In this document: in pieces, positions 1 through 45,794 of the stretch | Position numbering within the stretch: the stretch's first letter is position 1 | Layout: each line of letters begins with the position of its first letter | Made by a program: the position numbers and the translations under genes | Notes under the pieces: generated by a model | Database searches by the model: none | The model's input: only the letters and a program-made list of their open reading frames with translations | What the model was told of the DNA's origin: nothing | Source of the DNA: Pseudomonadota bacterium | Lineage (GTDB): Bacteria; Desulfobacterota; Binatia; UBA12015 | Assembly: GCA_005777805.1 (NCBI GenBank) | Contig: SXLG01000123.1 | Span: 1-45,794 of the forward strand | DNA length: 45,794 nt | Direction of reading: 5' to 3'

Positions 1-19
1 CGAGTCCCGCCCGCGGCAC

Positions 20-643
20 TCAGCCCAGCGCTTGGCGCACGCGGGCAGCGATCTCGTCGGGCGTCCACTCGATGCGTGGCGCAGGCGGGCCCTGGTCGGC
101 GATGGTCTCGACCAGCACCATCGCCGGCCCCTCGGCCGCGAGCGCGCGGCGCAGGGCGGACTCGAGGTCCGGCGCGGCGCACACGCGCAGGGCCAGCGCG
201 TAACCAGCGGCACGGGCGACGTCCTCGAGAGGCACCTCTGCGGAAATAGTCGCTTGTCCACCGGTCGAAGCATAGACGCCGTTGTCGATGACCAGGTGCA
301 GGAAGTGGCGCGGCCGCGATGCGGCGATGCGGGCCAGCGTGCCCATGTTCATGAGCACGTTGCCGTCACCGTCGACCACTGCGACCGGCCGGTCGGGCTG
401 TGCCAGCGCGACGCCAAGCCCGATCGAGGAGGCGAGCCCCATCGAGCCGATCATGTAGAAGTGCTCCGGACGGTCGAGGGCCGCGTGCGCCCAGCGCGAG
501 AGAAAACCGTTGGCGCACACGACCGCTCGACCGGCGAGCAGAGGCATCGCGAGAGCGAGCGCGCGGCGCGTGTCGAGCCGGCCGTCCTCTTCGCCCGCGG
601 CCCCGCCCCGTCGCGCCGGCCCGGCTCTCGAAGTCCGGGTCAT
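20..643 (-). CDS. Phosphonopyruvate/sulfopyruvate decarboxylase, beta (TPP-binding) subunit
   Basis: The protein (207 aa) is the thiamine-diphosphate-binding half of a ComE/Ppd-type decarboxylase, which converts phosphonopyruvate to phosphonoacetaldehyde and makes PEP mutation irreversible. The TPP/Mg motif is visible as VVDGDGNVLMNMG, followed by the helix and LVIDNGVYASTGGQ typical of the family. The preceding MIGSMGLASSIGLGVALAQ is the usual glycine-rich entry to this fold. Family single-chain enzymes are about 375-400 aa, so this is one half; the alpha half lies immediately upstream in the operon. I chose the ATG at 643 because it follows a duplicated segment and gives a normal-length subunit; the ORF-track start lies inside the alpha gene. 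A sulfopyruvate substrate cannot be excluded from sequence, but the adjacent PEP mutase favours phosphonopyruvate. The stop lies 19 bp from the window edge, so further operon genes may be missing. Confidence 0.85.
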   Translation of the reverse strand: MTRTSRAGPARRGGAAGEEDGRLDTRRALALAMPLLAGRAVVCANGFLSRWAHAALDRPEHFYMIGSMGLASSIGLGVALAQPDRPVAVVDGDGNVLMNMGTLARIAASRPRHFLHLVIDNGVYASTGGQATISAEVPLEDVARAAGYALALRVCAAPDLESALRRALAAEGPAMVLVETIADQGPPAPRIEWTPDEIAARVRQALG

Positions 644-714
644 GCGGACAATCCAGCGGGCACGACCAGCGTCGCCGCGCACCCGGGCTGCGGTCCCGGC
701 CGACCCCTGCTCAT
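640..714 (-). CDS. Possible 24-codon micro-ORF created by the duplication
   Basis: An ATG at 714 overlaps the alpha-subunit TGA and opens a 24-residue frame ending in VVPAGLSA, an echo of the alpha C-terminus VVPAGLFA. Its stop overlaps the beta-subunit ATG in the same TCAT arrangement. It may only be a by-product of the duplication, or it may couple translation from alpha to beta. There is no evidence that the peptide is functional. Confidence 0.25.
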   Translation of the reverse strand: MSRGRPGPQPGCAATLVVPAGLSA

Positions 715-740
715 GCGAACAATCCAGCCGGCACGACCAG
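640..740. repeat. Imperfect 30-bp direct repeat, period 71 bp, between decarboxylase subunits
   Basis: Copies at 640-669 and 711-740 begin tcatgcgRacaatccagcSg and agree at 28 of 30 positions. Each copy contains a TGA stop overlapping an ATG on the minus strand. The upstream copy is the 3' end of the alpha gene and the downstream copy is the junction to the beta gene. The sequence between them (670-710) is unrelated to either flank. This looks like a duplicated stop/start junction. Confidence 0.85.
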
Positions 741-1211
741 TGCCAGGGGCCGCGACTCCGTGGCGCAAAAGCCGCGCGCCCAGGCCACGTCCGCTTCCAG
801 GGTGTCGGCGCCGAGCCGCCGCCAAGGAACCTCGATCGCGTCGAGAATGGCCGGCATCGCGCGCCCCATGACCAGATGCTCGGGAGCGTCATGCCCGCCC
901 TCGCCGCGCCAGGTCACGACCAGCAATACGGGCAGCCGGTAGATCGCGTGCAGCGAGCCGATGGCGTTGATCGACACGCCAAGCCCGGAGTTCTGCATCA
1001 GGACGACCGGCAACCGCCCCGCCAGCGCGGCCCCGGCCGCAAGCCCCAGCGCTGCGTCTTCGCGCGTCTCGGCGATCCAACCCTCGGGCACGAGAGCTGC
1101 GATCACCGAGCCGACGAGCGAGCAGGGCACCCCGGTGAAGAAGTCGAAACCCTGCTCGCGCAACAGGCCGGCGAACGCCGCGCCACGCGCTGCGGCCTGA
1201 TCCACGCTCAT
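711..1211 (-). CDS. Phosphonopyruvate/sulfopyruvate decarboxylase, alpha (PYR) subunit
   Basis: A 166-residue pyrimidine-domain half of the TPP decarboxylase. It starts MSVDQAAARGAAFAGLLREQG and has the family landmarks DFFTGVPCSLVG near residue 25, an ETREDAALGLAAGAALAG segment carrying the conserved catalytic Glu, and LMQNSGLGVSINAIGSL near residue 75. These match ComD and the N-terminal half of single-chain Ppd. It would pair with the beta subunit next door, with the active site at the subunit interface. I chose the ATG at 1211 because the upstream in-frame extension in the ORF track is arginine-rich and unlike the family. There is a 61-bp gap to the preceding gene. Confidence 0.85.
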   Translation of the reverse strand: MSVDQAAARGAAFAGLLREQGFDFFTGVPCSLVGSVIAALVPEGWIAETREDAALGLAAGAALAGRLPVVLMQNSGLGVSINAIGSLHAIYRLPVLLVVTWRGEGGHDAPEHLVMGRAMPAILDAIEVPWRRLGADTLEADVAWARGFCATESRPLALVVPAGLFA

Positions 1212-1272
1212 CGCACGCACCCGGCGCCGACGCTGCCGCCGCACAGCCGGGAGCGTGCGCGTCGGTGGCCTC

Positions 1273-1932
1273 TCACCTCGCCTCCCGGCGGACGCGCGCG
1301 TAGTCCCGAAGCGCGCCGAGCGCGGCCGCCGTGCTGGCAGCCTGCGGCGGCGTTCCCGGATGCTCGCCAAAGCCCTCATCCGTCCACGCCGCAAAGAGCC
1401 ACGCCATCGCGAGTTCGACGGCGCGCGCAGCACCGCCACCCGCACCCGGCTCGACCGTGGCAGCCTGGGCGAGCGCCAGTGCGGCCATCGCGGCGCGCGC
1501 CGCCGCGGCGGTAGCGATCACCGAGGCGCGCTCCCAGTCGGCACCGGCGGCAGCGCCGAAGCCACCGCCCGGCATCTGCAGGGCGAGCAGTGCGTCGAGC
1601 GCTGTTTCAAGCTGCGAGTTCGGCCCCGTCTCGGCCGGCGCGCGGGTGCCGGCGCCCGTGCTCGCGGCGGCGATCTCGACGCGGAGCCGCTCGATACCCT
1701 CGGCAACCCGCCGTACCGCCTCGTCAGCGGGTTCACTCAGCGCGTCAATGACGCCGTCCCGCCGTGCGACCTCGCCAGCGTACCCATCGGTCTCTCTACC
1801 GGCGTGGCTCTCGCGTTCGAGCGCCGGCAGCACGGCCTCCAGGCCGGTGATCAATTCCGCCAGTGCCTCGGCCTCGTTGGCGGCACTCTCGGCGCGCAGC
1901 GCGGCCAGCGTCTCGCCGCCGTGGACCGTCAT
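1273..1932 (-). CDS. Unrecognised protein with prenyltransferase/terpene-cyclase-like repeats
   Basis: The 219-residue product has a charged, probably helical N-terminal half (about residues 1-95, rich in Glu, Ala and Arg). The C-terminal half holds two stretches resembling the alpha/alpha-toroid repeat of squalene cyclases and protein prenyltransferases: LLALQMPGGGFG near residue 120 and WTDEGFGEHPGTPPQAAST near residue 185, each followed by an alanine-rich helix. The ATG overlaps the PEP mutase stop by 4 bp (ATGA), so the two genes are translationally coupled. The family enzymes need more repeats than are seen here, so catalysis is not implied. A role in maturing or binding a phosphonate or lipid product would be inference from context only. 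Confidence 0.55.
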   Translation of the reverse strand: MTVHGGETLAALRAESAANEAEALAELITGLEAVLPALERESHAGRETDGYAGEVARRDGVIDALSEPADEAVRRVAEGIERLRVEIAAASTGAGTRAPAETGPNSQLETALDALLALQMPGGGFGAAAGADWERASVIATAAAARAAMAALALAQAATVEPGAGGGAARAVELAMAWLFAAWTDEGFGEHPGTPPQAASTAAALGALRDYARVRREAR

Positions 1933-3617
1933 CCGCGCAACTCTGCCCAGGCGCGGCGGTAGTCGGCAAAGCTGTCGATCTCCATCCAGCCCTTGTGGAC
2001 CTCGACGCAATCGACGTCGTGGCCGCGATCGAGCAGCTCCTGGAGGAGATCGGTCAGGCTCGCTCGGCCCAGGTCCAGGGCCTCGTGAAAACCGCCCGGA
2101 CGGCCCGCCAGCTCGGCGCAGACCTGACGCACGAGGGCCGCGCCTGCCGCCGAGAGCAGCACGAGTCCGATGAACTCGCCGTCCGCCTCGTCCCGTGCGA
2201 GGCTCTGCCCGATGCGGCGCAGGCGCACGCCCTCGCCCGGCACGAAGCGGCCTGCCTCCGGCCGCGCGCCCCCCTCGGTCACCACCAGATCGAGCGCGCT
2301 CGGGGGCAGGGTGCCGAGCCGCCGCGACTCCGCAAACGCCCGATCGACGACGACGGTGATGTCGCCCGTGGCGCGCAGCAGCCGGGCCACGATCGCGTCG
2401 TCAAAGACCACATCACCGTAAAGACAAAGCAGGGAGCCCTCGAGTTCACGCGCCGCGAGCAGAAACGACACCATCTCGCCGGACTGGGCATACTGCTCGT
2501 TGTCGAAGTAACGGAGGTTGGGGACGTTGACCGCCTCGCGCCGGTAGCCGCGCACGACCGCGATCTCGCGGATGCCGTTTGCGTTGAGTGCTGTGACCTG
2601 ACGCTCGAGCACCGTTCGCCCGCGCACGTCGAGCATGCAGCGCGGCCGATCGGCCGTGATCTCGCCAAGTGCGCCGTCATCGCCCGCAGCGAGCACCACC
2701 GCCGTCACCGGGGAACCACTCATCGGAAGGTAGCGCGATTCGTTGTCACGCAGCTCGTCGAGACCCACCAGCCGATAGATCTCCTCGAGCGGCGCGATTT
2801 CGCGCTCGACGTCAAGCGCTCTGCCCGCGCGCAGGCGGCCGAGCGATTCACGCATGGCGACGACCGCCGCCCGCAACGACTGGTTGGCATAGATCACCAG
2901 CCGGAAGCCGGCAGATTGCAGCTCGTCGAGGGGTGTCCCGATGTAGGTCGTCGGCACGGCGACCAGCGGGGTCGGCCGATCCCAGGCGCGCGCCACGCAG
3001 CGCAACTCGTCGAGATCGGGCGCCTTCGAGTGTACCAGCACGGCGTCGGCGCCGGCGTCAGCGTATGCCCGGGCGCGGCGCATCGCCTCGTCGTGGCCCC
3101 AGCCCGCGATCAGCGCCTCGGTGCGCGCGATGACGACGAACTCGGGATCGCGTTGGGCCGATTTCGCCGCCGCGACCTTGCCGGCGTGCTCTTCGACCGG
3201 AGCCAGCTCACGTGCCACCCCGGAATAGAAACTGCAACGCTTGGGGAAGACGTTGTCCTCGATGCAGATCGCCGCAATGCCAGCCGCCTCGAAATCCTGC
3301 ACCGTGCGCAGGACGTTGATCGCGTTGCCAAAGCCGGTGTCGCAGTCGGCGATGACCGGGATCGTGGTCGCATCGACCATCGCTCGTGCGGCCTCGAGGG
3401 TCTCGTTCATCGTGAGGATGCTGGCGTCGGGCACCGCGCGCACGGCCGAGATCCCGAATCCACTCGCCCAGATGGCATCGAACCCGGCCTGCTCGGCAAG
3501 CCGGGCCGAGAGCGCGTCGTGCGCACCGCAAGCCACCACCTGCGCGCGCTCGGCAAGCGCACGCCTCAAGGAACGCTTTCCCCTGGACACGCAACGGCCG
3601 TAACGCTTCGCCCACAT
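1929..3617 (-). CDS. pepM: PEP mutase fused to a nucleotidyltransferase (phosphonate biosynthesis)
   Basis: The product has two domains. Residues of about 10-300 form an isocitrate-lyase/PEP-mutase barrel: GAHDALSARLAEQAGFDAIWASGF, a DCDTGFGNA metal-binding segment and an IEDNVFPKRCS loop, later VIARTEAL. The last roughly 240 residues are a sugar-phosphate/choline-type nucleotidyltransferase (VTAVVLAAG, then LYGDVVFDD). PEP mutase makes phosphonopyruvate from PEP; fused cytidylyltransferases of the PntC/Fom1 kind activate a phosphonate as its CMP derivative. The catalytic loop departs from the canonical EDKxxxxxNS: the Lys is Asn and the Asn is Cys, the latter as in the KRC of methylisocitrate lyases. 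The nucleotidyltransferase also has PR where PK is usual. I chose the ATG at 3617, preceded by a GGGAGGGGG tract; a GTG at 3590 fits the family start nearly as well. Confidence 0.8.
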   Translation of the reverse strand: MWAKRYGRCVSRGKRSLRRALAERAQVVACGAHDALSARLAEQAGFDAIWASGFGISAVRAVPDASILTMNETLEAARAMVDATTIPVIADCDTGFGNAINVLRTVQDFEAAGIAAICIEDNVFPKRCSFYSGVARELAPVEEHAGKVAAAKSAQRDPEFVVIARTEALIAGWGHDEAMRRARAYADAGADAVLVHSKAPDLDELRCVARAWDRPTPLVAVPTTYIGTPLDELQSAGFRLVIYANQSLRAAVVAMRESLGRLRAGRALDVEREIAPLEEIYRLVGLDELRDNESRYLPMSGSPVTAVVLAAGDDGALGEITADRPRCMLDVRGRTVLERQVTALNANGIREIAVVRGYRREAVNVPNLRYFDNEQYAQSGEMVSFLLAARELEGSLLCLYGDVVFDDAIVARLLRATGDITVVVDRAFAESRRLGTLPPSALDLVVTEGGARPEAGRFVPGEGVRLRRIGQSLARDEADGEFIGLVLLSAAGAALVRQVCAELAGRPGGFHEALDLGRASLTDLLQELLDRGHDVDCVEVHKGWMEIDSFADYRRAWAELRG

Positions 3618-4383
3618 GCAGACAACCAGTCCCCCTCCCTCGTCGGACACGCGGGGCGCGTCCAAGCCGCTGATGCGGCCCGTCGGTGCTCGGTCCCAAC
3701 TCACTACCTGACGCGACCGCCGCCGCCGTACTGTCGTCGACGGTCACGAATGAATCGAGCGACAGAGGCTCTGCCGCCAGCAGGTCACGCATCAACTCCC
3801 GGCCACTCTCGCCCGCCATGCGCGCGGCGAGATCGAGCCGCTCGCGCGCCACGATTTGCCGGGCCACCGCGCGATGCGCGGCCTGCTCGCCGCCGTCCAT
3901 AAAGCTGCTCGGTGAGCAGGCTGATCGGCGACAGCGTAGCCGGACCCAAGCCGCAAACGACCCAGTTCCTCGTCGGCATGGACGGCGCAGAGGTCGCCAG
4001 CGGAGACCTCACGCGCGCCCCAAGCCGTGGACCACGCTGCTGCTACGGCAGCGACCCGCCGAAGCGCGTGCCCGTCCAGCGCGGGCCGCCCGCGAGGGCT
4101 CGCCTCCGGGCTCGGCTCAGGGGCAAAACCACCCCGCTGCACGCGATGCGAGGCGTAGCGGGCGCCCGCGCAGGTGGGCCCCCGTTGGGCGCGACTCCGG
4201 CGACCGGATCCGCTTGAGCAGCGACCGCCCCATCCACTCCCGGCCCCCGCTGCGCCAAGTGCCCGGGCCAGCTCGCCAGCGGCCCATATCGACACACGGC
4301 ATTGACCACCGGCGGTCGATCGTGCGATGCCCGAGGAACATTACCCCCTCCTGCCCCTCGCGTCTCTCCCGGAGGCCAGCCCC
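3618..4383. other. Gene-free stretch upstream of the phosphonate operon
   Basis: This 766-bp stretch separates the minus-strand phosphonate operon from the plus-strand cysteine-rich gene, so it should hold both promoters. No convincing complete gene is present. On the minus strand, a piece around 3890-4090 (AAVAAAWSTAWGAREVSAGDL in frame) and another around 3660-3900 (MDGGEQAAHRAVARQIVARE) look more protein-like than their surroundings but lie in different frames. They could be a frameshifted relic, or chance in GC-rich DNA. Confidence 0.4.
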
Positions 4384-7300
4384 ATGCTCCAGACCGTGCC
4401 CCCTGCGGCGTCTGATGCCCACCGAAAATCTGTCTTGGGGCGCGCGCCGCGGGGCGTGACAAGGCGTTACCCGCGAGTCCTGCTCGGCACGAGCCTGGTG
4501 CTCCTTGTCCTCGGCTCGGCGCGGGGGGCGGCCGCGCTCTGCACCGCCAACGAGCTCTGTGGCGCAAGCGCCAATCCTTGCGTCATCAGCGGCGCCATCC
4601 GGACCATCGGCCCGGCCTGCGTGCTCGATTTTGGCAGCCGCGCGGTGCAGATCACGACAACCCTCAAGGCCGAACAGGCCCGCGGCTCGTTCGAGCTGCG
4701 CGCTGGCACGCTCACCCTGAGCGGTAAATTGCTCTCTACGGGTTCCGCCAGCGCTCCTGGAGGCACGATCCGGGTCCAGACCAGCGGGGCCTTTCAGATG
4801 ACATCTACCGCCGACATCGATTTGAGCGGCGGCCTGGGCGGCGGCGATCTCGTGGTGGTGGCGGGATCGATCAATTGGGCCGGGGGCAGCGTCAAGGCAA
4901 GCGGCACGAGTACCGACGGCGGCGGTGGCAGCATCTCGCTCGTGGCCGGCGGCAGCGTCGTGGTGGCAGCCGCGTTGACCGCCGAAGGCGGGCGCGCGTC
5001 GGGCGGTGGTCCCGTCGAGATCACCGGGGACGATGTCACGGTGCGCGCCAGCATCAACGTCGATGGTGGAAACTTCGATGGCGGCTCGGTCACGATCACA
5101 GCGGCCGATGCGCTCTCGGTACTCGGCTCGACCACGCAGATCAGCTCGCACGGCGCTCTCGCCGACGAGTTCGCCGGCTATGGCGGAGACATCACGCTCA
5201 GCGCCGGGGGCAACTTGCGCTTCGAGGGTCAGATCGAAAGTCTCGGCGCCGCGCCCGATGCCAGCGGTGGCTTCGTGGACTTGTCCGCTGGGGGCTCGGT
5301 CGAACTCGTCGCGGGCTCGACGATCACCTCGACTGTCGCGAGCGGCGAAGGCACGGGCGGTGACGTGAGCCTCGGGGCGGGGCTAGATGTCACGGTCGCC
5401 GGCGTGCTTGACGCGGGCGGGCCGGCGCAAGGTTTCGGCGGCAACATCAACGTCGCGGCGACACGTGACGTGACCATCGCCACCAGCGGGCGGCTCCGGG
5501 TCGACGCCGGTGAGATGGCCGGCATGGTGAGCACGCATTCACCACGACTCTTGACGGCCGCCGGCCTGATCGACGCGCGGGGCGGCAGCGGCGGACTCGG
5601 GGGAGACATCATCCTCGGCCCGCATTGCCGGGCCGTCCTGCGCGGCACGTTCTACGCCGGCGCGGCTGGCGCCGGCCGGGCCGGCTCGGTCCAGACCCTT
5701 GCGGCGACCCTTGCCATCGAGGCGCCGGCGGTGCTGACGGCGACGCCATGCAGCACCCCGTCCACCGGTTGCATCCGCATCAGTTTGCCCGCGGGCAGCC
5801 CAAGTATCGACACCGGTACGACTTTGAATCCAACTGCAGTGGTGACCTTGGCACCGTCGTTGCGGCCCTGTTGTGGCGACGGAACTCTCGATGTCGGCGA
5901 GGCCTGCGATGACGGCAACCGACTCTTCTGTGATGGTTGCAATTCGTCCTGCGACGTCGAGGGAAGTCCCGCCTGCCCGGCCGACGGTCGCCTCTGCACC
6001 GCCGACTGCCATCCGACCCAGGGCTGCGTCTTCACCAACGAGCCCGATGGTTCGGCGTGCTGGGACGACGGCTCGGTCTGCACCACCGACACCTGCGCCA
6101 GCGGCTGGTGCCGCCACGATCCGATGGTCTGCAACGACGGCATCGCTTGCACCACCGATTCCTGTCACGCCACGCTGGGCTGCACCGCCGCACCCGACAA
6201 TTCCCGCTGTGACGACAGGATCGCTTGCACCGTCGACACCTGCAGCACCACTCTCGGCTGTACCGCCGCGCCCGACAACTCACGCTGCGACGACAGCATC
6301 GCTTGTACCACCGATGCCTGCAGCACCACTCTCGGCTGTACCGCCGCGCCCGACAATTCACGCTGCAACGATGGCGTCGCTTGTACCACCGATGCCTGCA
6401 GCACCACGCTCGGCTGTACCGCCGCGCCCGACAATTCACGCTGCAACGATGGCGTCGCCTGTACCAACGATACCTGCAGCGCCACTCTCGGCTGCACCGC
6501 CGCGCCCGACGATTCGCGCTGCGACGACGGCGTCGCTTGCACCAACGATACCTGCAGCACCACTCTCGGCTGTACCGCCGCGCCCGACGATTCGCGCTGC
6601 GACGACGGCATCGCCTGCACCACCAACTCCTGTCACGCCACGCTCGGCTGCACCGCTACGGCCGACCATTCCCTCTGCGACGACAGCATCGCTTGTACCA
6701 CCGATGCCTGCAGCACCACTCTCGGCTGTACCGCCGCGCCCGACAATTCACGCTGCAACGATGGCGTCGCCTGCACCAACGATACCTGCAGCGCCACTCT
6801 CGGCTGTACCGCGGCGCCCGACAATTCACGCTGCAACGATGGCGTCGCCTGTACCAACGATACCTGCAGCGCCACTCTCGGCTGTACCGCCGCGCCCGAC
6901 AATTCACGCTGCAACGATGGCGTCGCCTGTACCAACGATACCTGCGACGCACTCGCCGGCTGTCGCCGCATCGCCGACAACTCACGCTGCGACGACGGCA
7001 TCGCCTGCACCAACGATACCTGCGACGCGCTCGCCGGCTGCGTCCGCACCGGCGACGACACGCGCTGCGCAGACGGCAACCCGTGCACATCGGACCACTG
7101 CCAGAGCAACGTCGGCTGCCGCAGCATCCCGGGCAACGAGGGGGCGACCTGCGAGGACGGCAGCGTCTGCACCCTCGGCGATCGCTGCGTCCGGGGCGCC
7201 TGCGCCGGGCGCACTCTTCTTGTCTGCGACGACGACAACCGCTGTACGACCGATCGCTGCGAAGCGACGACGGCTTGTGTCTACGAGGAAGAGCCCGCGC

Positions 7301-8364
7301 TCTGCTCCTGTGGCACGGCGTCATCGCCGGTGCCGGCGGGTAGCGACTGTGCCGATGGCGAGGGCTGCACCGCTGGCGATCAGTGTGATGGTGCGGGCCT
7401 CTGCCAGCCGGGAGCGGCGCGCGACTGCAACGATGGCGACGCCTGCACCAGCGATATTTGCAGCGACGGGCGCTGTACCCACGACGATTCCGGCTGCGCC
7501 ACGACCTGCGCTGGTCTCGCCGACGGAACACCGTGCAGCGATGGCCAGGTTTGCAACGTCGGCACCTGCGCCAGCGGCGCTTGCGTCACCGAGACCATCG
7601 ATTGCGACGACGGCAGCGCCTGTACCGGAGCCGAATTCTGTACCGAGAGCGAAGGTCTCGGCTGCGTCGGCAGCGATGCCTCGCCCTTCGCCTCCATGTG
7701 CCGCGCGGCCGACGACTACCGCTGCTACAAAGCGCGAATCGCGCCCGGCAACAGGCCACCCCCCACGCGCAGCGTGCAGGTCGCAACGGTGTTCGGAACC
7801 AGGCTCCTGCGTACCGGAGCGGCGACTCTCTTCTGCGACCCGGTCTCGACCGACGCGGCCGGGCGGATTGACGCTGCGGCGGGGCTCGGCTGCTACCAGC
7901 TCCGGGCCGACAAGGGCGACAGCCCACCCCCAGCGCGCACCCTTCGCATCCGCAACGTCTTCGGCTTGCAGTCGCTGAGCGTGCGCGAGCCCGCGAATAC
8001 TCTGTGCCTGCCCTCGACGGTCGGCGGGGTCTCGATGGCCGGAGTCCACGACGAGCGGGCCTGCTTCACCGTGCGCGGGCGCCGCTTCCCGGGGACGACG
8101 CACGGCTTCCTCGATGCCTTCGAGGACATTCGGGCGACAGTGCTGCAGCCGATCATGCTCTGCCTTGCGACGGCCCGGGACGGCGTCGCCGCCAGCGCGC
8201 CCGAGGAACACCTGCTCTGCTACCGAACGCGCGCGGCCTCATCGGTCACGACCTCGAGCCGGTACTCGGTGAGCCTCTCCAACGACTTCGACGGCCTTGG
8301 CCCCCAGGCGCTCGGCACCACCCAAGCCCACAGCATCTGCGTGCCGACCCGGATCGAGAGCTGA
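4384..8364 (+). CDS. Large secreted cysteine-rich repeat protein with beta-solenoid-like N-terminus
   Basis: A protein of about 1326 aa. The start is the ATG at 4384, nine bases after GGAGG, and gives an N-terminus with basic residues, then VLLGTSLVLLVLGSARGAAA, a signal peptide. Residues of about 50-460 are glycine- and serine-rich and repetitive (GGSISLVAGGSVVVAAAL and similar), suggesting a beta-helix. A CCGDGTLDVGEACDDGN module of the Myxococcus disulphide-repeat type follows. Next come twelve 26-residue units of the form CDDGIACTTDSC...LGCTAAPDNSR, then looser relatives. The C-terminal about 215 residues hold four modules that open with CY or CF and close with LC/FC (for example CYKARIAPG...LFC). 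All cysteines suggest an oxidised extracellular location. The function is unknown; an adhesive or surface stalk role is inference. A hairpin follows 7 bp after the stop. Confidence 0.85.
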   Translation: MLQTVPPAASDAHRKSVLGRAPRGVTRRYPRVLLGTSLVLLVLGSARGAAALCTANELCGASANPCVISGAIRTIGPACVLDFGSRAVQITTTLKAEQARGSFELRAGTLTLSGKLLSTGSASAPGGTIRVQTSGAFQMTSTADIDLSGGLGGGDLVVVAGSINWAGGSVKASGTSTDGGGGSISLVAGGSVVVAAALTAEGGRASGGGPVEITGDDVTVRASINVDGGNFDGGSVTITAADALSVLGSTTQISSHGALADEFAGYGGDITLSAGGNLRFEGQIESLGAAPDASGGFVDLSAGGSVELVAGSTITSTVASGEGTGGDVSLGAGLDVTVAGVLDAGGPAQGFGGNINVAATRDVTIATSGRLRVDAGEMAGMVSTHSPRLLTAAGLIDARGGSGGLGGDIILGPHCRAVLRGTFYAGAAGAGRAGSVQTLAATLAIEAPAVLTATPCSTPSTGCIRISLPAGSPSIDTGTTLNPTAVVTLAPSLRPCCGDGTLDVGEACDDGNRLFCDGCNSSCDVEGSPACPADGRLCTADCHPTQGCVFTNEPDGSACWDDGSVCTTDTCASGWCRHDPMVCNDGIACTTDSCHATLGCTAAPDNSRCDDRIACTVDTCSTTLGCTAAPDNSRCDDSIACTTDACSTTLGCTAAPDNSRCNDGVACTTDACSTTLGCTAAPDNSRCNDGVACTNDTCSATLGCTAAPDDSRCDDGVACTNDTCSTTLGCTAAPDDSRCDDGIACTTNSCHATLGCTATADHSLCDDSIACTTDACSTTLGCTAAPDNSRCNDGVACTNDTCSATLGCTAAPDNSRCNDGVACTNDTCSATLGCTAAPDNSRCNDGVACTNDTCDALAGCRRIADNSRCDDGIACTNDTCDALAGCVRTGDDTRCADGNPCTSDHCQSNVGCRSIPGNEGATCEDGSVCTLGDRCVRGACAGRTLLVCDDDNRCTTDRCEATTACVYEEEPALCSCGTASSPVPAGSDCADGEGCTAGDQCDGAGLCQPGAARDCNDGDACTSDICSDGRCTHDDSGCATTCAGLADGTPCSDGQVCNVGTCASGACVTETIDCDDGSACTGAEFCTESEGLGCVGSDASPFASMCRAADDYRCYKARIAPGNRPPPTRSVQVATVFGTRLLRTGAATLFCDPVSTDAAGRIDAAAGLGCYQLRADKGDSPPPARTLRIRNVFGLQSLSVREPANTLCLPSTVGGVSMAGVHDERACFTVRGRRFPGTTHGFLDAFEDIRATVLQPIMLCLATARDGVAASAPEEHLLCYRTRAASSVTTSSRYSVSLSNDFDGLGPQALGTTQAHSICVPTRIES
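6130..7065 (+). repeat. In-frame 78-bp minisatellite, 12 units
   Basis: Twelve consecutive 78-bp units, each encoding 26 residues, run from the first Cys codon of CNDGIACTTDSC to the Cys of CADGNPC. Units 9 and 10 encode the same 26 residues. Units 3 and 8 also encode identical peptides, and units 1 and 7 share the rarer CHATLGC variant, so a block as well as single units appears to have been duplicated. The repeat keeps frame because 78 is a multiple of three. It generates several long false ORFs in the other frames. Confidence 0.95.
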
Positions 8365-8371
8365 CCGAAGA

Positions 8372-8396
8372 AAGCCTCGGGTTCATCCCGAGGCTT
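8372..8396 (+). terminator. Intrinsic-terminator-like hairpin after the cysteine-rich gene
   Basis: AAGCCTCGGG and CCCGAGGCTT form a perfect 10-bp stem with a 5-nt loop (ttcat), starting 7 bp after the stop codon. No U-tract follows; the next bases are GGGCGGGGG. Position and stem perfection support a 3'-end signal. Confidence 0.7.
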
Positions 8397-8505
8397 GGGC
8401 GGGGGCCCTCCCACTGGATCGGCTCCCCCGACGGGCGCCCCGGCGTCGCGCGAATGCATGGCTGGGAGAGGGCTTGGCCCCGAACTTCGCAGGCCAGAGC
8501 ACCCT

Positions 8506-8525
8506 AGTAAGTATTTTTACTTACT
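8506..8525. promoter_or_regulatory. AT-rich perfect palindrome upstream of second cysteine-rich gene
   Basis: AGTAAGTA and TACTTACT are perfect 8-bp inverted arms around a TTTT spacer, and the right arm continues as TACTTACTTAG. The site lies about 80 bp before the next gene in a stretch that is conspicuously AT-rich for this genome. This is the arrangement of a dimeric regulator site or a promoter-proximal operator. Which protein binds is unknown. As RNA it could also form a short hairpin, though the T spacer is central and not 3'. Confidence 0.5.
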
Positions 8526-8607
8526 TAGATAGGCGTTACACTTGCCACAGCGTGGCGTGGTCATCAGGGTTAACCCTATGGAAAAGGAGTTCAACTCGGG
8601 GAGGCCT

Positions 8608-10323
8608 ATGGATTCCAGGCATCCGCTGGCTCTCGTTTCGGCCACGGCACGACCCCGTGACCGTGCTCATCCCCGGGCCCTGCGCGCGCTCCTGGTCGCC
8701 GCCCTGGTGCTCGGGAGCGTGCCGCCGGGGCGCGCAGACGAGGTCGCGCAGGAACAGGACTTCGCCCTGATCGGGCTTCACGAAATGCGGGTCGGCACGC
8801 ACGCTCAGCTGCGGACCGGCAGCGTGGCGCTGTGTGGACCGGCCGCCCTGCCGGCCACTGTCGGAACCGGAGCCCGTCTCGGCGATGGCACCCTGCTGGC
8901 CGCCCCAAGCGTGCTGGTGATGGTCGGCGCGAGCGTGTTCGACGTGCAGACCGGCAGCCTGCAACTCATGCCCGGTGCCACCGTGCGCGGGACCGCCGAC
9001 TCGACAGCAGCTCCGACGATGTCGTTCTGTCAGCCCGAGGCACCTCTCGATGTCGAGCTGGGCAGTGCAGCCGTGGTCGTGCCGCGCGATCTATCGCTGA
9101 CGCTGGCGCCGGGCGCCTACTCCAGAATCGTCGTGCAGGAGCGAGCCTCGCTCGTGCTCGAGGGCGGTCGCTATGACGTCCGCGACGTCACCCTCCTCAA
9201 CGGCGCGGCCCTGCGTGCGGCGGGGCCGATCGACCTGCGCGTCGCCAATAAACTCAAGACCGGCGTACAGAGCTTTATTGGACCGCTCCCGGGAAGCGGA
9301 ATCGGTGCCGACCAGATCGCGATCAACGTCATCGGAACACGCTTCTATGCCGGCCCGAAGACACGTCTGATCGGCCGCATCCGAGCACCTGCGGCAAAGG
9401 TCACCCTCGGCGACGTCGCGACCCTCGAAGGCCAGATCCTTGGCGATCGGGTGCGGGTCCTGAACCGCTGCAGCGCCTCGCGTTGCGGCAACGGCGTGAT
9501 CAATCCCGGCGAGGAATGCGACGGCGCCGCCGACGAAACCTGTTCGGGACGATGCCTGGTATCGTGCCGTTGCGCGGATGACGTACCGACGCCGACCCCC
9601 GGCCCTTCGCCCACACCGGGGCCCTCGGGAACTCCGGTGGAGCCGCCGACCCCAACGCCAACGCCAGCCCCGACTCCCACGCCGGCGCCGACGCCACGGA
9701 TTCCGACCTGCGGCGACGACGTGCTCGATCCACCGGGAGAAGAGTGTGACGACGGCAATCTCGCCAATGACGACGGCTGCTCGTCCACCTGCAGGCTCGA
9801 AGCTGGCGACTTCTGCAGCTTTACCCAGGGGGGTTGGGGCGCGACGTGTGCGGGCTCGAATCCGGGCTGCCGGCGTGACACGGGCTTCGTGACCGCGTTT
9901 CCAGACGGGCTCCGCCTTGGCGACGCGGGCGGCCCCGACGGCCCGAACTCGGGCTGGACAGCGCTCTTCACCTCGGCTGCGGCCATCGACGCCTTCCTCC
10001 CAGCGGGCGGCAGACCCGCCGTCCTCGGCGTCGACCTCGTCGATCCTCTGACCACGGCCGCGGGCAACCTGGCCGGGCAGCTCGTCGCGGCTCATCTCAA
10101 CCTCGCCATCGCCGGGCTGCCGGCCGATCTTGAGTTCGTGGCGTGCGTCGACGAGTCGCTCGAAGGACTCACGGTGGGGGAGATCGTCGATCTCGCCGAT
10201 CTGGTCGTCGCGGGCCTGGTCGTACCCGGCGGCCCATCGCCGAGCACTCTCGTCACCGCACTGACCGCTCTCAATGAAAATTTTGACAACTGCAATACCA
10301 ATCGGGGTTGTCTCGGACGCTAG
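8608..10323 (+). CDS. Secreted cysteine-module protein with proline-threonine linker
   Basis: A protein of about 571 aa with an n-region of basic residues and ALRALLVAALVLGSVPPGRA as signal peptide. Residues of about 45-290 form a beta-rich domain with repeated short strands (ATVRGTADSTAAPT, LAPGAYSRIVVQERASLVLEGG). A CGNGVINPGEECDG module follows, then a TPTPGPSPTPGPSG-type linker of about 50 residues, then a second module CGDDVLDPPGEECDDGN. The C-terminal about 180 residues contain LGVDLVDPLTTAAGNLAGQL and an ESLEGLTVGEIVDLADLVV stretch seen in other exported proteins, but I cannot name it. The start at 8608 has GGGGAGG just 3 bp upstream; the ATG at 8578 is the alternative. Probably surface or extracellular; function unknown. 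Confidence 0.8.
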   Translation: MDSRHPLALVSATARPRDRAHPRALRALLVAALVLGSVPPGRADEVAQEQDFALIGLHEMRVGTHAQLRTGSVALCGPAALPATVGTGARLGDGTLLAAPSVLVMVGASVFDVQTGSLQLMPGATVRGTADSTAAPTMSFCQPEAPLDVELGSAAVVVPRDLSLTLAPGAYSRIVVQERASLVLEGGRYDVRDVTLLNGAALRAAGPIDLRVANKLKTGVQSFIGPLPGSGIGADQIAINVIGTRFYAGPKTRLIGRIRAPAAKVTLGDVATLEGQILGDRVRVLNRCSASRCGNGVINPGEECDGAADETCSGRCLVSCRCADDVPTPTPGPSPTPGPSGTPVEPPTPTPTPAPTPTPAPTPRIPTCGDDVLDPPGEECDDGNLANDDGCSSTCRLEAGDFCSFTQGGWGATCAGSNPGCRRDTGFVTAFPDGLRLGDAGGPDGPNSGWTALFTSAAAIDAFLPAGGRPAVLGVDLVDPLTTAAGNLAGQLVAAHLNLAIAGLPADLEFVACVDESLEGLTVGEIVDLADLVVAGLVVPGGPSPSTLVTALTALNENFDNCNTNRGCLGR

Positions 10324-10330
10324 CCCTACC

Positions 10331-10436
10331 CGGACACGGATCGCGCGGGCGAGATCCATCGCGATGATCTCGGAGCGCTAGTCCAGCCCGGACTGGGACC
10401 GGACGGGCGAGGTCAAGCGATGGTCTCGGGGCGCCC
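10331..10436. repeat. Two-copy degenerate tandem repeat, period about 56-58 bp
   Basis: After the stop of the secreted protein, gcgatgatctcggagcgc (10361) reappears as gcgatggtctcggggcgc (10417), matching at 16 of 18 positions. The preceding gggcgagatc recurs as gggcgaggtc 58 bp later. No gene covers the stretch. Confidence 0.7.
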
Positions 10437-10580
10437 GCTCGGCCCCTCGAACGGACCGTGGCCGAGCGGCGCGGCCGCCGACACGACCCGCCAACCGCAC
10501 CCAGCCTTCCCATCGCCGATTGTCTCGCCACATGTCGAAGGCGCCTTGCGGGCGCCCGGTGCGAGGGCTTTCCTTGGCGC

Positions 10581-11975
10581 GTGTCGGCGGTGGAAGCGGG
10601 CCTCTGGATACTCGGGGCGGCCACGGTCTCCGGGGTTCCGCTCCGAGCCTGGATCGTTCGCGGCCGGCCCTACGCGCTCTTCACCCTGATCCTGCTGCTT
10701 CTCTCCGTGCCTGCGGCATTGGTGGTGCACGGGCGTCTCCGCGGTGCCCTCCCGCCGGCCGCCGTACCCTGGCTCGACGCAACCTTCGTCTGGGGCCTGG
10801 TCGCAACGACGGCGCATCTCCTCGCACTGGCCGAACCGCGGCTGCGGCACGCACCCTTCCGACTTGGCATCAGCGTGCCGGCGATGGTGTTCCTCTCGAC
10901 CGGGGCTCTCTCGCTGGTCTGGCTTGCGCTGCTGGCACCACTCGGGGCCATCGTTGCTCTCAGAGCGGGCGGCCTCGCCGGCCTGCCCGGCTGGCTCTAC
11001 GCCGTGCCGCCCGTCGTCGCCCTGGCCTCGGTCGCCACCTCGTCCCGCCCGCGCCGCGAGACCGTCCGCTTCTCTCTGATCGATCCGGACGACCACGCGC
11101 CAAAGGCCACGATCTCTCCGTTGGCCACAGTCAATAGTCAACACATAAATGAACCGGGGGGCCCGGATGCCCGCGCCGAGGACTTCGAACTCCGACGACT
11201 CGCGGTGACGCGGCGGCGCTCGTACGCCCCCCGGCCCCGGCGCGAGGACGCGCGCGCCGCGGGGCGGCGGATTCTTCACGTCGTGCAGATCACCGACCCG
11301 CACCTCGGGCCCTGGCAGCCGGTGCACAAGCTGGCGCGGGAGATCGAACGACTCTGCGCTGGCGAGCCCGACCTCGTGCTGGTGACGGGCGACCTCCTGA
11401 CGATGGAAAGTGGCGGCACCCCCGGCGCACTCGCCGAAGCGGTGGCCCCGCTGCGCCGGCTCACGGGTAGAACCTTTGCTGTCCTCGGCAACCACGATCA
11501 CGAGGCGCTGGACGAAGTTCGCGCCGGCCTGCATGCAGCCGGCGTGCGACTGCTCGTGGACGAGGAGGTAAGGGTCGAGACGCGACTCGGACCGATCCGC
11601 ATCCTTGGCGCCGACTGGCGCGGACGTAAACGGGCCGAGCATCTCCAGAATTTATTTGCGTCATGGCCACGCCGTGACGCTCTGCCGCGCCTGCTCCTGC
11701 TGCACGACCCCAGCGCCTTCCGACTCGTGCCTCCGGGTGCGGCAGACCTGACCTTCTCCGGCCACACCCATGGCGGCCAGCTCGGCCTCGTCTCGCTCGG
11801 TCTCGACTGGACCGTGCTCAGCCGAACACGCTGGCCCGACCACGGACTTTTCGCGAGTGGTCCGAACCGCCTCTACGTTCACCGCGGCACCGGCCACTAC
11901 GGCTTTCCGCTGCGCATCGGCGTGCCGGGCGAGGCCTCGCGGCTCGAGATCGAGCTGCCACCCCGCACGGAGTGA
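10581..11975 (+). CDS. Membrane-anchored metallophosphoesterase (YkuE/YaeI-like)
   Basis: A calcineurin-like phosphoesterase with an N-terminal membrane domain. About four hydrophobic segments lie in the first 160 residues (ALFTLILLLLSVPAALVV, LVWLALLAPLGAIVAL and others). The metal-binding motifs are then in order: ITDPHLG, LVTGDLL, VLGNHDH, LLLHDP and SGHTHGGQLG. This matches the membrane-linked phosphodiesterases that act on lipid-linked or cell-surface phosphoesters; the substrate here is unknown. The GTG at 10581 is chosen because upstream in-frame residues are basic and unlike the family; the ORF-track ATG at 10458 is possible. It stands alone between two repeat-bearing gaps. A short GGGAC...GTCCC hairpin follows the stop. 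Confidence 0.85.
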   Translation: MSAVEAGLWILGAATVSGVPLRAWIVRGRPYALFTLILLLLSVPAALVVHGRLRGALPPAAVPWLDATFVWGLVATTAHLLALAEPRLRHAPFRLGISVPAMVFLSTGALSLVWLALLAPLGAIVALRAGGLAGLPGWLYAVPPVVALASVATSSRPRRETVRFSLIDPDDHAPKATISPLATVNSQHINEPGGPDARAEDFELRRLAVTRRRSYAPRPRREDARAAGRRILHVVQITDPHLGPWQPVHKLAREIERLCAGEPDLVLVTGDLLTMESGGTPGALAEAVAPLRRLTGRTFAVLGNHDHEALDEVRAGLHAAGVRLLVDEEVRVETRLGPIRILGADWRGRKRAEHLQNLFASWPRRDALPRLLLLHDPSAFRLVPPGAADLTFSGHTHGGQLGLVSLGLDWTVLSRTRWPDHGLFASGPNRLYVHRGTGHYGFPLRIGVPGEASRLEIELPPRTE

Positions 11976-12561
11976 GCCGGGGACGGCGTCCCGCGCGGAT
12001 CTGACGAGACGACAACGGCACTCGGCCGCACCGATCCAGGCGAGGCTGCACTCGCGCCTGACCGGAGGTCTGCCCGGGCCACCGGAGCGCCGCGCCCGGG
12101 CGCGATCGCGACGCCTACAGCGCGGGCCGAAACAGATTGGCGAAGCCGCGCGCGCTGGCGGCGAGATCGCGACGCCTGCCCGAACGACAAGCCGCTGCCT
12201 CGTCAGTGGTGCGACTGGAAATCGCGCACCGACGGCGAGGCCCGAGACTGCGCCGGGCGCTTGTGCTCGGCCCGGCGTAGCCGCGCCGAGCACGAGTCCT
12301 TCGGGCTCGCGGTTCCCGGCCGCGACAGCCCGCGGAACACACTCGCGACAGCGGCCACTTCGGCCTTGTGGTCCCCGCCGTGGTTTCTGCGGCAGAGCGC
12401 GCGGTTTTCTCGACGAGCCATGCGGCCCGTGCCGCTGCGGTCCCCGGCGTGGGTACTGGCGCAGAGCGCGCGAGAGCCCGGATCCCAGTGCCGCACCCGG
12501 CAGGCCAGAACGCCGCGAACTGCATTGCGGGTCCGGAGGGGTGCCGTTACCGTTCCGCGCC
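11976..12561. other. Gene-free stretch with a repeat pair and an inverted repeat
   Basis: No convincing gene in these 586 bp; the long ORF-track frames across it are arginine-rich and lack family features. It contains a 9-bp perfect inverted repeat, GTGCTCGGC at 12263 and GCCGAGCAC at 12285 with a 13-nt loop. A direct repeat pair lies at 12368-12472. The promoter of the downstream ferredoxin gene must lie here, but I cannot identify it. Confidence 0.5.
12368..12472. repeat. Imperfect 36-bp direct repeat pair, period 69 bp
   Basis: The segment gtggtccccgccgtggtttc at 12368 recurs as gcggtccccggcgtgggtac at 12437, and both continue into a near-identical gcagagcgcgcg. About 31 of 36 positions agree. 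A weaker third copy may precede it near 12310 (gcggttcccggccgcg). Confidence 0.75.
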
Positions 12562-13377
12562 ATGGCCACGATGATCACCGACGAGTGCATCAATTGCGGC
12601 GCCTGCGAGCCCGAATGCCCGAACACGGCGATCTATCAGGGCGGCGTCGAATACGAAGCGCTCGACGGCACCAAGCACCCCCCACTCTCGAACGACTTCT
12701 TCTACATCGTGCCCGAGAAGTGCACGGAGTGCGTCGGCTTCTTCGATCAGGAGGCATGTGCGGCGGTCTGCCCGGTTGATTGCTGCGTGCCGGATCCGGG
12801 CCGAGTCGAGAGCGAGGAACTGCTGGCGGTGCGGGCGAAGGAGATTCACCCGGACAAGGACTTCTCGGGCGAGCTGCCCTCGCGCTTCCGCAAACCGGCG
12901 GCCGGCGACGGCGCCGTGGCCGCATCGGTCGCTGCGGCGAACGCTTCTGCGGACCCGGCTCGCGTCGGAGCGGCCGTCTACGCGACTGCGGTTGTCTCAC
13001 CCGAGGACGCGCTCGCCGCAAAGTTCCCGCTCGAGGAAGACTGGGAAGTCCCGCTGACCTGCTTCCGCTGCAGCGGTCGCTTCGCCGTGCCGCTGCTCTA
13101 TCTCAAGCCGGGCACGGTCCTGCACTGCCCGCACTGCGGTGGCTCGTACGTCCCCGACACTCGCCTCTACCAGAGCGTCCAGCGCAAAGTATCGGCTTTC
13201 TTCGAGACCTGGGGCCGGAGCTTCGACGAGCTGCGAACTCGCCGGCGGCGCGAACTCGAGCGCTTCGAGAACCAGCTCGTCGACGCCTTCGAACAAGCGC
13301 GCACCGAAGTCGAGAAGCTCACCGCCACCCCCGAGCTGCCGGGCGCTCCGGCGCGCCAGCGTGGCCTGTTTGGCTGA
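12562..13377 (+). CDS. Ferredoxin (two 4Fe-4S clusters) fused to a zinc-ribbon and helical tail
   Basis: A 271-residue protein. The first about 80 residues form a YfhL/Chromatium-type ferredoxin: ITDECINCGACEPECPNTAI gives one 4Fe-4S site. CTECVGFFDQEACAAVCPVDC gives the second, with the loop insertion between cysteines that defines this subgroup. A low-complexity alanine-rich linker follows. A separate CFRCSGRF...CPHCGGSY zinc ribbon lies around residues 170-200, then a charged helical tail. Stand-alone family members are about 80-110 residues, so the C-terminal 150 residues are an addition. It probably transfers low-potential electrons in the cytoplasm; the zinc ribbon may dock it to a partner. 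The ATG at 12562 is three codons before an alternative ATG. A 14-bp palindrome overlaps the stop. Confidence 0.85.
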   Translation: MATMITDECINCGACEPECPNTAIYQGGVEYEALDGTKHPPLSNDFFYIVPEKCTECVGFFDQEACAAVCPVDCCVPDPGRVESEELLAVRAKEIHPDKDFSGELPSRFRKPAAGDGAVAASVAAANASADPARVGAAVYATAVVSPEDALAAKFPLEEDWEVPLTCFRCSGRFAVPLLYLKPGTVLHCPHCGGSYVPDTRLYQSVQRKVSAFFETWGRSFDELRTRRRRELERFENQLVDAFEQARTEVEKLTATPELPGAPARQRGLFG

Positions 13378-13387
13378 CGATCGTCAG
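13374..13387. promoter_or_regulatory. 14-bp perfect palindrome across the ferredoxin stop codon
   Basis: CTGACGATCGTCAG is a perfect palindrome that includes the TGA stop and lies about 100 bp upstream of the alcohol dehydrogenase start. It could be an operator for that gene. Short palindromes also arise by chance. Confidence 0.25.
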
Positions 13388-13485
13388 GAACATCGCGCGG
13401 CCTCGACAATGGGTTGAGTGCCGGCGCTTCAAGCAAAAATCCAACACGCCGGGCCAGATCCGGCCCACAAGAGGAGAACCCACGC

Positions 13486-14562
13486 ATGAAGGCAGCAATT
13501 CTGAGGGCGGTCGGCGAGCCTCTCGAAATCCGCGACGACGTCAAGGTCTGCGACCTCGGCCCCGGCGACGTCCACGTCAAGCTGGTATCGAGTGGCGTCT
13601 GCCACTCGGACCTCTCGGCCCAGAACGGCACCATCCCCTCGGGCACGCCCTGCGTACTCGGCCACGAGGGCGCGGGTGTGGTGCTCGAATGCGGCGACCA
13701 GGTGCGGCGCGTCAAGACCGGCGACCACGTGATCATCTCGTTCACGCCCGCCTGCGGCGTGTGCCTGCCCTGCATGCGCGGCCAGTCCAACCTGTGCAAC
13801 TTCCTGATGCAGATGATGATGACCCCGCACTTCGAGATCGGCGGCCAGAAGGTCGTCGGCTTCACCGGGTGCGGCACTTTCGCGGAAGAGCTGGTCATCT
13901 CCGAGCACGCCCTGGTGAAGGTCGCCGACGACATTCCGCTCAACGTGGTGTCACTGATCGGCTGCGGCGTCACCACCGGGGTCGGTGCCGCGATCAACAC
14001 CGCGGGCATCAAGCCCGGTTCGTCGGTCGCCGTGATCGGCGCAGGCGGCGTCGGCATCGCCGCCATCCAGGGCGCACGCATCGCTGGCGCTGCCGAAATC
14101 GTCGCGATCGACCTCGTCGAGTCAAAGCTCGAGATGGCGAAAAAGTTCGGCGCCACGCACGCCGTCAAGCCTAGTGATATCGAAGGCGTGAAGAATGAGG
14201 TCACGCGCGGCGAGGGCTTCGACTACGTGCTCGAGTGCATCGGCCACCCCTCGACCATCCGCCAGTGCTTCGACCTGGCCCGCCGCGGCGGCACCGCGGT
14301 CGTGGTCGGCGTCGGCCGCATGGACCAGACCATCCAGTTCAGCGCCTTCGAGCTCTTCTTCAGCGAGAAGAACTTCAAGGGCTCGATGTACGGCTCGGCC
14401 AACGTGCGGGTCGACTTCGACCGCCTGCTGCGCCTGTGGAAAGCCGGCAAGCTCGATCTGGAAGGGATGATCAGCCGCCGCATCCGCGTGGACGATGTCA
14501 ACGACGCCTTCCGCGCGATGCAGGCCGGCGAGGTCATCCGCTCGGTGATCGACTACAACTGA
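13486..14562 (+). CDS. Zinc-dependent class III-type alcohol dehydrogenase
   Basis: A 358-residue medium-chain dehydrogenase. Catalytic-zinc ligands are visible in GVCHSDLSAQNG and GHEGAGVV, and the structural-zinc cysteines in CGVCLPCMRGQSNLC. The NAD(P)-binding fold has VAVIGAGGVGIAAIQGARIAGA near residue 185. The family oxidises primary alcohols or reduces the aldehydes with NAD, and includes formaldehyde- and mycothiol-dependent members; the substrate is not determined here. The ATG at 13486 has GAGGAG nine bases upstream. It is monocistronic: a strong hairpin follows 7 bp after the stop. A phosphonoacetaldehyde-reducing role with the phosphonate operon 10 kb away is conceivable but unsupported. 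Confidence 0.9.
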   Translation: MKAAILRAVGEPLEIRDDVKVCDLGPGDVHVKLVSSGVCHSDLSAQNGTIPSGTPCVLGHEGAGVVLECGDQVRRVKTGDHVIISFTPACGVCLPCMRGQSNLCNFLMQMMMTPHFEIGGQKVVGFTGCGTFAEELVISEHALVKVADDIPLNVVSLIGCGVTTGVGAAINTAGIKPGSSVAVIGAGGVGIAAIQGARIAGAAEIVAIDLVESKLEMAKKFGATHAVKPSDIEGVKNEVTRGEGFDYVLECIGHPSTIRQCFDLARRGGTAVVVGVGRMDQTIQFSAFELFFSEKNFKGSMYGSANVRVDFDRLLRLWKAGKLDLEGMISRRIRVDDVNDAFRAMQAGEVIRSVIDYN

Positions 14563-14569
14563 GGCACAC

Positions 14570-14601
14570 GGGCGAGCGGGCTGGCCGGCGCCCGCTCGCC
14601 C
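14570..14601 (+). terminator. Terminator-like hairpin after alcohol dehydrogenase
   Basis: GGGCGAGCGGG and CCCGCTCGCCC form a perfect 11-bp stem with a 10-nt loop, starting 7 bp after the stop. As with the hairpin at 8372, no U-tract follows. Confidence 0.75.
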
Positions 14602-14945
14602 CGCAATCCGACCGCGATCGATTGCCGTCGTTGCCGCCGGCAGGGCCTCATCGGCCCCCCCCGAAGCCCGCGACGGCCTCTGAACTGCCGGCCAGGTCGC
14701 TGGCGCGTATCGACCGTGGCTCACCCCGAGCCCCAAGGCACCGGAGGACGGTGTGGTCTCGCGACCCACCTCGCGGCAGCGAAGGTCAGTTCCTAGTTGT
14801 GCGACTGGGCAAATCCCTCCCGCGCAAAGCCGCCGCACCTGCTCGCAGAGTGCCTGCCGACCCAACAGATGCCATTGACAGCACCCGTCCTGTGGGGACA
14901 GGTTCTATCAGTTCGTCCGAGAACCCCGATCTCCTGAGAAGCACA
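14602..14945. promoter_or_regulatory. Leader of the secreted glycosidase-like gene, possible -35 and inverted repeat
   Basis: The 344-bp gap holds no gene. A consensus -35 hexamer TTGACA occurs at 14875-14880, and a small inverted repeat CCTGT-GGGG-ACAGG at 14889-14902 sits where the spacer and -10 would be. No good -10 lies at normal spacing; TTCTAT is 22 bp away. The assignment is therefore weak. Confidence 0.3.
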
Positions 14946-17912
14946 ATGCCAGAACGCACTTGTCTACCCCGCGGGCCGCTCGTCACGATCCTCTGCCGGG
15001 CCACTCTGGCCATGGGCCTGGTGCTGGCCGCGAGCACTCCGCCCGCCGGTGCCGAGACGCTGACCGGCGAGAGTGTCCGCCTTGACTACCACGCCGACCC
15101 CTTACGCGGCTTGGTCTTGACGGCGCTCGGTGACACCGACTCAGCAACGGCGTTCTCGCTCAGCGAGCGCGACATCTGGGAGATCGAGTTGGTCGATCCG
15201 ACCGCTCCCGCGCCGCTGGCGTCCGGCGTCATCACAATCACGCCCTCGACGAGCACCTCCACCTTCTCCCTCACTCCCCGCGCGGGCGGCTTCGGCGCAA
15301 CCTGGGCGGGCGTCAGGTCGCCGCTCCTGCCCTCGGGGGATACGCTTGATGTCCACGTCGACGCGACAGTCCCGCCCGGCGACGCCGTGGTCGAACTCCG
15401 CATCCACGTGGTGGCCACAACCCCGAGCTTGGCGCTCTACGGCGTGCGCTTCCCGCTCGTCCACGTCAAGCAGCGGGGCGCACCAGCCGACCAGCGTCTG
15501 GCCTGGCCCTACGCCGGCGGGTGGCTGTTGCACGACCCGGTCCACGGCAACCCTCTCGTCATCGACCCCGCGACCTACGGCCTGGCCAAGGACGTCATCC
15601 ACCCCGGTTACAAGGTCAGCATGCAGTTCATGTCGTACTACGACGCCAGCGAGACCGACGGCCCCAACCTCTACTTCGGCACGCGCGACACCACCGGGCA
15701 CGTCAAGGAGTTCCTGGTCTCGCCGACCATCGCACCCCAGGTCGAGGGTCTCCTCCTCGGTACCCGCCAGATCCCCGAGAACAACCTCAGGCCCGCGGGC
15801 GAATACACCGCGCCATGGCCCTTCGTGCTCGGAGTGATCCGTGGCGACTGGTACGACGCCGCCCACCTCTACCGCACCTGGGCCCTCGAGCAGAGTTGGA
15901 CGGCCGGGGGGCCGATGCGCACCAACCCCGACTTCTCGCCGCTCGTGCGCGACGCCCCGATGTTCGCCTTCACGGAGGCGCCCAGCTCGGGCGATTTTGC
16001 CTGGTGGGAACGCGACGTCGCGGACCAGGAGACCTACTTCGGCGTCACGGGAATCGCCACGCACGTCCAGCGCTGGCACAACAACCAGTTCGACGACGAC
16101 TGGGGGGACTGGTTCCCGGCCGACCCGAGCTATGTGGCCGCCGGTCCCACGCTGGCTGCCGCGGGAAACCCGCATGCGCCCTATGTGATTCTCAATTATT
16201 ATTCGAGTGACGCACACGATTACGCGAACTCGGAGGTACCGGGCTTCGCAGGACATGCCGTCAGCGAATTCGCCGCACTGGGCGAAGATGGTACCCGATT
16301 GACGATCGCCGAGCCGCAGGGCAGCGAGTCCGCGTCATTGCTCTGCCACGCGACCGGCTTCATGTCCGCCTATGCCACGACCCTCGCCGAACGGCTCCAC
16401 GCCGAGGTCGGCGCCCAGGGCCTTTACCTCGACATCTTCAGCGGAGAACCCGCGCCGCTCTGCTATGACCTCGCGCACGGTCACCCGACCGGCGGGGGCG
16501 ACGCCTACAATCTCGCGCGTCTCGATCTCGTGCGGTCACTGAAGACCACGCTGCGCGCCTCGGCCCCCGGGTTCTTCCTCTACAGCGAGAACCTGAACGA
16601 GATGTTCCTGGGATTGACCGAACTCCTCTACGCCCACCACAGCTTCGACGCCTACTACGATGGGGCGACCCCTCGCAAGCAGATCATTCCTCTCTTCACC
16701 ACGGTCTACAACGATCATCTCGCGATCGGAATGGTGGCTCCGATCCAGATTCCGTTCGTCAACTACTTGACCCCGAATCGCCTCGACCCCATCCTGCGGA
16801 TCCGTCGGCGCGAATACCAGGCGCAGCTTCATCTGGGCCACGAACCCCGAGCCGGCTCGGGTCTGAGCACGGTGAGCCTCGCCCAGAACCTCGCGACGCT
16901 GCCGCAGGTTGCAGCGGCCTACGAATCGATTCGCGACAGCGTCACGCTGCTCGAGGTTCCAACGGTACGTGGGCATGTCCGCTTCGGCGAACGCCTGCGC
17001 GATCCCACGACCGACGCGGTGCAGGTCCTGCCGGTGTTCTCACCCATGCCCGACGTCTTCCTCCCGCTGAGCCTGACCCAGCCGGTGGTCTACACCTCGG
17101 CCTGGCGCGCCCCGCGTCATGGCGGCGCCGGACTCCTCCTGATCAACTGGACATTGACGGGGGAGCCGCTTTGTACAGCTACGCCTCTCTGTGAGATCTT
17201 CACGCCCGAACTCCTCGGCGGTGACCAGAACGTCGAGTGGACCCTCGATCCGGCCCGCTACGACCTGACCGCGGGCCGCTACCGTCTGACCGAGATCGCC
17301 CCCACCGGCACGGTCGCCTCGGAGCTGATCGACATCGGGACGACGCCGCTGACGCGCACGCAGGCTGTCCCGGCGGGATCGGCGAGATTCGTCCAGCTCG
17401 CGCCTGCGTATTGCGCCGAGGCCGCGCCGGGATCGTGCAGTCCGGGCGGCACCGGAAACCGCGAATGTGCGCTGGAGTTGCGGACTCACCCAGTCGCCCC
17501 GCTCTCCCGCGGGCTACCCGGCACCAAACTCTCGTGCCGCGACGGCGACAGCACCTGCGATGGCGACGGCACGGAAAACGGCACCTGCACCATCGGGCTG
17601 GCGATCTGCCTCAACAACGCCGACCCTCGCCTGCCCGCCTGCACGCCTGCGCCGGTGGCCACGCTCGAGTTGCTGGCACCGAGCGTGGCGACCACAACGA
17701 CCAGTCCCGTGCTTGCTCCCTTGCGGGCGATCCTGAGTGACGCCGTGGACGTGCTCATGACCGCCCCCGGCGCAGCCGACAACTGCACCGAGATGCTGCC
17801 GCTCCCCGTGCCGGCGGGGCGGAGGGTAGCCGTCGCACTGCGCGTCAAGCTTACCACTCGGCAGCCCGACGCCGATACGATCCGGCTCGGCTGCACGCAG
17901 GCCGCCGGTTGA
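14946..17912 (+). CDS. Secreted glycoside-hydrolase-like protein (DUF6259-like)
   Basis: A 988-residue exported protein with signal peptide (LATMGLVLAASTPPAGAE-like hydrophobic stretch after a basic start). An N-terminal beta-sandwich of about 230 residues is followed by a probable TIM barrel. Suggestive segments are WPFVLGVIRGDWYDAAHLYRTWA, then WHNNQFDDDWGDWFPADPSY, GLYLDIFSGEPAPLCYD and FFLYSENLNEMF; the YLDIF and SENLNE segments are placed where catalytic Asp and Glu sit in related barrels. These features recall DUF6259/GH101-like glycosidases, but I cannot name the substrate. The last about 180 residues are cysteine-containing and beta-rich (CRDGDSTCDGDGTENGTC). Start is the first ATG giving a clean signal peptide. 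It is alone on this strand and converges on the ccm operon. Confidence 0.7.
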   Translation: MPERTCLPRGPLVTILCRATLAMGLVLAASTPPAGAETLTGESVRLDYHADPLRGLVLTALGDTDSATAFSLSERDIWEIELVDPTAPAPLASGVITITPSTSTSTFSLTPRAGGFGATWAGVRSPLLPSGDTLDVHVDATVPPGDAVVELRIHVVATTPSLALYGVRFPLVHVKQRGAPADQRLAWPYAGGWLLHDPVHGNPLVIDPATYGLAKDVIHPGYKVSMQFMSYYDASETDGPNLYFGTRDTTGHVKEFLVSPTIAPQVEGLLLGTRQIPENNLRPAGEYTAPWPFVLGVIRGDWYDAAHLYRTWALEQSWTAGGPMRTNPDFSPLVRDAPMFAFTEAPSSGDFAWWERDVADQETYFGVTGIATHVQRWHNNQFDDDWGDWFPADPSYVAAGPTLAAAGNPHAPYVILNYYSSDAHDYANSEVPGFAGHAVSEFAALGEDGTRLTIAEPQGSESASLLCHATGFMSAYATTLAERLHAEVGAQGLYLDIFSGEPAPLCYDLAHGHPTGGGDAYNLARLDLVRSLKTTLRASAPGFFLYSENLNEMFLGLTELLYAHHSFDAYYDGATPRKQIIPLFTTVYNDHLAIGMVAPIQIPFVNYLTPNRLDPILRIRRREYQAQLHLGHEPRAGSGLSTVSLAQNLATLPQVAAAYESIRDSVTLLEVPTVRGHVRFGERLRDPTTDAVQVLPVFSPMPDVFLPLSLTQPVVYTSAWRAPRHGGAGLLLINWTLTGEPLCTATPLCEIFTPELLGGDQNVEWTLDPARYDLTAGRYRLTEIAPTGTVASELIDIGTTPLTRTQAVPAGSARFVQLAPAYCAEAAPGSCSPGGTGNRECALELRTHPVAPLSRGLPGTKLSCRDGDSTCDGDGTENGTCTIGLAICLNNADPRLPACTPAPVATLELLAPSVATTTTSPVLAPLRAILSDAVDVLMTAPGAADNCTEMLPLPVPAGRRVAVALRVKLTTRQPDADTIRLGCTQAAG

Positions 17913-18061
17913 GCGAGTGTGAGTTTGGACGATTTCCGGTTCGGGCGGGGACGATGGGCCTCTCGACACCACCGGCCCTCCTCCGCCGCGATTCCATCAC
18001 GGGTTCTGAGCCGGCGCGCCCCGAGCCATGCCATCACGCCGTCCTCGCTACTGTTGTTTCA

Positions 18062-18084
18062 GGTGCGCTCGGGCTCAGCGCACC
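18062..18084. terminator. Hairpin between convergent genes
   Basis: GGTGCGCT and AGCGCACC form a perfect 8-bp stem with a 7-nt loop, overlapping the 3' end of the minus-strand tRNA-binding gene and about 150 bp after the plus-strand gene. It could serve as a bidirectional end signal. Neither side has a clear U-tract. Confidence 0.4.
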
Positions 18085-18458
18085 GTCGCGCCGGGTGCCG
18101 TGGCGCGGCCGGGAGCGACCAGCGTCAGGCCCGACGCATCGCTGGCGGCGAGCAGCATACCCTGACTCTCGACGCCACGGAGCTTGACCGGCTGGAGATT
18201 CGCGACCACCACGACCTGCCGGCCGGGCAGATCGCCGAGTTCGACGTGGGCGCGAATGCCGGCCACGATCTGGCGCGGCGCGGCCTCGCCGAGATCGACC
18301 TCGAGGACCACGAGCCGGTCGGCGTTGGGATGCGGCTCGGCGCGGCGGATCGTCCCGACGCGCAACTGCACGCGCGCGAAGTCATCGATCGTGATCATGC
18401 CTTCGTCGGCCCTGCGAGGTTCCCCGTCGCCCCCACCCGTCACTGTCGCCTCCGCCAT
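18075..18458 (-). CDS. Stand-alone tRNA-binding protein (MetRS C-terminal/CsaA-like domain)
   Basis: A 127-residue protein whose core, from ITIDDFARVQLRVGTI to GVESQGMLLAA, matches the OB-fold tRNA-binding domain at the C-terminus of bacterial methionyl-tRNA synthetase. PHPNADRLVVLEVDLGE and QIVAGI are both present. In many bacteria the domain is fused to MetG; here it is a separate polypeptide of about the size of CsaA or a MetRS beta subunit. It would dimerise and help MetRS hold tRNA, or act as a chaperone-like protein. It is the last gene of the minus-strand ccm operon, 19 bp after the CcmI-like gene. I use the ATG at 18458; an internal ATG at MITIDD is equally family-like. Confidence 0.85.
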   Translation of the reverse strand: MAEATVTGGGDGEPRRADEGMITIDDFARVQLRVGTIRRAEPHPNADRLVVLEVDLGEAAPRQIVAGIRAHVELGDLPGRQVVVVANLQPVKLRGVESQGMLLAASDASGLTLVAPGRATAPGATVR

Positions 18459-18477
18459 CGTCACGTCTCCCGCAGCG

Positions 18478-18774
18478 TCAAGCGCCGCCTGTCCGTTGGT
18501 CCAGTCTGGCCAGAGCAGCGAGTGCGGCCCCTTCGAGTTCGGCGCGGATGATCGCGTAGTCGTCGTCGGAGAGCCTGCCGGTCGCGTGGTCGAGTTCGGC
18601 CTCGCGGATCGCGGCCAGGGCCCGGTCTCGCGCCGCAGCAAGCTCACTGCGCTCGGTGATCGAGGTGGAACCGCCGGCTGGGGCGATCTCACTCGCGGGC
18701 ACGGGAGCGAGCAGCGGCCACGCCACGAGCGCGGCCACGCCGACGACGAGCAGAATCCCGGCGGTCATCAGCAT
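18478..18774 (-). CDS. Small membrane protein like the N-terminus of CcmI
   Basis: A 98-residue protein with one N-terminal transmembrane helix (ILLVVGVAALVAWPLLAP) and a helical cytoplasmic or periplasmic tail containing ERSELAAARDRALAAIREAELDHATGRLSDDDY. That tail is the signature seen near the N-terminus of CcmI/CycH, which guides apocytochrome to the haem lyase. Full CcmI has a TPR domain and is 300-400 residues; here only the anchor and first helices exist. It lies 4 bp downstream of ccmH, so the operon placement supports a cytochrome c maturation role. Confidence 0.7.
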   Translation of the reverse strand: MLMTAGILLVVGVAALVAWPLLAPVPASEIAPAGGSTSITERSELAAARDRALAAIREAELDHATGRLSDDDYAIIRAELEGAALAALARLDQRTGGA

Positions 18775-18778
18775 GCCG

Positions 18779-19363
18779 CTAGCTCCTCTCGTCGAAGCGC
18801 CGCAGGGCTTCGTCGAGGCGCGCGCGGGCGGCGGGGTCGGCCAACTCGGAGGCCTCTCGCCCGAGAGCTGTCGAGTGATCGGGCAATGCGGCCGTTTGGC
18901 GGCGCCAACGCAGGAGCACGAGCGCGACGATCAACAGCCCCACGCCGATCACCACGAAGGGCATGATCCACGCTGCGAGGTTGAAGCCCCGCATGGTCGG
19001 CGCCGAGAGGATCTTCTCGCCGTACTTCTGCTCGAAGTAGCTGAAGATCTCCTCCCGGCTCATGCCCGCCGCGAGCTGTTCGGCAATCTCCGCCTTGAGC
19101 GGGATCCCGGATGGACAATTGACGTGGTTGCAGGAATGGACCGTCAAGCCGCAACCACACTGGCAGGTGAGGCCGGTCTCGATCTCACTCTGCGTCGGCG
19201 GTGGCTCGGCGGCCACGGCGTATCCCCCGAACGGCAGCAGCGCCGCGAGCACCAGCGCCCGCACGAGGACTCCGCCGGCGCGCACCGCCCGTCGCCACCG
19301 GTGGGGCACGATTCCGGCCCGGAGGCACGACGTCGCCCCGCCCAGCACCTGGTCCACGCTCAC
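18779..19363 (-). CDS. ccmH: Cytochrome c maturation protein CcmH (CxCxC-type)
   Basis: A CcmH/CycL-family thiol protein of the periplasmic haem-ligation complex, about 194 residues. After a hydrophobic signal segment (ALVLAALLPFGGYAVAA) comes GLTCQCGCGLTVHSC in place of the classical LRCxxCQ, then EEIFSYFEQKYGEKIL and a C-terminal transmembrane helix (WIMPFVVIGVGLLIVALVLL). Reduced cysteines would reduce apocytochrome for haem attachment. I chose the GTG at 19363, 11 bp after the ccmF stop; the upstream ATG at 19420 overlaps ccmF and adds a basic tail. The extra Cys in CxCxC recurs in delta-proteobacterial and Thermus relatives as I recall, and differs from E. coli CcmH. Confidence 0.85.
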   Translation of the reverse strand: MSVDQVLGGATSCLRAGIVPHRWRRAVRAGGVLVRALVLAALLPFGGYAVAAEPPPTQSEIETGLTCQCGCGLTVHSCNHVNCPSGIPLKAEIAEQLAAGMSREEIFSYFEQKYGEKILSAPTMRGFNLAAWIMPFVVIGVGLLIVALVLLRWRRQTAALPDHSTALGREASELADPAARARLDEALRRFDERS

Positions 19364-19373
19364 CGGTCCGGCC

Positions 19374-21365
19374 CTATTCCATCGCCGCGCGCCCGACCTC
19401 GGCCGCGGCACCCACCGCAACCTGGCGCTCGGCCCACGACGGCCACATGCAGATGCCCGTGCCCAGTGCCATCACCAAGCCACCGATCCACATCCACGAG
19501 ACCAGTGGATTGACGAAAACCTGGAAGATCGCCGCACCGGTCTTCACGTCGTAACTCGCCAGCACGACGTAGAGGTCCTCGCCGAGCGTCGAGCGGATCG
19601 AGACCTCGGTCGTCGGCTGCTCGGGTTTCTTGTAGAAACGCTTCTCGGGGTAGACCATGCCCAGCGCGCGACCGCCCGAGGAGATCGCGACATTGGCCGC
19701 AGTAAAGAGCACATGGGGAGTATCGCCGTTCGTCACGCCCTCGTAGGTCAAGGTGTAGCCGCCGATCTCGAGGCTCTCGCCGGGCGCCAGGGATTTCTGT
19801 AATTCGAGCTTGAAGATCGACGAAGCAACGATACCGACGAACACCAACACCACGCCGACGTGCACGACGTAGCCGCCGTAGCGCCGGCGGTTCTTGCCGA
19901 TCAGCCGCGAGAGCGCGACAGGCAGCCTCTCCCCCATCACGGCGCGACGCACCCGTGCCCCGCGCCAGAACTCGACCACCACCGTCGCCAGAGCAAATGT
20001 CGAGATCGAGAACGCGACGATCGCATAGAAGTTGCCCGCTCCCGCGCCGAGCGCGATCAGCCCGACCGCAACGCCCGCCGTGACCGAGACGCCGAAGCTA
20101 CGCTTGAGGCTCGTCCAGGTGGCGCGCCGCCAGGCGATCACCGGGCCCACACCCATCAGGAAGACCAGCGCCACCGCAAGGGGCGCGCCCACGCGATTGA
20201 AGAAGGGCGGCCCGACGGTAATCTTGACGCCGCGCACCCACTCCGAGAGCACCGGGAAAACCGTGCCCCAGAAGATGGTGAACGCGATCCCGACCAGGAT
20301 CAGGTTGTTGAGCAAGAAGGCCGCCTCGCGCGAGAACACGCTCTCGAGCTCGTTGCGGCCGCGCAGCAGCGGCAAGCGCCATACAAGCAGGCCGATCGCG
20401 ATCGTCAGTACGACTCCGAGAAAGATCAGGAAGAAGGGGCCGAGCCCCGACTGCGTGAACGAATGCACCGACGAGATCACGCCCGAACGGGTCAGGAAGG
20501 TGCCAAAGATCGTGAGCCCGAAGGTCAGAATCACCAGCACCATGTTCCAGACCTTCAGCATGTCCTTCTTCTCCTGGATCATCACCGAGTGCAGGAAGGC
20601 GCTCGAGGTGAGCCAGGGCATGAAGGCTGCGTTCTCGACCGGATCCCATGCCCAGTAGCCGCCCCAGCCGAGCACGACGTAGGCCCACGCCGCACCGAAG
20701 AGGTTGCCGAGCATCAGGAAGAACCACGAAAAGAGCGTCCAGCGCCGGGTGGCGCGGATCCAGCCGTCGCCGAGCCGACCGGTCGCGAGTGCCGCGATCG
20801 CGAACGCAAACGGCACGGTGGTCGAGACGAAGCCGAGGTAGAGCGAGGGCGGATGGATCGTCATCCAATAATTCTGGAGGAGCGGGTTCAGATCCGAGCC
20901 CTCGGTCGGCGTGAAGGGCAGGCGCTCGAACGGATCGGTGACGAAGACCAGCAGGGCGAGAAAGAACGAGCCCGTGGTCAGCAGCGTCGCCGTCACCCAG
21001 GGCATGAAGGCGCGGTTGCGGTGGCGGTTCTGCACCAGCACCACCGCGGTGCAGGCGGCGAGCAGAAAAGCCCACCAGAGCAGCGAACCCTTCATCCCGC
21101 CCCAGAGGGCCGCGATCGTGTACCAGAGCGGCAGGGTCGAGGAACTGTACGCAGCGACATATTCCACGTTGAAATCGTGCTGCAGGAGCAGCCCGAGCAG
21201 TGCTGCGACAGCGATGCCGGTGAGACCGCAGAAGGCCCACGCGGCGTTTTCACCCACTCGGGCCCAGTCGTGGTCACGCCGCATGGCGCCGACGAGACTC
21301 GCCACGACGCCGAGCACACCGACGCCAAAGCCCAGCACCAGTGCGAGCCGCCCGACTTCGGTCAT
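19374..21365 (-). CDS. ccmF: Cytochrome c haem lyase subunit CcmF
   Basis: A 663-residue polytopic protein of the haem-handling family. The tryptophan-rich WWD signature is clear (VVLGWGGYWAWDPVENAAFMPW), about 15 hydrophobic segments are visible, and conserved loop segments such as NYWMTIHPPSLYLGF and GTFLTRSGVISSVHSF are present. A C-terminal periplasmic loop of about 110 residues (SSIFKLELQKSLAPGESLEI) precedes the last helix. The length is typical for the family. It receives haem from CcmE and attaches it to CXXCH motifs of apocytochrome c. It starts 24 bp after ccmE, and ccmH begins 11 bp beyond its stop, so all are co-transcribed. ccmABCD are not in the window. Confidence 0.95.
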   Translation of the reverse strand: MTEVGRLALVLGFGVGVLGVVASLVGAMRRDHDWARVGENAAWAFCGLTGIAVAALLGLLLQHDFNVEYVAAYSSSTLPLWYTIAALWGGMKGSLLWWAFLLAACTAVVLVQNRHRNRAFMPWVTATLLTTGSFFLALLVFVTDPFERLPFTPTEGSDLNPLLQNYWMTIHPPSLYLGFVSTTVPFAFAIAALATGRLGDGWIRATRRWTLFSWFFLMLGNLFGAAWAYVVLGWGGYWAWDPVENAAFMPWLTSSAFLHSVMIQEKKDMLKVWNMVLVILTFGLTIFGTFLTRSGVISSVHSFTQSGLGPFFLIFLGVVLTIAIGLLVWRLPLLRGRNELESVFSREAAFLLNNLILVGIAFTIFWGTVFPVLSEWVRGVKITVGPPFFNRVGAPLAVALVFLMGVGPVIAWRRATWTSLKRSFGVSVTAGVAVGLIALGAGAGNFYAIVAFSISTFALATVVVEFWRGARVRRAVMGERLPVALSRLIGKNRRRYGGYVVHVGVVLVFVGIVASSIFKLELQKSLAPGESLEIGGYTLTYEGVTNGDTPHVLFTAANVAISSGGRALGMVYPEKRFYKKPEQPTTEVSIRSTLGEDLYVVLASYDVKTGAAIFQVFVNPLVSWMWIGGLVMALGTGICMWPSWAERQVAVGAAAEVGRAAME

Positions 21366-21389
21366 CGCCGTGGCCCTGCGAGTGCGGCT

Positions 21390-21917
21390 TCAGCCATCCG
21401 CGACAACGCCATCCGGGACGGTCTCGCGCGGGGTTCCGACCGCCGCCGCGGCGGCATCGGGCATCGCTTCGGGTTCGAGCTCCGCCTCGTATTTTGACGG
21501 GCAAGTGGTGAGCAGCGTCTCGGCCGCGAAGACCCCCTCGTGGACACGCCCTTCGACGATGACGTCGCGATCCTCACCGAACATATCGGGCAGGATGCCG
21601 TTGTAGCGCACCGGGAGCCGTGCCTTCGCGAACTCTTCCGGTGCGACCACAGGACGCGGCATGTGGACGTCGGTCTTCGGGGGGATCGGCACGATGGCAA
21701 ACGCCAAATCTAGAGTTGCCGGGTCCCACTCGACCGATCCTCCGGCGACGCGGCCCGCCAGGCGCAGGGGCTGGCCGTCATGCGCACCCCGCGAGGCGGC
21801 CCACTCCTCCACCGTCATGAAGTAGGCGGAGGTCTCGCTGACGGCGGTCCAGATCAGTGCAGCGACGGCGCCGACGATCACGAATGAGCCGAACGCGAAC
21901 TTGGTCTTTCGATCCAC
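21390..21917 (-). CDS. ccmE: Haem chaperone CcmE, Cys-type (CPSKY variant)
   Basis: A 175-residue CcmE with an N-terminal signal anchor (FAFGSFVIVGAVAALIWTAV) and an OB-fold domain (LRLAGRVAGGSVEWD, VRYNGILPDMFGEDRDVIVEG). The haem-linking region reads TTCPSKYEAE where the E. coli protein has HDENY, so the histidine that bonds haem is replaced by cysteine in a CxxxY arrangement. Such Cys-type CcmE is known from archaea and delta-proteobacteria, where the Ccm system has been reported to function without CcmG and classical CcmH. The start is the ATG at 21917, and the gene heads the ccm operon in this window. Confidence 0.9.
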   Translation of the reverse strand: MDRKTKFAFGSFVIVGAVAALIWTAVSETSAYFMTVEEWAASRGAHDGQPLRLAGRVAGGSVEWDPATLDLAFAIVPIPPKTDVHMPRPVVAPEEFAKARLPVRYNGILPDMFGEDRDVIVEGRVHEGVFAAETLLTTCPSKYEAELEPEAMPDAAAAAVGTPRETVPDGVVADG

Positions 21918-22324
21918 GAGGGGTTGGAGGGGAAGCTAACCCATGCCATACGGGGCGGCAACGCGACCCCGGAGCCCGCGCGCGCGGCTGTCCGGCGCTG
22001 GCCGAGAGGCACCCTGCAAACGCGATGGCGAAGTACACCGCGCACGCGACGGATCCGGGGCACGCGGCCGGCGCTCGTCGAGGGGGCGACCCGGAGGAGG
22101 CGACAATGGCGGAGGCAGTGCGGCGGAGCGTGACGGCAGGCCGGGCACGACAGTGCGACGGCGGCTTGCCGCGTCTGCCCCACTTAGGCCGGACGCAAAG
22201 CTCGATAGCACGGCGCACGCGCCCCGCCGCGCCGGCCAAGTGCCGCCGCTGGCTGGCCGAGCTGCCCGGAGCGAAGCGCCGCGCATCGAGCGATCACACC
22301 GCTGCGCGCAAGCGGTGGCACTGG
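21918..22324. other. Divergent intergenic region ccmE-uppP
   Basis: The 407-bp gap lies between divergent ccmE and uppP and should contain both promoters. ORFs across it are low-complexity and arginine-rich. I see no repeat pair, hairpin or recognisable operator. Confidence 0.4.
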
Positions 22325-23332
22325 ATGGCGGGGTTCTGGTTTGCGGCGCTCGTCGTCGGTGTTGTCCTCTCGCCCGACGCTGCCGACATCGCCCGCGCCG
22401 CACGAGAGGTTCCCGCCGGTACTGCGGCCCCCGCCGCCCTGGCTGCGACTGCCGGGCCGGCGGTGCGGGCAAGTACAGTCGTCCGGGCGACAGACGCCGC
22501 CGCGGCGCCGGCACCCGCCGCAGTGGCGGCCAGTGGCGCGTGGCGCGACGCCCTCGCGGCCGCATTCATGGGCGTCGTCGAAGGCCTGACCGAGTTCCTG
22601 CCGGTCTCGTCCACAGGCCATCTCATCCTGGTTGGACACTTTCTGCACTACGGATCGCCGGCCTTCGAGATCGTGATTCAGCTCGGCGCGATGTTTGCGC
22701 TGACCTGGTGCTACCGCGAACGCCTGCTGCTTCTCGCAGGCGGCCTCCTGCGCGACGCCACAGCCCGTGCCCTCGCCGTTCGCCTCGCCATGGCTTTCCT
22801 GCCCGCGGCCCTGGCAGGCTTCGCGCTCGGCGACTTCGTCGAGAGCCACCTCTTCCGACCCGAGTTCGTCGCGGCAATGCTCGTCGCTGGCGGCGTCGTC
22901 CTGCTCGTCAGCGACAGCCCGGATCGCCGCGGCCGCACCCACGCGATCGAGGACATCACCCTCTTGCAGGCCCTCGTGATCGGTTGCGGCCAGACGGTAG
23001 CCCTCCTGCCCGGCGTGTCGCGCTCGGGCGCCACAATCGTGAGTGGGCTGCTGGCCGGCCTCGATCGCCGCGTCGCAACCGAATTCTCTTTCCTGCTGGC
23101 GCTGCCGACGATGTACGCCGCCGGCGGCTACACCCTGCTGCGCGCGCATGACACCCTTGCGGCCGAGCTCGGCGCGGGCACCCTCATCGGCCTCGTGACG
23201 GCCTACGTCACGGCATTGGTGGTGATCCGCGCATTCCTCAGGTTCGTCGAAACGAACACGCTCCGGCCTTTCGGCTGGTACCGGATCGCCGCGGGTATCG
23301 GCATCGGCGCGGTCTTCCTCTTTGCAAGCTGA
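22325..23332 (+). CDS. uppP: Undecaprenyl-diphosphatase
   Basis: An integral membrane enzyme that dephosphorylates undecaprenyl diphosphate so the carrier lipid can be reused for peptidoglycan and other envelope polymers. The signature MGVVEGLTEFLPVSSTGHL and the second motif LLPGVSRSGATIVSGLLAGLDR are intact, and seven or so hydrophobic helices follow. The start is odd. Normal UppP begins a few residues before the GLTEFLPVSS motif, yet here MAGFWFAALVVGVVLS and an alanine-rich stretch add about 80 residues. I use the ATG at 22325, but an ATG at 22567 would give the ordinary length. The gene is divergent from ccmE and converges on murF. Confidence 0.92.
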   Translation: MAGFWFAALVVGVVLSPDAADIARAAREVPAGTAAPAALAATAGPAVRASTVVRATDAAAAPAPAAVAASGAWRDALAAAFMGVVEGLTEFLPVSSTGHLILVGHFLHYGSPAFEIVIQLGAMFALTWCYRERLLLLAGGLLRDATARALAVRLAMAFLPAALAGFALGDFVESHLFRPEFVAAMLVAGGVVLLVSDSPDRRGRTHAIEDITLLQALVIGCGQTVALLPGVSRSGATIVSGLLAGLDRRVATEFSFLLALPTMYAAGGYTLLRAHDTLAAELGAGTLIGLVTAYVTALVVIRAFLRFVETNTLRPFGWYRIAAGIGIGAVFLFAS

Positions 23333-23379
23333 ACGACCAACCCAGGCCATGGCTGGCAAATGCAGTGGTTGACCATCTC

Positions 23380-23407
23380 GGAGCGGGCTGTCGCGACCAG
23401 CCGCTCC
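23380..23407. terminator. Bidirectional hairpin between uppP and murF
   Basis: GGAGCG-(G)-GCTG pairs with CAGCCGCTCC around a 7-nt loop, a 10-bp stem with one bulged G, in the 99 bp between two convergent stops. Like the other hairpins here it lacks a U-tract on the plus side. Confidence 0.6.
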
Positions 23408-23431
23408 CACCCTCGCCGGGCGGGAGCGAAC

Positions 23432-24871
23432 TCAATCGTCTCTCGTAGACACGGTGCCGGGGCCGGCGAGGGCGTCGGCCACGCGATCGAGGGCGATGCT
23501 GCGCGAGCCCTTCGCCAGAACAATAGTCTTGCCGGTGGCGGGCACAAGTTCGCGCAGTGCAGCAAGCGCCTCGCGCGCATCGGCCACGTCGCGGCAAACC
23601 ACATCCGCCCTGCTGACGTGAGCCGCGATTTCGGCGGCGAGCGGTCCAACCGCAATCAGCACGGTTTCGGACGGTACGCGGCGCGCGATGGTGCGCCCGA
23701 CCTCGCGATGCAGCTCGCGCTCGGCCGGACCGAGCTCGAGCATGTCGCCGACCACGAGCACGAGACGCTCGTCCGCGCGCCGGATCGCCACCGCCGTCTC
23801 GACCGCAGCAGCGAGCGACGCCGGATTGGAGTTGTAGCTGTCGTCGAGCACAAACCAGGGCCGATCCTGGGCTGGGCGCGGTGCCAAGCGGTGCGCCGGC
23901 GCGGTGAGACCCGCCAGGCCACGCTCGATCGCGGCCTCGACGGAAGCCTCGCTGCTGGCTTCGGGCACGGTCAGCTCGCGCGCCACCGCCACGGCAAACG
24001 CCGCGGCCCAGGCCGCCGGTGCGCCCAGCAGAGGCACGCGCCACTGCTGCGTTCGGCCGGCCGGATCGCGCAGCTCGAACACAGTGGCGCCGCGCTCGAG
24101 GCCGATCTCGGCGAGCTGCCAGTCATCGTCCGGAGACGTGCCGAGGGTCCGCACCTCGGCCGACCGCAGGGCGCGGGCCGCGGCCACCAGGCGAGGTTCG
24201 GCTGAACCGATCAGCGCCCGGCCACCGGGGCGGAGGCCGCTCAGAATCTCGCACTCGGCGGCGATCACACCCTCGAGGCTGCCGAGGCCCTCGAGATGCT
24301 CGGCGAACGCCGCGGTGATGACGCACAGGTCGGGACGCGCCATGGCCGCAAGTCGTGTCAGTTCACCGGGCGCGCTCGTCCCCAATTCAAGGACGGCGAA
24401 GCGCGCCTCGCGCGGCACGTCGAGCAGAGTGAGCGGCGCGCTGACCTGGGAGTTGGCGTTGCCACGGGTCGCGGCGGTGGCACCGAGTTGCGCCAGCACC
24501 GCGGCCACGGCCTCCTTGGTCGTCGTCTTGCCGTTGCTGCCGGCGATCCCGACGACCGAACCCACCAGCTCATCACGCCAGGAAGCGCCGAGGGCCTGCA
24601 ACGCAAGCGTTGTATCTGGAACCTGGATGAGCACAGCACCGGCCGGCACGGCGACGTCCGGTCGCATGACGAGCGCACCGGCGGCGCCGGCGGCGCAGGC
24701 TCGCGCGACGAAGTCGTGCCCGTCCGAACGCGCTCCCGGCAGTGCGACGAAGAGGGCGCCGCGCGCAACATGACGCGAATCGAGCGCGCCGCGGAGGAAC
24801 CGACGTGCGGGATCGCCCGCGATGATCTCGCCACCCGTGCGCCGGGCGATCTCCCGAGCCGTCAGGTCCAA
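23432..24871 (-). CDS. murF: UDP-N-acetylmuramoyl-tripeptide--D-alanyl-D-alanine ligase
   Basis: A Mur ligase of about 479 residues that adds D-Ala-D-Ala to the UDP-MurNAc tripeptide, the last cytoplasmic step of the nucleotide precursor. The N-terminal substrate domain has LDSRHVARGALFVALPGARSDGHDF. The P-loop is GIAGSNGKTTTKEAV near residue 110, and the C-terminal domain has FVLDDSYNSNPASLAAAVE, all diagnostic of MurF. I chose the TTG at 24871, with GGGAG upstream, because it begins right where the family does (LDLTAREIARRTGG). An ATG at 24976 adds 35 low-complexity residues. It converges on uppP; no other dcw cluster gene is in view. Confidence 0.9.
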   Translation of the reverse strand: MDLTAREIARRTGGEIIAGDPARRFLRGALDSRHVARGALFVALPGARSDGHDFVARACAAGAAGALVMRPDVAVPAGAVLIQVPDTTLALQALGASWRDELVGSVVGIAGSNGKTTTKEAVAAVLAQLGATAATRGNANSQVSAPLTLLDVPREARFAVLELGTSAPGELTRLAAMARPDLCVITAAFAEHLEGLGSLEGVIAAECEILSGLRPGGRALIGSAEPRLVAAARALRSAEVRTLGTSPDDDWQLAEIGLERGATVFELRDPAGRTQQWRVPLLGAPAAWAAAFAVAVARELTVPEASSEASVEAAIERGLAGLTAPAHRLAPRPAQDRPWFVLDDSYNSNPASLAAAVETAVAIRRADERLVLVVGDMLELGPAERELHREVGRTIARRVPSETVLIAVGPLAAEIAAHVSRADVVCRDVADAREALAALRELVPATGKTIVLAKGSRSIALDRVADALAGPGTVSTRDD

Positions 24872-25140
24872 ACGCCCACATCTCCCGCTGCTCGCGGCCG
24901 GACCCCGTGCCCGACCCCCCGGCCGCAACCCCCAGGGCCACGCCGACTGGCTCTCTACCAACGAACCCGCCGACATGCCGCACCGGCCTCGCTGCACATC
25001 GTGACGTGGGAGGGCCCGTTGCCGACACCAGCCGAGCCGGGCACATGCCGCACCGCTTGGCCGGACCACCGAGGTGAAGAGAGCGACGCAACCGACGCCC
25101 CGCGGCTCCACGTCCAGATCGGCCACCGCACCTCGCCGAG

Positions 25141-25249
25141 GCTCGGTGCGGCCCAAGTTCCCTGTAGCCAACGCCCCTGATGGCTCGGGTGGCGCTGCAT
25201 CGCGCTTCGGCGGCTCGGTGCGGCCGGCGTTCCCCGTAGCCAACGCCCC
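25141..25249. repeat. Imperfect 37-bp direct repeat pair, period 72 bp
   Basis: Copies at 25141-25177 and 25213-25249 share gctcggtgcggcc and gtagccaacgcccc, with four or five differences between. The copies are separated by about 35 bp of unrelated sequence. Confidence 0.85.
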
Positions 25250-25281
25250 CAACGCCCTGATCTACCGCCACTCCCCCGGCC

Positions 25282-25384
25282 GCTCAGGGGGACAGCCGGC
25301 CTGCGGATCGCACCGAGCTTGTCACCGACGGCGATTTTTCGAGTGGCTACGCCGGCTCAGGGCGGCAGACGGCCTGCGGATCGC
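25282..25384. repeat. Imperfect 30-bp direct repeat pair, period 73 bp
   Basis: Copies at 25282-25311 and 25355-25384 both read gctcaggg..g.cag.cggcc and then tgcggatcgc, matching at 26-27 of 30 positions with a 43-bp spacer. Confidence 0.85.
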
Positions 25385-25438
25385 CCCCCCGCTGCGGTCA
25401 CAGAGCCCGGATTCCCGCCCGATGAGCACTGTGGCACG

Positions 25439-26620
25439 ATGCGCCCGCCAGTGAACCATGCGAGCAACAGGGCGGCGGATGCCGTCATGGGTCAGTCGTC
25501 ACAGCAACCGAGTTCCGCGCTGCGCGGGCAGGCGATGGTCGCACTCGGTGGTGGCGCGTCCATCGGTCTCCAGCTTGGTTTGACGCAGGCCTACTTCCTC
25601 GGCCGCTGGGGCCCAATCCTCCTGTCGTCCATCGCCGGGGCGCTCTTTGGCGGCGCCGGGCTCGTGCTCTGGGTCAAGGTCTTTCCCCGCTTCAACCGCC
25701 TCGGCCGCGCCTGGGCCGTCTCCCTCCAGGGCCTGTGCGCGGTGGTCGTGATGACCTCCATTTCTTTCCTGGTCAGCAACCTGGTCGCGTTCCTCACCAG
25801 AAGCACGACGATGTTCCACCCCTACAGCGGCGGGAATCTGATCGTCGAGATCCCGGCATGGCGCGTTGCCTGGGGTCCCTTCGTCGCTTTCGCCTTGCCG
25901 ATTCTGCCCGCGGCGTTTCTGGTCGTCATGGCCTTCAACCGCGGCTGGTGGCCTATCTTTCAGCTCGAGAAGCGCGAGACCCACGCCCGCGCGCTCGCCG
26001 CACAAGCCCAATTCGAGGCATTGCGCGCCCAGATCAACCCTCACTTCCTCTTCAACAGCCTCAACTCCATAGCCCAGCTGATTTCGACCGATCCCGCGCA
26101 AGCGGAAAAGTGTGTGGAACGTCTGGCCGAGGTGTTCCGCTACCTCCTTCGCACCTCCAATCAAAACTTCGTGTCGCTGGGCGATGAGCTCGAGATCGCC
26201 GATGCCTATCTCGATATCGAACGCGCGCGCTTCGGCGACCGGCTACAGGTCTCGCTGCGGGTGGACGAGGCCCTGCGCCGGCGCTGGGTTCCACCGCTGA
26301 TCCTGCAACCGCTGGTCGAGACCGCCGTCCGCCACGGCGTCTCATGCAAAATCGGAGGGGGCGAGGTCTGGATCGCCGCCCGGCTCGTCGGTGACGAACT
26401 CGAGCTGACGGTTGGCGACACCGGAGTGGGAATCGCGGGCGAAGCCGATAGCGCCTTCACGCGCGGGGTGGGATTGCGCAACGTCCACGACCGGCTGGTC
26501 ACGCTCTTCGGCCAACGCTACGCTCCCTCGATCGAATCCGCCTCCGGTAGCGGCACGCGGGTCACGATCCGACTGCCCCGGGTGGCGGGCGAGCTCGGCG
26601 ATCACGGAGAGCTTCATTGA
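25439..26620 (+). CDS. LytS/YpdA-type sensor histidine kinase
   Basis: A protein of about 393 residues with four or five N-terminal transmembrane helices (residues 30-165) and a cytoplasmic kinase of the His_kinase family. The phospho-acceptor is His about 202 in QINPHFLFNSLNSIAQL, and the ATPase has LGDELEIADAYLDIERARFGDR, GDTGVGI and GVGLRNVHDRL. The N-box reads LQPLVETAVRHG, where the family almost always has ENA; the metal-binding Asn is Thr here. Candidate starts are ATG 25439, GTG 25451 and ATG 25487. Its stop lies two bases before the response regulator ATG, so the pair is one operon. No periplasmic sensor domain is seen, so the signal may be a membrane or cell-wall state. Confidence 0.9.
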   Translation: MRPPVNHASNRAADAVMGQSSQQPSSALRGQAMVALGGGASIGLQLGLTQAYFLGRWGPILLSSIAGALFGGAGLVLWVKVFPRFNRLGRAWAVSLQGLCAVVVMTSISFLVSNLVAFLTRSTTMFHPYSGGNLIVEIPAWRVAWGPFVAFALPILPAAFLVVMAFNRGWWPIFQLEKRETHARALAAQAQFEALRAQINPHFLFNSLNSIAQLISTDPAQAEKCVERLAEVFRYLLRTSNQNFVSLGDELEIADAYLDIERARFGDRLQVSLRVDEALRRRWVPPLILQPLVETAVRHGVSCKIGGGEVWIAARLVGDELELTVGDTGVGIAGEADSAFTRGVGLRNVHDRLVTLFGQRYAPSIESASGSGTRVTIRLPRVAGELGDHGELH

Positions 26621-26622
26621 CG

Positions 26623-27390
26623 ATGGAAATCCGGACGCTTGTGGTGGACGACGAACCGTTGGCGCGCAAACGCCTGCGCGGCTTTCTCGAGAAAATCGAC
26701 GATATCCGTCTGGTCGGTGAAGCCGAGGACGGCCGTACCGCGGTCGAGATGATCGCGATCCAGAAGCCCGATCTCGTCTTCATGGATGTCCAGATGCCCG
26801 GCGAGGATGGCTTCGCCGTGCTGCGTGGCCTGGAAGACCTGCCTTGGATCGTCTTCGCAACGGCCCACGACGAGTACGCGGTCAAGGCCTTCGAGGTGGA
26901 AGCGGTCGACTACCTCCTCAAGCCCTTCGCGCAGACCCGCGTCACCGAGGCCGTGGCGCGCGTGCGCGAGAGAATGGAGGCGTCCGAAGCGCCACCCCGG
27001 CTCGACGCCGTGGCGCGAATCGAGCGCCTGGCGCACCCCGACGCGCGCAACTCCTACGCGCGGCAGATTCCAGTCCACGGCTCGCGCAAGATCATCGTTC
27101 TGCCCATCGACGAGATCCTCTGGTTCGGCGTCGAGTCCCGTCTCGTCTACGCCCACATCGAGGAACGCTCGTACATGACTAATTTCACGCTGCGCGACCT
27201 CGAGGAACGCCTCGATCCGGAGGTTTTCTTCCGCGCCCACAAATCCCGGCTGGTGAACCTGAGGCGCCTCAGGGAAATCGCGCGCACACCAAGCGGCCGT
27301 TTGCGGCTCGTGCTGAACGATCCGGCCGCGACCGAGGTCGAACTTTCGCGGGTCCAGGCCCGCGCGCTGCGCGAGCGCCTCGGCTGGTAG
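26623..27390 (+). CDS. LytTR-family response regulator
   Basis: A 255-residue regulator paired with the kinase just upstream. The receiver has the acidic pair in VVDDEPLARKR, the phospho-acceptor Asp in LVFMDVQMPGEDGF, the Thr/Ser region FATAHDEYAV and the Lys in YLLKPF. The C-terminal LytTR DNA-binding domain shows IPVHGSRKIIVLPIDEILWFGVE, then FFRAHKSRLVNLRRLREI. Such regulators bind direct-repeat promoter elements; the repeat pairs at 25141 and 25282 upstream are near but have a spacing far larger than usual LytTR sites. The ATG at 26623 follows a GGAGA; the track TTG at 26617 is less likely. Confidence 0.93.
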   Translation: MEIRTLVVDDEPLARKRLRGFLEKIDDIRLVGEAEDGRTAVEMIAIQKPDLVFMDVQMPGEDGFAVLRGLEDLPWIVFATAHDEYAVKAFEVEAVDYLLKPFAQTRVTEAVARVRERMEASEAPPRLDAVARIERLAHPDARNSYARQIPVHGSRKIIVLPIDEILWFGVESRLVYAHIEERSYMTNFTLRDLEERLDPEVFFRAHKSRLVNLRRLREIARTPSGRLRLVLNDPAATEVELSRVQARALRERLGW

Positions 27391-27394
27391 GCAC

Positions 27395-27410
27395 GGCGCC
27401 GCTCCGCGCC
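27395..27410. terminator. Short hairpin in the 19-bp gap between convergent genes
   Basis: GGCGC-cgctcc-GCGCC is a perfect 5-bp stem in the gap between the LytTR stop and the stop of the zinc-ribbon TPR gene. It is the only structure that could separate the two transcripts. Confidence 0.35.
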
Positions 27411-28657
27411 TAGGGCTCGAGCTTCGCCATCACCTTGCCACTTTCGAGGTCGACGATCTCGATCTCGACCCCCTCGTCCACACCGGCGGCCGCGGCTTCG
27501 GCCCGCACGGCGGCGCGCATCTTGCCGAGCCAGCTCTCGCGCATCATCGGCGGCATTTGATCCATCGGGAAGCCCGCCATCAGCACGCGACCACGTGCCG
27601 CTGCCGGCCACTCAACGCGGGCGATCTTCGGCCCGGCCACCGGATGCGCACGAAAAACGCGCTCGACGCGCGCCGGAAACCCGGCCTTCCCCGCCGCGAT
27701 CGGTGGCGACGCGGCGGGGGCCACTGCGGACGACCCGGACGCCGGTACCGGTGCGACGCCGCCGGGCACTGCCGGTGGGGCGAGTCGCTCCGCAGCGAGT
27801 TGCGCGGCCCGAGTCAGATCTCCGCCGGTCTCGGTCGCTGCATCAAGCAAGGTCTGCAGGCGGCGGCGGACGTCGGGGTCCGTGGCCGCCTCACGCGCCC
27901 GCTCGACGGCGGCGCGCGCCTCGTCCCGCTTGCCTTGAGCATCGAACACGATGCCCAGGTTGAAGTGGGCCTTGTAGAAATCCGGTTTGCTGGCAATGAC
28001 CGCCGCGAACTCGCGCTGGGCGCCGACCGGGTCACCACTCTCGAAGCGCATGGTACCGAGATCGGTCCGGACCTCCGGGTCGTTTGGGGTCACCGCGAGC
28101 AGCTTTTCGTACCAGCCGATTGCAGTCTTGGTATCGCGTTTGTCGTAAGCGAGATTGCCGAGACCGCGCAGAGCTTCGGTGTTCTCGGGCTCGATCTCGA
28201 GCACATGATTGAAGGCGTCCTGAGCCTGCGACGCGTAGGCGCGGTCCATCTGTGAGGCCCGGTAGAGCATGCGGCTAAGCTGGCTCCAGCGGGCGAGATC
28301 CTTGGGTGCGGCCTCGGCCTGCCGGCGCGAGTCGGCGAGCATCGTGCGCACCTCTTCGGGCAGCTCGACGGCCGGCGGCGCGCTCGCCACACCACTCGGG
28401 GCCGCGGCACCGCTAGCCTTGGCCGAGGCCATGGGCGCACCCTCGCCCGGCTTGGGCGGCCTTGGCGTCTGTTCGCCATAGAGGAAGTGAAGCCACCAAC
28501 CCGCCCCGAGCAGTGCGACCAGCACAAAAACTACAAGCCCCGCCGGGCGGAGCACAGGCCGTGTCGTTACCCCGGTCAGCGCCTGACCACACTTCGCGCA
28601 GAAGCCGTCGCCGGGGCGCGTGGCGTGGCCGCATTCGGGACAGAACTTGAAAGGCAT
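27410..28657 (-). CDS. Zinc-ribbon, single-pass membrane, TPR protein
   Basis: A 415-residue protein that starts MPFKFCPECGHATRPGDGFCAKCGQ, a double CxxC zinc ribbon. One transmembrane helix follows (GLVVFVLVALLGAGWWLHFLY) and, after a low-complexity Ala/Pro/Ser linker, tetratricopeptide repeats from about residue 125 (ALRGLGNLAYDKRDTKTAIGWYEKLL, AHFNLGIVFDAQGKRDEARAAVERAR). The C-terminal about 90 residues (RVLMAGFPMDQMPPMMRESWLGKM) are a small alpha/beta region I cannot name. The topology puts the zinc ribbon in the cytoplasm and the TPRs outside the inner membrane, which suggests an assembly or scaffolding role. It faces the LytTR gene. I choose the ATG at 28657; upstream frames run into a repeat region. 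Confidence 0.8.
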   Translation of the reverse strand: MPFKFCPECGHATRPGDGFCAKCGQALTGVTTRPVLRPAGLVVFVLVALLGAGWWLHFLYGEQTPRPPKPGEGAPMASAKASGAAAPSGVASAPPAVELPEEVRTMLADSRRQAEAAPKDLARWSQLSRMLYRASQMDRAYASQAQDAFNHVLEIEPENTEALRGLGNLAYDKRDTKTAIGWYEKLLAVTPNDPEVRTDLGTMRFESGDPVGAQREFAAVIASKPDFYKAHFNLGIVFDAQGKRDEARAAVERAREAATDPDVRRRLQTLLDAATETGGDLTRAAQLAAERLAPPAVPGGVAPVPASGSSAVAPAASPPIAAGKAGFPARVERVFRAHPVAGPKIARVEWPAAARGRVLMAGFPMDQMPPMMRESWLGKMRAAVRAEAAAAGVDEGVEIEIVDLESGKVMAKLEP

Positions 28658-29039
28658 CGAGAGGGTACCCCTAGCAGGCGCGCGTCCGCGATCGACTCCT
28701 GCGCCCGCCGGAACGCACCCCCGTCCGGCCGGACCGCCGGCGCACATCCACGCGGCCCCGTCACGCGACGCACCAGCAGCCGTGGGCCGCGGGTCCGCCG
28801 AGATCGTCGTCGACGCCATGCGCGCAACCGTGGCCAGTATGTGCACAGCCCCCACCGGTGGTCCTCGCCGTCGCCGCACGGGCAAGCGCGGCCACCGCGC
28901 GCTCCCTCTGCGAGGGGCAACGCCGTGATCCTCACGGTCGCCGCACGAGCAAATGCGCCCACCACGCCACCGATCGGTGGGCCTGCCGATGGTCTTCGCC
29001 ACCCGGCTGGGGAAGGATGCCCCCGGTGGCGCACGAGCA
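28658..29039. other. Divergent intergenic region with a 2-3 copy repeat
   Basis: The 382 bp between the zinc-ribbon/TPR gene and the CDP-alcohol transferase gene hold no supported gene. A two-copy repeat occupies 28861-28963 and a worn third copy runs into the start codon of the downstream gene. A palindromic ccaccgatcggtgg lies at about 28968. Confidence 0.6.
28861..28963. repeat. Imperfect 36-bp direct repeat, period about 67 bp, with worn third copy
   Basis: gtcctcgccgtcgccgcacg (28861) recurs as gatcctcacggtcgccgcac (28927). A third, poorer version (ggtcttcgcc and later cgcacgagcaa) spans about 28991-29040 and ends on the ATG of the phosphatidyltransferase. About 29 of 36 positions agree between the first two copies. 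Confidence 0.75.
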
Positions 29040-29663
29040 ATGACCGACCAGACGAGTCCGATTACATCGGGCGGGGGACGAGGGTCACGGCTGGACGCTG
29101 CCCATATTCTATCCCTGACGAGACTCGTGCTCGCGCCGGCGTGGCTCGCCGCTCTCGACGGACCGCGCGCCCTCCCGCTCGGACTGGCCCTGCTGGCGTG
29201 CGCCAGCGATTTTTTTGACGGTCGGCTGGCGCGGCGGGCGCGCAGGGTTGCGCGCGAGGGGAGAGTCGAGAGCGCAGGCCACTCCACGGCACCTCTCCCC
29301 ATCGACGCGGGCGCACTGCTCGACGTCGCCGCCGACGGGGCCTTCCTCATCGTCACGCTTGCAGGCGCGGCTCAGCGGGGCTGGCTCTCGCCCCTCCTGC
29401 CTCTCGCTGCGGCCACAGCCCTGCTCGCCTTGGCGCTACGCTGGCGCGGCGATCCCCCGCGCGTAGGCCCCACGCCGGGGCGCCAAGCGCTGGCCGACCG
29501 GCTCGGGCACACGGCTGGAGTCGTGAACTACGGCGCGGTACTGGCGGCGAGCACCGTGCCCCTCGGCCTCATCGCCCCAGTCCTGCTCGTGCCGGCGAGC
29601 CTTGTCGTGGCCGCGCTCAACGCCCTGCCCGTCGCCTTGCGCCTGAGCGGCCGCGGCACCTGA
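29040..29663 (+). CDS. CDP-alcohol phosphatidyltransferase family protein
   Basis: A 207-residue membrane enzyme. The family catalytic pattern D(x)2DG(x)2AR...G(x)3D(x)3D is present as SDFFDGRLARR and GALLDVAAD. The two halves are separated by about 27 residues (a charged, serine-rich stretch) instead of the usual 8-9. Around them are four or more hydrophobic segments. The family joins a CDP- or CMP-activated group to an alcohol, making phospholipids or other headgroup-bearing lipids; the substrate here is not identified. It is monocistronic, flanked by repeat-rich gaps. The tail of a repeat copy touches its ATG. With the CMP-phosphonate pathway 26 kb away, phosphonolipid formation is a possibility, not shown. 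Confidence 0.75.
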   Translation: MTDQTSPITSGGGRGSRLDAAHILSLTRLVLAPAWLAALDGPRALPLGLALLACASDFFDGRLARRARRVAREGRVESAGHSTAPLPIDAGALLDVAADGAFLIVTLAGAAQRGWLSPLLPLAAATALLALALRWRGDPPRVGPTPGRQALADRLGHTAGVVNYGAVLAASTVPLGLIAPVLLVPASLVVAALNALPVALRLSGRGT

Positions 29664-30059
29664 GCGATCGCCCCGCGCACGGGCCGCCACCTCGCGCGCC
29701 CGCGCCCAAGAAGCGACGGCACCCCCGGGCGGCCGCGTCACGCAAAGCCTACCGCCACCCTTACTGCCCTGGGCCCAAGACGCGACCCTGCCCCGGGGCG
29801 GAGGACGGCCCCGTCGCCCAGTGCCGCAGGGCCGTCCTGACCGGAACTCGCCGATCTCGACGCCGGCCCGCCGACATGGACGCCCCCGGAGCAGTCCGGC
29901 CGGGTGGGAACCCGAGCCGCTCGGGGCAGCGCCAGGCGACCGACCGCCGGAACATCGGACCACCCGCCCGCACTCTCAAAGAAAAATGCTCGACCGATGG
30001 CGTTCCTTGTAGCAGCCTATCCGCCAGCAAATTCGGCCCAGAGGCATCGACTCTCGAAG
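29664..30059. other. Gene-free leader of the protease gene with a repeat pair
   Basis: The 396-bp gap begins with a repeat pair at 29684-29801 and ends in a less GC-rich stretch (29975-30055, containing tcaaagaaaaatgctcg) that probably carries the promoter of the protease gene. The plus- and minus-strand ORFs across it show no family features. Confidence 0.5.
29684..29801. repeat. Imperfect 49-bp direct repeat pair, period 68 bp, with inverted ends
   Basis: Copies at 29684-29732 and 29752-29801 share ccgccacc, gcccaaga.gcgac and cccc.gggcgg. Each copy begins CCGCC and ends GGCGG, so each can also fold on itself. Differences are concentrated in the middle. Confidence 0.75.
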
Positions 30060-31970
30060 ATGCGGGATTGGCGGCACAGCATGACACCTCGGCAGACTCG
30101 TCTCTCGGTTCTCCTCATCACCCTCGCGACGTCGGCTGCGCTCACCGGCGCTGCAGCAAGAGCCGCCCCGCCCGACGCGCGCATCGTCAACGGGCTCTAC
30201 ACCCACGACTACCCCAACGTCGGCCTGCTGATGTGGGAGGACACGCCCGGCAACCTGGACGGGGCCGAATCCTGGTGCACGGGAACGATGATCGGTTGCA
30301 GCACCATGCTGACGGCGGCGCATTGCGTGTGCGACGGCGACGGGCCCGACTGCGTGACCGGCGGCACCATGATCCCCGACCCCGCGAACTGGTACGTCTG
30401 GCTGCAGCACGCCGGCAGCTTCGCGGTGGAGTCGGTCACGGTCCATCCCGATTACGACTTCCCCGAGGCGGATCTCGCGGTGGTGCGTCTCGCGGCGCCG
30501 ATCACCGGCATCCGGCCCGCCACCGTCAACACCCAGGGCGAGGTCCCCACCGGAACGGACGGAACGATCGTCGGCTTCGGGCGCCGCGGCGCCGGCGTCT
30601 ACGACTACGGCTTGAAGCGCTACGGCGCGATCGCCACCAGCACGTGCAGCGCGTCACCAGCCGACAAGCTGATCTGCTGGTCCTATGCCGATCCGGTCGG
30701 TGCGCCGGGCGAGGACTCGAATACCTGCGAGGGCGACTCGGGCGGACCCCTCTTTGCCGAGATCAACGGCACAACGACCCTGATCGGGGTCACCTCGGGC
30801 GGTAACAGCGAGGAATGTACACCCACGGATTACTCCTTCGACGTCGATCTCTATGCCTACCAGGATTGGATCTCGAGCGAGGCCGGGGCCGATCTCGGAG
30901 GCGCGTCCTGCGGAGCAATCCCGCAGGTCGGTGACGCAGCGGTCGTGGTCGATGAGGTCGATGGCAGTATCTATCCGGCAAGCGGCACCGACGAGAAGTG
31001 GTTCAGCTTCACCATCCCGTCCGGCCTGCAGGAGCTGCGCGTCGCCTACAACGCGCACGACTACGCCGACGACGACGTCTACGTCCGGCTCGGCGCCGAG
31101 GCCAGCGCCTCAGCCTACGACTGCCACGTCTCCCCCGGCACGAGTCAGTACGGAGAGTGTCTCTACGCAAGCCCCGCCGCCGGAACCCTGAGCGTGATGG
31201 TGGCGCGCAACAGTGGAGCGGGTGCTCTACAGATCACCCTGACGGAGATCGGCGCGGGTTCGACCTGCGGCGGCGTGCCGCAGGGGCAGGCCTGCGACGA
31301 CGGCCTGGAGTGCACCGAGAGCGACACCTGCACGGAGTCGGGCTGCGTGGGCACGGCGGTGACGAATGGCACAGCCTGCGACGACGGCTCGACGTGCACG
31401 ACCGTTGACGCCTGTAGCGCCGGCGCGTGCGTCGGCGGCGCGACACCGCGCGCGGACTGCACCATGGCCGGAAGTAGCGGCTCCAGCCTGCAGATCAAGG
31501 CCGGCGAGACCGAGTCGCAGGACAAGATCCAGTGGAAATGGGGCAAGAGTGCGCTCACTGCAGCCGCCGTCGGCGATCCCGCGACCGACACCGTGGCCAC
31601 GCTCTGTCTCTACGACACCACGGCGTCCACGCCCGTCGTGATCCTCGAGCAGGAAATGCCGAGCGGTGCCGCGTGGACCCAGAAGGTCAACGGCAAGGGG
31701 GTGACCACCTGGACCTACAAGGATTCGGCAGGCTCTGCCGGTGGGCTCACGGCGCTGAAAGCCGCGACGGGCGAAGGCACCAAGGGCAAGTTTGCAGCGA
31801 CGCTGAAGGGCGAAAACGTGGCCCGGCCAACGCTGCCTCTCGGGCTGGACCCGACTGTCACCGCCCAGCTCTCGTTCGCTCTCGCGAGCGGCGGCGACAC
31901 GTGTCTCGCGGCCCGCTTCACGAGTGCGACCGAGAACAGCACCGCGGCGTTCAAGGCGAAGTCGGAGTGA
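30060..31970 (+). CDS. Secreted trypsin-like serine protease with cysteine modules
   Basis: A 636-residue exported S1 protease. A signal peptide (LSVLLITLATSAALTGAAARA) is followed by RIVNGLYTHDYP, the usual activation-type start of the mature enzyme. The triad is in place: LTAAHCV, the Asp in EADLAVVRL and the Ser in CEGDSGGPLF. A beta-sandwich (AVVVDEVDGSIYPASGTDEKWFSF) of pre-peptidase C-terminal type follows. Two cysteine units (CDDGLECTESDTCTESGC and CDDGSTCTTVDACSAGAC) link it to the proteins near 4-8 kb. A C-terminal beta domain of about 160 residues begins SLQIKAGETESQDKIQWKW. Start ATG 30060 or 30081. Probable extracellular degradative role or surface attachment through the C-terminal domain. 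Confidence 0.9.
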   Translation: MRDWRHSMTPRQTRLSVLLITLATSAALTGAAARAAPPDARIVNGLYTHDYPNVGLLMWEDTPGNLDGAESWCTGTMIGCSTMLTAAHCVCDGDGPDCVTGGTMIPDPANWYVWLQHAGSFAVESVTVHPDYDFPEADLAVVRLAAPITGIRPATVNTQGEVPTGTDGTIVGFGRRGAGVYDYGLKRYGAIATSTCSASPADKLICWSYADPVGAPGEDSNTCEGDSGGPLFAEINGTTTLIGVTSGGNSEECTPTDYSFDVDLYAYQDWISSEAGADLGGASCGAIPQVGDAAVVVDEVDGSIYPASGTDEKWFSFTIPSGLQELRVAYNAHDYADDDVYVRLGAEASASAYDCHVSPGTSQYGECLYASPAAGTLSVMVARNSGAGALQITLTEIGAGSTCGGVPQGQACDDGLECTESDTCTESGCVGTAVTNGTACDDGSTCTTVDACSAGACVGGATPRADCTMAGSSGSSLQIKAGETESQDKIQWKWGKSALTAAAVGDPATDTVATLCLYDTTASTPVVILEQEMPSGAAWTQKVNGKGVTTWTYKDSAGSAGGLTALKAATGEGTKGKFAATLKGENVARPTLPLGLDPTVTAQLSFALASGGDTCLAARFTSATENSTAAFKAKSE

Positions 31971-32142
31971 GCATCAGCCTCATTCGTATGATCTGAAATT
32001 GCGAGGGCTCCCGGCACGGAGTACCGGGCAGGAACGGGCGACCATCGACTTGATGGAGACGAATTCGACACGAGCGCCGCGCTGCGGCGTTTGACCGTGA
32101 TCTGGACACACGACCGCGCCCCGGGCCGGCGGCGGGCTCCCC

Positions 32143-33099
32143 TCAGCTCGTGCCACCGCTCCGTCCGCGCAAGAGTTCGGTGATCTCCCCGCCCGCCCGC
32201 GGCAGAAAGGCCACCCCGATCAGCGCGTTGAGGACGAGGAAGACGAGATGGGCGACCAGGCTGTAGGCCATGAGCCCGGGCTCGGGCGCCCAGGCGCCGA
32301 GCAGAAAAATCCACGCCGCCTGGCTCGTGCCGAGCTTCGCCACCGTGAGCGGGACCGCCGACGCGAGGAAGATCAGTGGCAGGTTCGCAAACATCACCCC
32401 GAGCGGCACCGACATCCCCCACAGCGCCAGCGCGCCCCAGTGGACGGCCACGGCCATCGAGAGCGCCACCGCCTTGAATGCGAGGATGACGAGCCAATCG
32501 GAGAAAGTCGCGCGGCCGAGCGTCGCCAGCAGGCCCGGCGCGGGCCGTGCGATGCCGAGCCGGGGCAGGAGCGTGAAGTAGATCAATGCTCCGCCGAGCA
32601 CGCCGTAAAGTACCTTGTATACGCCGCCAAGCCCCGGAATCGCCGTGCCCGCAACGGCGACACCGAGCGACGACACCAGGATCAAGTCGACGATCTCGAG
32701 CACACCGAGGAAGAGCACCGTCCCCGCCATGGCGAGCAGAGGAACCCTCTCGCGACGGTGGAGCCAGAGCGCAAGACCGCCCTGGCCCACGCTGGAATTG
32801 ACCAGCGCCAGCACGTAGGTGACGGCCCGCACCGGCAGGATTTCGCGGTAGCGCACCGGGGCGTGAAAGCGGCGCACGGCAAAGGTCAGGGCGGCCGAGT
32901 CGAGCAAGAAGTACGCGCACGAATACGGCACCATCAAGAGCAGATAGAGCGGCCAGTCGACCGCCGCAAGACTGGCGAGGACGGAGCCGATCGGGACACG
33001 GCGCAGCAGGAGGGCAAAGATCGCGGCCGTGGCAATCCAGGGGAGCGCCCGTACCACCACGCGTCTCACCACATTCGCCCCAATTCGGGTCGTCGCCAC
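32143..33099 (-). CDS. UPF0104/lysylphosphatidylglycerol-synthase-like flippase-type membrane protein
   Basis: A protein of about 318 residues with eight or so transmembrane helices in the arrangement of the UPF0104 (AglD/MprF transmembrane) family. Loop segments RAVTYVLALVNSSVGQGGLALWL and TVAKLGTSQAAWIFLL are visible; the family moves or modifies lipid-linked groups. It is the third gene of a minus-strand operon after two GT39-like glycosyltransferases, which fits a role in transferring glycosylated lipids. The GTG at 33099 starts after a 25-bp gap; the ORF-track ATG at 33192 would overlap the upstream gene by 68 bp. Confidence 0.75.
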   Translation of the reverse strand: MATTRIGANVVRRVVVRALPWIATAAIFALLLRRVPIGSVLASLAAVDWPLYLLLMVPYSCAYFLLDSAALTFAVRRFHAPVRYREILPVRAVTYVLALVNSSVGQGGLALWLHRRERVPLLAMAGTVLFLGVLEIVDLILVSSLGVAVAGTAIPGLGGVYKVLYGVLGGALIYFTLLPRLGIARPAPGLLATLGRATFSDWLVILAFKAVALSMAVAVHWGALALWGMSVPLGVMFANLPLIFLASAVPLTVAKLGTSQAAWIFLLGAWAPEPGLMAYSLVAHLVFLVLNALIGVAFLPRAGGEITELLRGRSGGTS

Positions 33100-33124
33100 C
33101 GCTGCCTCCCACTGCCGCGCGTGC

Positions 33125-34906
33125 TCAGCGCGTCCCCTGGGGTTCTTGATGGACGGGCGCGGCCTGCGTCCCGGACGGCGCACCGAGTCCACCCGAACCC
33201 GCGTCCGCGCGCCCCGGCGTGCCGAGCGGCTCGATCAGCAGCATGGCGTCAGGGCCGTCGCCACTGGCGAGCAGGATTCGCACCTCCCCTGCCGCGGCGC
33301 CGATATCAGCGCGGCGCACCAGGAGCGGCGATGGTGCGGCGGCGAGCGTGCCCGTGAAGCGCGGCACGTGCCGGTCGAGATGGAAGACGAGCCCCCAGTC
33401 GAACGACGATGCGCCGAATTGCACCGGCGAGTCCGCCAACCGGGCGCGGACCGCGACGGCAAAATGCGCAAGCGAGCGCTGCTCGGCGATCGCCCTCTCG
33501 GCCGGCGCGACCACGCCGCCAAGTAGCGCCAGCAGAGCCGCGACCAGGGGTACACTGGCGCGGAGCCAGTGCGCGTCGCGTGCCTCGCGCGCCACCCACA
33601 CGGCGGCGACGATCACCCCGACTCCGGCGCCGAGAGTGATCCCGCGCTGCGCGCCAAGCGCCGCCAGCACCGCCCTCACTCCGGCGAGGTCGCGGGGCCG
33701 CAGGATTCGCTCCAGCAAAACTTCGAGAGGCAGCCCGAGCGCCGCCGCGATCGCCAGCATCCCGAGCAGGCCGCCCGCCCACGCCATCACGACTAACCCT
33801 GCCCGCGCGAGTCGCCGTGGCCCCGGATGTTCCGGCCCCGGCCCCATCGTCAATCCCATAAGGAGCGCCGCCGCCGGGTAGGCCGGCAACAGATAGACCC
33901 CGCGTTTGGATTGCGGCAGGGCAAAGAGGGCGACCACAGTGACGACCCAGACCACGAGAAAGCGGCGCGTCGGATCGAGCGGCCGCTCGAGCCAGAGCCA
34001 CCACGCCACCGCGGGAGCGAGCAGTGCCAGGGGCAGCGTGCCGAGAGCGAGCTGACCCAGGAGGTAGCCCACGCCGTGGCGATGTCCGGAAGCGAGCCGA
34101 TCGGCATCGAATACCCGCAGGACGTTCTCCTTGAGCACATGCTCGACGATGAACTCGCTGCCGTGGATCGCCCACGCCGCGAAGTACCAGCCGCCACTCA
34201 GCACCAGCACCAGAGCGAGGCCGCGTCCGGGCTCGAGGCTGCCCACGACGTCGCGCATCGTTTCGATACGCCGAGCGATGCCACGGCCCTCACCCCAGGC
34301 CGGCAGAACCAGCGCGTAAACAACGACGATCAGCGCCGGCAGCACGAACCCGATCGGCCCCTTGGCGAGTGTTGCCAGCGCGAGACAGAGCCAGAGCCCC
34401 ACCAGACGCAGGGCACTTGCACCGCGGTGGTGGATCCACAGGAAGAGCAGAAGCGCCGTGGTGATGAAGAAGGCGAGCGTCATGTCGACACGCGCCGTGC
34501 GCATCGCCCGCAGCCACTCGAAGGCGAAGAGCAGGGCTACCGCCGCGAGCCATCCCGAACGAATGCGCCCGACACAGGCACCGGTCAGATAGACGCCGAG
34601 CACGGTGAGCACGCCCAACACGACCGAGGGCAAGCGCGTCGTCACCTGATCGACGCGCCCGAGCGCTCGCGACGCTGCCAGCCCGAGCCAGTGGAAGACT
34701 GGTGGCTTGGCCGGCACGTCGTCGCCGTTGCGCAAGGGAAGGACGAAGCCGCCGCCCCGCGCCATCTCCTGCACCACGACCGCCTCGCGCGGTTCGCCAC
34801 GGGTGTAGAAGGGGACGTCCGCGAGACCCACTCCACCGACCAGCGTCGCGAGGGTTCCCACGACGAGCGCACCCGTCGTCGCTACCAGGAAATGGCGGAA
34901 GGTCAT
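33125..34906 (-). CDS. ArnT/GT39-like glycosyltransferase (second copy)
   Basis: A 593-residue polytopic glycosyltransferase. The first periplasmic loop carries the acidic entry motif in the form FYTRGEPREAVVVQEMARGGGFVLPLRNG, then KPPVFHWLG, which match the Asp/Glu-rich catalytic loop of lipid A aminoarabinose and dolichyl-mannose-type transferases. At least ten hydrophobic helices follow, and the C-terminal about 100 residues are periplasmic. It would transfer a sugar from an undecaprenyl-phosphate donor to a lipid A- or protein-type acceptor. It is coupled to the upstream GT (4-bp overlap), and the flippase-like gene follows. Compared with the first GT it has an internal Glu where the other has Asp in the loop (RGEPRE versus DPDEGR). 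Confidence 0.85.
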   Translation of the reverse strand: MTFRHFLVATTGALVVGTLATLVGGVGLADVPFYTRGEPREAVVVQEMARGGGFVLPLRNGDDVPAKPPVFHWLGLAASRALGRVDQVTTRLPSVVLGVLTVLGVYLTGACVGRIRSGWLAAVALLFAFEWLRAMRTARVDMTLAFFITTALLLFLWIHHRGASALRLVGLWLCLALATLAKGPIGFVLPALIVVVYALVLPAWGEGRGIARRIETMRDVVGSLEPGRGLALVLVLSGGWYFAAWAIHGSEFIVEHVLKENVLRVFDADRLASGHRHGVGYLLGQLALGTLPLALLAPAVAWWLWLERPLDPTRRFLVVWVVTVVALFALPQSKRGVYLLPAYPAAALLMGLTMGPGPEHPGPRRLARAGLVVMAWAGGLLGMLAIAAALGLPLEVLLERILRPRDLAGVRAVLAALGAQRGITLGAGVGVIVAAVWVAREARDAHWLRASVPLVAALLALLGGVVAPAERAIAEQRSLAHFAVAVRARLADSPVQFGASSFDWGLVFHLDRHVPRFTGTLAAAPSPLLVRRADIGAAAGEVRILLASGDGPDAMLLIEPLGTPGRADAGSGGLGAPSGTQAAPVHQEPQGTR

Positions 34907-36807
34907 CCGGCGAGCCCCCCCGTGGCCACCGGCCCCTGCCGGCCCGTGGGAACGGTGCCCGGCCCGCGCGCTCGCGCGGCATCGCGTGGAGGAACCGGAG
35001 CCCCCGACGAATCCCTGCCCTCCGCAGAAGCCGTCCCCAAGCGCAGCACCTTCCTGCCGCGCATCCGCTCCGGAGTCGCGACGAGCAGAACATGGCGGCC
35101 GTTGTCGATCCGCTCGACGAAGACGAACCCGGCTCGCTCGAGCTCGGCGATCCGGCTGGGCCGCGTCGCCACCACCAGCGGCCGGCGCGCAGCGAGCGCG
35201 ACGATCGCTTCGCGCGACGATTCCCGACGGACCTCGCGATGCGTGTACCAGGAGAGTGAGGCCGGCTCGATCCTGTAGGCGACCAGTTCGCCGGCCGACG
35301 CCTGCTCCAGAATCCAGCCCGCAAGACCGGCATCACTCGCGACACGGGCGACACCGTGTCCCACACCGAAAACGGCGACCACGAGCAACACCGCACTGCC
35401 CGCGACGAGTCGGATCAAGGTTGCGCGAGCCGGGCCACGGTCACGCAGGAGGACCAGGGCAACGATCAGCACCGGCAGCGCCCAGATCGAAAGCGCCTGC
35501 TCACGCGGCAGGGCGAGGACGATCACCACCGGTGCCGTGAGCGCGAGCAAACCGAGCACCGCACCCCAGAGCCGCGCCGCCGCCCGCAGACGCGGGGCGG
35601 CGCGCTCGCCGGCGCGCAGAAGCCGCGCGCCGAGCCAGAAGGCGAGCGGGCCGAATGCTGGCAGGACATAGGTGGCAAGCTTCGACTCGCTCGCGGTGAA
35701 GAAGAGCACGATGGTCCCAGCCCAGAGGAGGAGGTCGCGCTCGTCGGCGGCTCGCCCCGGCTCGTCCGCCCGCGGGGCCGAGAGCGCCGCCGGTAGACAC
35801 AGCGACCAGGGCAGAAAGCACGCGACAAGCGCCCAAAAAAGAAAGAAAGGCCCCTCGTGATGGTCGAATCCGGCCGAGGCGAAGCGCTGCACGTTGTGCT
35901 GGACGAGAAAGTTCCACGGATAGGCCGGATCGGCTACCGCCGCCGCCACGAGCCAGCCCCCGAACACCGCGGCAACAAGTGCCGCACCCGCGAGCGGACG
36001 GGCCGCACGGACAGCCTCGAGCAGACGCCCGCGCGTCGCCGCCGCGGCCGCCACGACGGCGAGCGGCAGCACGACGGCGACGGGCCCCTTGATCAGCGTT
36101 CCGAGAGCCATCGCGAGCCACGCCATGAGCGCCATGCGCCGAGCGGCATCCCGGCCCGTGGCCCGAGCCGCCGCATGGGCCGCCGCGGACCATGCCGGCG
36201 CCCCGAGCGTCGACGCTGGGGACTCCGCTTCCACAAGCCGTCCGCTCGGTTCGATCTCCACCGGCCCCGCGCCTACCGCCTGCGCCGCGCCTGGGGGCTC
36301 CGCGACCTCATCCGGCAGCCGCTCGAGGAAGACGAGCCAGGCGAGCGTGGCCGCAGTCATGAATAAAGTCAGGCTCGCGTCGAGATTGCAAAAGCGGCCA
36401 AGCGCCACCACCTCCGGGGCCGTCAGAAAGATCGCGGCGCCCAGCGCTGCGGCTGGCGGTCCGAATCGACCGAGCGCCCAGCGATGGAGGAGAACGACAG
36501 TCGCGATGGTCGCCAGCGCCGAGGGCAGTCTGGCGGCGGCCTCGGGGGCGAGCGGCAGAACCCCGGCCATCTGGACCAACCAGTAGAAGCCGGTCGGTTT
36601 GTGGTCATAGGGTTCGCCATAGATTTTGGGGCGGATCCAATCGCCCCGCTCCACCATGCCGCGCGCGATGCCGGCGTGCCGTCCCTCGTCAGGATCGAGG
36701 AGCGGCGTCGCCGAGAGGCGCCCGAGCAGCAGGGCTGCGGCGAGGGCCCCCACGGCCAGTGTCTGCCCGTACGCAGCTCTCCGTCTCCCCACGCTCCCTC
36801 GATCCAT
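34903..36807 (-). CDS. ArnT/GT39-like glycosyltransferase with a long inserted loop
   Basis: A 634-residue transferase of the same class. The N-terminal loop reads LLDPDEGRHAGIARGMVERGDWIRPKIYGEPYDHKPTGFYWL, and the helices follow as usual. An extra hydrophilic stretch of about 55 residues (ERLPDEVAEPPGAAQAVGAG and onward) lies between two helices around residue 190, absent from the sister gene. The C-terminal region holds a periplasmic domain. The ATG at 36807 was chosen because it gives a short n-region before the first helix; the 775-residue ORF-track frame extends into the divergent gene. It heads the three-gene operon and is divergent, 136 bp away, from the nitronate monooxygenase gene. 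Confidence 0.85.
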   Translation of the reverse strand: MDRGSVGRRRAAYGQTLAVGALAAALLLGRLSATPLLDPDEGRHAGIARGMVERGDWIRPKIYGEPYDHKPTGFYWLVQMAGVLPLAPEAAARLPSALATIATVVLLHRWALGRFGPPAAALGAAIFLTAPEVVALGRFCNLDASLTLFMTAATLAWLVFLERLPDEVAEPPGAAQAVGAGPVEIEPSGRLVEAESPASTLGAPAWSAAAHAAARATGRDAARRMALMAWLAMALGTLIKGPVAVVLPLAVVAAAAATRGRLLEAVRAARPLAGAALVAAVFGGWLVAAAVADPAYPWNFLVQHNVQRFASAGFDHHEGPFFLFWALVACFLPWSLCLPAALSAPRADEPGRAADERDLLLWAGTIVLFFTASESKLATYVLPAFGPLAFWLGARLLRAGERAAPRLRAAARLWGAVLGLLALTAPVVIVLALPREQALSIWALPVLIVALVLLRDRGPARATLIRLVAGSAVLLVVAVFGVGHGVARVASDAGLAGWILEQASAGELVAYRIEPASLSWYTHREVRRESSREAIVALAARRPLVVATRPSRIAELERAGFVFVERIDNGRHVLLVATPERMRGRKVLRLGTASAEGRDSSGAPVPPRDAARARGPGTVPTGRQGPVATGGLAG

Positions 36808-36943
36808 CGCCACAGGCGCCACCACCGCGCGGCAGGCTACCAGCGTTTTGGCCCGCGGTCGCGCCGCACGGGCTTGCCGGTCTCCTCTCCGACCCCGAAC
36901 ATCAGCCGGCCCGCGCTCCGCGGTGCCCGACGGGGGTTTCGCC

Positions 36944-37906
36944 ATGACACTACGTACGCCCATCTGTGACCTCTTCGACATCGAGGTCCCGATCTTTCTC
37001 GCCGGCATGGGCCAGGTCGCCTTCGCCGATCTCTGTGCCGCGGTCTCGGAAGCGGGCGGCTTCGGTACGCTCGGCATGGCCGGCTCGTCCAAGGACGCAA
37101 TTCGCGACGAGATGCGGCGCGTCCGACAGAAAACCGACAAGCCCTTCGGCGTCGATCTGCTCGCCGCTCTGCCCGAACAGGTGCTCGAGGCGATCGACAT
37201 CATCATCGACGAAGGGGCGAGCGCCTTCATCGCCGGACTCGGCGTGCCGGGGCCGGTGATCGAGAGATGTCACCGCAAGAACGTCAAGGTGATGGTCGTG
37301 TGCGGCAAGGTCGAGCACGCACGGCGCGCGGAGGAGGCGGGCTGCGACGGCGTCGTGGCGCAGGGCACCGAGGCCGGCGGTCACACCGGACGCATCGCGA
37401 CCATGGCGCTGGTGCCGCAAACGGTCGATGCGGTCACGATCCCGGTGCTCGCGGCAGGCTCGATCGTCGACGGCCGCGGCATCGCCGCCGCACTCGCTTT
37501 CGGCGCCCAGGGCGTGTGGATGGGCACGCGCTTCATCGCCACCGACGAGGCCCGCGCCGCGCACGCCTTCAAGGATAAAATCATCGCCTCGGACGGCGCC
37601 GATACGACCATCACTCGCTGCTATTCGGGCAAGCCGATGCGCGTCGTGACCAACCCCTTCGTCGAGGAGTGGGAGCGCGACCCGAGTCGCATCAAGCCTT
37701 TCCCGCAGCAGCTCGTCGACAGCGCCAGTGCCGGTGTCATGGCCTATGCCCACGACGCCCACACCGACGCCGAGCGCACCTGCATGCCGGCCGGTCAGGG
37801 GATTGGCGGCATCGCCGACATCGTGCCCGTGCGCGAGCTGATGGCCCGGCTGCTCGCGGAAACCGATCAGGTGCTTGGACGCCTCGGACGATTGGCCAGC
37901 GCGTAG
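36944..37906 (+). CDS. Nitronate monooxygenase (2-nitropropane dioxygenase family)
   Basis: A 320-residue FMN-binding TIM-barrel protein. It starts MTLRTPICDLFDIEVPIFLAGM, and the FMN-phosphate and ring contacts are visible in GFGTLGMAGSS, FGVDLL, VVAQGTEAGGHTGR, PVLAAGSIVDGRG and GAQGVWMGTRF. The AGGHTG His is the usual catalytic base. The family oxidises alkyl nitronates to carbonyl compounds and nitrite and often acts in detoxification; distant members are reductases of enoyl-ACP type. The ATG at 36944 has weak SD (GGGGGTTTCGCC). It is divergent from the glycosyltransferase operon; the 421-bp region beyond contains a desaturase remnant. Confidence 0.9.
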   Translation: MTLRTPICDLFDIEVPIFLAGMGQVAFADLCAAVSEAGGFGTLGMAGSSKDAIRDEMRRVRQKTDKPFGVDLLAALPEQVLEAIDIIIDEGASAFIAGLGVPGPVIERCHRKNVKVMVVCGKVEHARRAEEAGCDGVVAQGTEAGGHTGRIATMALVPQTVDAVTIPVLAAGSIVDGRGIAAALAFGAQGVWMGTRFIATDEARAAHAFKDKIIASDGADTTITRCYSGKPMRVVTNPFVEEWERDPSRIKPFPQQLVDSASAGVMAYAHDAHTDAERTCMPAGQGIGGIADIVPVRELMARLLAETDQVLGRLGRLASA

Positions 37907-38327
37907 CGCGCCGCTCACGCGGCATCGGCCTTGCTTCGTCTGGGCGACCCCTGGCAATCGTGTGAACCGCCGCCACGGCGGCGAGGAGGCTTGATTGGAT
38001 TCTATTCGATGGCCGGGAGGCCCTGTGGGCCCTCCTCTGGGCTTTCGTCTGCGCGCAGGTCGCGCTTCTCGCAACGCTGGTGGGAGATCGACCTCGGCTG
38101 GTGGACGATCTCGCTGCTGCGCCGACTCGGGCTGGCACGGGTGACACCCTCGGCCGGTCTCGCCTAGCCGACCGCCGAAGACAACGAAGCTGACCAAGAA
38201 ACACCGCAGATAGAGAACTTCCAAGGCTGGCTCGCGCCCAGGCGGAATTTGGCGTTCGCGCAGGGCCGGCGGTCTCCGCCGAGACGCCGTGCTCGCGCCG
38301 TGGTGCTGCGGGAGATCGGCACGTGGC
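37907..38327. other. Intergenic region carrying a gene relic
   Basis: The 421 bp between convergent nitronate monooxygenase and acetyltransferase genes hold only the desaturase-like fragment listed separately. A GGAGG...CCTCC inverted repeat around 38013-38036 could be a hairpin. No intact gene is seen. Confidence 0.5.
38039..38167 (+). pseudogene. Remnant of an acyl-CoA (delta-9) desaturase C-terminus
   Basis: In plus frame 38039-38167, SSARRSRFSQRWWEIDLGWW followed by TISLLRRLGLARVTP closely follows the C-terminal pattern of bacterial acyl-CoA desaturases (SAR..F..WWEID..W..I..L..LGL). That pattern lies just after the last His box in intact enzymes. The stop TAG at 38165 is where a natural end would be. 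Everything upstream (the His boxes and membrane helices) is missing, and the preceding 110 bp do not continue the homology. This is a truncated, presumably non-functional relic. Confidence 0.6.
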
Positions 38328-39047
38328 TCAGTCGCGGTGCGTGAGTCGGGAGCGCAGCCAGCCGCGCCAGGTGTTGTCGCGCAAGGCCAGGTAGAGCAGG
38401 TAGCGGTGGCGCGCTGCGATCTCGGCGGGGGGCGCATCGTGGAGTGCCGCCATCGAACGAAACTCCGCCCCGGTCTCGATCTCGCGCACGACACGCGCCG
38501 GATTGCCGGCGACGATCACGCCCGGCGGGACGTCGCGCGTCACGACCGCACGCGCCCCCACCACGCTGTTGTCGCCGATCGTCACCCCCTTGCCCACCAT
38601 CGCACCGTCGCCCACCCAGACGTTGCGCCCGAGCACGATCGGCGCGGTGCGGCCAACCTCCTGGGTCCGATCGACGATATCGTGCCAGTCGGCGTCGGTG
38701 AGATAGGCCCCGCTCGCGAGCATCGTACCGTCTCCAATTTCGATGCGTGTCGCGGAGGAGAGGCGCACCCCGGGCGAGACCAGGCAATGATCGCCCAGTG
38801 TGATCTGCCCCTGGTGGCGGGCGTCGCTCCAGGTCTGGAACGAGACCTCACGGCCACGGGCGGCAACGATGTAGGCGAAGCGGCCGATCCGGATACGCGC
38901 GCCGTGGATCTCGACCCGCCACGGCCGGACCACGACCGAGCCCTCGCCGAGCGCGTCGAGCTGCGGCGCGAGCACGTGCCGCGTCCAGGCCTCGCGCACG
39001 AGCACACCCGCGTGAGCCAGGCGATAGGGTCGGTGGTCTCGTCTCAC
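38328..39047 (-). CDS. Hexapeptide-repeat (left-handed beta-helix) acetyltransferase
   Basis: A 239-residue acyltransferase. After a preceding region, the hexapeptide repeats run through ITLGDHCLVSPGVRLSSAT, IEIGDGTMLASGAYLTDADW, VLGRNVWVGDGAMVGKGVTIGDNSVVGARAVV. The canonical exit is RDVPPGVIVAGNPARVVRE. The His in DADWHDI is placed like the catalytic His of maltose/galactoside acetyltransferases. The acceptor is unknown; a sugar or lipid-sugar is likely. The start is a GTG at 39047, giving MRRDHRPYRL after decoding; no ATG precedes it in frame nearby. It is convergent with nitronate monooxygenase and divergent from the MASE1-type kinase. Confidence 0.85.
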   Translation of the reverse strand: MRRDHRPYRLAHAGVLVREAWTRHVLAPQLDALGEGSVVVRPWRVEIHGARIRIGRFAYIVAARGREVSFQTWSDARHQGQITLGDHCLVSPGVRLSSATRIEIGDGTMLASGAYLTDADWHDIVDRTQEVGRTAPIVLGRNVWVGDGAMVGKGVTIGDNSVVGARAVVTRDVPPGVIVAGNPARVVREIETGAEFRSMAALHDAPPAEIAARHRYLLYLALRDNTWRGWLRSRLTHRD

Positions 39048-39431
39048 CTCGTGATCCCGCAGGCCCGGGCGCGGGGTTCACCGGCCCGGTGCGAGCTATA
39101 GGCCACCCCGGTGCTGCGGTCGAGCCATCGGCGCCCCCCTCCAGGTCAGATTTGCCCACCGGACGGCAGCATGACGACCGTTCGCAACGCGGCCGCGGCT
39201 CAAGCCCGCCGCGCCCGGGATCGCTGGCAACAGAGGCCGGTCAAACTCACCGCGAGAGTCCTGCCGACCGACAACTCGACCGCCAGATTTCGACAGAGGA
39301 TTCGTCCGCTCCGGGCTTCGGACAGCCCGCGCGCGCCAAGAGCCGGCTCCATGGCCCTCCACAAGTACTGGTCTTTGGACGCGGCTGTTGACATGATACC
39401 CGCGGAACAGCGGGTAGCCGGAAGATCATAC
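39048..39431. promoter_or_regulatory. Divergent region upstream of the sensor kinase
   Basis: The 384 bp separate the acetyltransferase from the kinase. A TTGACA lies at 39388-39393 and a perfect 7-bp hairpin TACCCGC-ggaaca-GCGGGTA at 39397-39416. No matching -10 is at normal distance from the TTGACA. A TATAGG at about 39096 might serve the other direction. The frame open across the region is in a noticeably less GC-rich stretch from 39420 onward, so I do not count it as coding. Confidence 0.35.
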
Positions 39432-41264
39432 GTGTCGAATCCCCCATCGAAATCAAGCTTAACGACGCACCTCGGCTCTCGGCCGAGGGCGCTCGCTCTC
39501 CCGGCCGTGCCCGGCGTCCTCACCGGGCTGCGGCTCATCACGGCCAACATGCTGCTCGCGGCAGGATGGTTCGTGCTTGCCATCGCGACCGCGCCACCGG
39601 CCGCGCCTCGGACCTCGGTCGCGCTGATCTACCTCTCACCCGGTCTCGGTCTCGGCTGCGTACTGGCCTTCGGACGCCAGCTCGGGCCAGGCATCGCGCT
39701 CGGGGCGCTGGTCACGGGCATGTGGCGCGAGATGCCGCTCGCGTGGCTGGCGATGGTCACGCTCGCAGCACCGCTACAAGCTCTCGTCTGCGCCCGACTG
39801 CTGCGCGCCGAGCGGCCCTTCGCTCACATCTCGACAACAGCGTCGGCGCTTCGTTTCTTTTTGGTGACGTTGCTGCCGGCCCCACTGATCGTGCTGATCC
39901 CGCTGCTTCCAATTGCGATCCTGGGGGGTTTGATGCCGGGGGCGGTGCCGCCCCAGGTGGCGACAGCCGTCAGTCCGGAAGTGGTGGTGGCGAGCTGGCT
40001 CGGATTGGCCTTCGGCCTGCAAATCGTTGCGCCGGCCGTACTGGTCCTGGCCGACCGGGACGAGCGCACACGCCTCTGGGAGACACCGTGGCGCACGGTC
40101 ACGGTCGCCGTCGTTGCGCCCGTCGTCGTGGGCCTGGCCCTGCTTGCGCCTGGCTTGACCCCCCTGACGCGCACGTTGGCCCTACTGCTGCCCGCCGCTG
40201 TGCTGGCCTTAGCCGCCCTGCAACTGCCCGCCAGCGGACTTGCGCTGACTTCGACCGTCCTCCTGGGCACGACCCTGATCGCCAGGGCGCAGAGCAGCAG
40301 CTTCCCGCCGGGCCTGCCCTTCGACGTCCTCGAGATCCTTGGCTTCTGGGCAGGGGCCACGTTCTGCGTCCTGAGCCTCACCATGGTTGCGATCTTCGCG
40401 GAGCGCGAATCCTTGCAGCACAAGATGGACGACGAGCGGCGGCTGACCCTTGCTCAGCTCGCCCGTCGTGCCGAGTTCTTGGCGGTCCTGAGCCACGAGC
40501 TGCGCACGCCGCTCAATTCGGTACTGCTCGCAGTCGATCTGCTGATCGAGAGCACGCTCGACGCCGAACAACGCGATCTTGCCGATACGGTCGCACGCGC
40601 GGGGGACTCGTTGCGGGCGCTGATCGACGACAGCCTAGCCCTGTCGCGCGCCGAGAACCGGCGGGTCGAGATCCATTCGCGCCCGACTTTGCTGCACGAG
40701 TTGCTGGAGGAGGTCGCCGTGGTCCTCGGCGAGCCCGCCCGACGCCGTGGCCTCACCATCCGGCTGGACGCAGCCCCCGACATCCCTCAGCCCTTCGCGA
40801 CGGATCCCAACCTGGTGCGCCGCGTGCTGCTGAACCTGGTCGGCAACGCGGTCAAGTATGGCAGCCCCGGCGAAATCCTGCTGCAGGCCCGCACCGAACC
40901 GGTTGCGCCCCCACATGCCAAGGCAGATTCAGACGGGGCGACAGGCGCCACGATCCGGAGCCTCCGAAATCTTGCGTCGCCGAGCCGCGTCGGGATACGG
41001 CTCGAGATCGCCGACGACGGGCCGGGAATCCCGGCCGAGCGGCAGGCCGACATCTTTGAACCCTTCGCGCGACTCGAAGAGGAGAAGCTCGACCATACCC
41101 TCGTGCCCGGGGGTGGGACCGGTCTCGGCCTCGCGATCACCCGCGAGCTGGTGCACCACCTGGGCGGCCAGATCGGGGTCCGTGACCGAGACCACCAACC
41201 CGGCACTGTTTTTTGGGTGGTCCTGCCCCCGCGGCCGGACGACACGAACGCCCCGGGCGCCTGA
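39432..41264 (+). CDS. MASE1-like membrane sensor histidine kinase
   Basis: A protein of about 610 residues. The N-terminal about 300 residues contain eight or so transmembrane helices of MASE1-type (SVALIYLSPGLGLGCVLAFG, GPGIALGALVTGM). The cytoplasmic kinase follows: H-box EFLAVLSHELRTPLNSVLLAVDLL, N-box NLVRRVLLNLVGNAVKYG, then IADDGPGIPAERQ, GTGLGLAITRELV. No receiver domain or partner regulator is adjacent, so it is an orphan. I choose the GTG at 39432, preceded by CGGAAG; several upstream ATGs in the ORF track would add a basic tail without family resemblance. It converges on the M3 peptidase gene; the short gap between is AT-rich in part. Confidence 0.85.
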   Translation: MSNPPSKSSLTTHLGSRPRALALPAVPGVLTGLRLITANMLLAAGWFVLAIATAPPAAPRTSVALIYLSPGLGLGCVLAFGRQLGPGIALGALVTGMWREMPLAWLAMVTLAAPLQALVCARLLRAERPFAHISTTASALRFFLVTLLPAPLIVLIPLLPIAILGGLMPGAVPPQVATAVSPEVVVASWLGLAFGLQIVAPAVLVLADRDERTRLWETPWRTVTVAVVAPVVVGLALLAPGLTPLTRTLALLLPAAVLALAALQLPASGLALTSTVLLGTTLIARAQSSSFPPGLPFDVLEILGFWAGATFCVLSLTMVAIFAERESLQHKMDDERRLTLAQLARRAEFLAVLSHELRTPLNSVLLAVDLLIESTLDAEQRDLADTVARAGDSLRALIDDSLALSRAENRRVEIHSRPTLLHELLEEVAVVLGEPARRRGLTIRLDAAPDIPQPFATDPNLVRRVLLNLVGNAVKYGSPGEILLQARTEPVAPPHAKADSDGATGATIRSLRNLASPSRVGIRLEIADDGPGIPAERQADIFEPFARLEEEKLDHTLVPGGGTGLGLAITRELVHHLGGQIGVRDRDHQPGTVFWVVLPPRPDDTNAPGA

Positions 41265-41371
41265 CCGCGCCGCCGGCATGGACCGGCCGTCGCGCCCGTC
41301 AAATCATATAAATCCGTACCGGCCCGGCGGCGTTCGTCATGCTCGGCGCGTCCGGGCGTCCCGCTCGGCCT

Positions 41372-43426
41372 TCACTCCGTCGCAAGACCAGTGTGCCGGA
41401 GCAGAGCGTCGACCGTTGGTGCGCGGCCACGGAACGCCGCGAAAACCTCGAGCGGCGGCCGGCTGCCACCGAGCGCCAGCACGGTCTCGCGATAGCGCCG
41501 GCCGGTCGCGCGCATGGCCTCGGGATCGTCAAGCCCCGCCTCCTCGAAAGCCGCGAAAGCATCGGCGGAGAGCACCTCGGCCCATTTGTAGCGGTAGTAG
41601 CCCGCGGCGTATCCGCCCGCGAAAATGTGCGCGAACGAGCACAGGAATCGATCCTCGAGGATCGGTGGAATCAATGTGGTCCGGGCCGCGATCCGGCGCT
41701 GCAGCGCGAAGAGAGTCTCCTCGCCCGCGGGATCGAAAGCGTGATGGAGGGCCAGGTCTGTGCAAGCAAAATAGATCTGGCGCAGCATATCCGAACCGGC
41801 GCGGAAGGTGCGCGCCGCACGGATCCTCTCGAAGAGCTCGTCGGGCAACGGCTCGCCGGTCTCGACATGACACGAGAGGCCGAGCAGCGTCTCGCGCTGC
41901 GTGAGCCAGTTCTCCATGAACTGACTCGGCAGCTCGACTGCGTCCCACTCGACGTTACGGATGCCGGCCGCCATCGGCTCGTCGACGCGCGTCAACATGT
42001 GTTGCAGGCCATGGCCGAATTCGTGGAAGAGGGTTTCGACTTCGTCGAGACTCATCAAGGAGGGCCGGCCGTCGACGGGCGGCGTCTGGTTGCAGATCAG
42101 GTAGGCCACCGGCAGCCGGCCGGGGACCCGCCCGACGCACTCGTCCATCCAGGCACCGCCACGCTTCTCGGCGGGCCGGCTGTAGGGGTCGAGAAAGAAA
42201 CCAGCGATTGGCTCGCCACTCTCCAGATCCTTGACGCGGAAGAAGCGCACATCGGGATGCCAGACTGCCACCGTGCCATCGGCAGCCTCGATCGCGATCC
42301 CGAAGAGACGGCTGGCAAGTGCGATCAGACCGTCGAGCACGCCCGGCAGCGGAAAGTACGGCCGCAGGATCTCGTCGCTGGTTTCGAAGCGCTGCTCGCG
42401 CAAGCGCTCGGCCCAGTAGCCGACATCCCAGGGCTGCAGGTCCCCGGCCTCGAGAGAACCCGCTTCGCGCGCCAGCGTGCGCAGATCATCGAGATCGCGT
42501 CGCGCCGCCTGCCACGATGCGGTGCGAAGTTGCTCGAGCATGCGCTCGACCGTCGCGACATCGCCCGCCATCTTCGTCGAGAGCGAGAGCGCTGCGTAAT
42601 CCGCGAAGCCGAGCAGGGCCGCCTGCTCGCGCCGCAGGCCAAGGATGGAGACCATCAACGCAGAATTGTCAGCCGCCCCCGTGCTCGCGCGCGTGACGTG
42701 CGCCCGATAGAGCCGCTCGCGCAGGTCGCGATGAGCGGCGTGCTGGAGGAAAGGCCCGGCACTCGGGGCATCGAGGGTGATCCGCCACGGACCGTGCGCG
42801 GGCGTCGCCCCGGTGTGGCCTGCTTCCCGCGCCGACTGCGCCGCCAGCTCGCGCGCCGCACCGGGCAGGCCCGCCACCTCGGCCTCGCTCGTGAGCACCA
42901 GCGCGAAGGCCTTGGTCGCGTCGAGGACGTGATTCGAGAACTCGGTCGCCGCCTCGGCGAGCTCCGTCGCGATCGCGTTGAACCGGGCGCGGGCCTCGCC
43001 GTGGAGCGCCACACCCGCGTGCTCGGCATCGCGCACCAGAATGTCGAGGATCCGCCGCCGGGTCGGGTCGGTCTCCGTCCCCGCATCGCGCAGCATCCGC
43101 ACCGCCTCGTAGACCGGGCGGCTCTGGCCCATCCGAAGCGAGAACGCGACCACCTCGGGCTGCACCTCGGTGTGCGCGGCACGCAACGCCTCGGAGTTGC
43201 GCACGCCCAGCATGTGGTGGACCAGCCCCCAGTGTCGGGACAGCCGCTCGCCGATCTCCTCCAGCGGCACGACCAGCGCCTGCCAATCGGGGCGCACCGC
43301 CGCTTCGAGCCGTACGAAATCAACCTCGCACTCGGCGATGAGGGCTCGCATCTCGCCGACCACCCTTGCCGGGTCGAACGTGACGAAGTCGGGAGTCTCG
43401 AAGATCCTCCCCTGCGGATCGGACAT
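41372..43426 (-). CDS. M3-family oligopeptidase (oligopeptidase A-like)
   Basis: A zinc metallopeptidase of about 684 residues, mostly helical, cytoplasmic. The catalytic signature HEFGHGLQHML is present about 460 residues in, and the third zinc ligand Glu lies some 28 residues on, near NVEWDAVELPSQFMENWL. The length is typical of OpdA/PrlC-like enzymes, which degrade short peptides including signal-peptide fragments. The ATG at 43426 overlaps the upstream peroxiredoxin stop by one base (TGATG), so the two are translationally coupled. The ORF-track start at 43531 would overlap the peroxiredoxin by about 105 bp. Confidence 0.93.
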   Translation of the reverse strand: MSDPQGRIFETPDFVTFDPARVVGEMRALIAECEVDFVRLEAAVRPDWQALVVPLEEIGERLSRHWGLVHHMLGVRNSEALRAAHTEVQPEVVAFSLRMGQSRPVYEAVRMLRDAGTETDPTRRRILDILVRDAEHAGVALHGEARARFNAIATELAEAATEFSNHVLDATKAFALVLTSEAEVAGLPGAARELAAQSAREAGHTGATPAHGPWRITLDAPSAGPFLQHAAHRDLRERLYRAHVTRASTGAADNSALMVSILGLRREQAALLGFADYAALSLSTKMAGDVATVERMLEQLRTASWQAARRDLDDLRTLAREAGSLEAGDLQPWDVGYWAERLREQRFETSDEILRPYFPLPGVLDGLIALASRLFGIAIEAADGTVAVWHPDVRFFRVKDLESGEPIAGFFLDPYSRPAEKRGGAWMDECVGRVPGRLPVAYLICNQTPPVDGRPSLMSLDEVETLFHEFGHGLQHMLTRVDEPMAAGIRNVEWDAVELPSQFMENWLTQRETLLGLSCHVETGEPLPDELFERIRAARTFRAGSDMLRQIYFACTDLALHHAFDPAGEETLFALQRRIAARTTLIPPILEDRFLCSFAHIFAGGYAAGYYRYKWAEVLSADAFAAFEEAGLDDPEAMRATGRRYRETVLALGGSRPPLEVFAAFRGRAPTVDALLRHTGLATE

Positions 43427-44058
43427 CAGGAAGGCTGACGGACGATGCGCAAGTAGGGTTTCTTCGTCTCCCAGCCGCCCGGGAACTTCGCCTTCGCGTC
43501 CGCGTCGGAGAGCGCGGGCACGATGATGCAATCGTCGCCGCGCTGCCAGTTCACCGGCGTCGCGACCTGGTGGCGGGCCGTGAGCTGCAACGAATCGATT
43601 GCGCGCAGGATCTCGTCAAAATTGCGCCCGGTGCTCGCCGGATAAGTGAGCGTGAGCTTCACCTTCTTGTCGGGGCCAATGACGTAGACCGTCCGCACGG
43701 TGAGCGAGTCGAGCGCGTTGGGATGGATCATGTCGTAGAGCTCGGCCACCTTGCGCTCGGGATCGCCGATCATGGGGTAGTTCGGAGCCGTGCCCTGCGT
43801 CTCGGCGATGTCCCTGGACCAGCGCACGTGATCCTCGACCGAATCCACCGACAAGCCGATGACCTTGACGCCCCGCTCGTCGAACTCTGGCTTGATACGC
43901 GCCATGTAGCCCAGCTCGGTGGTGCAGACCGGCGTGAAATCTTTGGGGTGCGAAAAGAGGACGCACCAGCCGTTGCCGATCCATTCGTGAAAACGGATCG
44001 TTCCATCGGTCGTCTGCGCCGTGAAGTCGGGCGCCACATCTCCCAGACGAATTGCCAT
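43426..44058 (-). CDS. 1-Cys peroxiredoxin (Prx6 type)
   Basis: A 210-residue peroxiredoxin. The catalytic PxxxTxxC motif appears as PKDFTPVCTTELGYMA around residue 40. The long C-terminal region (YPASTGRNFDEILRAIDSLQL, PVNWQRGDDCIIVP) is that of Prx6/1-Cys enzymes, which reduce hydroperoxides and alkyl peroxides in the cytoplasm. A further Cys occurs in GDDCIIVP; in the subgroup this is not usually a resolving Cys. The ATG at 44058 has GGAGGA at normal distance. It is the first gene of a two-gene unit with the M3 peptidase. The 220 bp upstream hold no other gene. Confidence 0.95.
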   Translation of the reverse strand: MAIRLGDVAPDFTAQTTDGTIRFHEWIGNGWCVLFSHPKDFTPVCTTELGYMARIKPEFDERGVKVIGLSVDSVEDHVRWSRDIAETQGTAPNYPMIGDPERKVAELYDMIHPNALDSLTVRTVYVIGPDKKVKLTLTYPASTGRNFDEILRAIDSLQLTARHQVATPVNWQRGDDCIIVPALSDADAKAKFPGGWETKKPYLRIVRQPS

Positions 44059-44278
44059 TTCCCTGTCCTCCTTGTGTGCCTGTCGATCGGGCTAGCCCAG
44101 CGCCCGGACTGCGGCAAGACAGCCGGCGACGGCTGCCGAGCTACGCGCGATCCCTCTGCGGTCACGGCCGGCGGGCGGCGCAGGGGCCACCGCTTCGCCT
44201 TCGCTGCGCTGCGGACTGCGGTCCAGAAGCACGCGCTCGGCATGGACACCCACGGCGCAGAGCGACGGAGCGATCGCC

Positions 44279-45794
44279 TCAGGAGCCGAGCAACTCGTCG
44301 AGACGCGCGCGCAGCTCGTCGCTCACCTCGCCAAGCGCGGGGTCGGAAGCACGATTGGTGAGTTCGAAGGGATCGTTCTCGAGGTCGTAGAGCTCTTCCG
44401 TCACGCCGCTGCTCGCGTCGGTCTCGATCCATTTCCAGCGCGCCGTGCGCAGCGCCCGATTGGGGCGGGTGAAGAACTCGCCGGGCGACTGTACGAGCAC
44501 CGCGTCACGCTCCGGTCCCCCCGCGCCGAGCGCACCGACGAGGTCGATGCCGTCGGGCACGTGACCATTCACACCGGCGGCGGCCGCCACCGTCGCGGTG
44601 ATGTCGGGCATGGCCACCAGTCGGTCTTGCACGCGCTTCCCCGGAGGATCGAACATCGGCCAGCGCATGAGGAGGGGAATGCGGATCGATTCTTCGTAGG
44701 ACGACCACTTGGCCGGCAGCCAGTGTTCGCCCCAGTGGATGCCGTGATCGGAGAGGTAGAGCACCAGCGTCTGGTCGCTGATCCCGGCGATCTCGAGCGC
44801 GTCGTCGATCGACGCCACCGCCTCGTCGACCGCGAGCAGCGTTTCCAACTCGGCCTGGCGGAGCACATCGCGCTCCGCTGTCGCGTCAGCGCCGTGCAGA
44901 ACCCGCCACGAACTCACCCAGGCAGGCTTGTCGCCGAGATCGGCTTCGTGCCAATTCGGCGGCCGCCACGGCGCGAGACCGGCCAACGCACCGACGTGCC
45001 TCTCGGCCGGCGTCGCCGGCACGTGCGGCGCGAAGGGCGCGACGACAAGCAGAAAGGGCACGGAAGCGCTCCCCCGCACGAAGGCCGCGGCTTGCTCGCC
45101 CAGCAGATCGGTCGAGTAGGTGGAGAGCGGCATCGAAGTGAAGAAGCCCTGCAGGCTCGCCTCGAAACCGTAGTACCCGCCCCCGGCGCCACCGAGGAAG
45201 ACGTTCCAGTTGGTCCAGCCTGCGGGCACCACCGCACCGAGTGTCTCGGGCAAGTTTGTATACTTGCCCAGAATCCCGTTGCGATACCCCGCCGCCGCGA
45301 GCCAGGCCGCGAGCGTATCCTGCTGGTCGAAGCCGAGCGGCGCTGCCGCGGGTTGGTGGTGGGGCAGGCGGCCACTCATCAAGGTGGCGCGGCTCGGTGC
45401 GCAGACCGGGCTGGTCGCAAAGGCATTCGCGAAACGGCTGCCGCGCGCAGCGATCCGCGCGAGCGTCTCGGGCATGAAGTCGAGCGCATCGGCGCGCTGG
45501 TCGTCAGTGATGACCAGCACCACATTCGGGTGGAGAGCCTCGGGTGCCACGGCGTCGACAGCCTGCTCGAGAGTCGCGCGGAGACAGCGCAGCGCGGCGG
45601 GGACCGCGACGAGGCCGCCGGGCGCGCCGGCGTCACAGCCCCGGCCGAGTCGCGGCAGCGCTCCGACGCCCGGATCGCTCTCCACCCGCACCGCGCCGCA
45701 GCGCGCGCTCACCGTTGTGAAGGCCACCGCACCCTGGGTGGCGCGGCGCTGGCGCAAGCGTTCGCCGAGGCGCTGCCGCACGTAGCGGCCCGCG
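44279..45794 (-). CDS. Sulfatase, 5' end beyond the window
   Basis: The C-terminal about 420 residues form an alkaline-phosphatase-fold sulfatase. Metal-binding acids are in VLVITDDQRADAL, the Cys-type formylglycine site is SPVCAPSRATLMSGR, and later motifs are GILGKYTN, YLSDHGIHWGEH and LYDLENDPFELTN. Such enzymes need a formylglycine-generating enzyme or anSME, not in view. The first 85 visible residues (ending LHPNVV) are cysteine-containing and helical and precede the sulfatase start proper, so a longer N-terminal region is likely. The frame stays open to the right edge without a stop, so the GTG at 45781 in the track is probably not the true start. Substrate unknown; secretion cannot be judged without the N-terminus. 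Confidence 0.85.
   Translation of the reverse strand, partial: AGRYVRQRLGERLRQRRATQGAVAFTTVSARCGAVRVESDPGVGALPRLGRGCDAGAPGGLVAVPAALRCLRATLEQAVDAVAPEALHPNVVLVITDDQRADALDFMPETLARIAARGSRFANAFATSPVCAPSRATLMSGRLPHHQPAAAPLGFDQQDTLAAWLAAAGYRNGILGKYTNLPETLGAVVPAGWTNWNVFLGGAGGGYYGFEASLQGFFTSMPLSTYSTDLLGEQAAAFVRGSASVPFLLVVAPFAPHVPATPAERHVGALAGLAPWRPPNWHEADLGDKPAWVSSWRVLHGADATAERDVLRQAELETLLAVDEAVASIDDALEIAGISDQTLVLYLSDHGIHWGEHWLPAKWSSYEESIRIPLLMRWPMFDPPGKRVQDRLVAMPDITATVAAAAGVNGHVPDGIDLVGALGAGGPERDAVLVQSPGEFFTRPNRALRTARWKWIETDASSGVTEELYDLENDPFELTNRASDPALGEVSDELRARLDELLGS

Follow-up and report, generated by a model that had tools for sequence, protein, structure and literature searches.

The PepM fusion protein encoded in the window (the whole 45,794-nucleotide stretch analysed here) is very likely a functional phosphoenolpyruvate (PEP) mutase and belongs to a conserved class not recognised before, here termed Cys-type (loop EDN-x5-CS). 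This reading is drawn from the residue pattern, the fold match, the lack of any other PepM in the genomes concerned, co-occurrence with phosphonopyruvate decarboxylase (Ppd), the content of the gene clusters and replacement by canonical PepM, from which we infer the chemistry itself. An earlier sequence-only reading had offered a mutase with a changed mechanism, a hydrolase or lyase, or an unexplored subclade; the subclade stands and a mutase is strongly favoured, whereas a hydrolase or lyase is disfavoured because Ppd is present in genomes that lack any other PepM, and because canonical PepM replaces the Cys-type protein.

The window protein and its catalytic loop

The loop EDNVFPKRCS, placed at 3231-3260 by the sequence-only reading, lies there exactly, as residues 149-158 of the minus-strand ORF 3704..1929 (Table 1), and HMMER aligned it with the catalytic loop of the solved PEP mutases 5unc and 1m1b. 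The two substitutions first noticed, Lys to Asn and Asn to Cys, are K116 to N and N122 to C in the numbering of the Mytilus PEP mutase; T121 is also replaced, by R, and E114, D115, K120 and S123 are as in the Mytilus enzyme. The missing lysine is thus K116, the second loop lysine, K120, being kept. The KRC triplet is, as had been claimed, that of lyase-type relatives, including two lyase-like paralogs (EDQTWPKRCGH and EDQVWPKRCGH) that are the only other family members in the window's own, 70% complete genome. Apart from the loop the protein is indeed PEP-mutase-like, with the markers W44, D58, D85, E114, K120, S123, R159, E161 and H190. Sequencing error, frameshift or chance was rejected as the origin of the loop, because the N116 and C122 pair recurs in 62 further unique homologous domains and the loop is conserved across dozens of genomes. 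To call the loop altered is misleading, since it belongs to a conserved class outside the EDK..NS clade and not to a doubly mutated canonical mutase. Homology to relatives begins near residue 43, so translation probably starts at ATG 3617 or GTG 3590.

Table 1. Features of the pepM operon in the window
Feature	Coordinates	Strand	Remarks
PepM + NTP_transf_3 fusion protein	1929..3704	-	591 aa as ORF
PepM domain, Cys-type, residues about 43-328	2721..3578	-	predicted fold closest to PEP mutases 5unc, 1pym
Catalytic loop EDNVFPKRCS, residues 149-158	3231..3260	-	N116, K120, R121, C122, S123 (Mytilus numbering)
Fused nucleotidyltransferase-fold domain, residues 329-591	1932..2720	-	predicted fold closest to PntC (6pd2)
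Protein of unknown family, about 219 aa	1273..1932	-	no Pfam or NCBIfam match
ppdA, alpha half of phosphonopyruvate/sulfopyruvate-type decarboxylase	711..1211	-	
ppdB, beta half of phosphonopyruvate decarboxylase	20..643	-	start unsure, 643 or 547

In a fold search with an AlphaFold model of the PepM domain (pLDDT 91.8), the best 15 PDB matches were PEP mutases and phosphonopyruvate hydrolase (PPH), with E values of 5e-35 to 2e-28 and a top TM score of 0.96 to 5unc; lyases ranked after them (E about 1e-22; identity about 29-34%). The predicted overall fold is therefore nearest to that of solved PEP mutases.

The claim of a phosphonate-type operon with a fused nucleotidyltransferase held for ppdA, ppdB and the fusion, but the fused domain is itself unusual: its GxGxR nucleotide-binding signature is degraded (AAGDDGALGEITADRPR; AAGDDGALG), and it thus lacks the mark of a PntC cytidylyltransferase. 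GxGxR is also lost in the fused domains of loci L100-L119, L121, L125, L130 and L132-L135, whereas the separate PntC-like nucleotidyltransferase (NTase) in the same clusters keeps it. It is accordingly doubtful that the fused domain is a working cytidylyltransferase, and in these operons that role may not fall to the fused domains at all. The loss is independent of the Cys loop, because fused domains of canonical PepM have lost GxGxR too.

The ATG of the 1273..1932 gene overlaps the pepM stop codon (ATGA), which suggests translational coupling; among the loci examined, a homolog of its product lies between pepM and ppdA only in the closest relative, L004 (7587-8324). Because the window begins at contig base 1, the operon is truncated just downstream of ppdB and the rest lies outside the sequence; any transaminase and separate NTase genes of its own would lie beyond the contig end. 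On the other side, two large ORFs at 4306-10323 (+), one with many Cys-rich repeats (Dicty_CTDC match), separate pepM from metallophosphoesterase, ferredoxin and alcohol dehydrogenase genes. L004 carries homologs of these genes upstream of pepM without the two large ORFs, so that an insertion or deletion distinguishes the two loci. A large DUF6259-domain protein of unknown function (1225 aa ORF) is encoded at 14235-17912 (+).

Extent, residue pattern and phylogeny of the Cys-type class

A first genome scan, seeded in part with the loop peptide, returned 25 relatives, all with EDNVFPK[RK]C[ST]FY. Because such a scan alone is circular, we then used TIGR02320, a profile derived from canonical mutases, to search about 300 genomes from Nitrospirota, 294 from Planctomycetota, 297 from the window's phylum, 297 from the Acidobacteria-type phylum, 237 from the Polyangia phylum and 247 from the actinobacterial phylum. 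Scores across these six phyla formed two groups, and the window protein, at 279 bits, fell under the PEP-mutase cut-off of 319.55. The loops of 164 unique domains, pooled from these searches and the first scan, and of three PDB sequences were K116/N122 (95), N116/C122 (63), Q116/C122 (7, lyase types), K116/T122 (PPH, 1) and S116/C122 (1), and among these sequences there was no mixed K/C or N/N loop. The single S116 case, the acidobacterial homolog L174 with EDSAFPKRCSFF, is the only Cys-type loop without N116. EDN-x-[FY]PK-x-C occurs in 63/63 unique Cys-type domains across phyla; neither the window protein nor any of the 63 carries EDK(X)5NS. Cys-type proteins were found in 25 of the 94 PepM-bearing Nitrospirota genomes sampled and in at least 18 of 32 such genomes in Planctomycetota; the class is widespread, not rare, but overlooked. 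Of the 15 plasmid-record matches listed, three were examined for a cultured Cys-type protein, and they had EDK..NS (one) or EDK..TS (two).

The class keeps the mutase markers W44, S46, D58, D85, D87, E114, K120, S123, R159, E161 and H190, among them every metal-site and substrate residue expected of a PEP mutase (D58, D85, D87, E114, K120, R159, H190, W44 and S123), with few exceptions (L027, for instance, has N for D87 and T for S123). Every member lacks N122, regarded in the literature as a phosphoryl contact and as belonging to the mutase signature. Set against known PEP mutases (PepM/Ppm, TIGR02320; Mytilus 1pym/1m1b, Streptomyces 5unc), Cys-type proteins thus share the fold, the metal site, R159, H190, S123, K120 and W44, as well as the fusion to an NTP transferase and the link to Ppd and 2-aminoethylphosphonate (AEP) transaminase, and differ in (nearly) all members through a coupled set of positions: F for L at 48, N for K at 116, C for N at 122, R for Q at 130, H for F at 138 and an invariant T at 160, where canonical enzymes mostly have V or I. 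They also score under the family cut-off and fail the EDK(X)5NS definition. T160, elsewhere a trait of the Cys class and of lyases, was also seen in the canonical EDK..NS mutases L182, L184, L186, L187, L189-L195 and L065. Canonical enzymes pair K116 with Q130, the Cys-type pairs N116 with R130 and lyases pair Q116 with K130, a pattern suggestive of a single positive charge that sits on one flank of the loop or the other.

Lyase-like traits of the class are the KRC triplet, T160 and a basic residue 130, which also occur, together with a polar uncharged residue 116, in 2-methylisocitrate/isocitrate lyases (PrpB; KRCGH or KKCGH). The Cys of these lyases serves as the acid and donates a proton to the departing carbanion (Cys191 of isocitrate lyase, equivalent to Cys123 of methylisocitrate lyase; PMC7609661). 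PpdA and PpdB, moreover, resemble sulfopyruvate decarboxylase as well. The protein might on these grounds be a C-C lyase of the methylisocitrate lyase kind, a hydrolase or a decarboxylase, using its Cys as an acid on a related 2-oxo or 2-hydroxy acid in a cluster whose product is not a phosphonate. We consider this quite improbable: lyase-type relatives have Y/F/V44, G123, D161 and E190, whereas the window has KRCSF, E161 and H190, and the class as a whole is without G123-H, D161, E190 and the aromatic Y/F44, its H190, W44 and S123 being mutase-like. PrpB-type gene context is missing as well; the PntC-like NTase, AEP transaminase and CDP-alcohol transferase are what aminoethylphosphonate calls for, with no obvious function if the compound were a carboxylate or sulfonate, and canonical PepM takes over the same pathway (see below).

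In a tree built after the loop columns and position 160 had been removed from the alignment, a branch with support of 100/96 separated the EDK..NS proteins plus PPH from the Cys class (100/99 for the EDK..NS proteins when PPH and other long rows were left out), and the Cys class sat between that group and the lyase outgroup. A single Cys-type clade was not rejected (AU p 0.26 and 0.29), both a clade and a basal grade being compatible with the data. By this tree the Cys class is not nested within the EDK..NS mutases, while PPH is. Alignment and tree bear out the suspected unexplored subclade, and the tree, together with the finding that no loop combines K with C or N with N, led us to reject a single altered canonical mutase.

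The same tree bears on whether the Cys-type protein could cleave the C-P bond as PPH does, with N122 gone and water entering the closed site as proposed for the hydrolase with its Thr122. PPH (PalA, 2dua/2hrw) likewise lacks N122 and has the same fold, F48 and A84 are common to it and the Cys-type, F48 setting both apart from canonical mutases, and 2dua is the second-best PDB sequence match of the window PepM domain. According to the literature its context is catabolic. However, PPH combines Thr122 with K116 and Q130 and falls within the EDK..NS clade, well away from the Cys-type proteins, which have neither that residue pattern nor a place in the PPH branch. A hydrolase would also starve the biosynthetic gene set, since 25/25 genomes have no other phosphonopyruvate source yet carry genes for Ppd, the transaminase, CTP activation and lipid transfer. 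We therefore regard hydrolysis as very improbable.

Gene context and replacement by canonical PepM

No protein of the 25 Cys-type genomes, the Cys-type PepM included, reached the TIGR02320 cut-off; the family members next in rank scored 141 bits or less, and no genome in the six-phylum samples had both a Cys-type and a canonical PepM. Ppd was present in 22 of the 24 Cys-type genomes checked, mostly as separate alpha and beta genes, including genomes where it does not adjoin pepM. In one Nitrospirota draw it occurred in 19/19 Cys-type, 56/56 canonical and 33/171 PepM-less genomes (Fisher's p 1e-12, kinship ignored), counts that assume that the second draw contains all first-draw genomes up to G566. 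Near 48 Cys-type loci we found PpdA (34), PpdB (34), AEP transaminase (32), a separate NTase (34), a CDP-alcohol transferase (23) and a flippase-like protein (21); at the 14 loci with no Ppd nearby, most of the genomes have it elsewhere. Cys-type PepM is therefore genetically linked to phosphonopyruvate decarboxylase, as expected of a PEP mutase. The neighbouring transaminase is PhnW/AepZ-like (329 bits against a cut-off of 361), the separate NTase has PntC as its best PDB match, and the flippase-like neighbour is an LPG_synthase_TM protein. PpdA, PpdB, AEP transaminase, an intact PntC-like NTase, CDP-alcohol transferase and the flippase-like protein make up the usual phosphonolipid set, and Cys-type PepM is the only plausible first enzyme of these clusters. 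The canonical-pepM phosphonolipid clusters of Nostoc cyanobionts (PMC5987646) and the pnt pathways (PMC6697681) likewise combine pepM, ppd, AEP transaminase, NTP transferase, CDP-alcohol transferase and an HpnL-like membrane protein, and in Nostoc this set has been described as a phosphonolipid cluster (PMC5987646); the clusters studied here differ in having a Cys-type PepM, Ppd as two genes, and a fused NTP domain beside a separate intact NTase. Loci L132-L135, from the window's phylum, have a similar cluster but with a canonical EDK..NS PepM.

Most Nitrospirota Cys-type loci have the order flippase, CDP-alcohol transferase, NTase, AEP transaminase, PpdB, PpdA, after which one or two small conserved genes, pepM and RND efflux genes run in the divergent direction. 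In ten Nitrospirota genomes with canonical PepM the block from PpdA to the flippase was intact and the pepM slot held no intact pepM; in nine of the ten the flanks were the same as at Cys-type loci. The canonical pepM of these ten genomes was located elsewhere. Decayed Cys-type pepM remnants occupied the slot in L239 (10012-10526) and L241 (5681-5956), the L239 fragments, interrupted by stops and frameshifts, matching residues 22-175 and 540-570 of a Cys-type protein. This would most simply be explained by the arrival of a canonical PepM and the subsequent decay of the Cys-type gene, by then redundant. Replacement in the same pathway is our best evidence that the two types share one job. It bears also on the idea that the Cys-type protein is a non-catalytic or regulatory relic, the true C-P-forming step lying elsewhere, to which the fused NTP domain lends something, since its lost signature means that degenerate domains do occur in this protein. 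A relic is nevertheless barely credible, given that the loop is near-invariant, that the catalytic metal-site residues are all kept, that no second PepM accompanies it, and that decay was seen only where canonical PepM is present.

Proposed mechanism and implications

In the proposed pathway, Cys-type PepM would isomerise phosphoenolpyruvate to phosphonopyruvate on Mg2+, and PpdA with PpdB would decarboxylate the latter to phosphonoacetaldehyde, drawing the product off. The PhnW/AepZ-like transaminase would then yield 2-aminoethylphosphonate, to be activated with CTP by the separate PntC-like enzyme and attached to lipid by the CDP-alcohol transferase. In the Mytilus mutase D85 binds Mg2+, and D58, D87 and E114 hold its waters; the phosphoryl group is contacted by R159 and H190 and, as proposed, by N122 and S123, and the change N122T has been held to account for what separates hydrolase from mutase (PMC7916636); of these residues the Cys class is without N122 only. 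Phosphoryl transfer would probably be dissociative, as in the Mytilus enzyme, and be carried out by D58/D85/D87/E114-Mg2+, R159, H190 and S123. Because a mutase requires no lyase-type proton, we propose that C122 would stand in for N122, gating the loop and contacting the phosphoryl group. The replacement of K116/Q130 by N116/R130 would shift one positive charge across the loop. A changed mechanism is possible; a direct chemical role for C122 is possible but unlikely. It is likewise unlikely that the Cys-type is the older form of PEP mutase, derived directly from a K-R-C lyase-like ancestor, such that C-P bond formation would predate the EDK..NS motif and C122 would act directly in phosphoryl transfer, for example as a proton donor or transient S-phosphoryl acceptor.

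We found no literature describing the Cys-type class (the 2013 PNAS survey of pepM diversity lay outside the search) and none joining phosphoenolpyruvate mutase, Nitrospira and phosphonate. EDK(X)5NS is the strict PepM criterion in published surveys (PMC6697681, PMC8931226, PMC12723261), and Rice 2019 excluded every PF13714 protein without it, including 22 fused ones; because the motif serves as a hard filter, the class was left out of these surveys, and NCBI's PEP-mutase model likewise would not name its members. The same motif is the gate for counting phosphonate producers in genomes and oceans, so if the Cys-type is active, C-P bond formation has been under-counted. Asn, Thr and Cys are all now known at position 122, the residue held responsible for the difference between mutase and hydrolase, and an active Cys-type enzyme would give a natural comparison for which loop residues set a mutase, a hydrolase or a lyase.

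Follow-up and report, generated by a model that had tools for sequence, protein, structure and literature searches.

With a probability of about 93%, what lies beside an acetyltransferase gene in the DNA analysed here (the window, a 45,794-nucleotide stretch of contig SXLG01000123.1) is an ordinary pseudogene: a short DesA-like membrane desaturase gene of ~247 codons, killed by a single internal deletion of ~563 bp in this genome's lineage. In the course of events that seems best to fit, that one deletion would have taken out approximately codons 26 to 213, and with them all three histidine boxes, leaving the first ~25 codons joined out of frame to the last ~34 at a microhomology of 3 bp. The start codon also appears altered, from ATG to AGG, at a time relative to the deletion that we infer only. 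Any product would presumably be dead, with loss of its activity, and the inactivation would be recent when set against the divergence from the congener. The features concerned are these.

36944..37906, forward strand: gene for a nitronate monooxygenase-family flavoprotein (PF03060, E 4.2e-70), given for context only
37987..38062, forward strand: N-terminal desaturase remnant, approximately codons 1-25 of the congener's 247, with AGG, not ATG, at the start position
38060..38062, forward strand: deletion joint, where TCG is common to both edges, 563 bp are gone and the reading frame shifts
38063..38167, forward strand: C-terminal desaturase remnant, the final 34 codons and the stop, in the frame of the first-pass annotation
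38328..39047, reverse strand: hexapeptide-repeat acetyltransferase gene (PF00132), the convergent neighbour kept in the congener, which anchors the position

With the desaturase protein of the congener as tblastn query against the 45.8-kb window, both remnants are recovered. Residues 213-247 align at 38060-38164 with 31 of 35 identical (89%, E 3.1e-16), and residues 2-32 align, in a different frame, at 37990-38082 with 74% identity over 31 amino acids (E 3.4e-10), the part of this second match past 38062 being C-terminal DNA that reads alike by chance. The C-terminal match scores 69.3 bits and the N-terminal one 51.2 bits; in 1000 shuffles of this region that preserved its dinucleotides, nothing scored higher than 26.2 bits. 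The first-pass annotation had seen the C-terminal frame (translation SRFSQRWWEIDLGWWTISLLRRLGLARVTPSAGLA, ending with TAG at 38165-38167) and had taken it for the end of an acyl-CoA desaturase of which the rest is missing. Its match to a desaturase C-terminus is borne out and was understated, since the similarity does not stop with the WWEID motif and spans SRFSQ to the natural stop, and since the N-terminal remnant at 37987-38062 went unnoticed; what is missing is thus 563 bp from inside the gene and not all that precedes the C-terminus. It is indeed a desaturase relic, but its relatives are short DesA-like proteins, and the choice between acyl-CoA and acyl-lipid substrates is not one that can be read from sequence.

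The C-terminal frame alone matches positions 211-240 of the 385 in the NCBIfam profile DesA_fam_desat (NF049918; E 1.1e-7, 31.4 bits). As the relic gave no match in Pfam and all its histidine boxes are deleted, it does not itself qualify as a membrane fatty acid desaturase (PF00487). The PDB matches of the fragment were designed TIM barrels having a short LRRLG stretch in common with it; these were taken as chance, and the structures do not recognise the fragment. A plasmid DNA search gave zero matches, Rfam none within 36000-40000, and in the literature on deletion pseudogenes nothing specific to the case was found.

Is there an intact gene at the same position in a relative? There is, in the single other genome of the genus compared (G001, Deltaproteobacteria bacterium isolate Bin_38_12), where contig C368 (VFKT01000103.1) has an intact 247-codon desaturase gene at 12240-12980 on the reverse strand beside the counterpart of the window's acetyltransferase gene (11446-12162, forward strand; 85% identical), the two genes converging just as they do in the window. 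The DNA match between window and congener is collinear from an ArnT-like glycosyltransferase gene (36316-36717) through the desaturase remnants, the acetyltransferase, a histidine kinase and an M3 peptidase, on to 45595. In a same-position search of GTDB genomes with the acetyltransferase, the congener was the only close relative returned. Its protein has what the relic has lost, scoring 64.2 bits against PF00487 (gathering score 29.7) and carrying three histidine boxes, HRGLAH at 35-40, HRKHH at 72-76 and HNNHH at 203-207. Against this orthologue the window thus has a 563-bp frameshifting deletion and a start-codon change, disabling lesions at the same genomic position such as define a deletion pseudogene.

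The first-pass annotation had placed the deletion between the nitronate monooxygenase and the acetyltransferase. That there was a deletion, and that the acetyltransferase flanks it, holds; the loss is nevertheless internal to one gene, and no monooxygenase homologue is present in the 11-kb neighbourhood of the congener, where the desaturase instead adjoins the ArnT-like glycosyltransferase gene. The monooxygenase is therefore a separate difference and not the flank of a larger lost interval. Whether it was gained in the window or lost in the congener, either way it is an event apart from the desaturase deletion. Its relatives at 68-72% are in one other member of the family and, beyond the family, elsewhere in the class, without the window's neighbours.

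The breakpoint can be read to within three bases. Ungapped DNA alignments to the congener have an offset of 36962 on the left and 36399 on the right, and the difference of 563 bp, no multiple of three, is 76% of the gene, with all three histidine boxes inside the missing part. Since the left alignment runs through CAGGTCG (38056-38062), the right one starts at TCGCGCTTCTCG and the two meet at TCG, the break is inside TCG 38060-38062; the corresponding congener edges are CAGGTCG on the left and CAGCTCG on the right. The joint might have been thought to lie in a long direct repeat, as TCGCGCTTCTCGCAACG in the window reads either as N-terminal VALLAT or as C-terminal SRFSQR. This was rejected: the left edge matches congener DNA only to TCG, so that the support extends to a minimum of 3 bp and no longer repeat in the ancestor is demonstrable. 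Such a joint would fit end joining, or slippage during replication, at homology that is there by chance. In having both ends kept, a change of frame, few common bases at the joint and an intact sister orthologue, the relic is like other bacterial pseudogenes whose interior was deleted between short direct repeats or at a microhomology, from which it has no notable difference.

Could the gap be of the assembler's making? The draft genome is fragmented (194 contigs, 70% completeness), and the comparison covers a single congener and, of the species itself, this one genome, so a misassembly, or a strain mixture, in which 563 bp of an intact gene were skipped deserves consideration. Yet the edges in the congener have just 3 bp in common (6 of 7 with one mismatch), far below the overlap that an assembler needs, and the joint is inside a long contig with conserved gene order. 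The start-codon change, moreover, is a second lesion independent of the deletion. As so short an overlap is too little to mislead an assembler, and as the start-codon change is independent, a real deletion is favoured and an artefact is very unlikely.

At the aligned start position ATG is present in all 7 relatives and AGG in the window, and from the previous stop to the N-terminal remnant there is no ATG, GTG or TTG in the frame of that remnant. Provided that the gene started at the conserved place, AGG would be its second lesion. A frame does remain open across the joint, from TTG 37991 or, in a longer 78-codon form, from 37931, and its C-terminal codons are conserved at the amino-acid level, as they would be if a small protein had come to reuse the desaturase C-terminus. 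But the first ~23 residues from TTG 37991 are old N-terminal DNA in the wrong frame, a search of 37850-38400 for promoter and terminator patterns gave none, and the same short frame was found in none of the related genomes searched. Selection that acted while the gene was still whole accounts for the C-terminal conservation. Reuse as a small protein is accordingly still less probable than an assembly fault, and scarcely to be credited.

How old, then, is the pseudogene? Over the 57 remaining codons, window versus congener, dN is 0.113 and dS 1.9, a ratio of 0.06, and for the C-terminal 34 codons alone the ratio is 0.097. For the intact acetyltransferase of the same genome pair it is 0.117, with a 5-95% range of 0.05-0.21 in samples of 57 codons. 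As the remnants keep the dN/dS of a functional gene, the loss looks recent on the scale of the divergence from the congener, for most of which they seem to have belonged to a gene under selection, an approximate reading with dS near saturation and only 57 codons.

The desaturase with which the family is most readily compared is DesA of Pseudomonas aeruginosa, whose substrates are the acyl chains of membrane phospholipids (PMC10634369). The congener protein aligns with the DesA family profile (NF049918) at positions 11-240 with E 1e-62 and its three histidine boxes follow one another as is usual, but its 212.5 bits there are short of the 400 bits set as the curated cut-off for the full 385 positions, and for this reason the label used here is 'DesA-like' and not DesA. 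Members of the clade are ~247-253 amino acids long and are without the last ~140 positions of the profile; of the window copy only the two ends remain. Separate loci that match only the last third of the profile (~260-380), the part missing from the family's short desaturases, are present in three genomes (G008:C258:6709-7059, G010:C48:31704-32051 and G002:C27:37636-37986).

In a search of 58 related genomes, most family members had DesA-like desaturases. Among 148 genomes of the class, the short clade was found only in this family: seven further genomes, all belonging to it (G002, G003, G004, G005, G008, G009 and G010), have proteins at 60-65% identity to that of the congener, and outside the family identities are ~41% or less. 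In other family members (L067, L069, L070, L071 and L072) the short desaturase is within a few kb of ArnT-like or related glycosyltransferases, which suggests a loosely conserved neighbourhood. In G008 the DesA-like gene (contig C1, ~30.2-30.9 kb, L014) shifts frame near residue 43-47, so that the N-terminal 43 residues match in a different frame from those that follow; either a second copy is in decay there or the shift is a sequencing error. Four genomes of the family (G006, G007, G011 and G013) have no match to the congener protein at E <= 1e-20, and G012 has a distant match only. Given the deletion in the window, the apparent frameshift in G008 and the lack of a close match in these five, it is a tentative thought, somewhat short of an even bet, that the short clade is dispensable and has repeatedly been lost in the family.

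For annotators there is a warning in this, as the 78-codon frame is not a gene. On contig C104 the genome has, apart from the fragment, a desaturase that is intact but only distantly related; a second close copy was not found in it, while four other sites score above the Pfam cut-off for an FA_desaturase domain, and because of these the genome need not have lost desaturation altogether. The case is a clean example of how an uncultured lineage of bacteria has recently lost a gene. There is nothing surprising about it, and it suggests that the species of the window has given up one membrane desaturase still kept by its sister.
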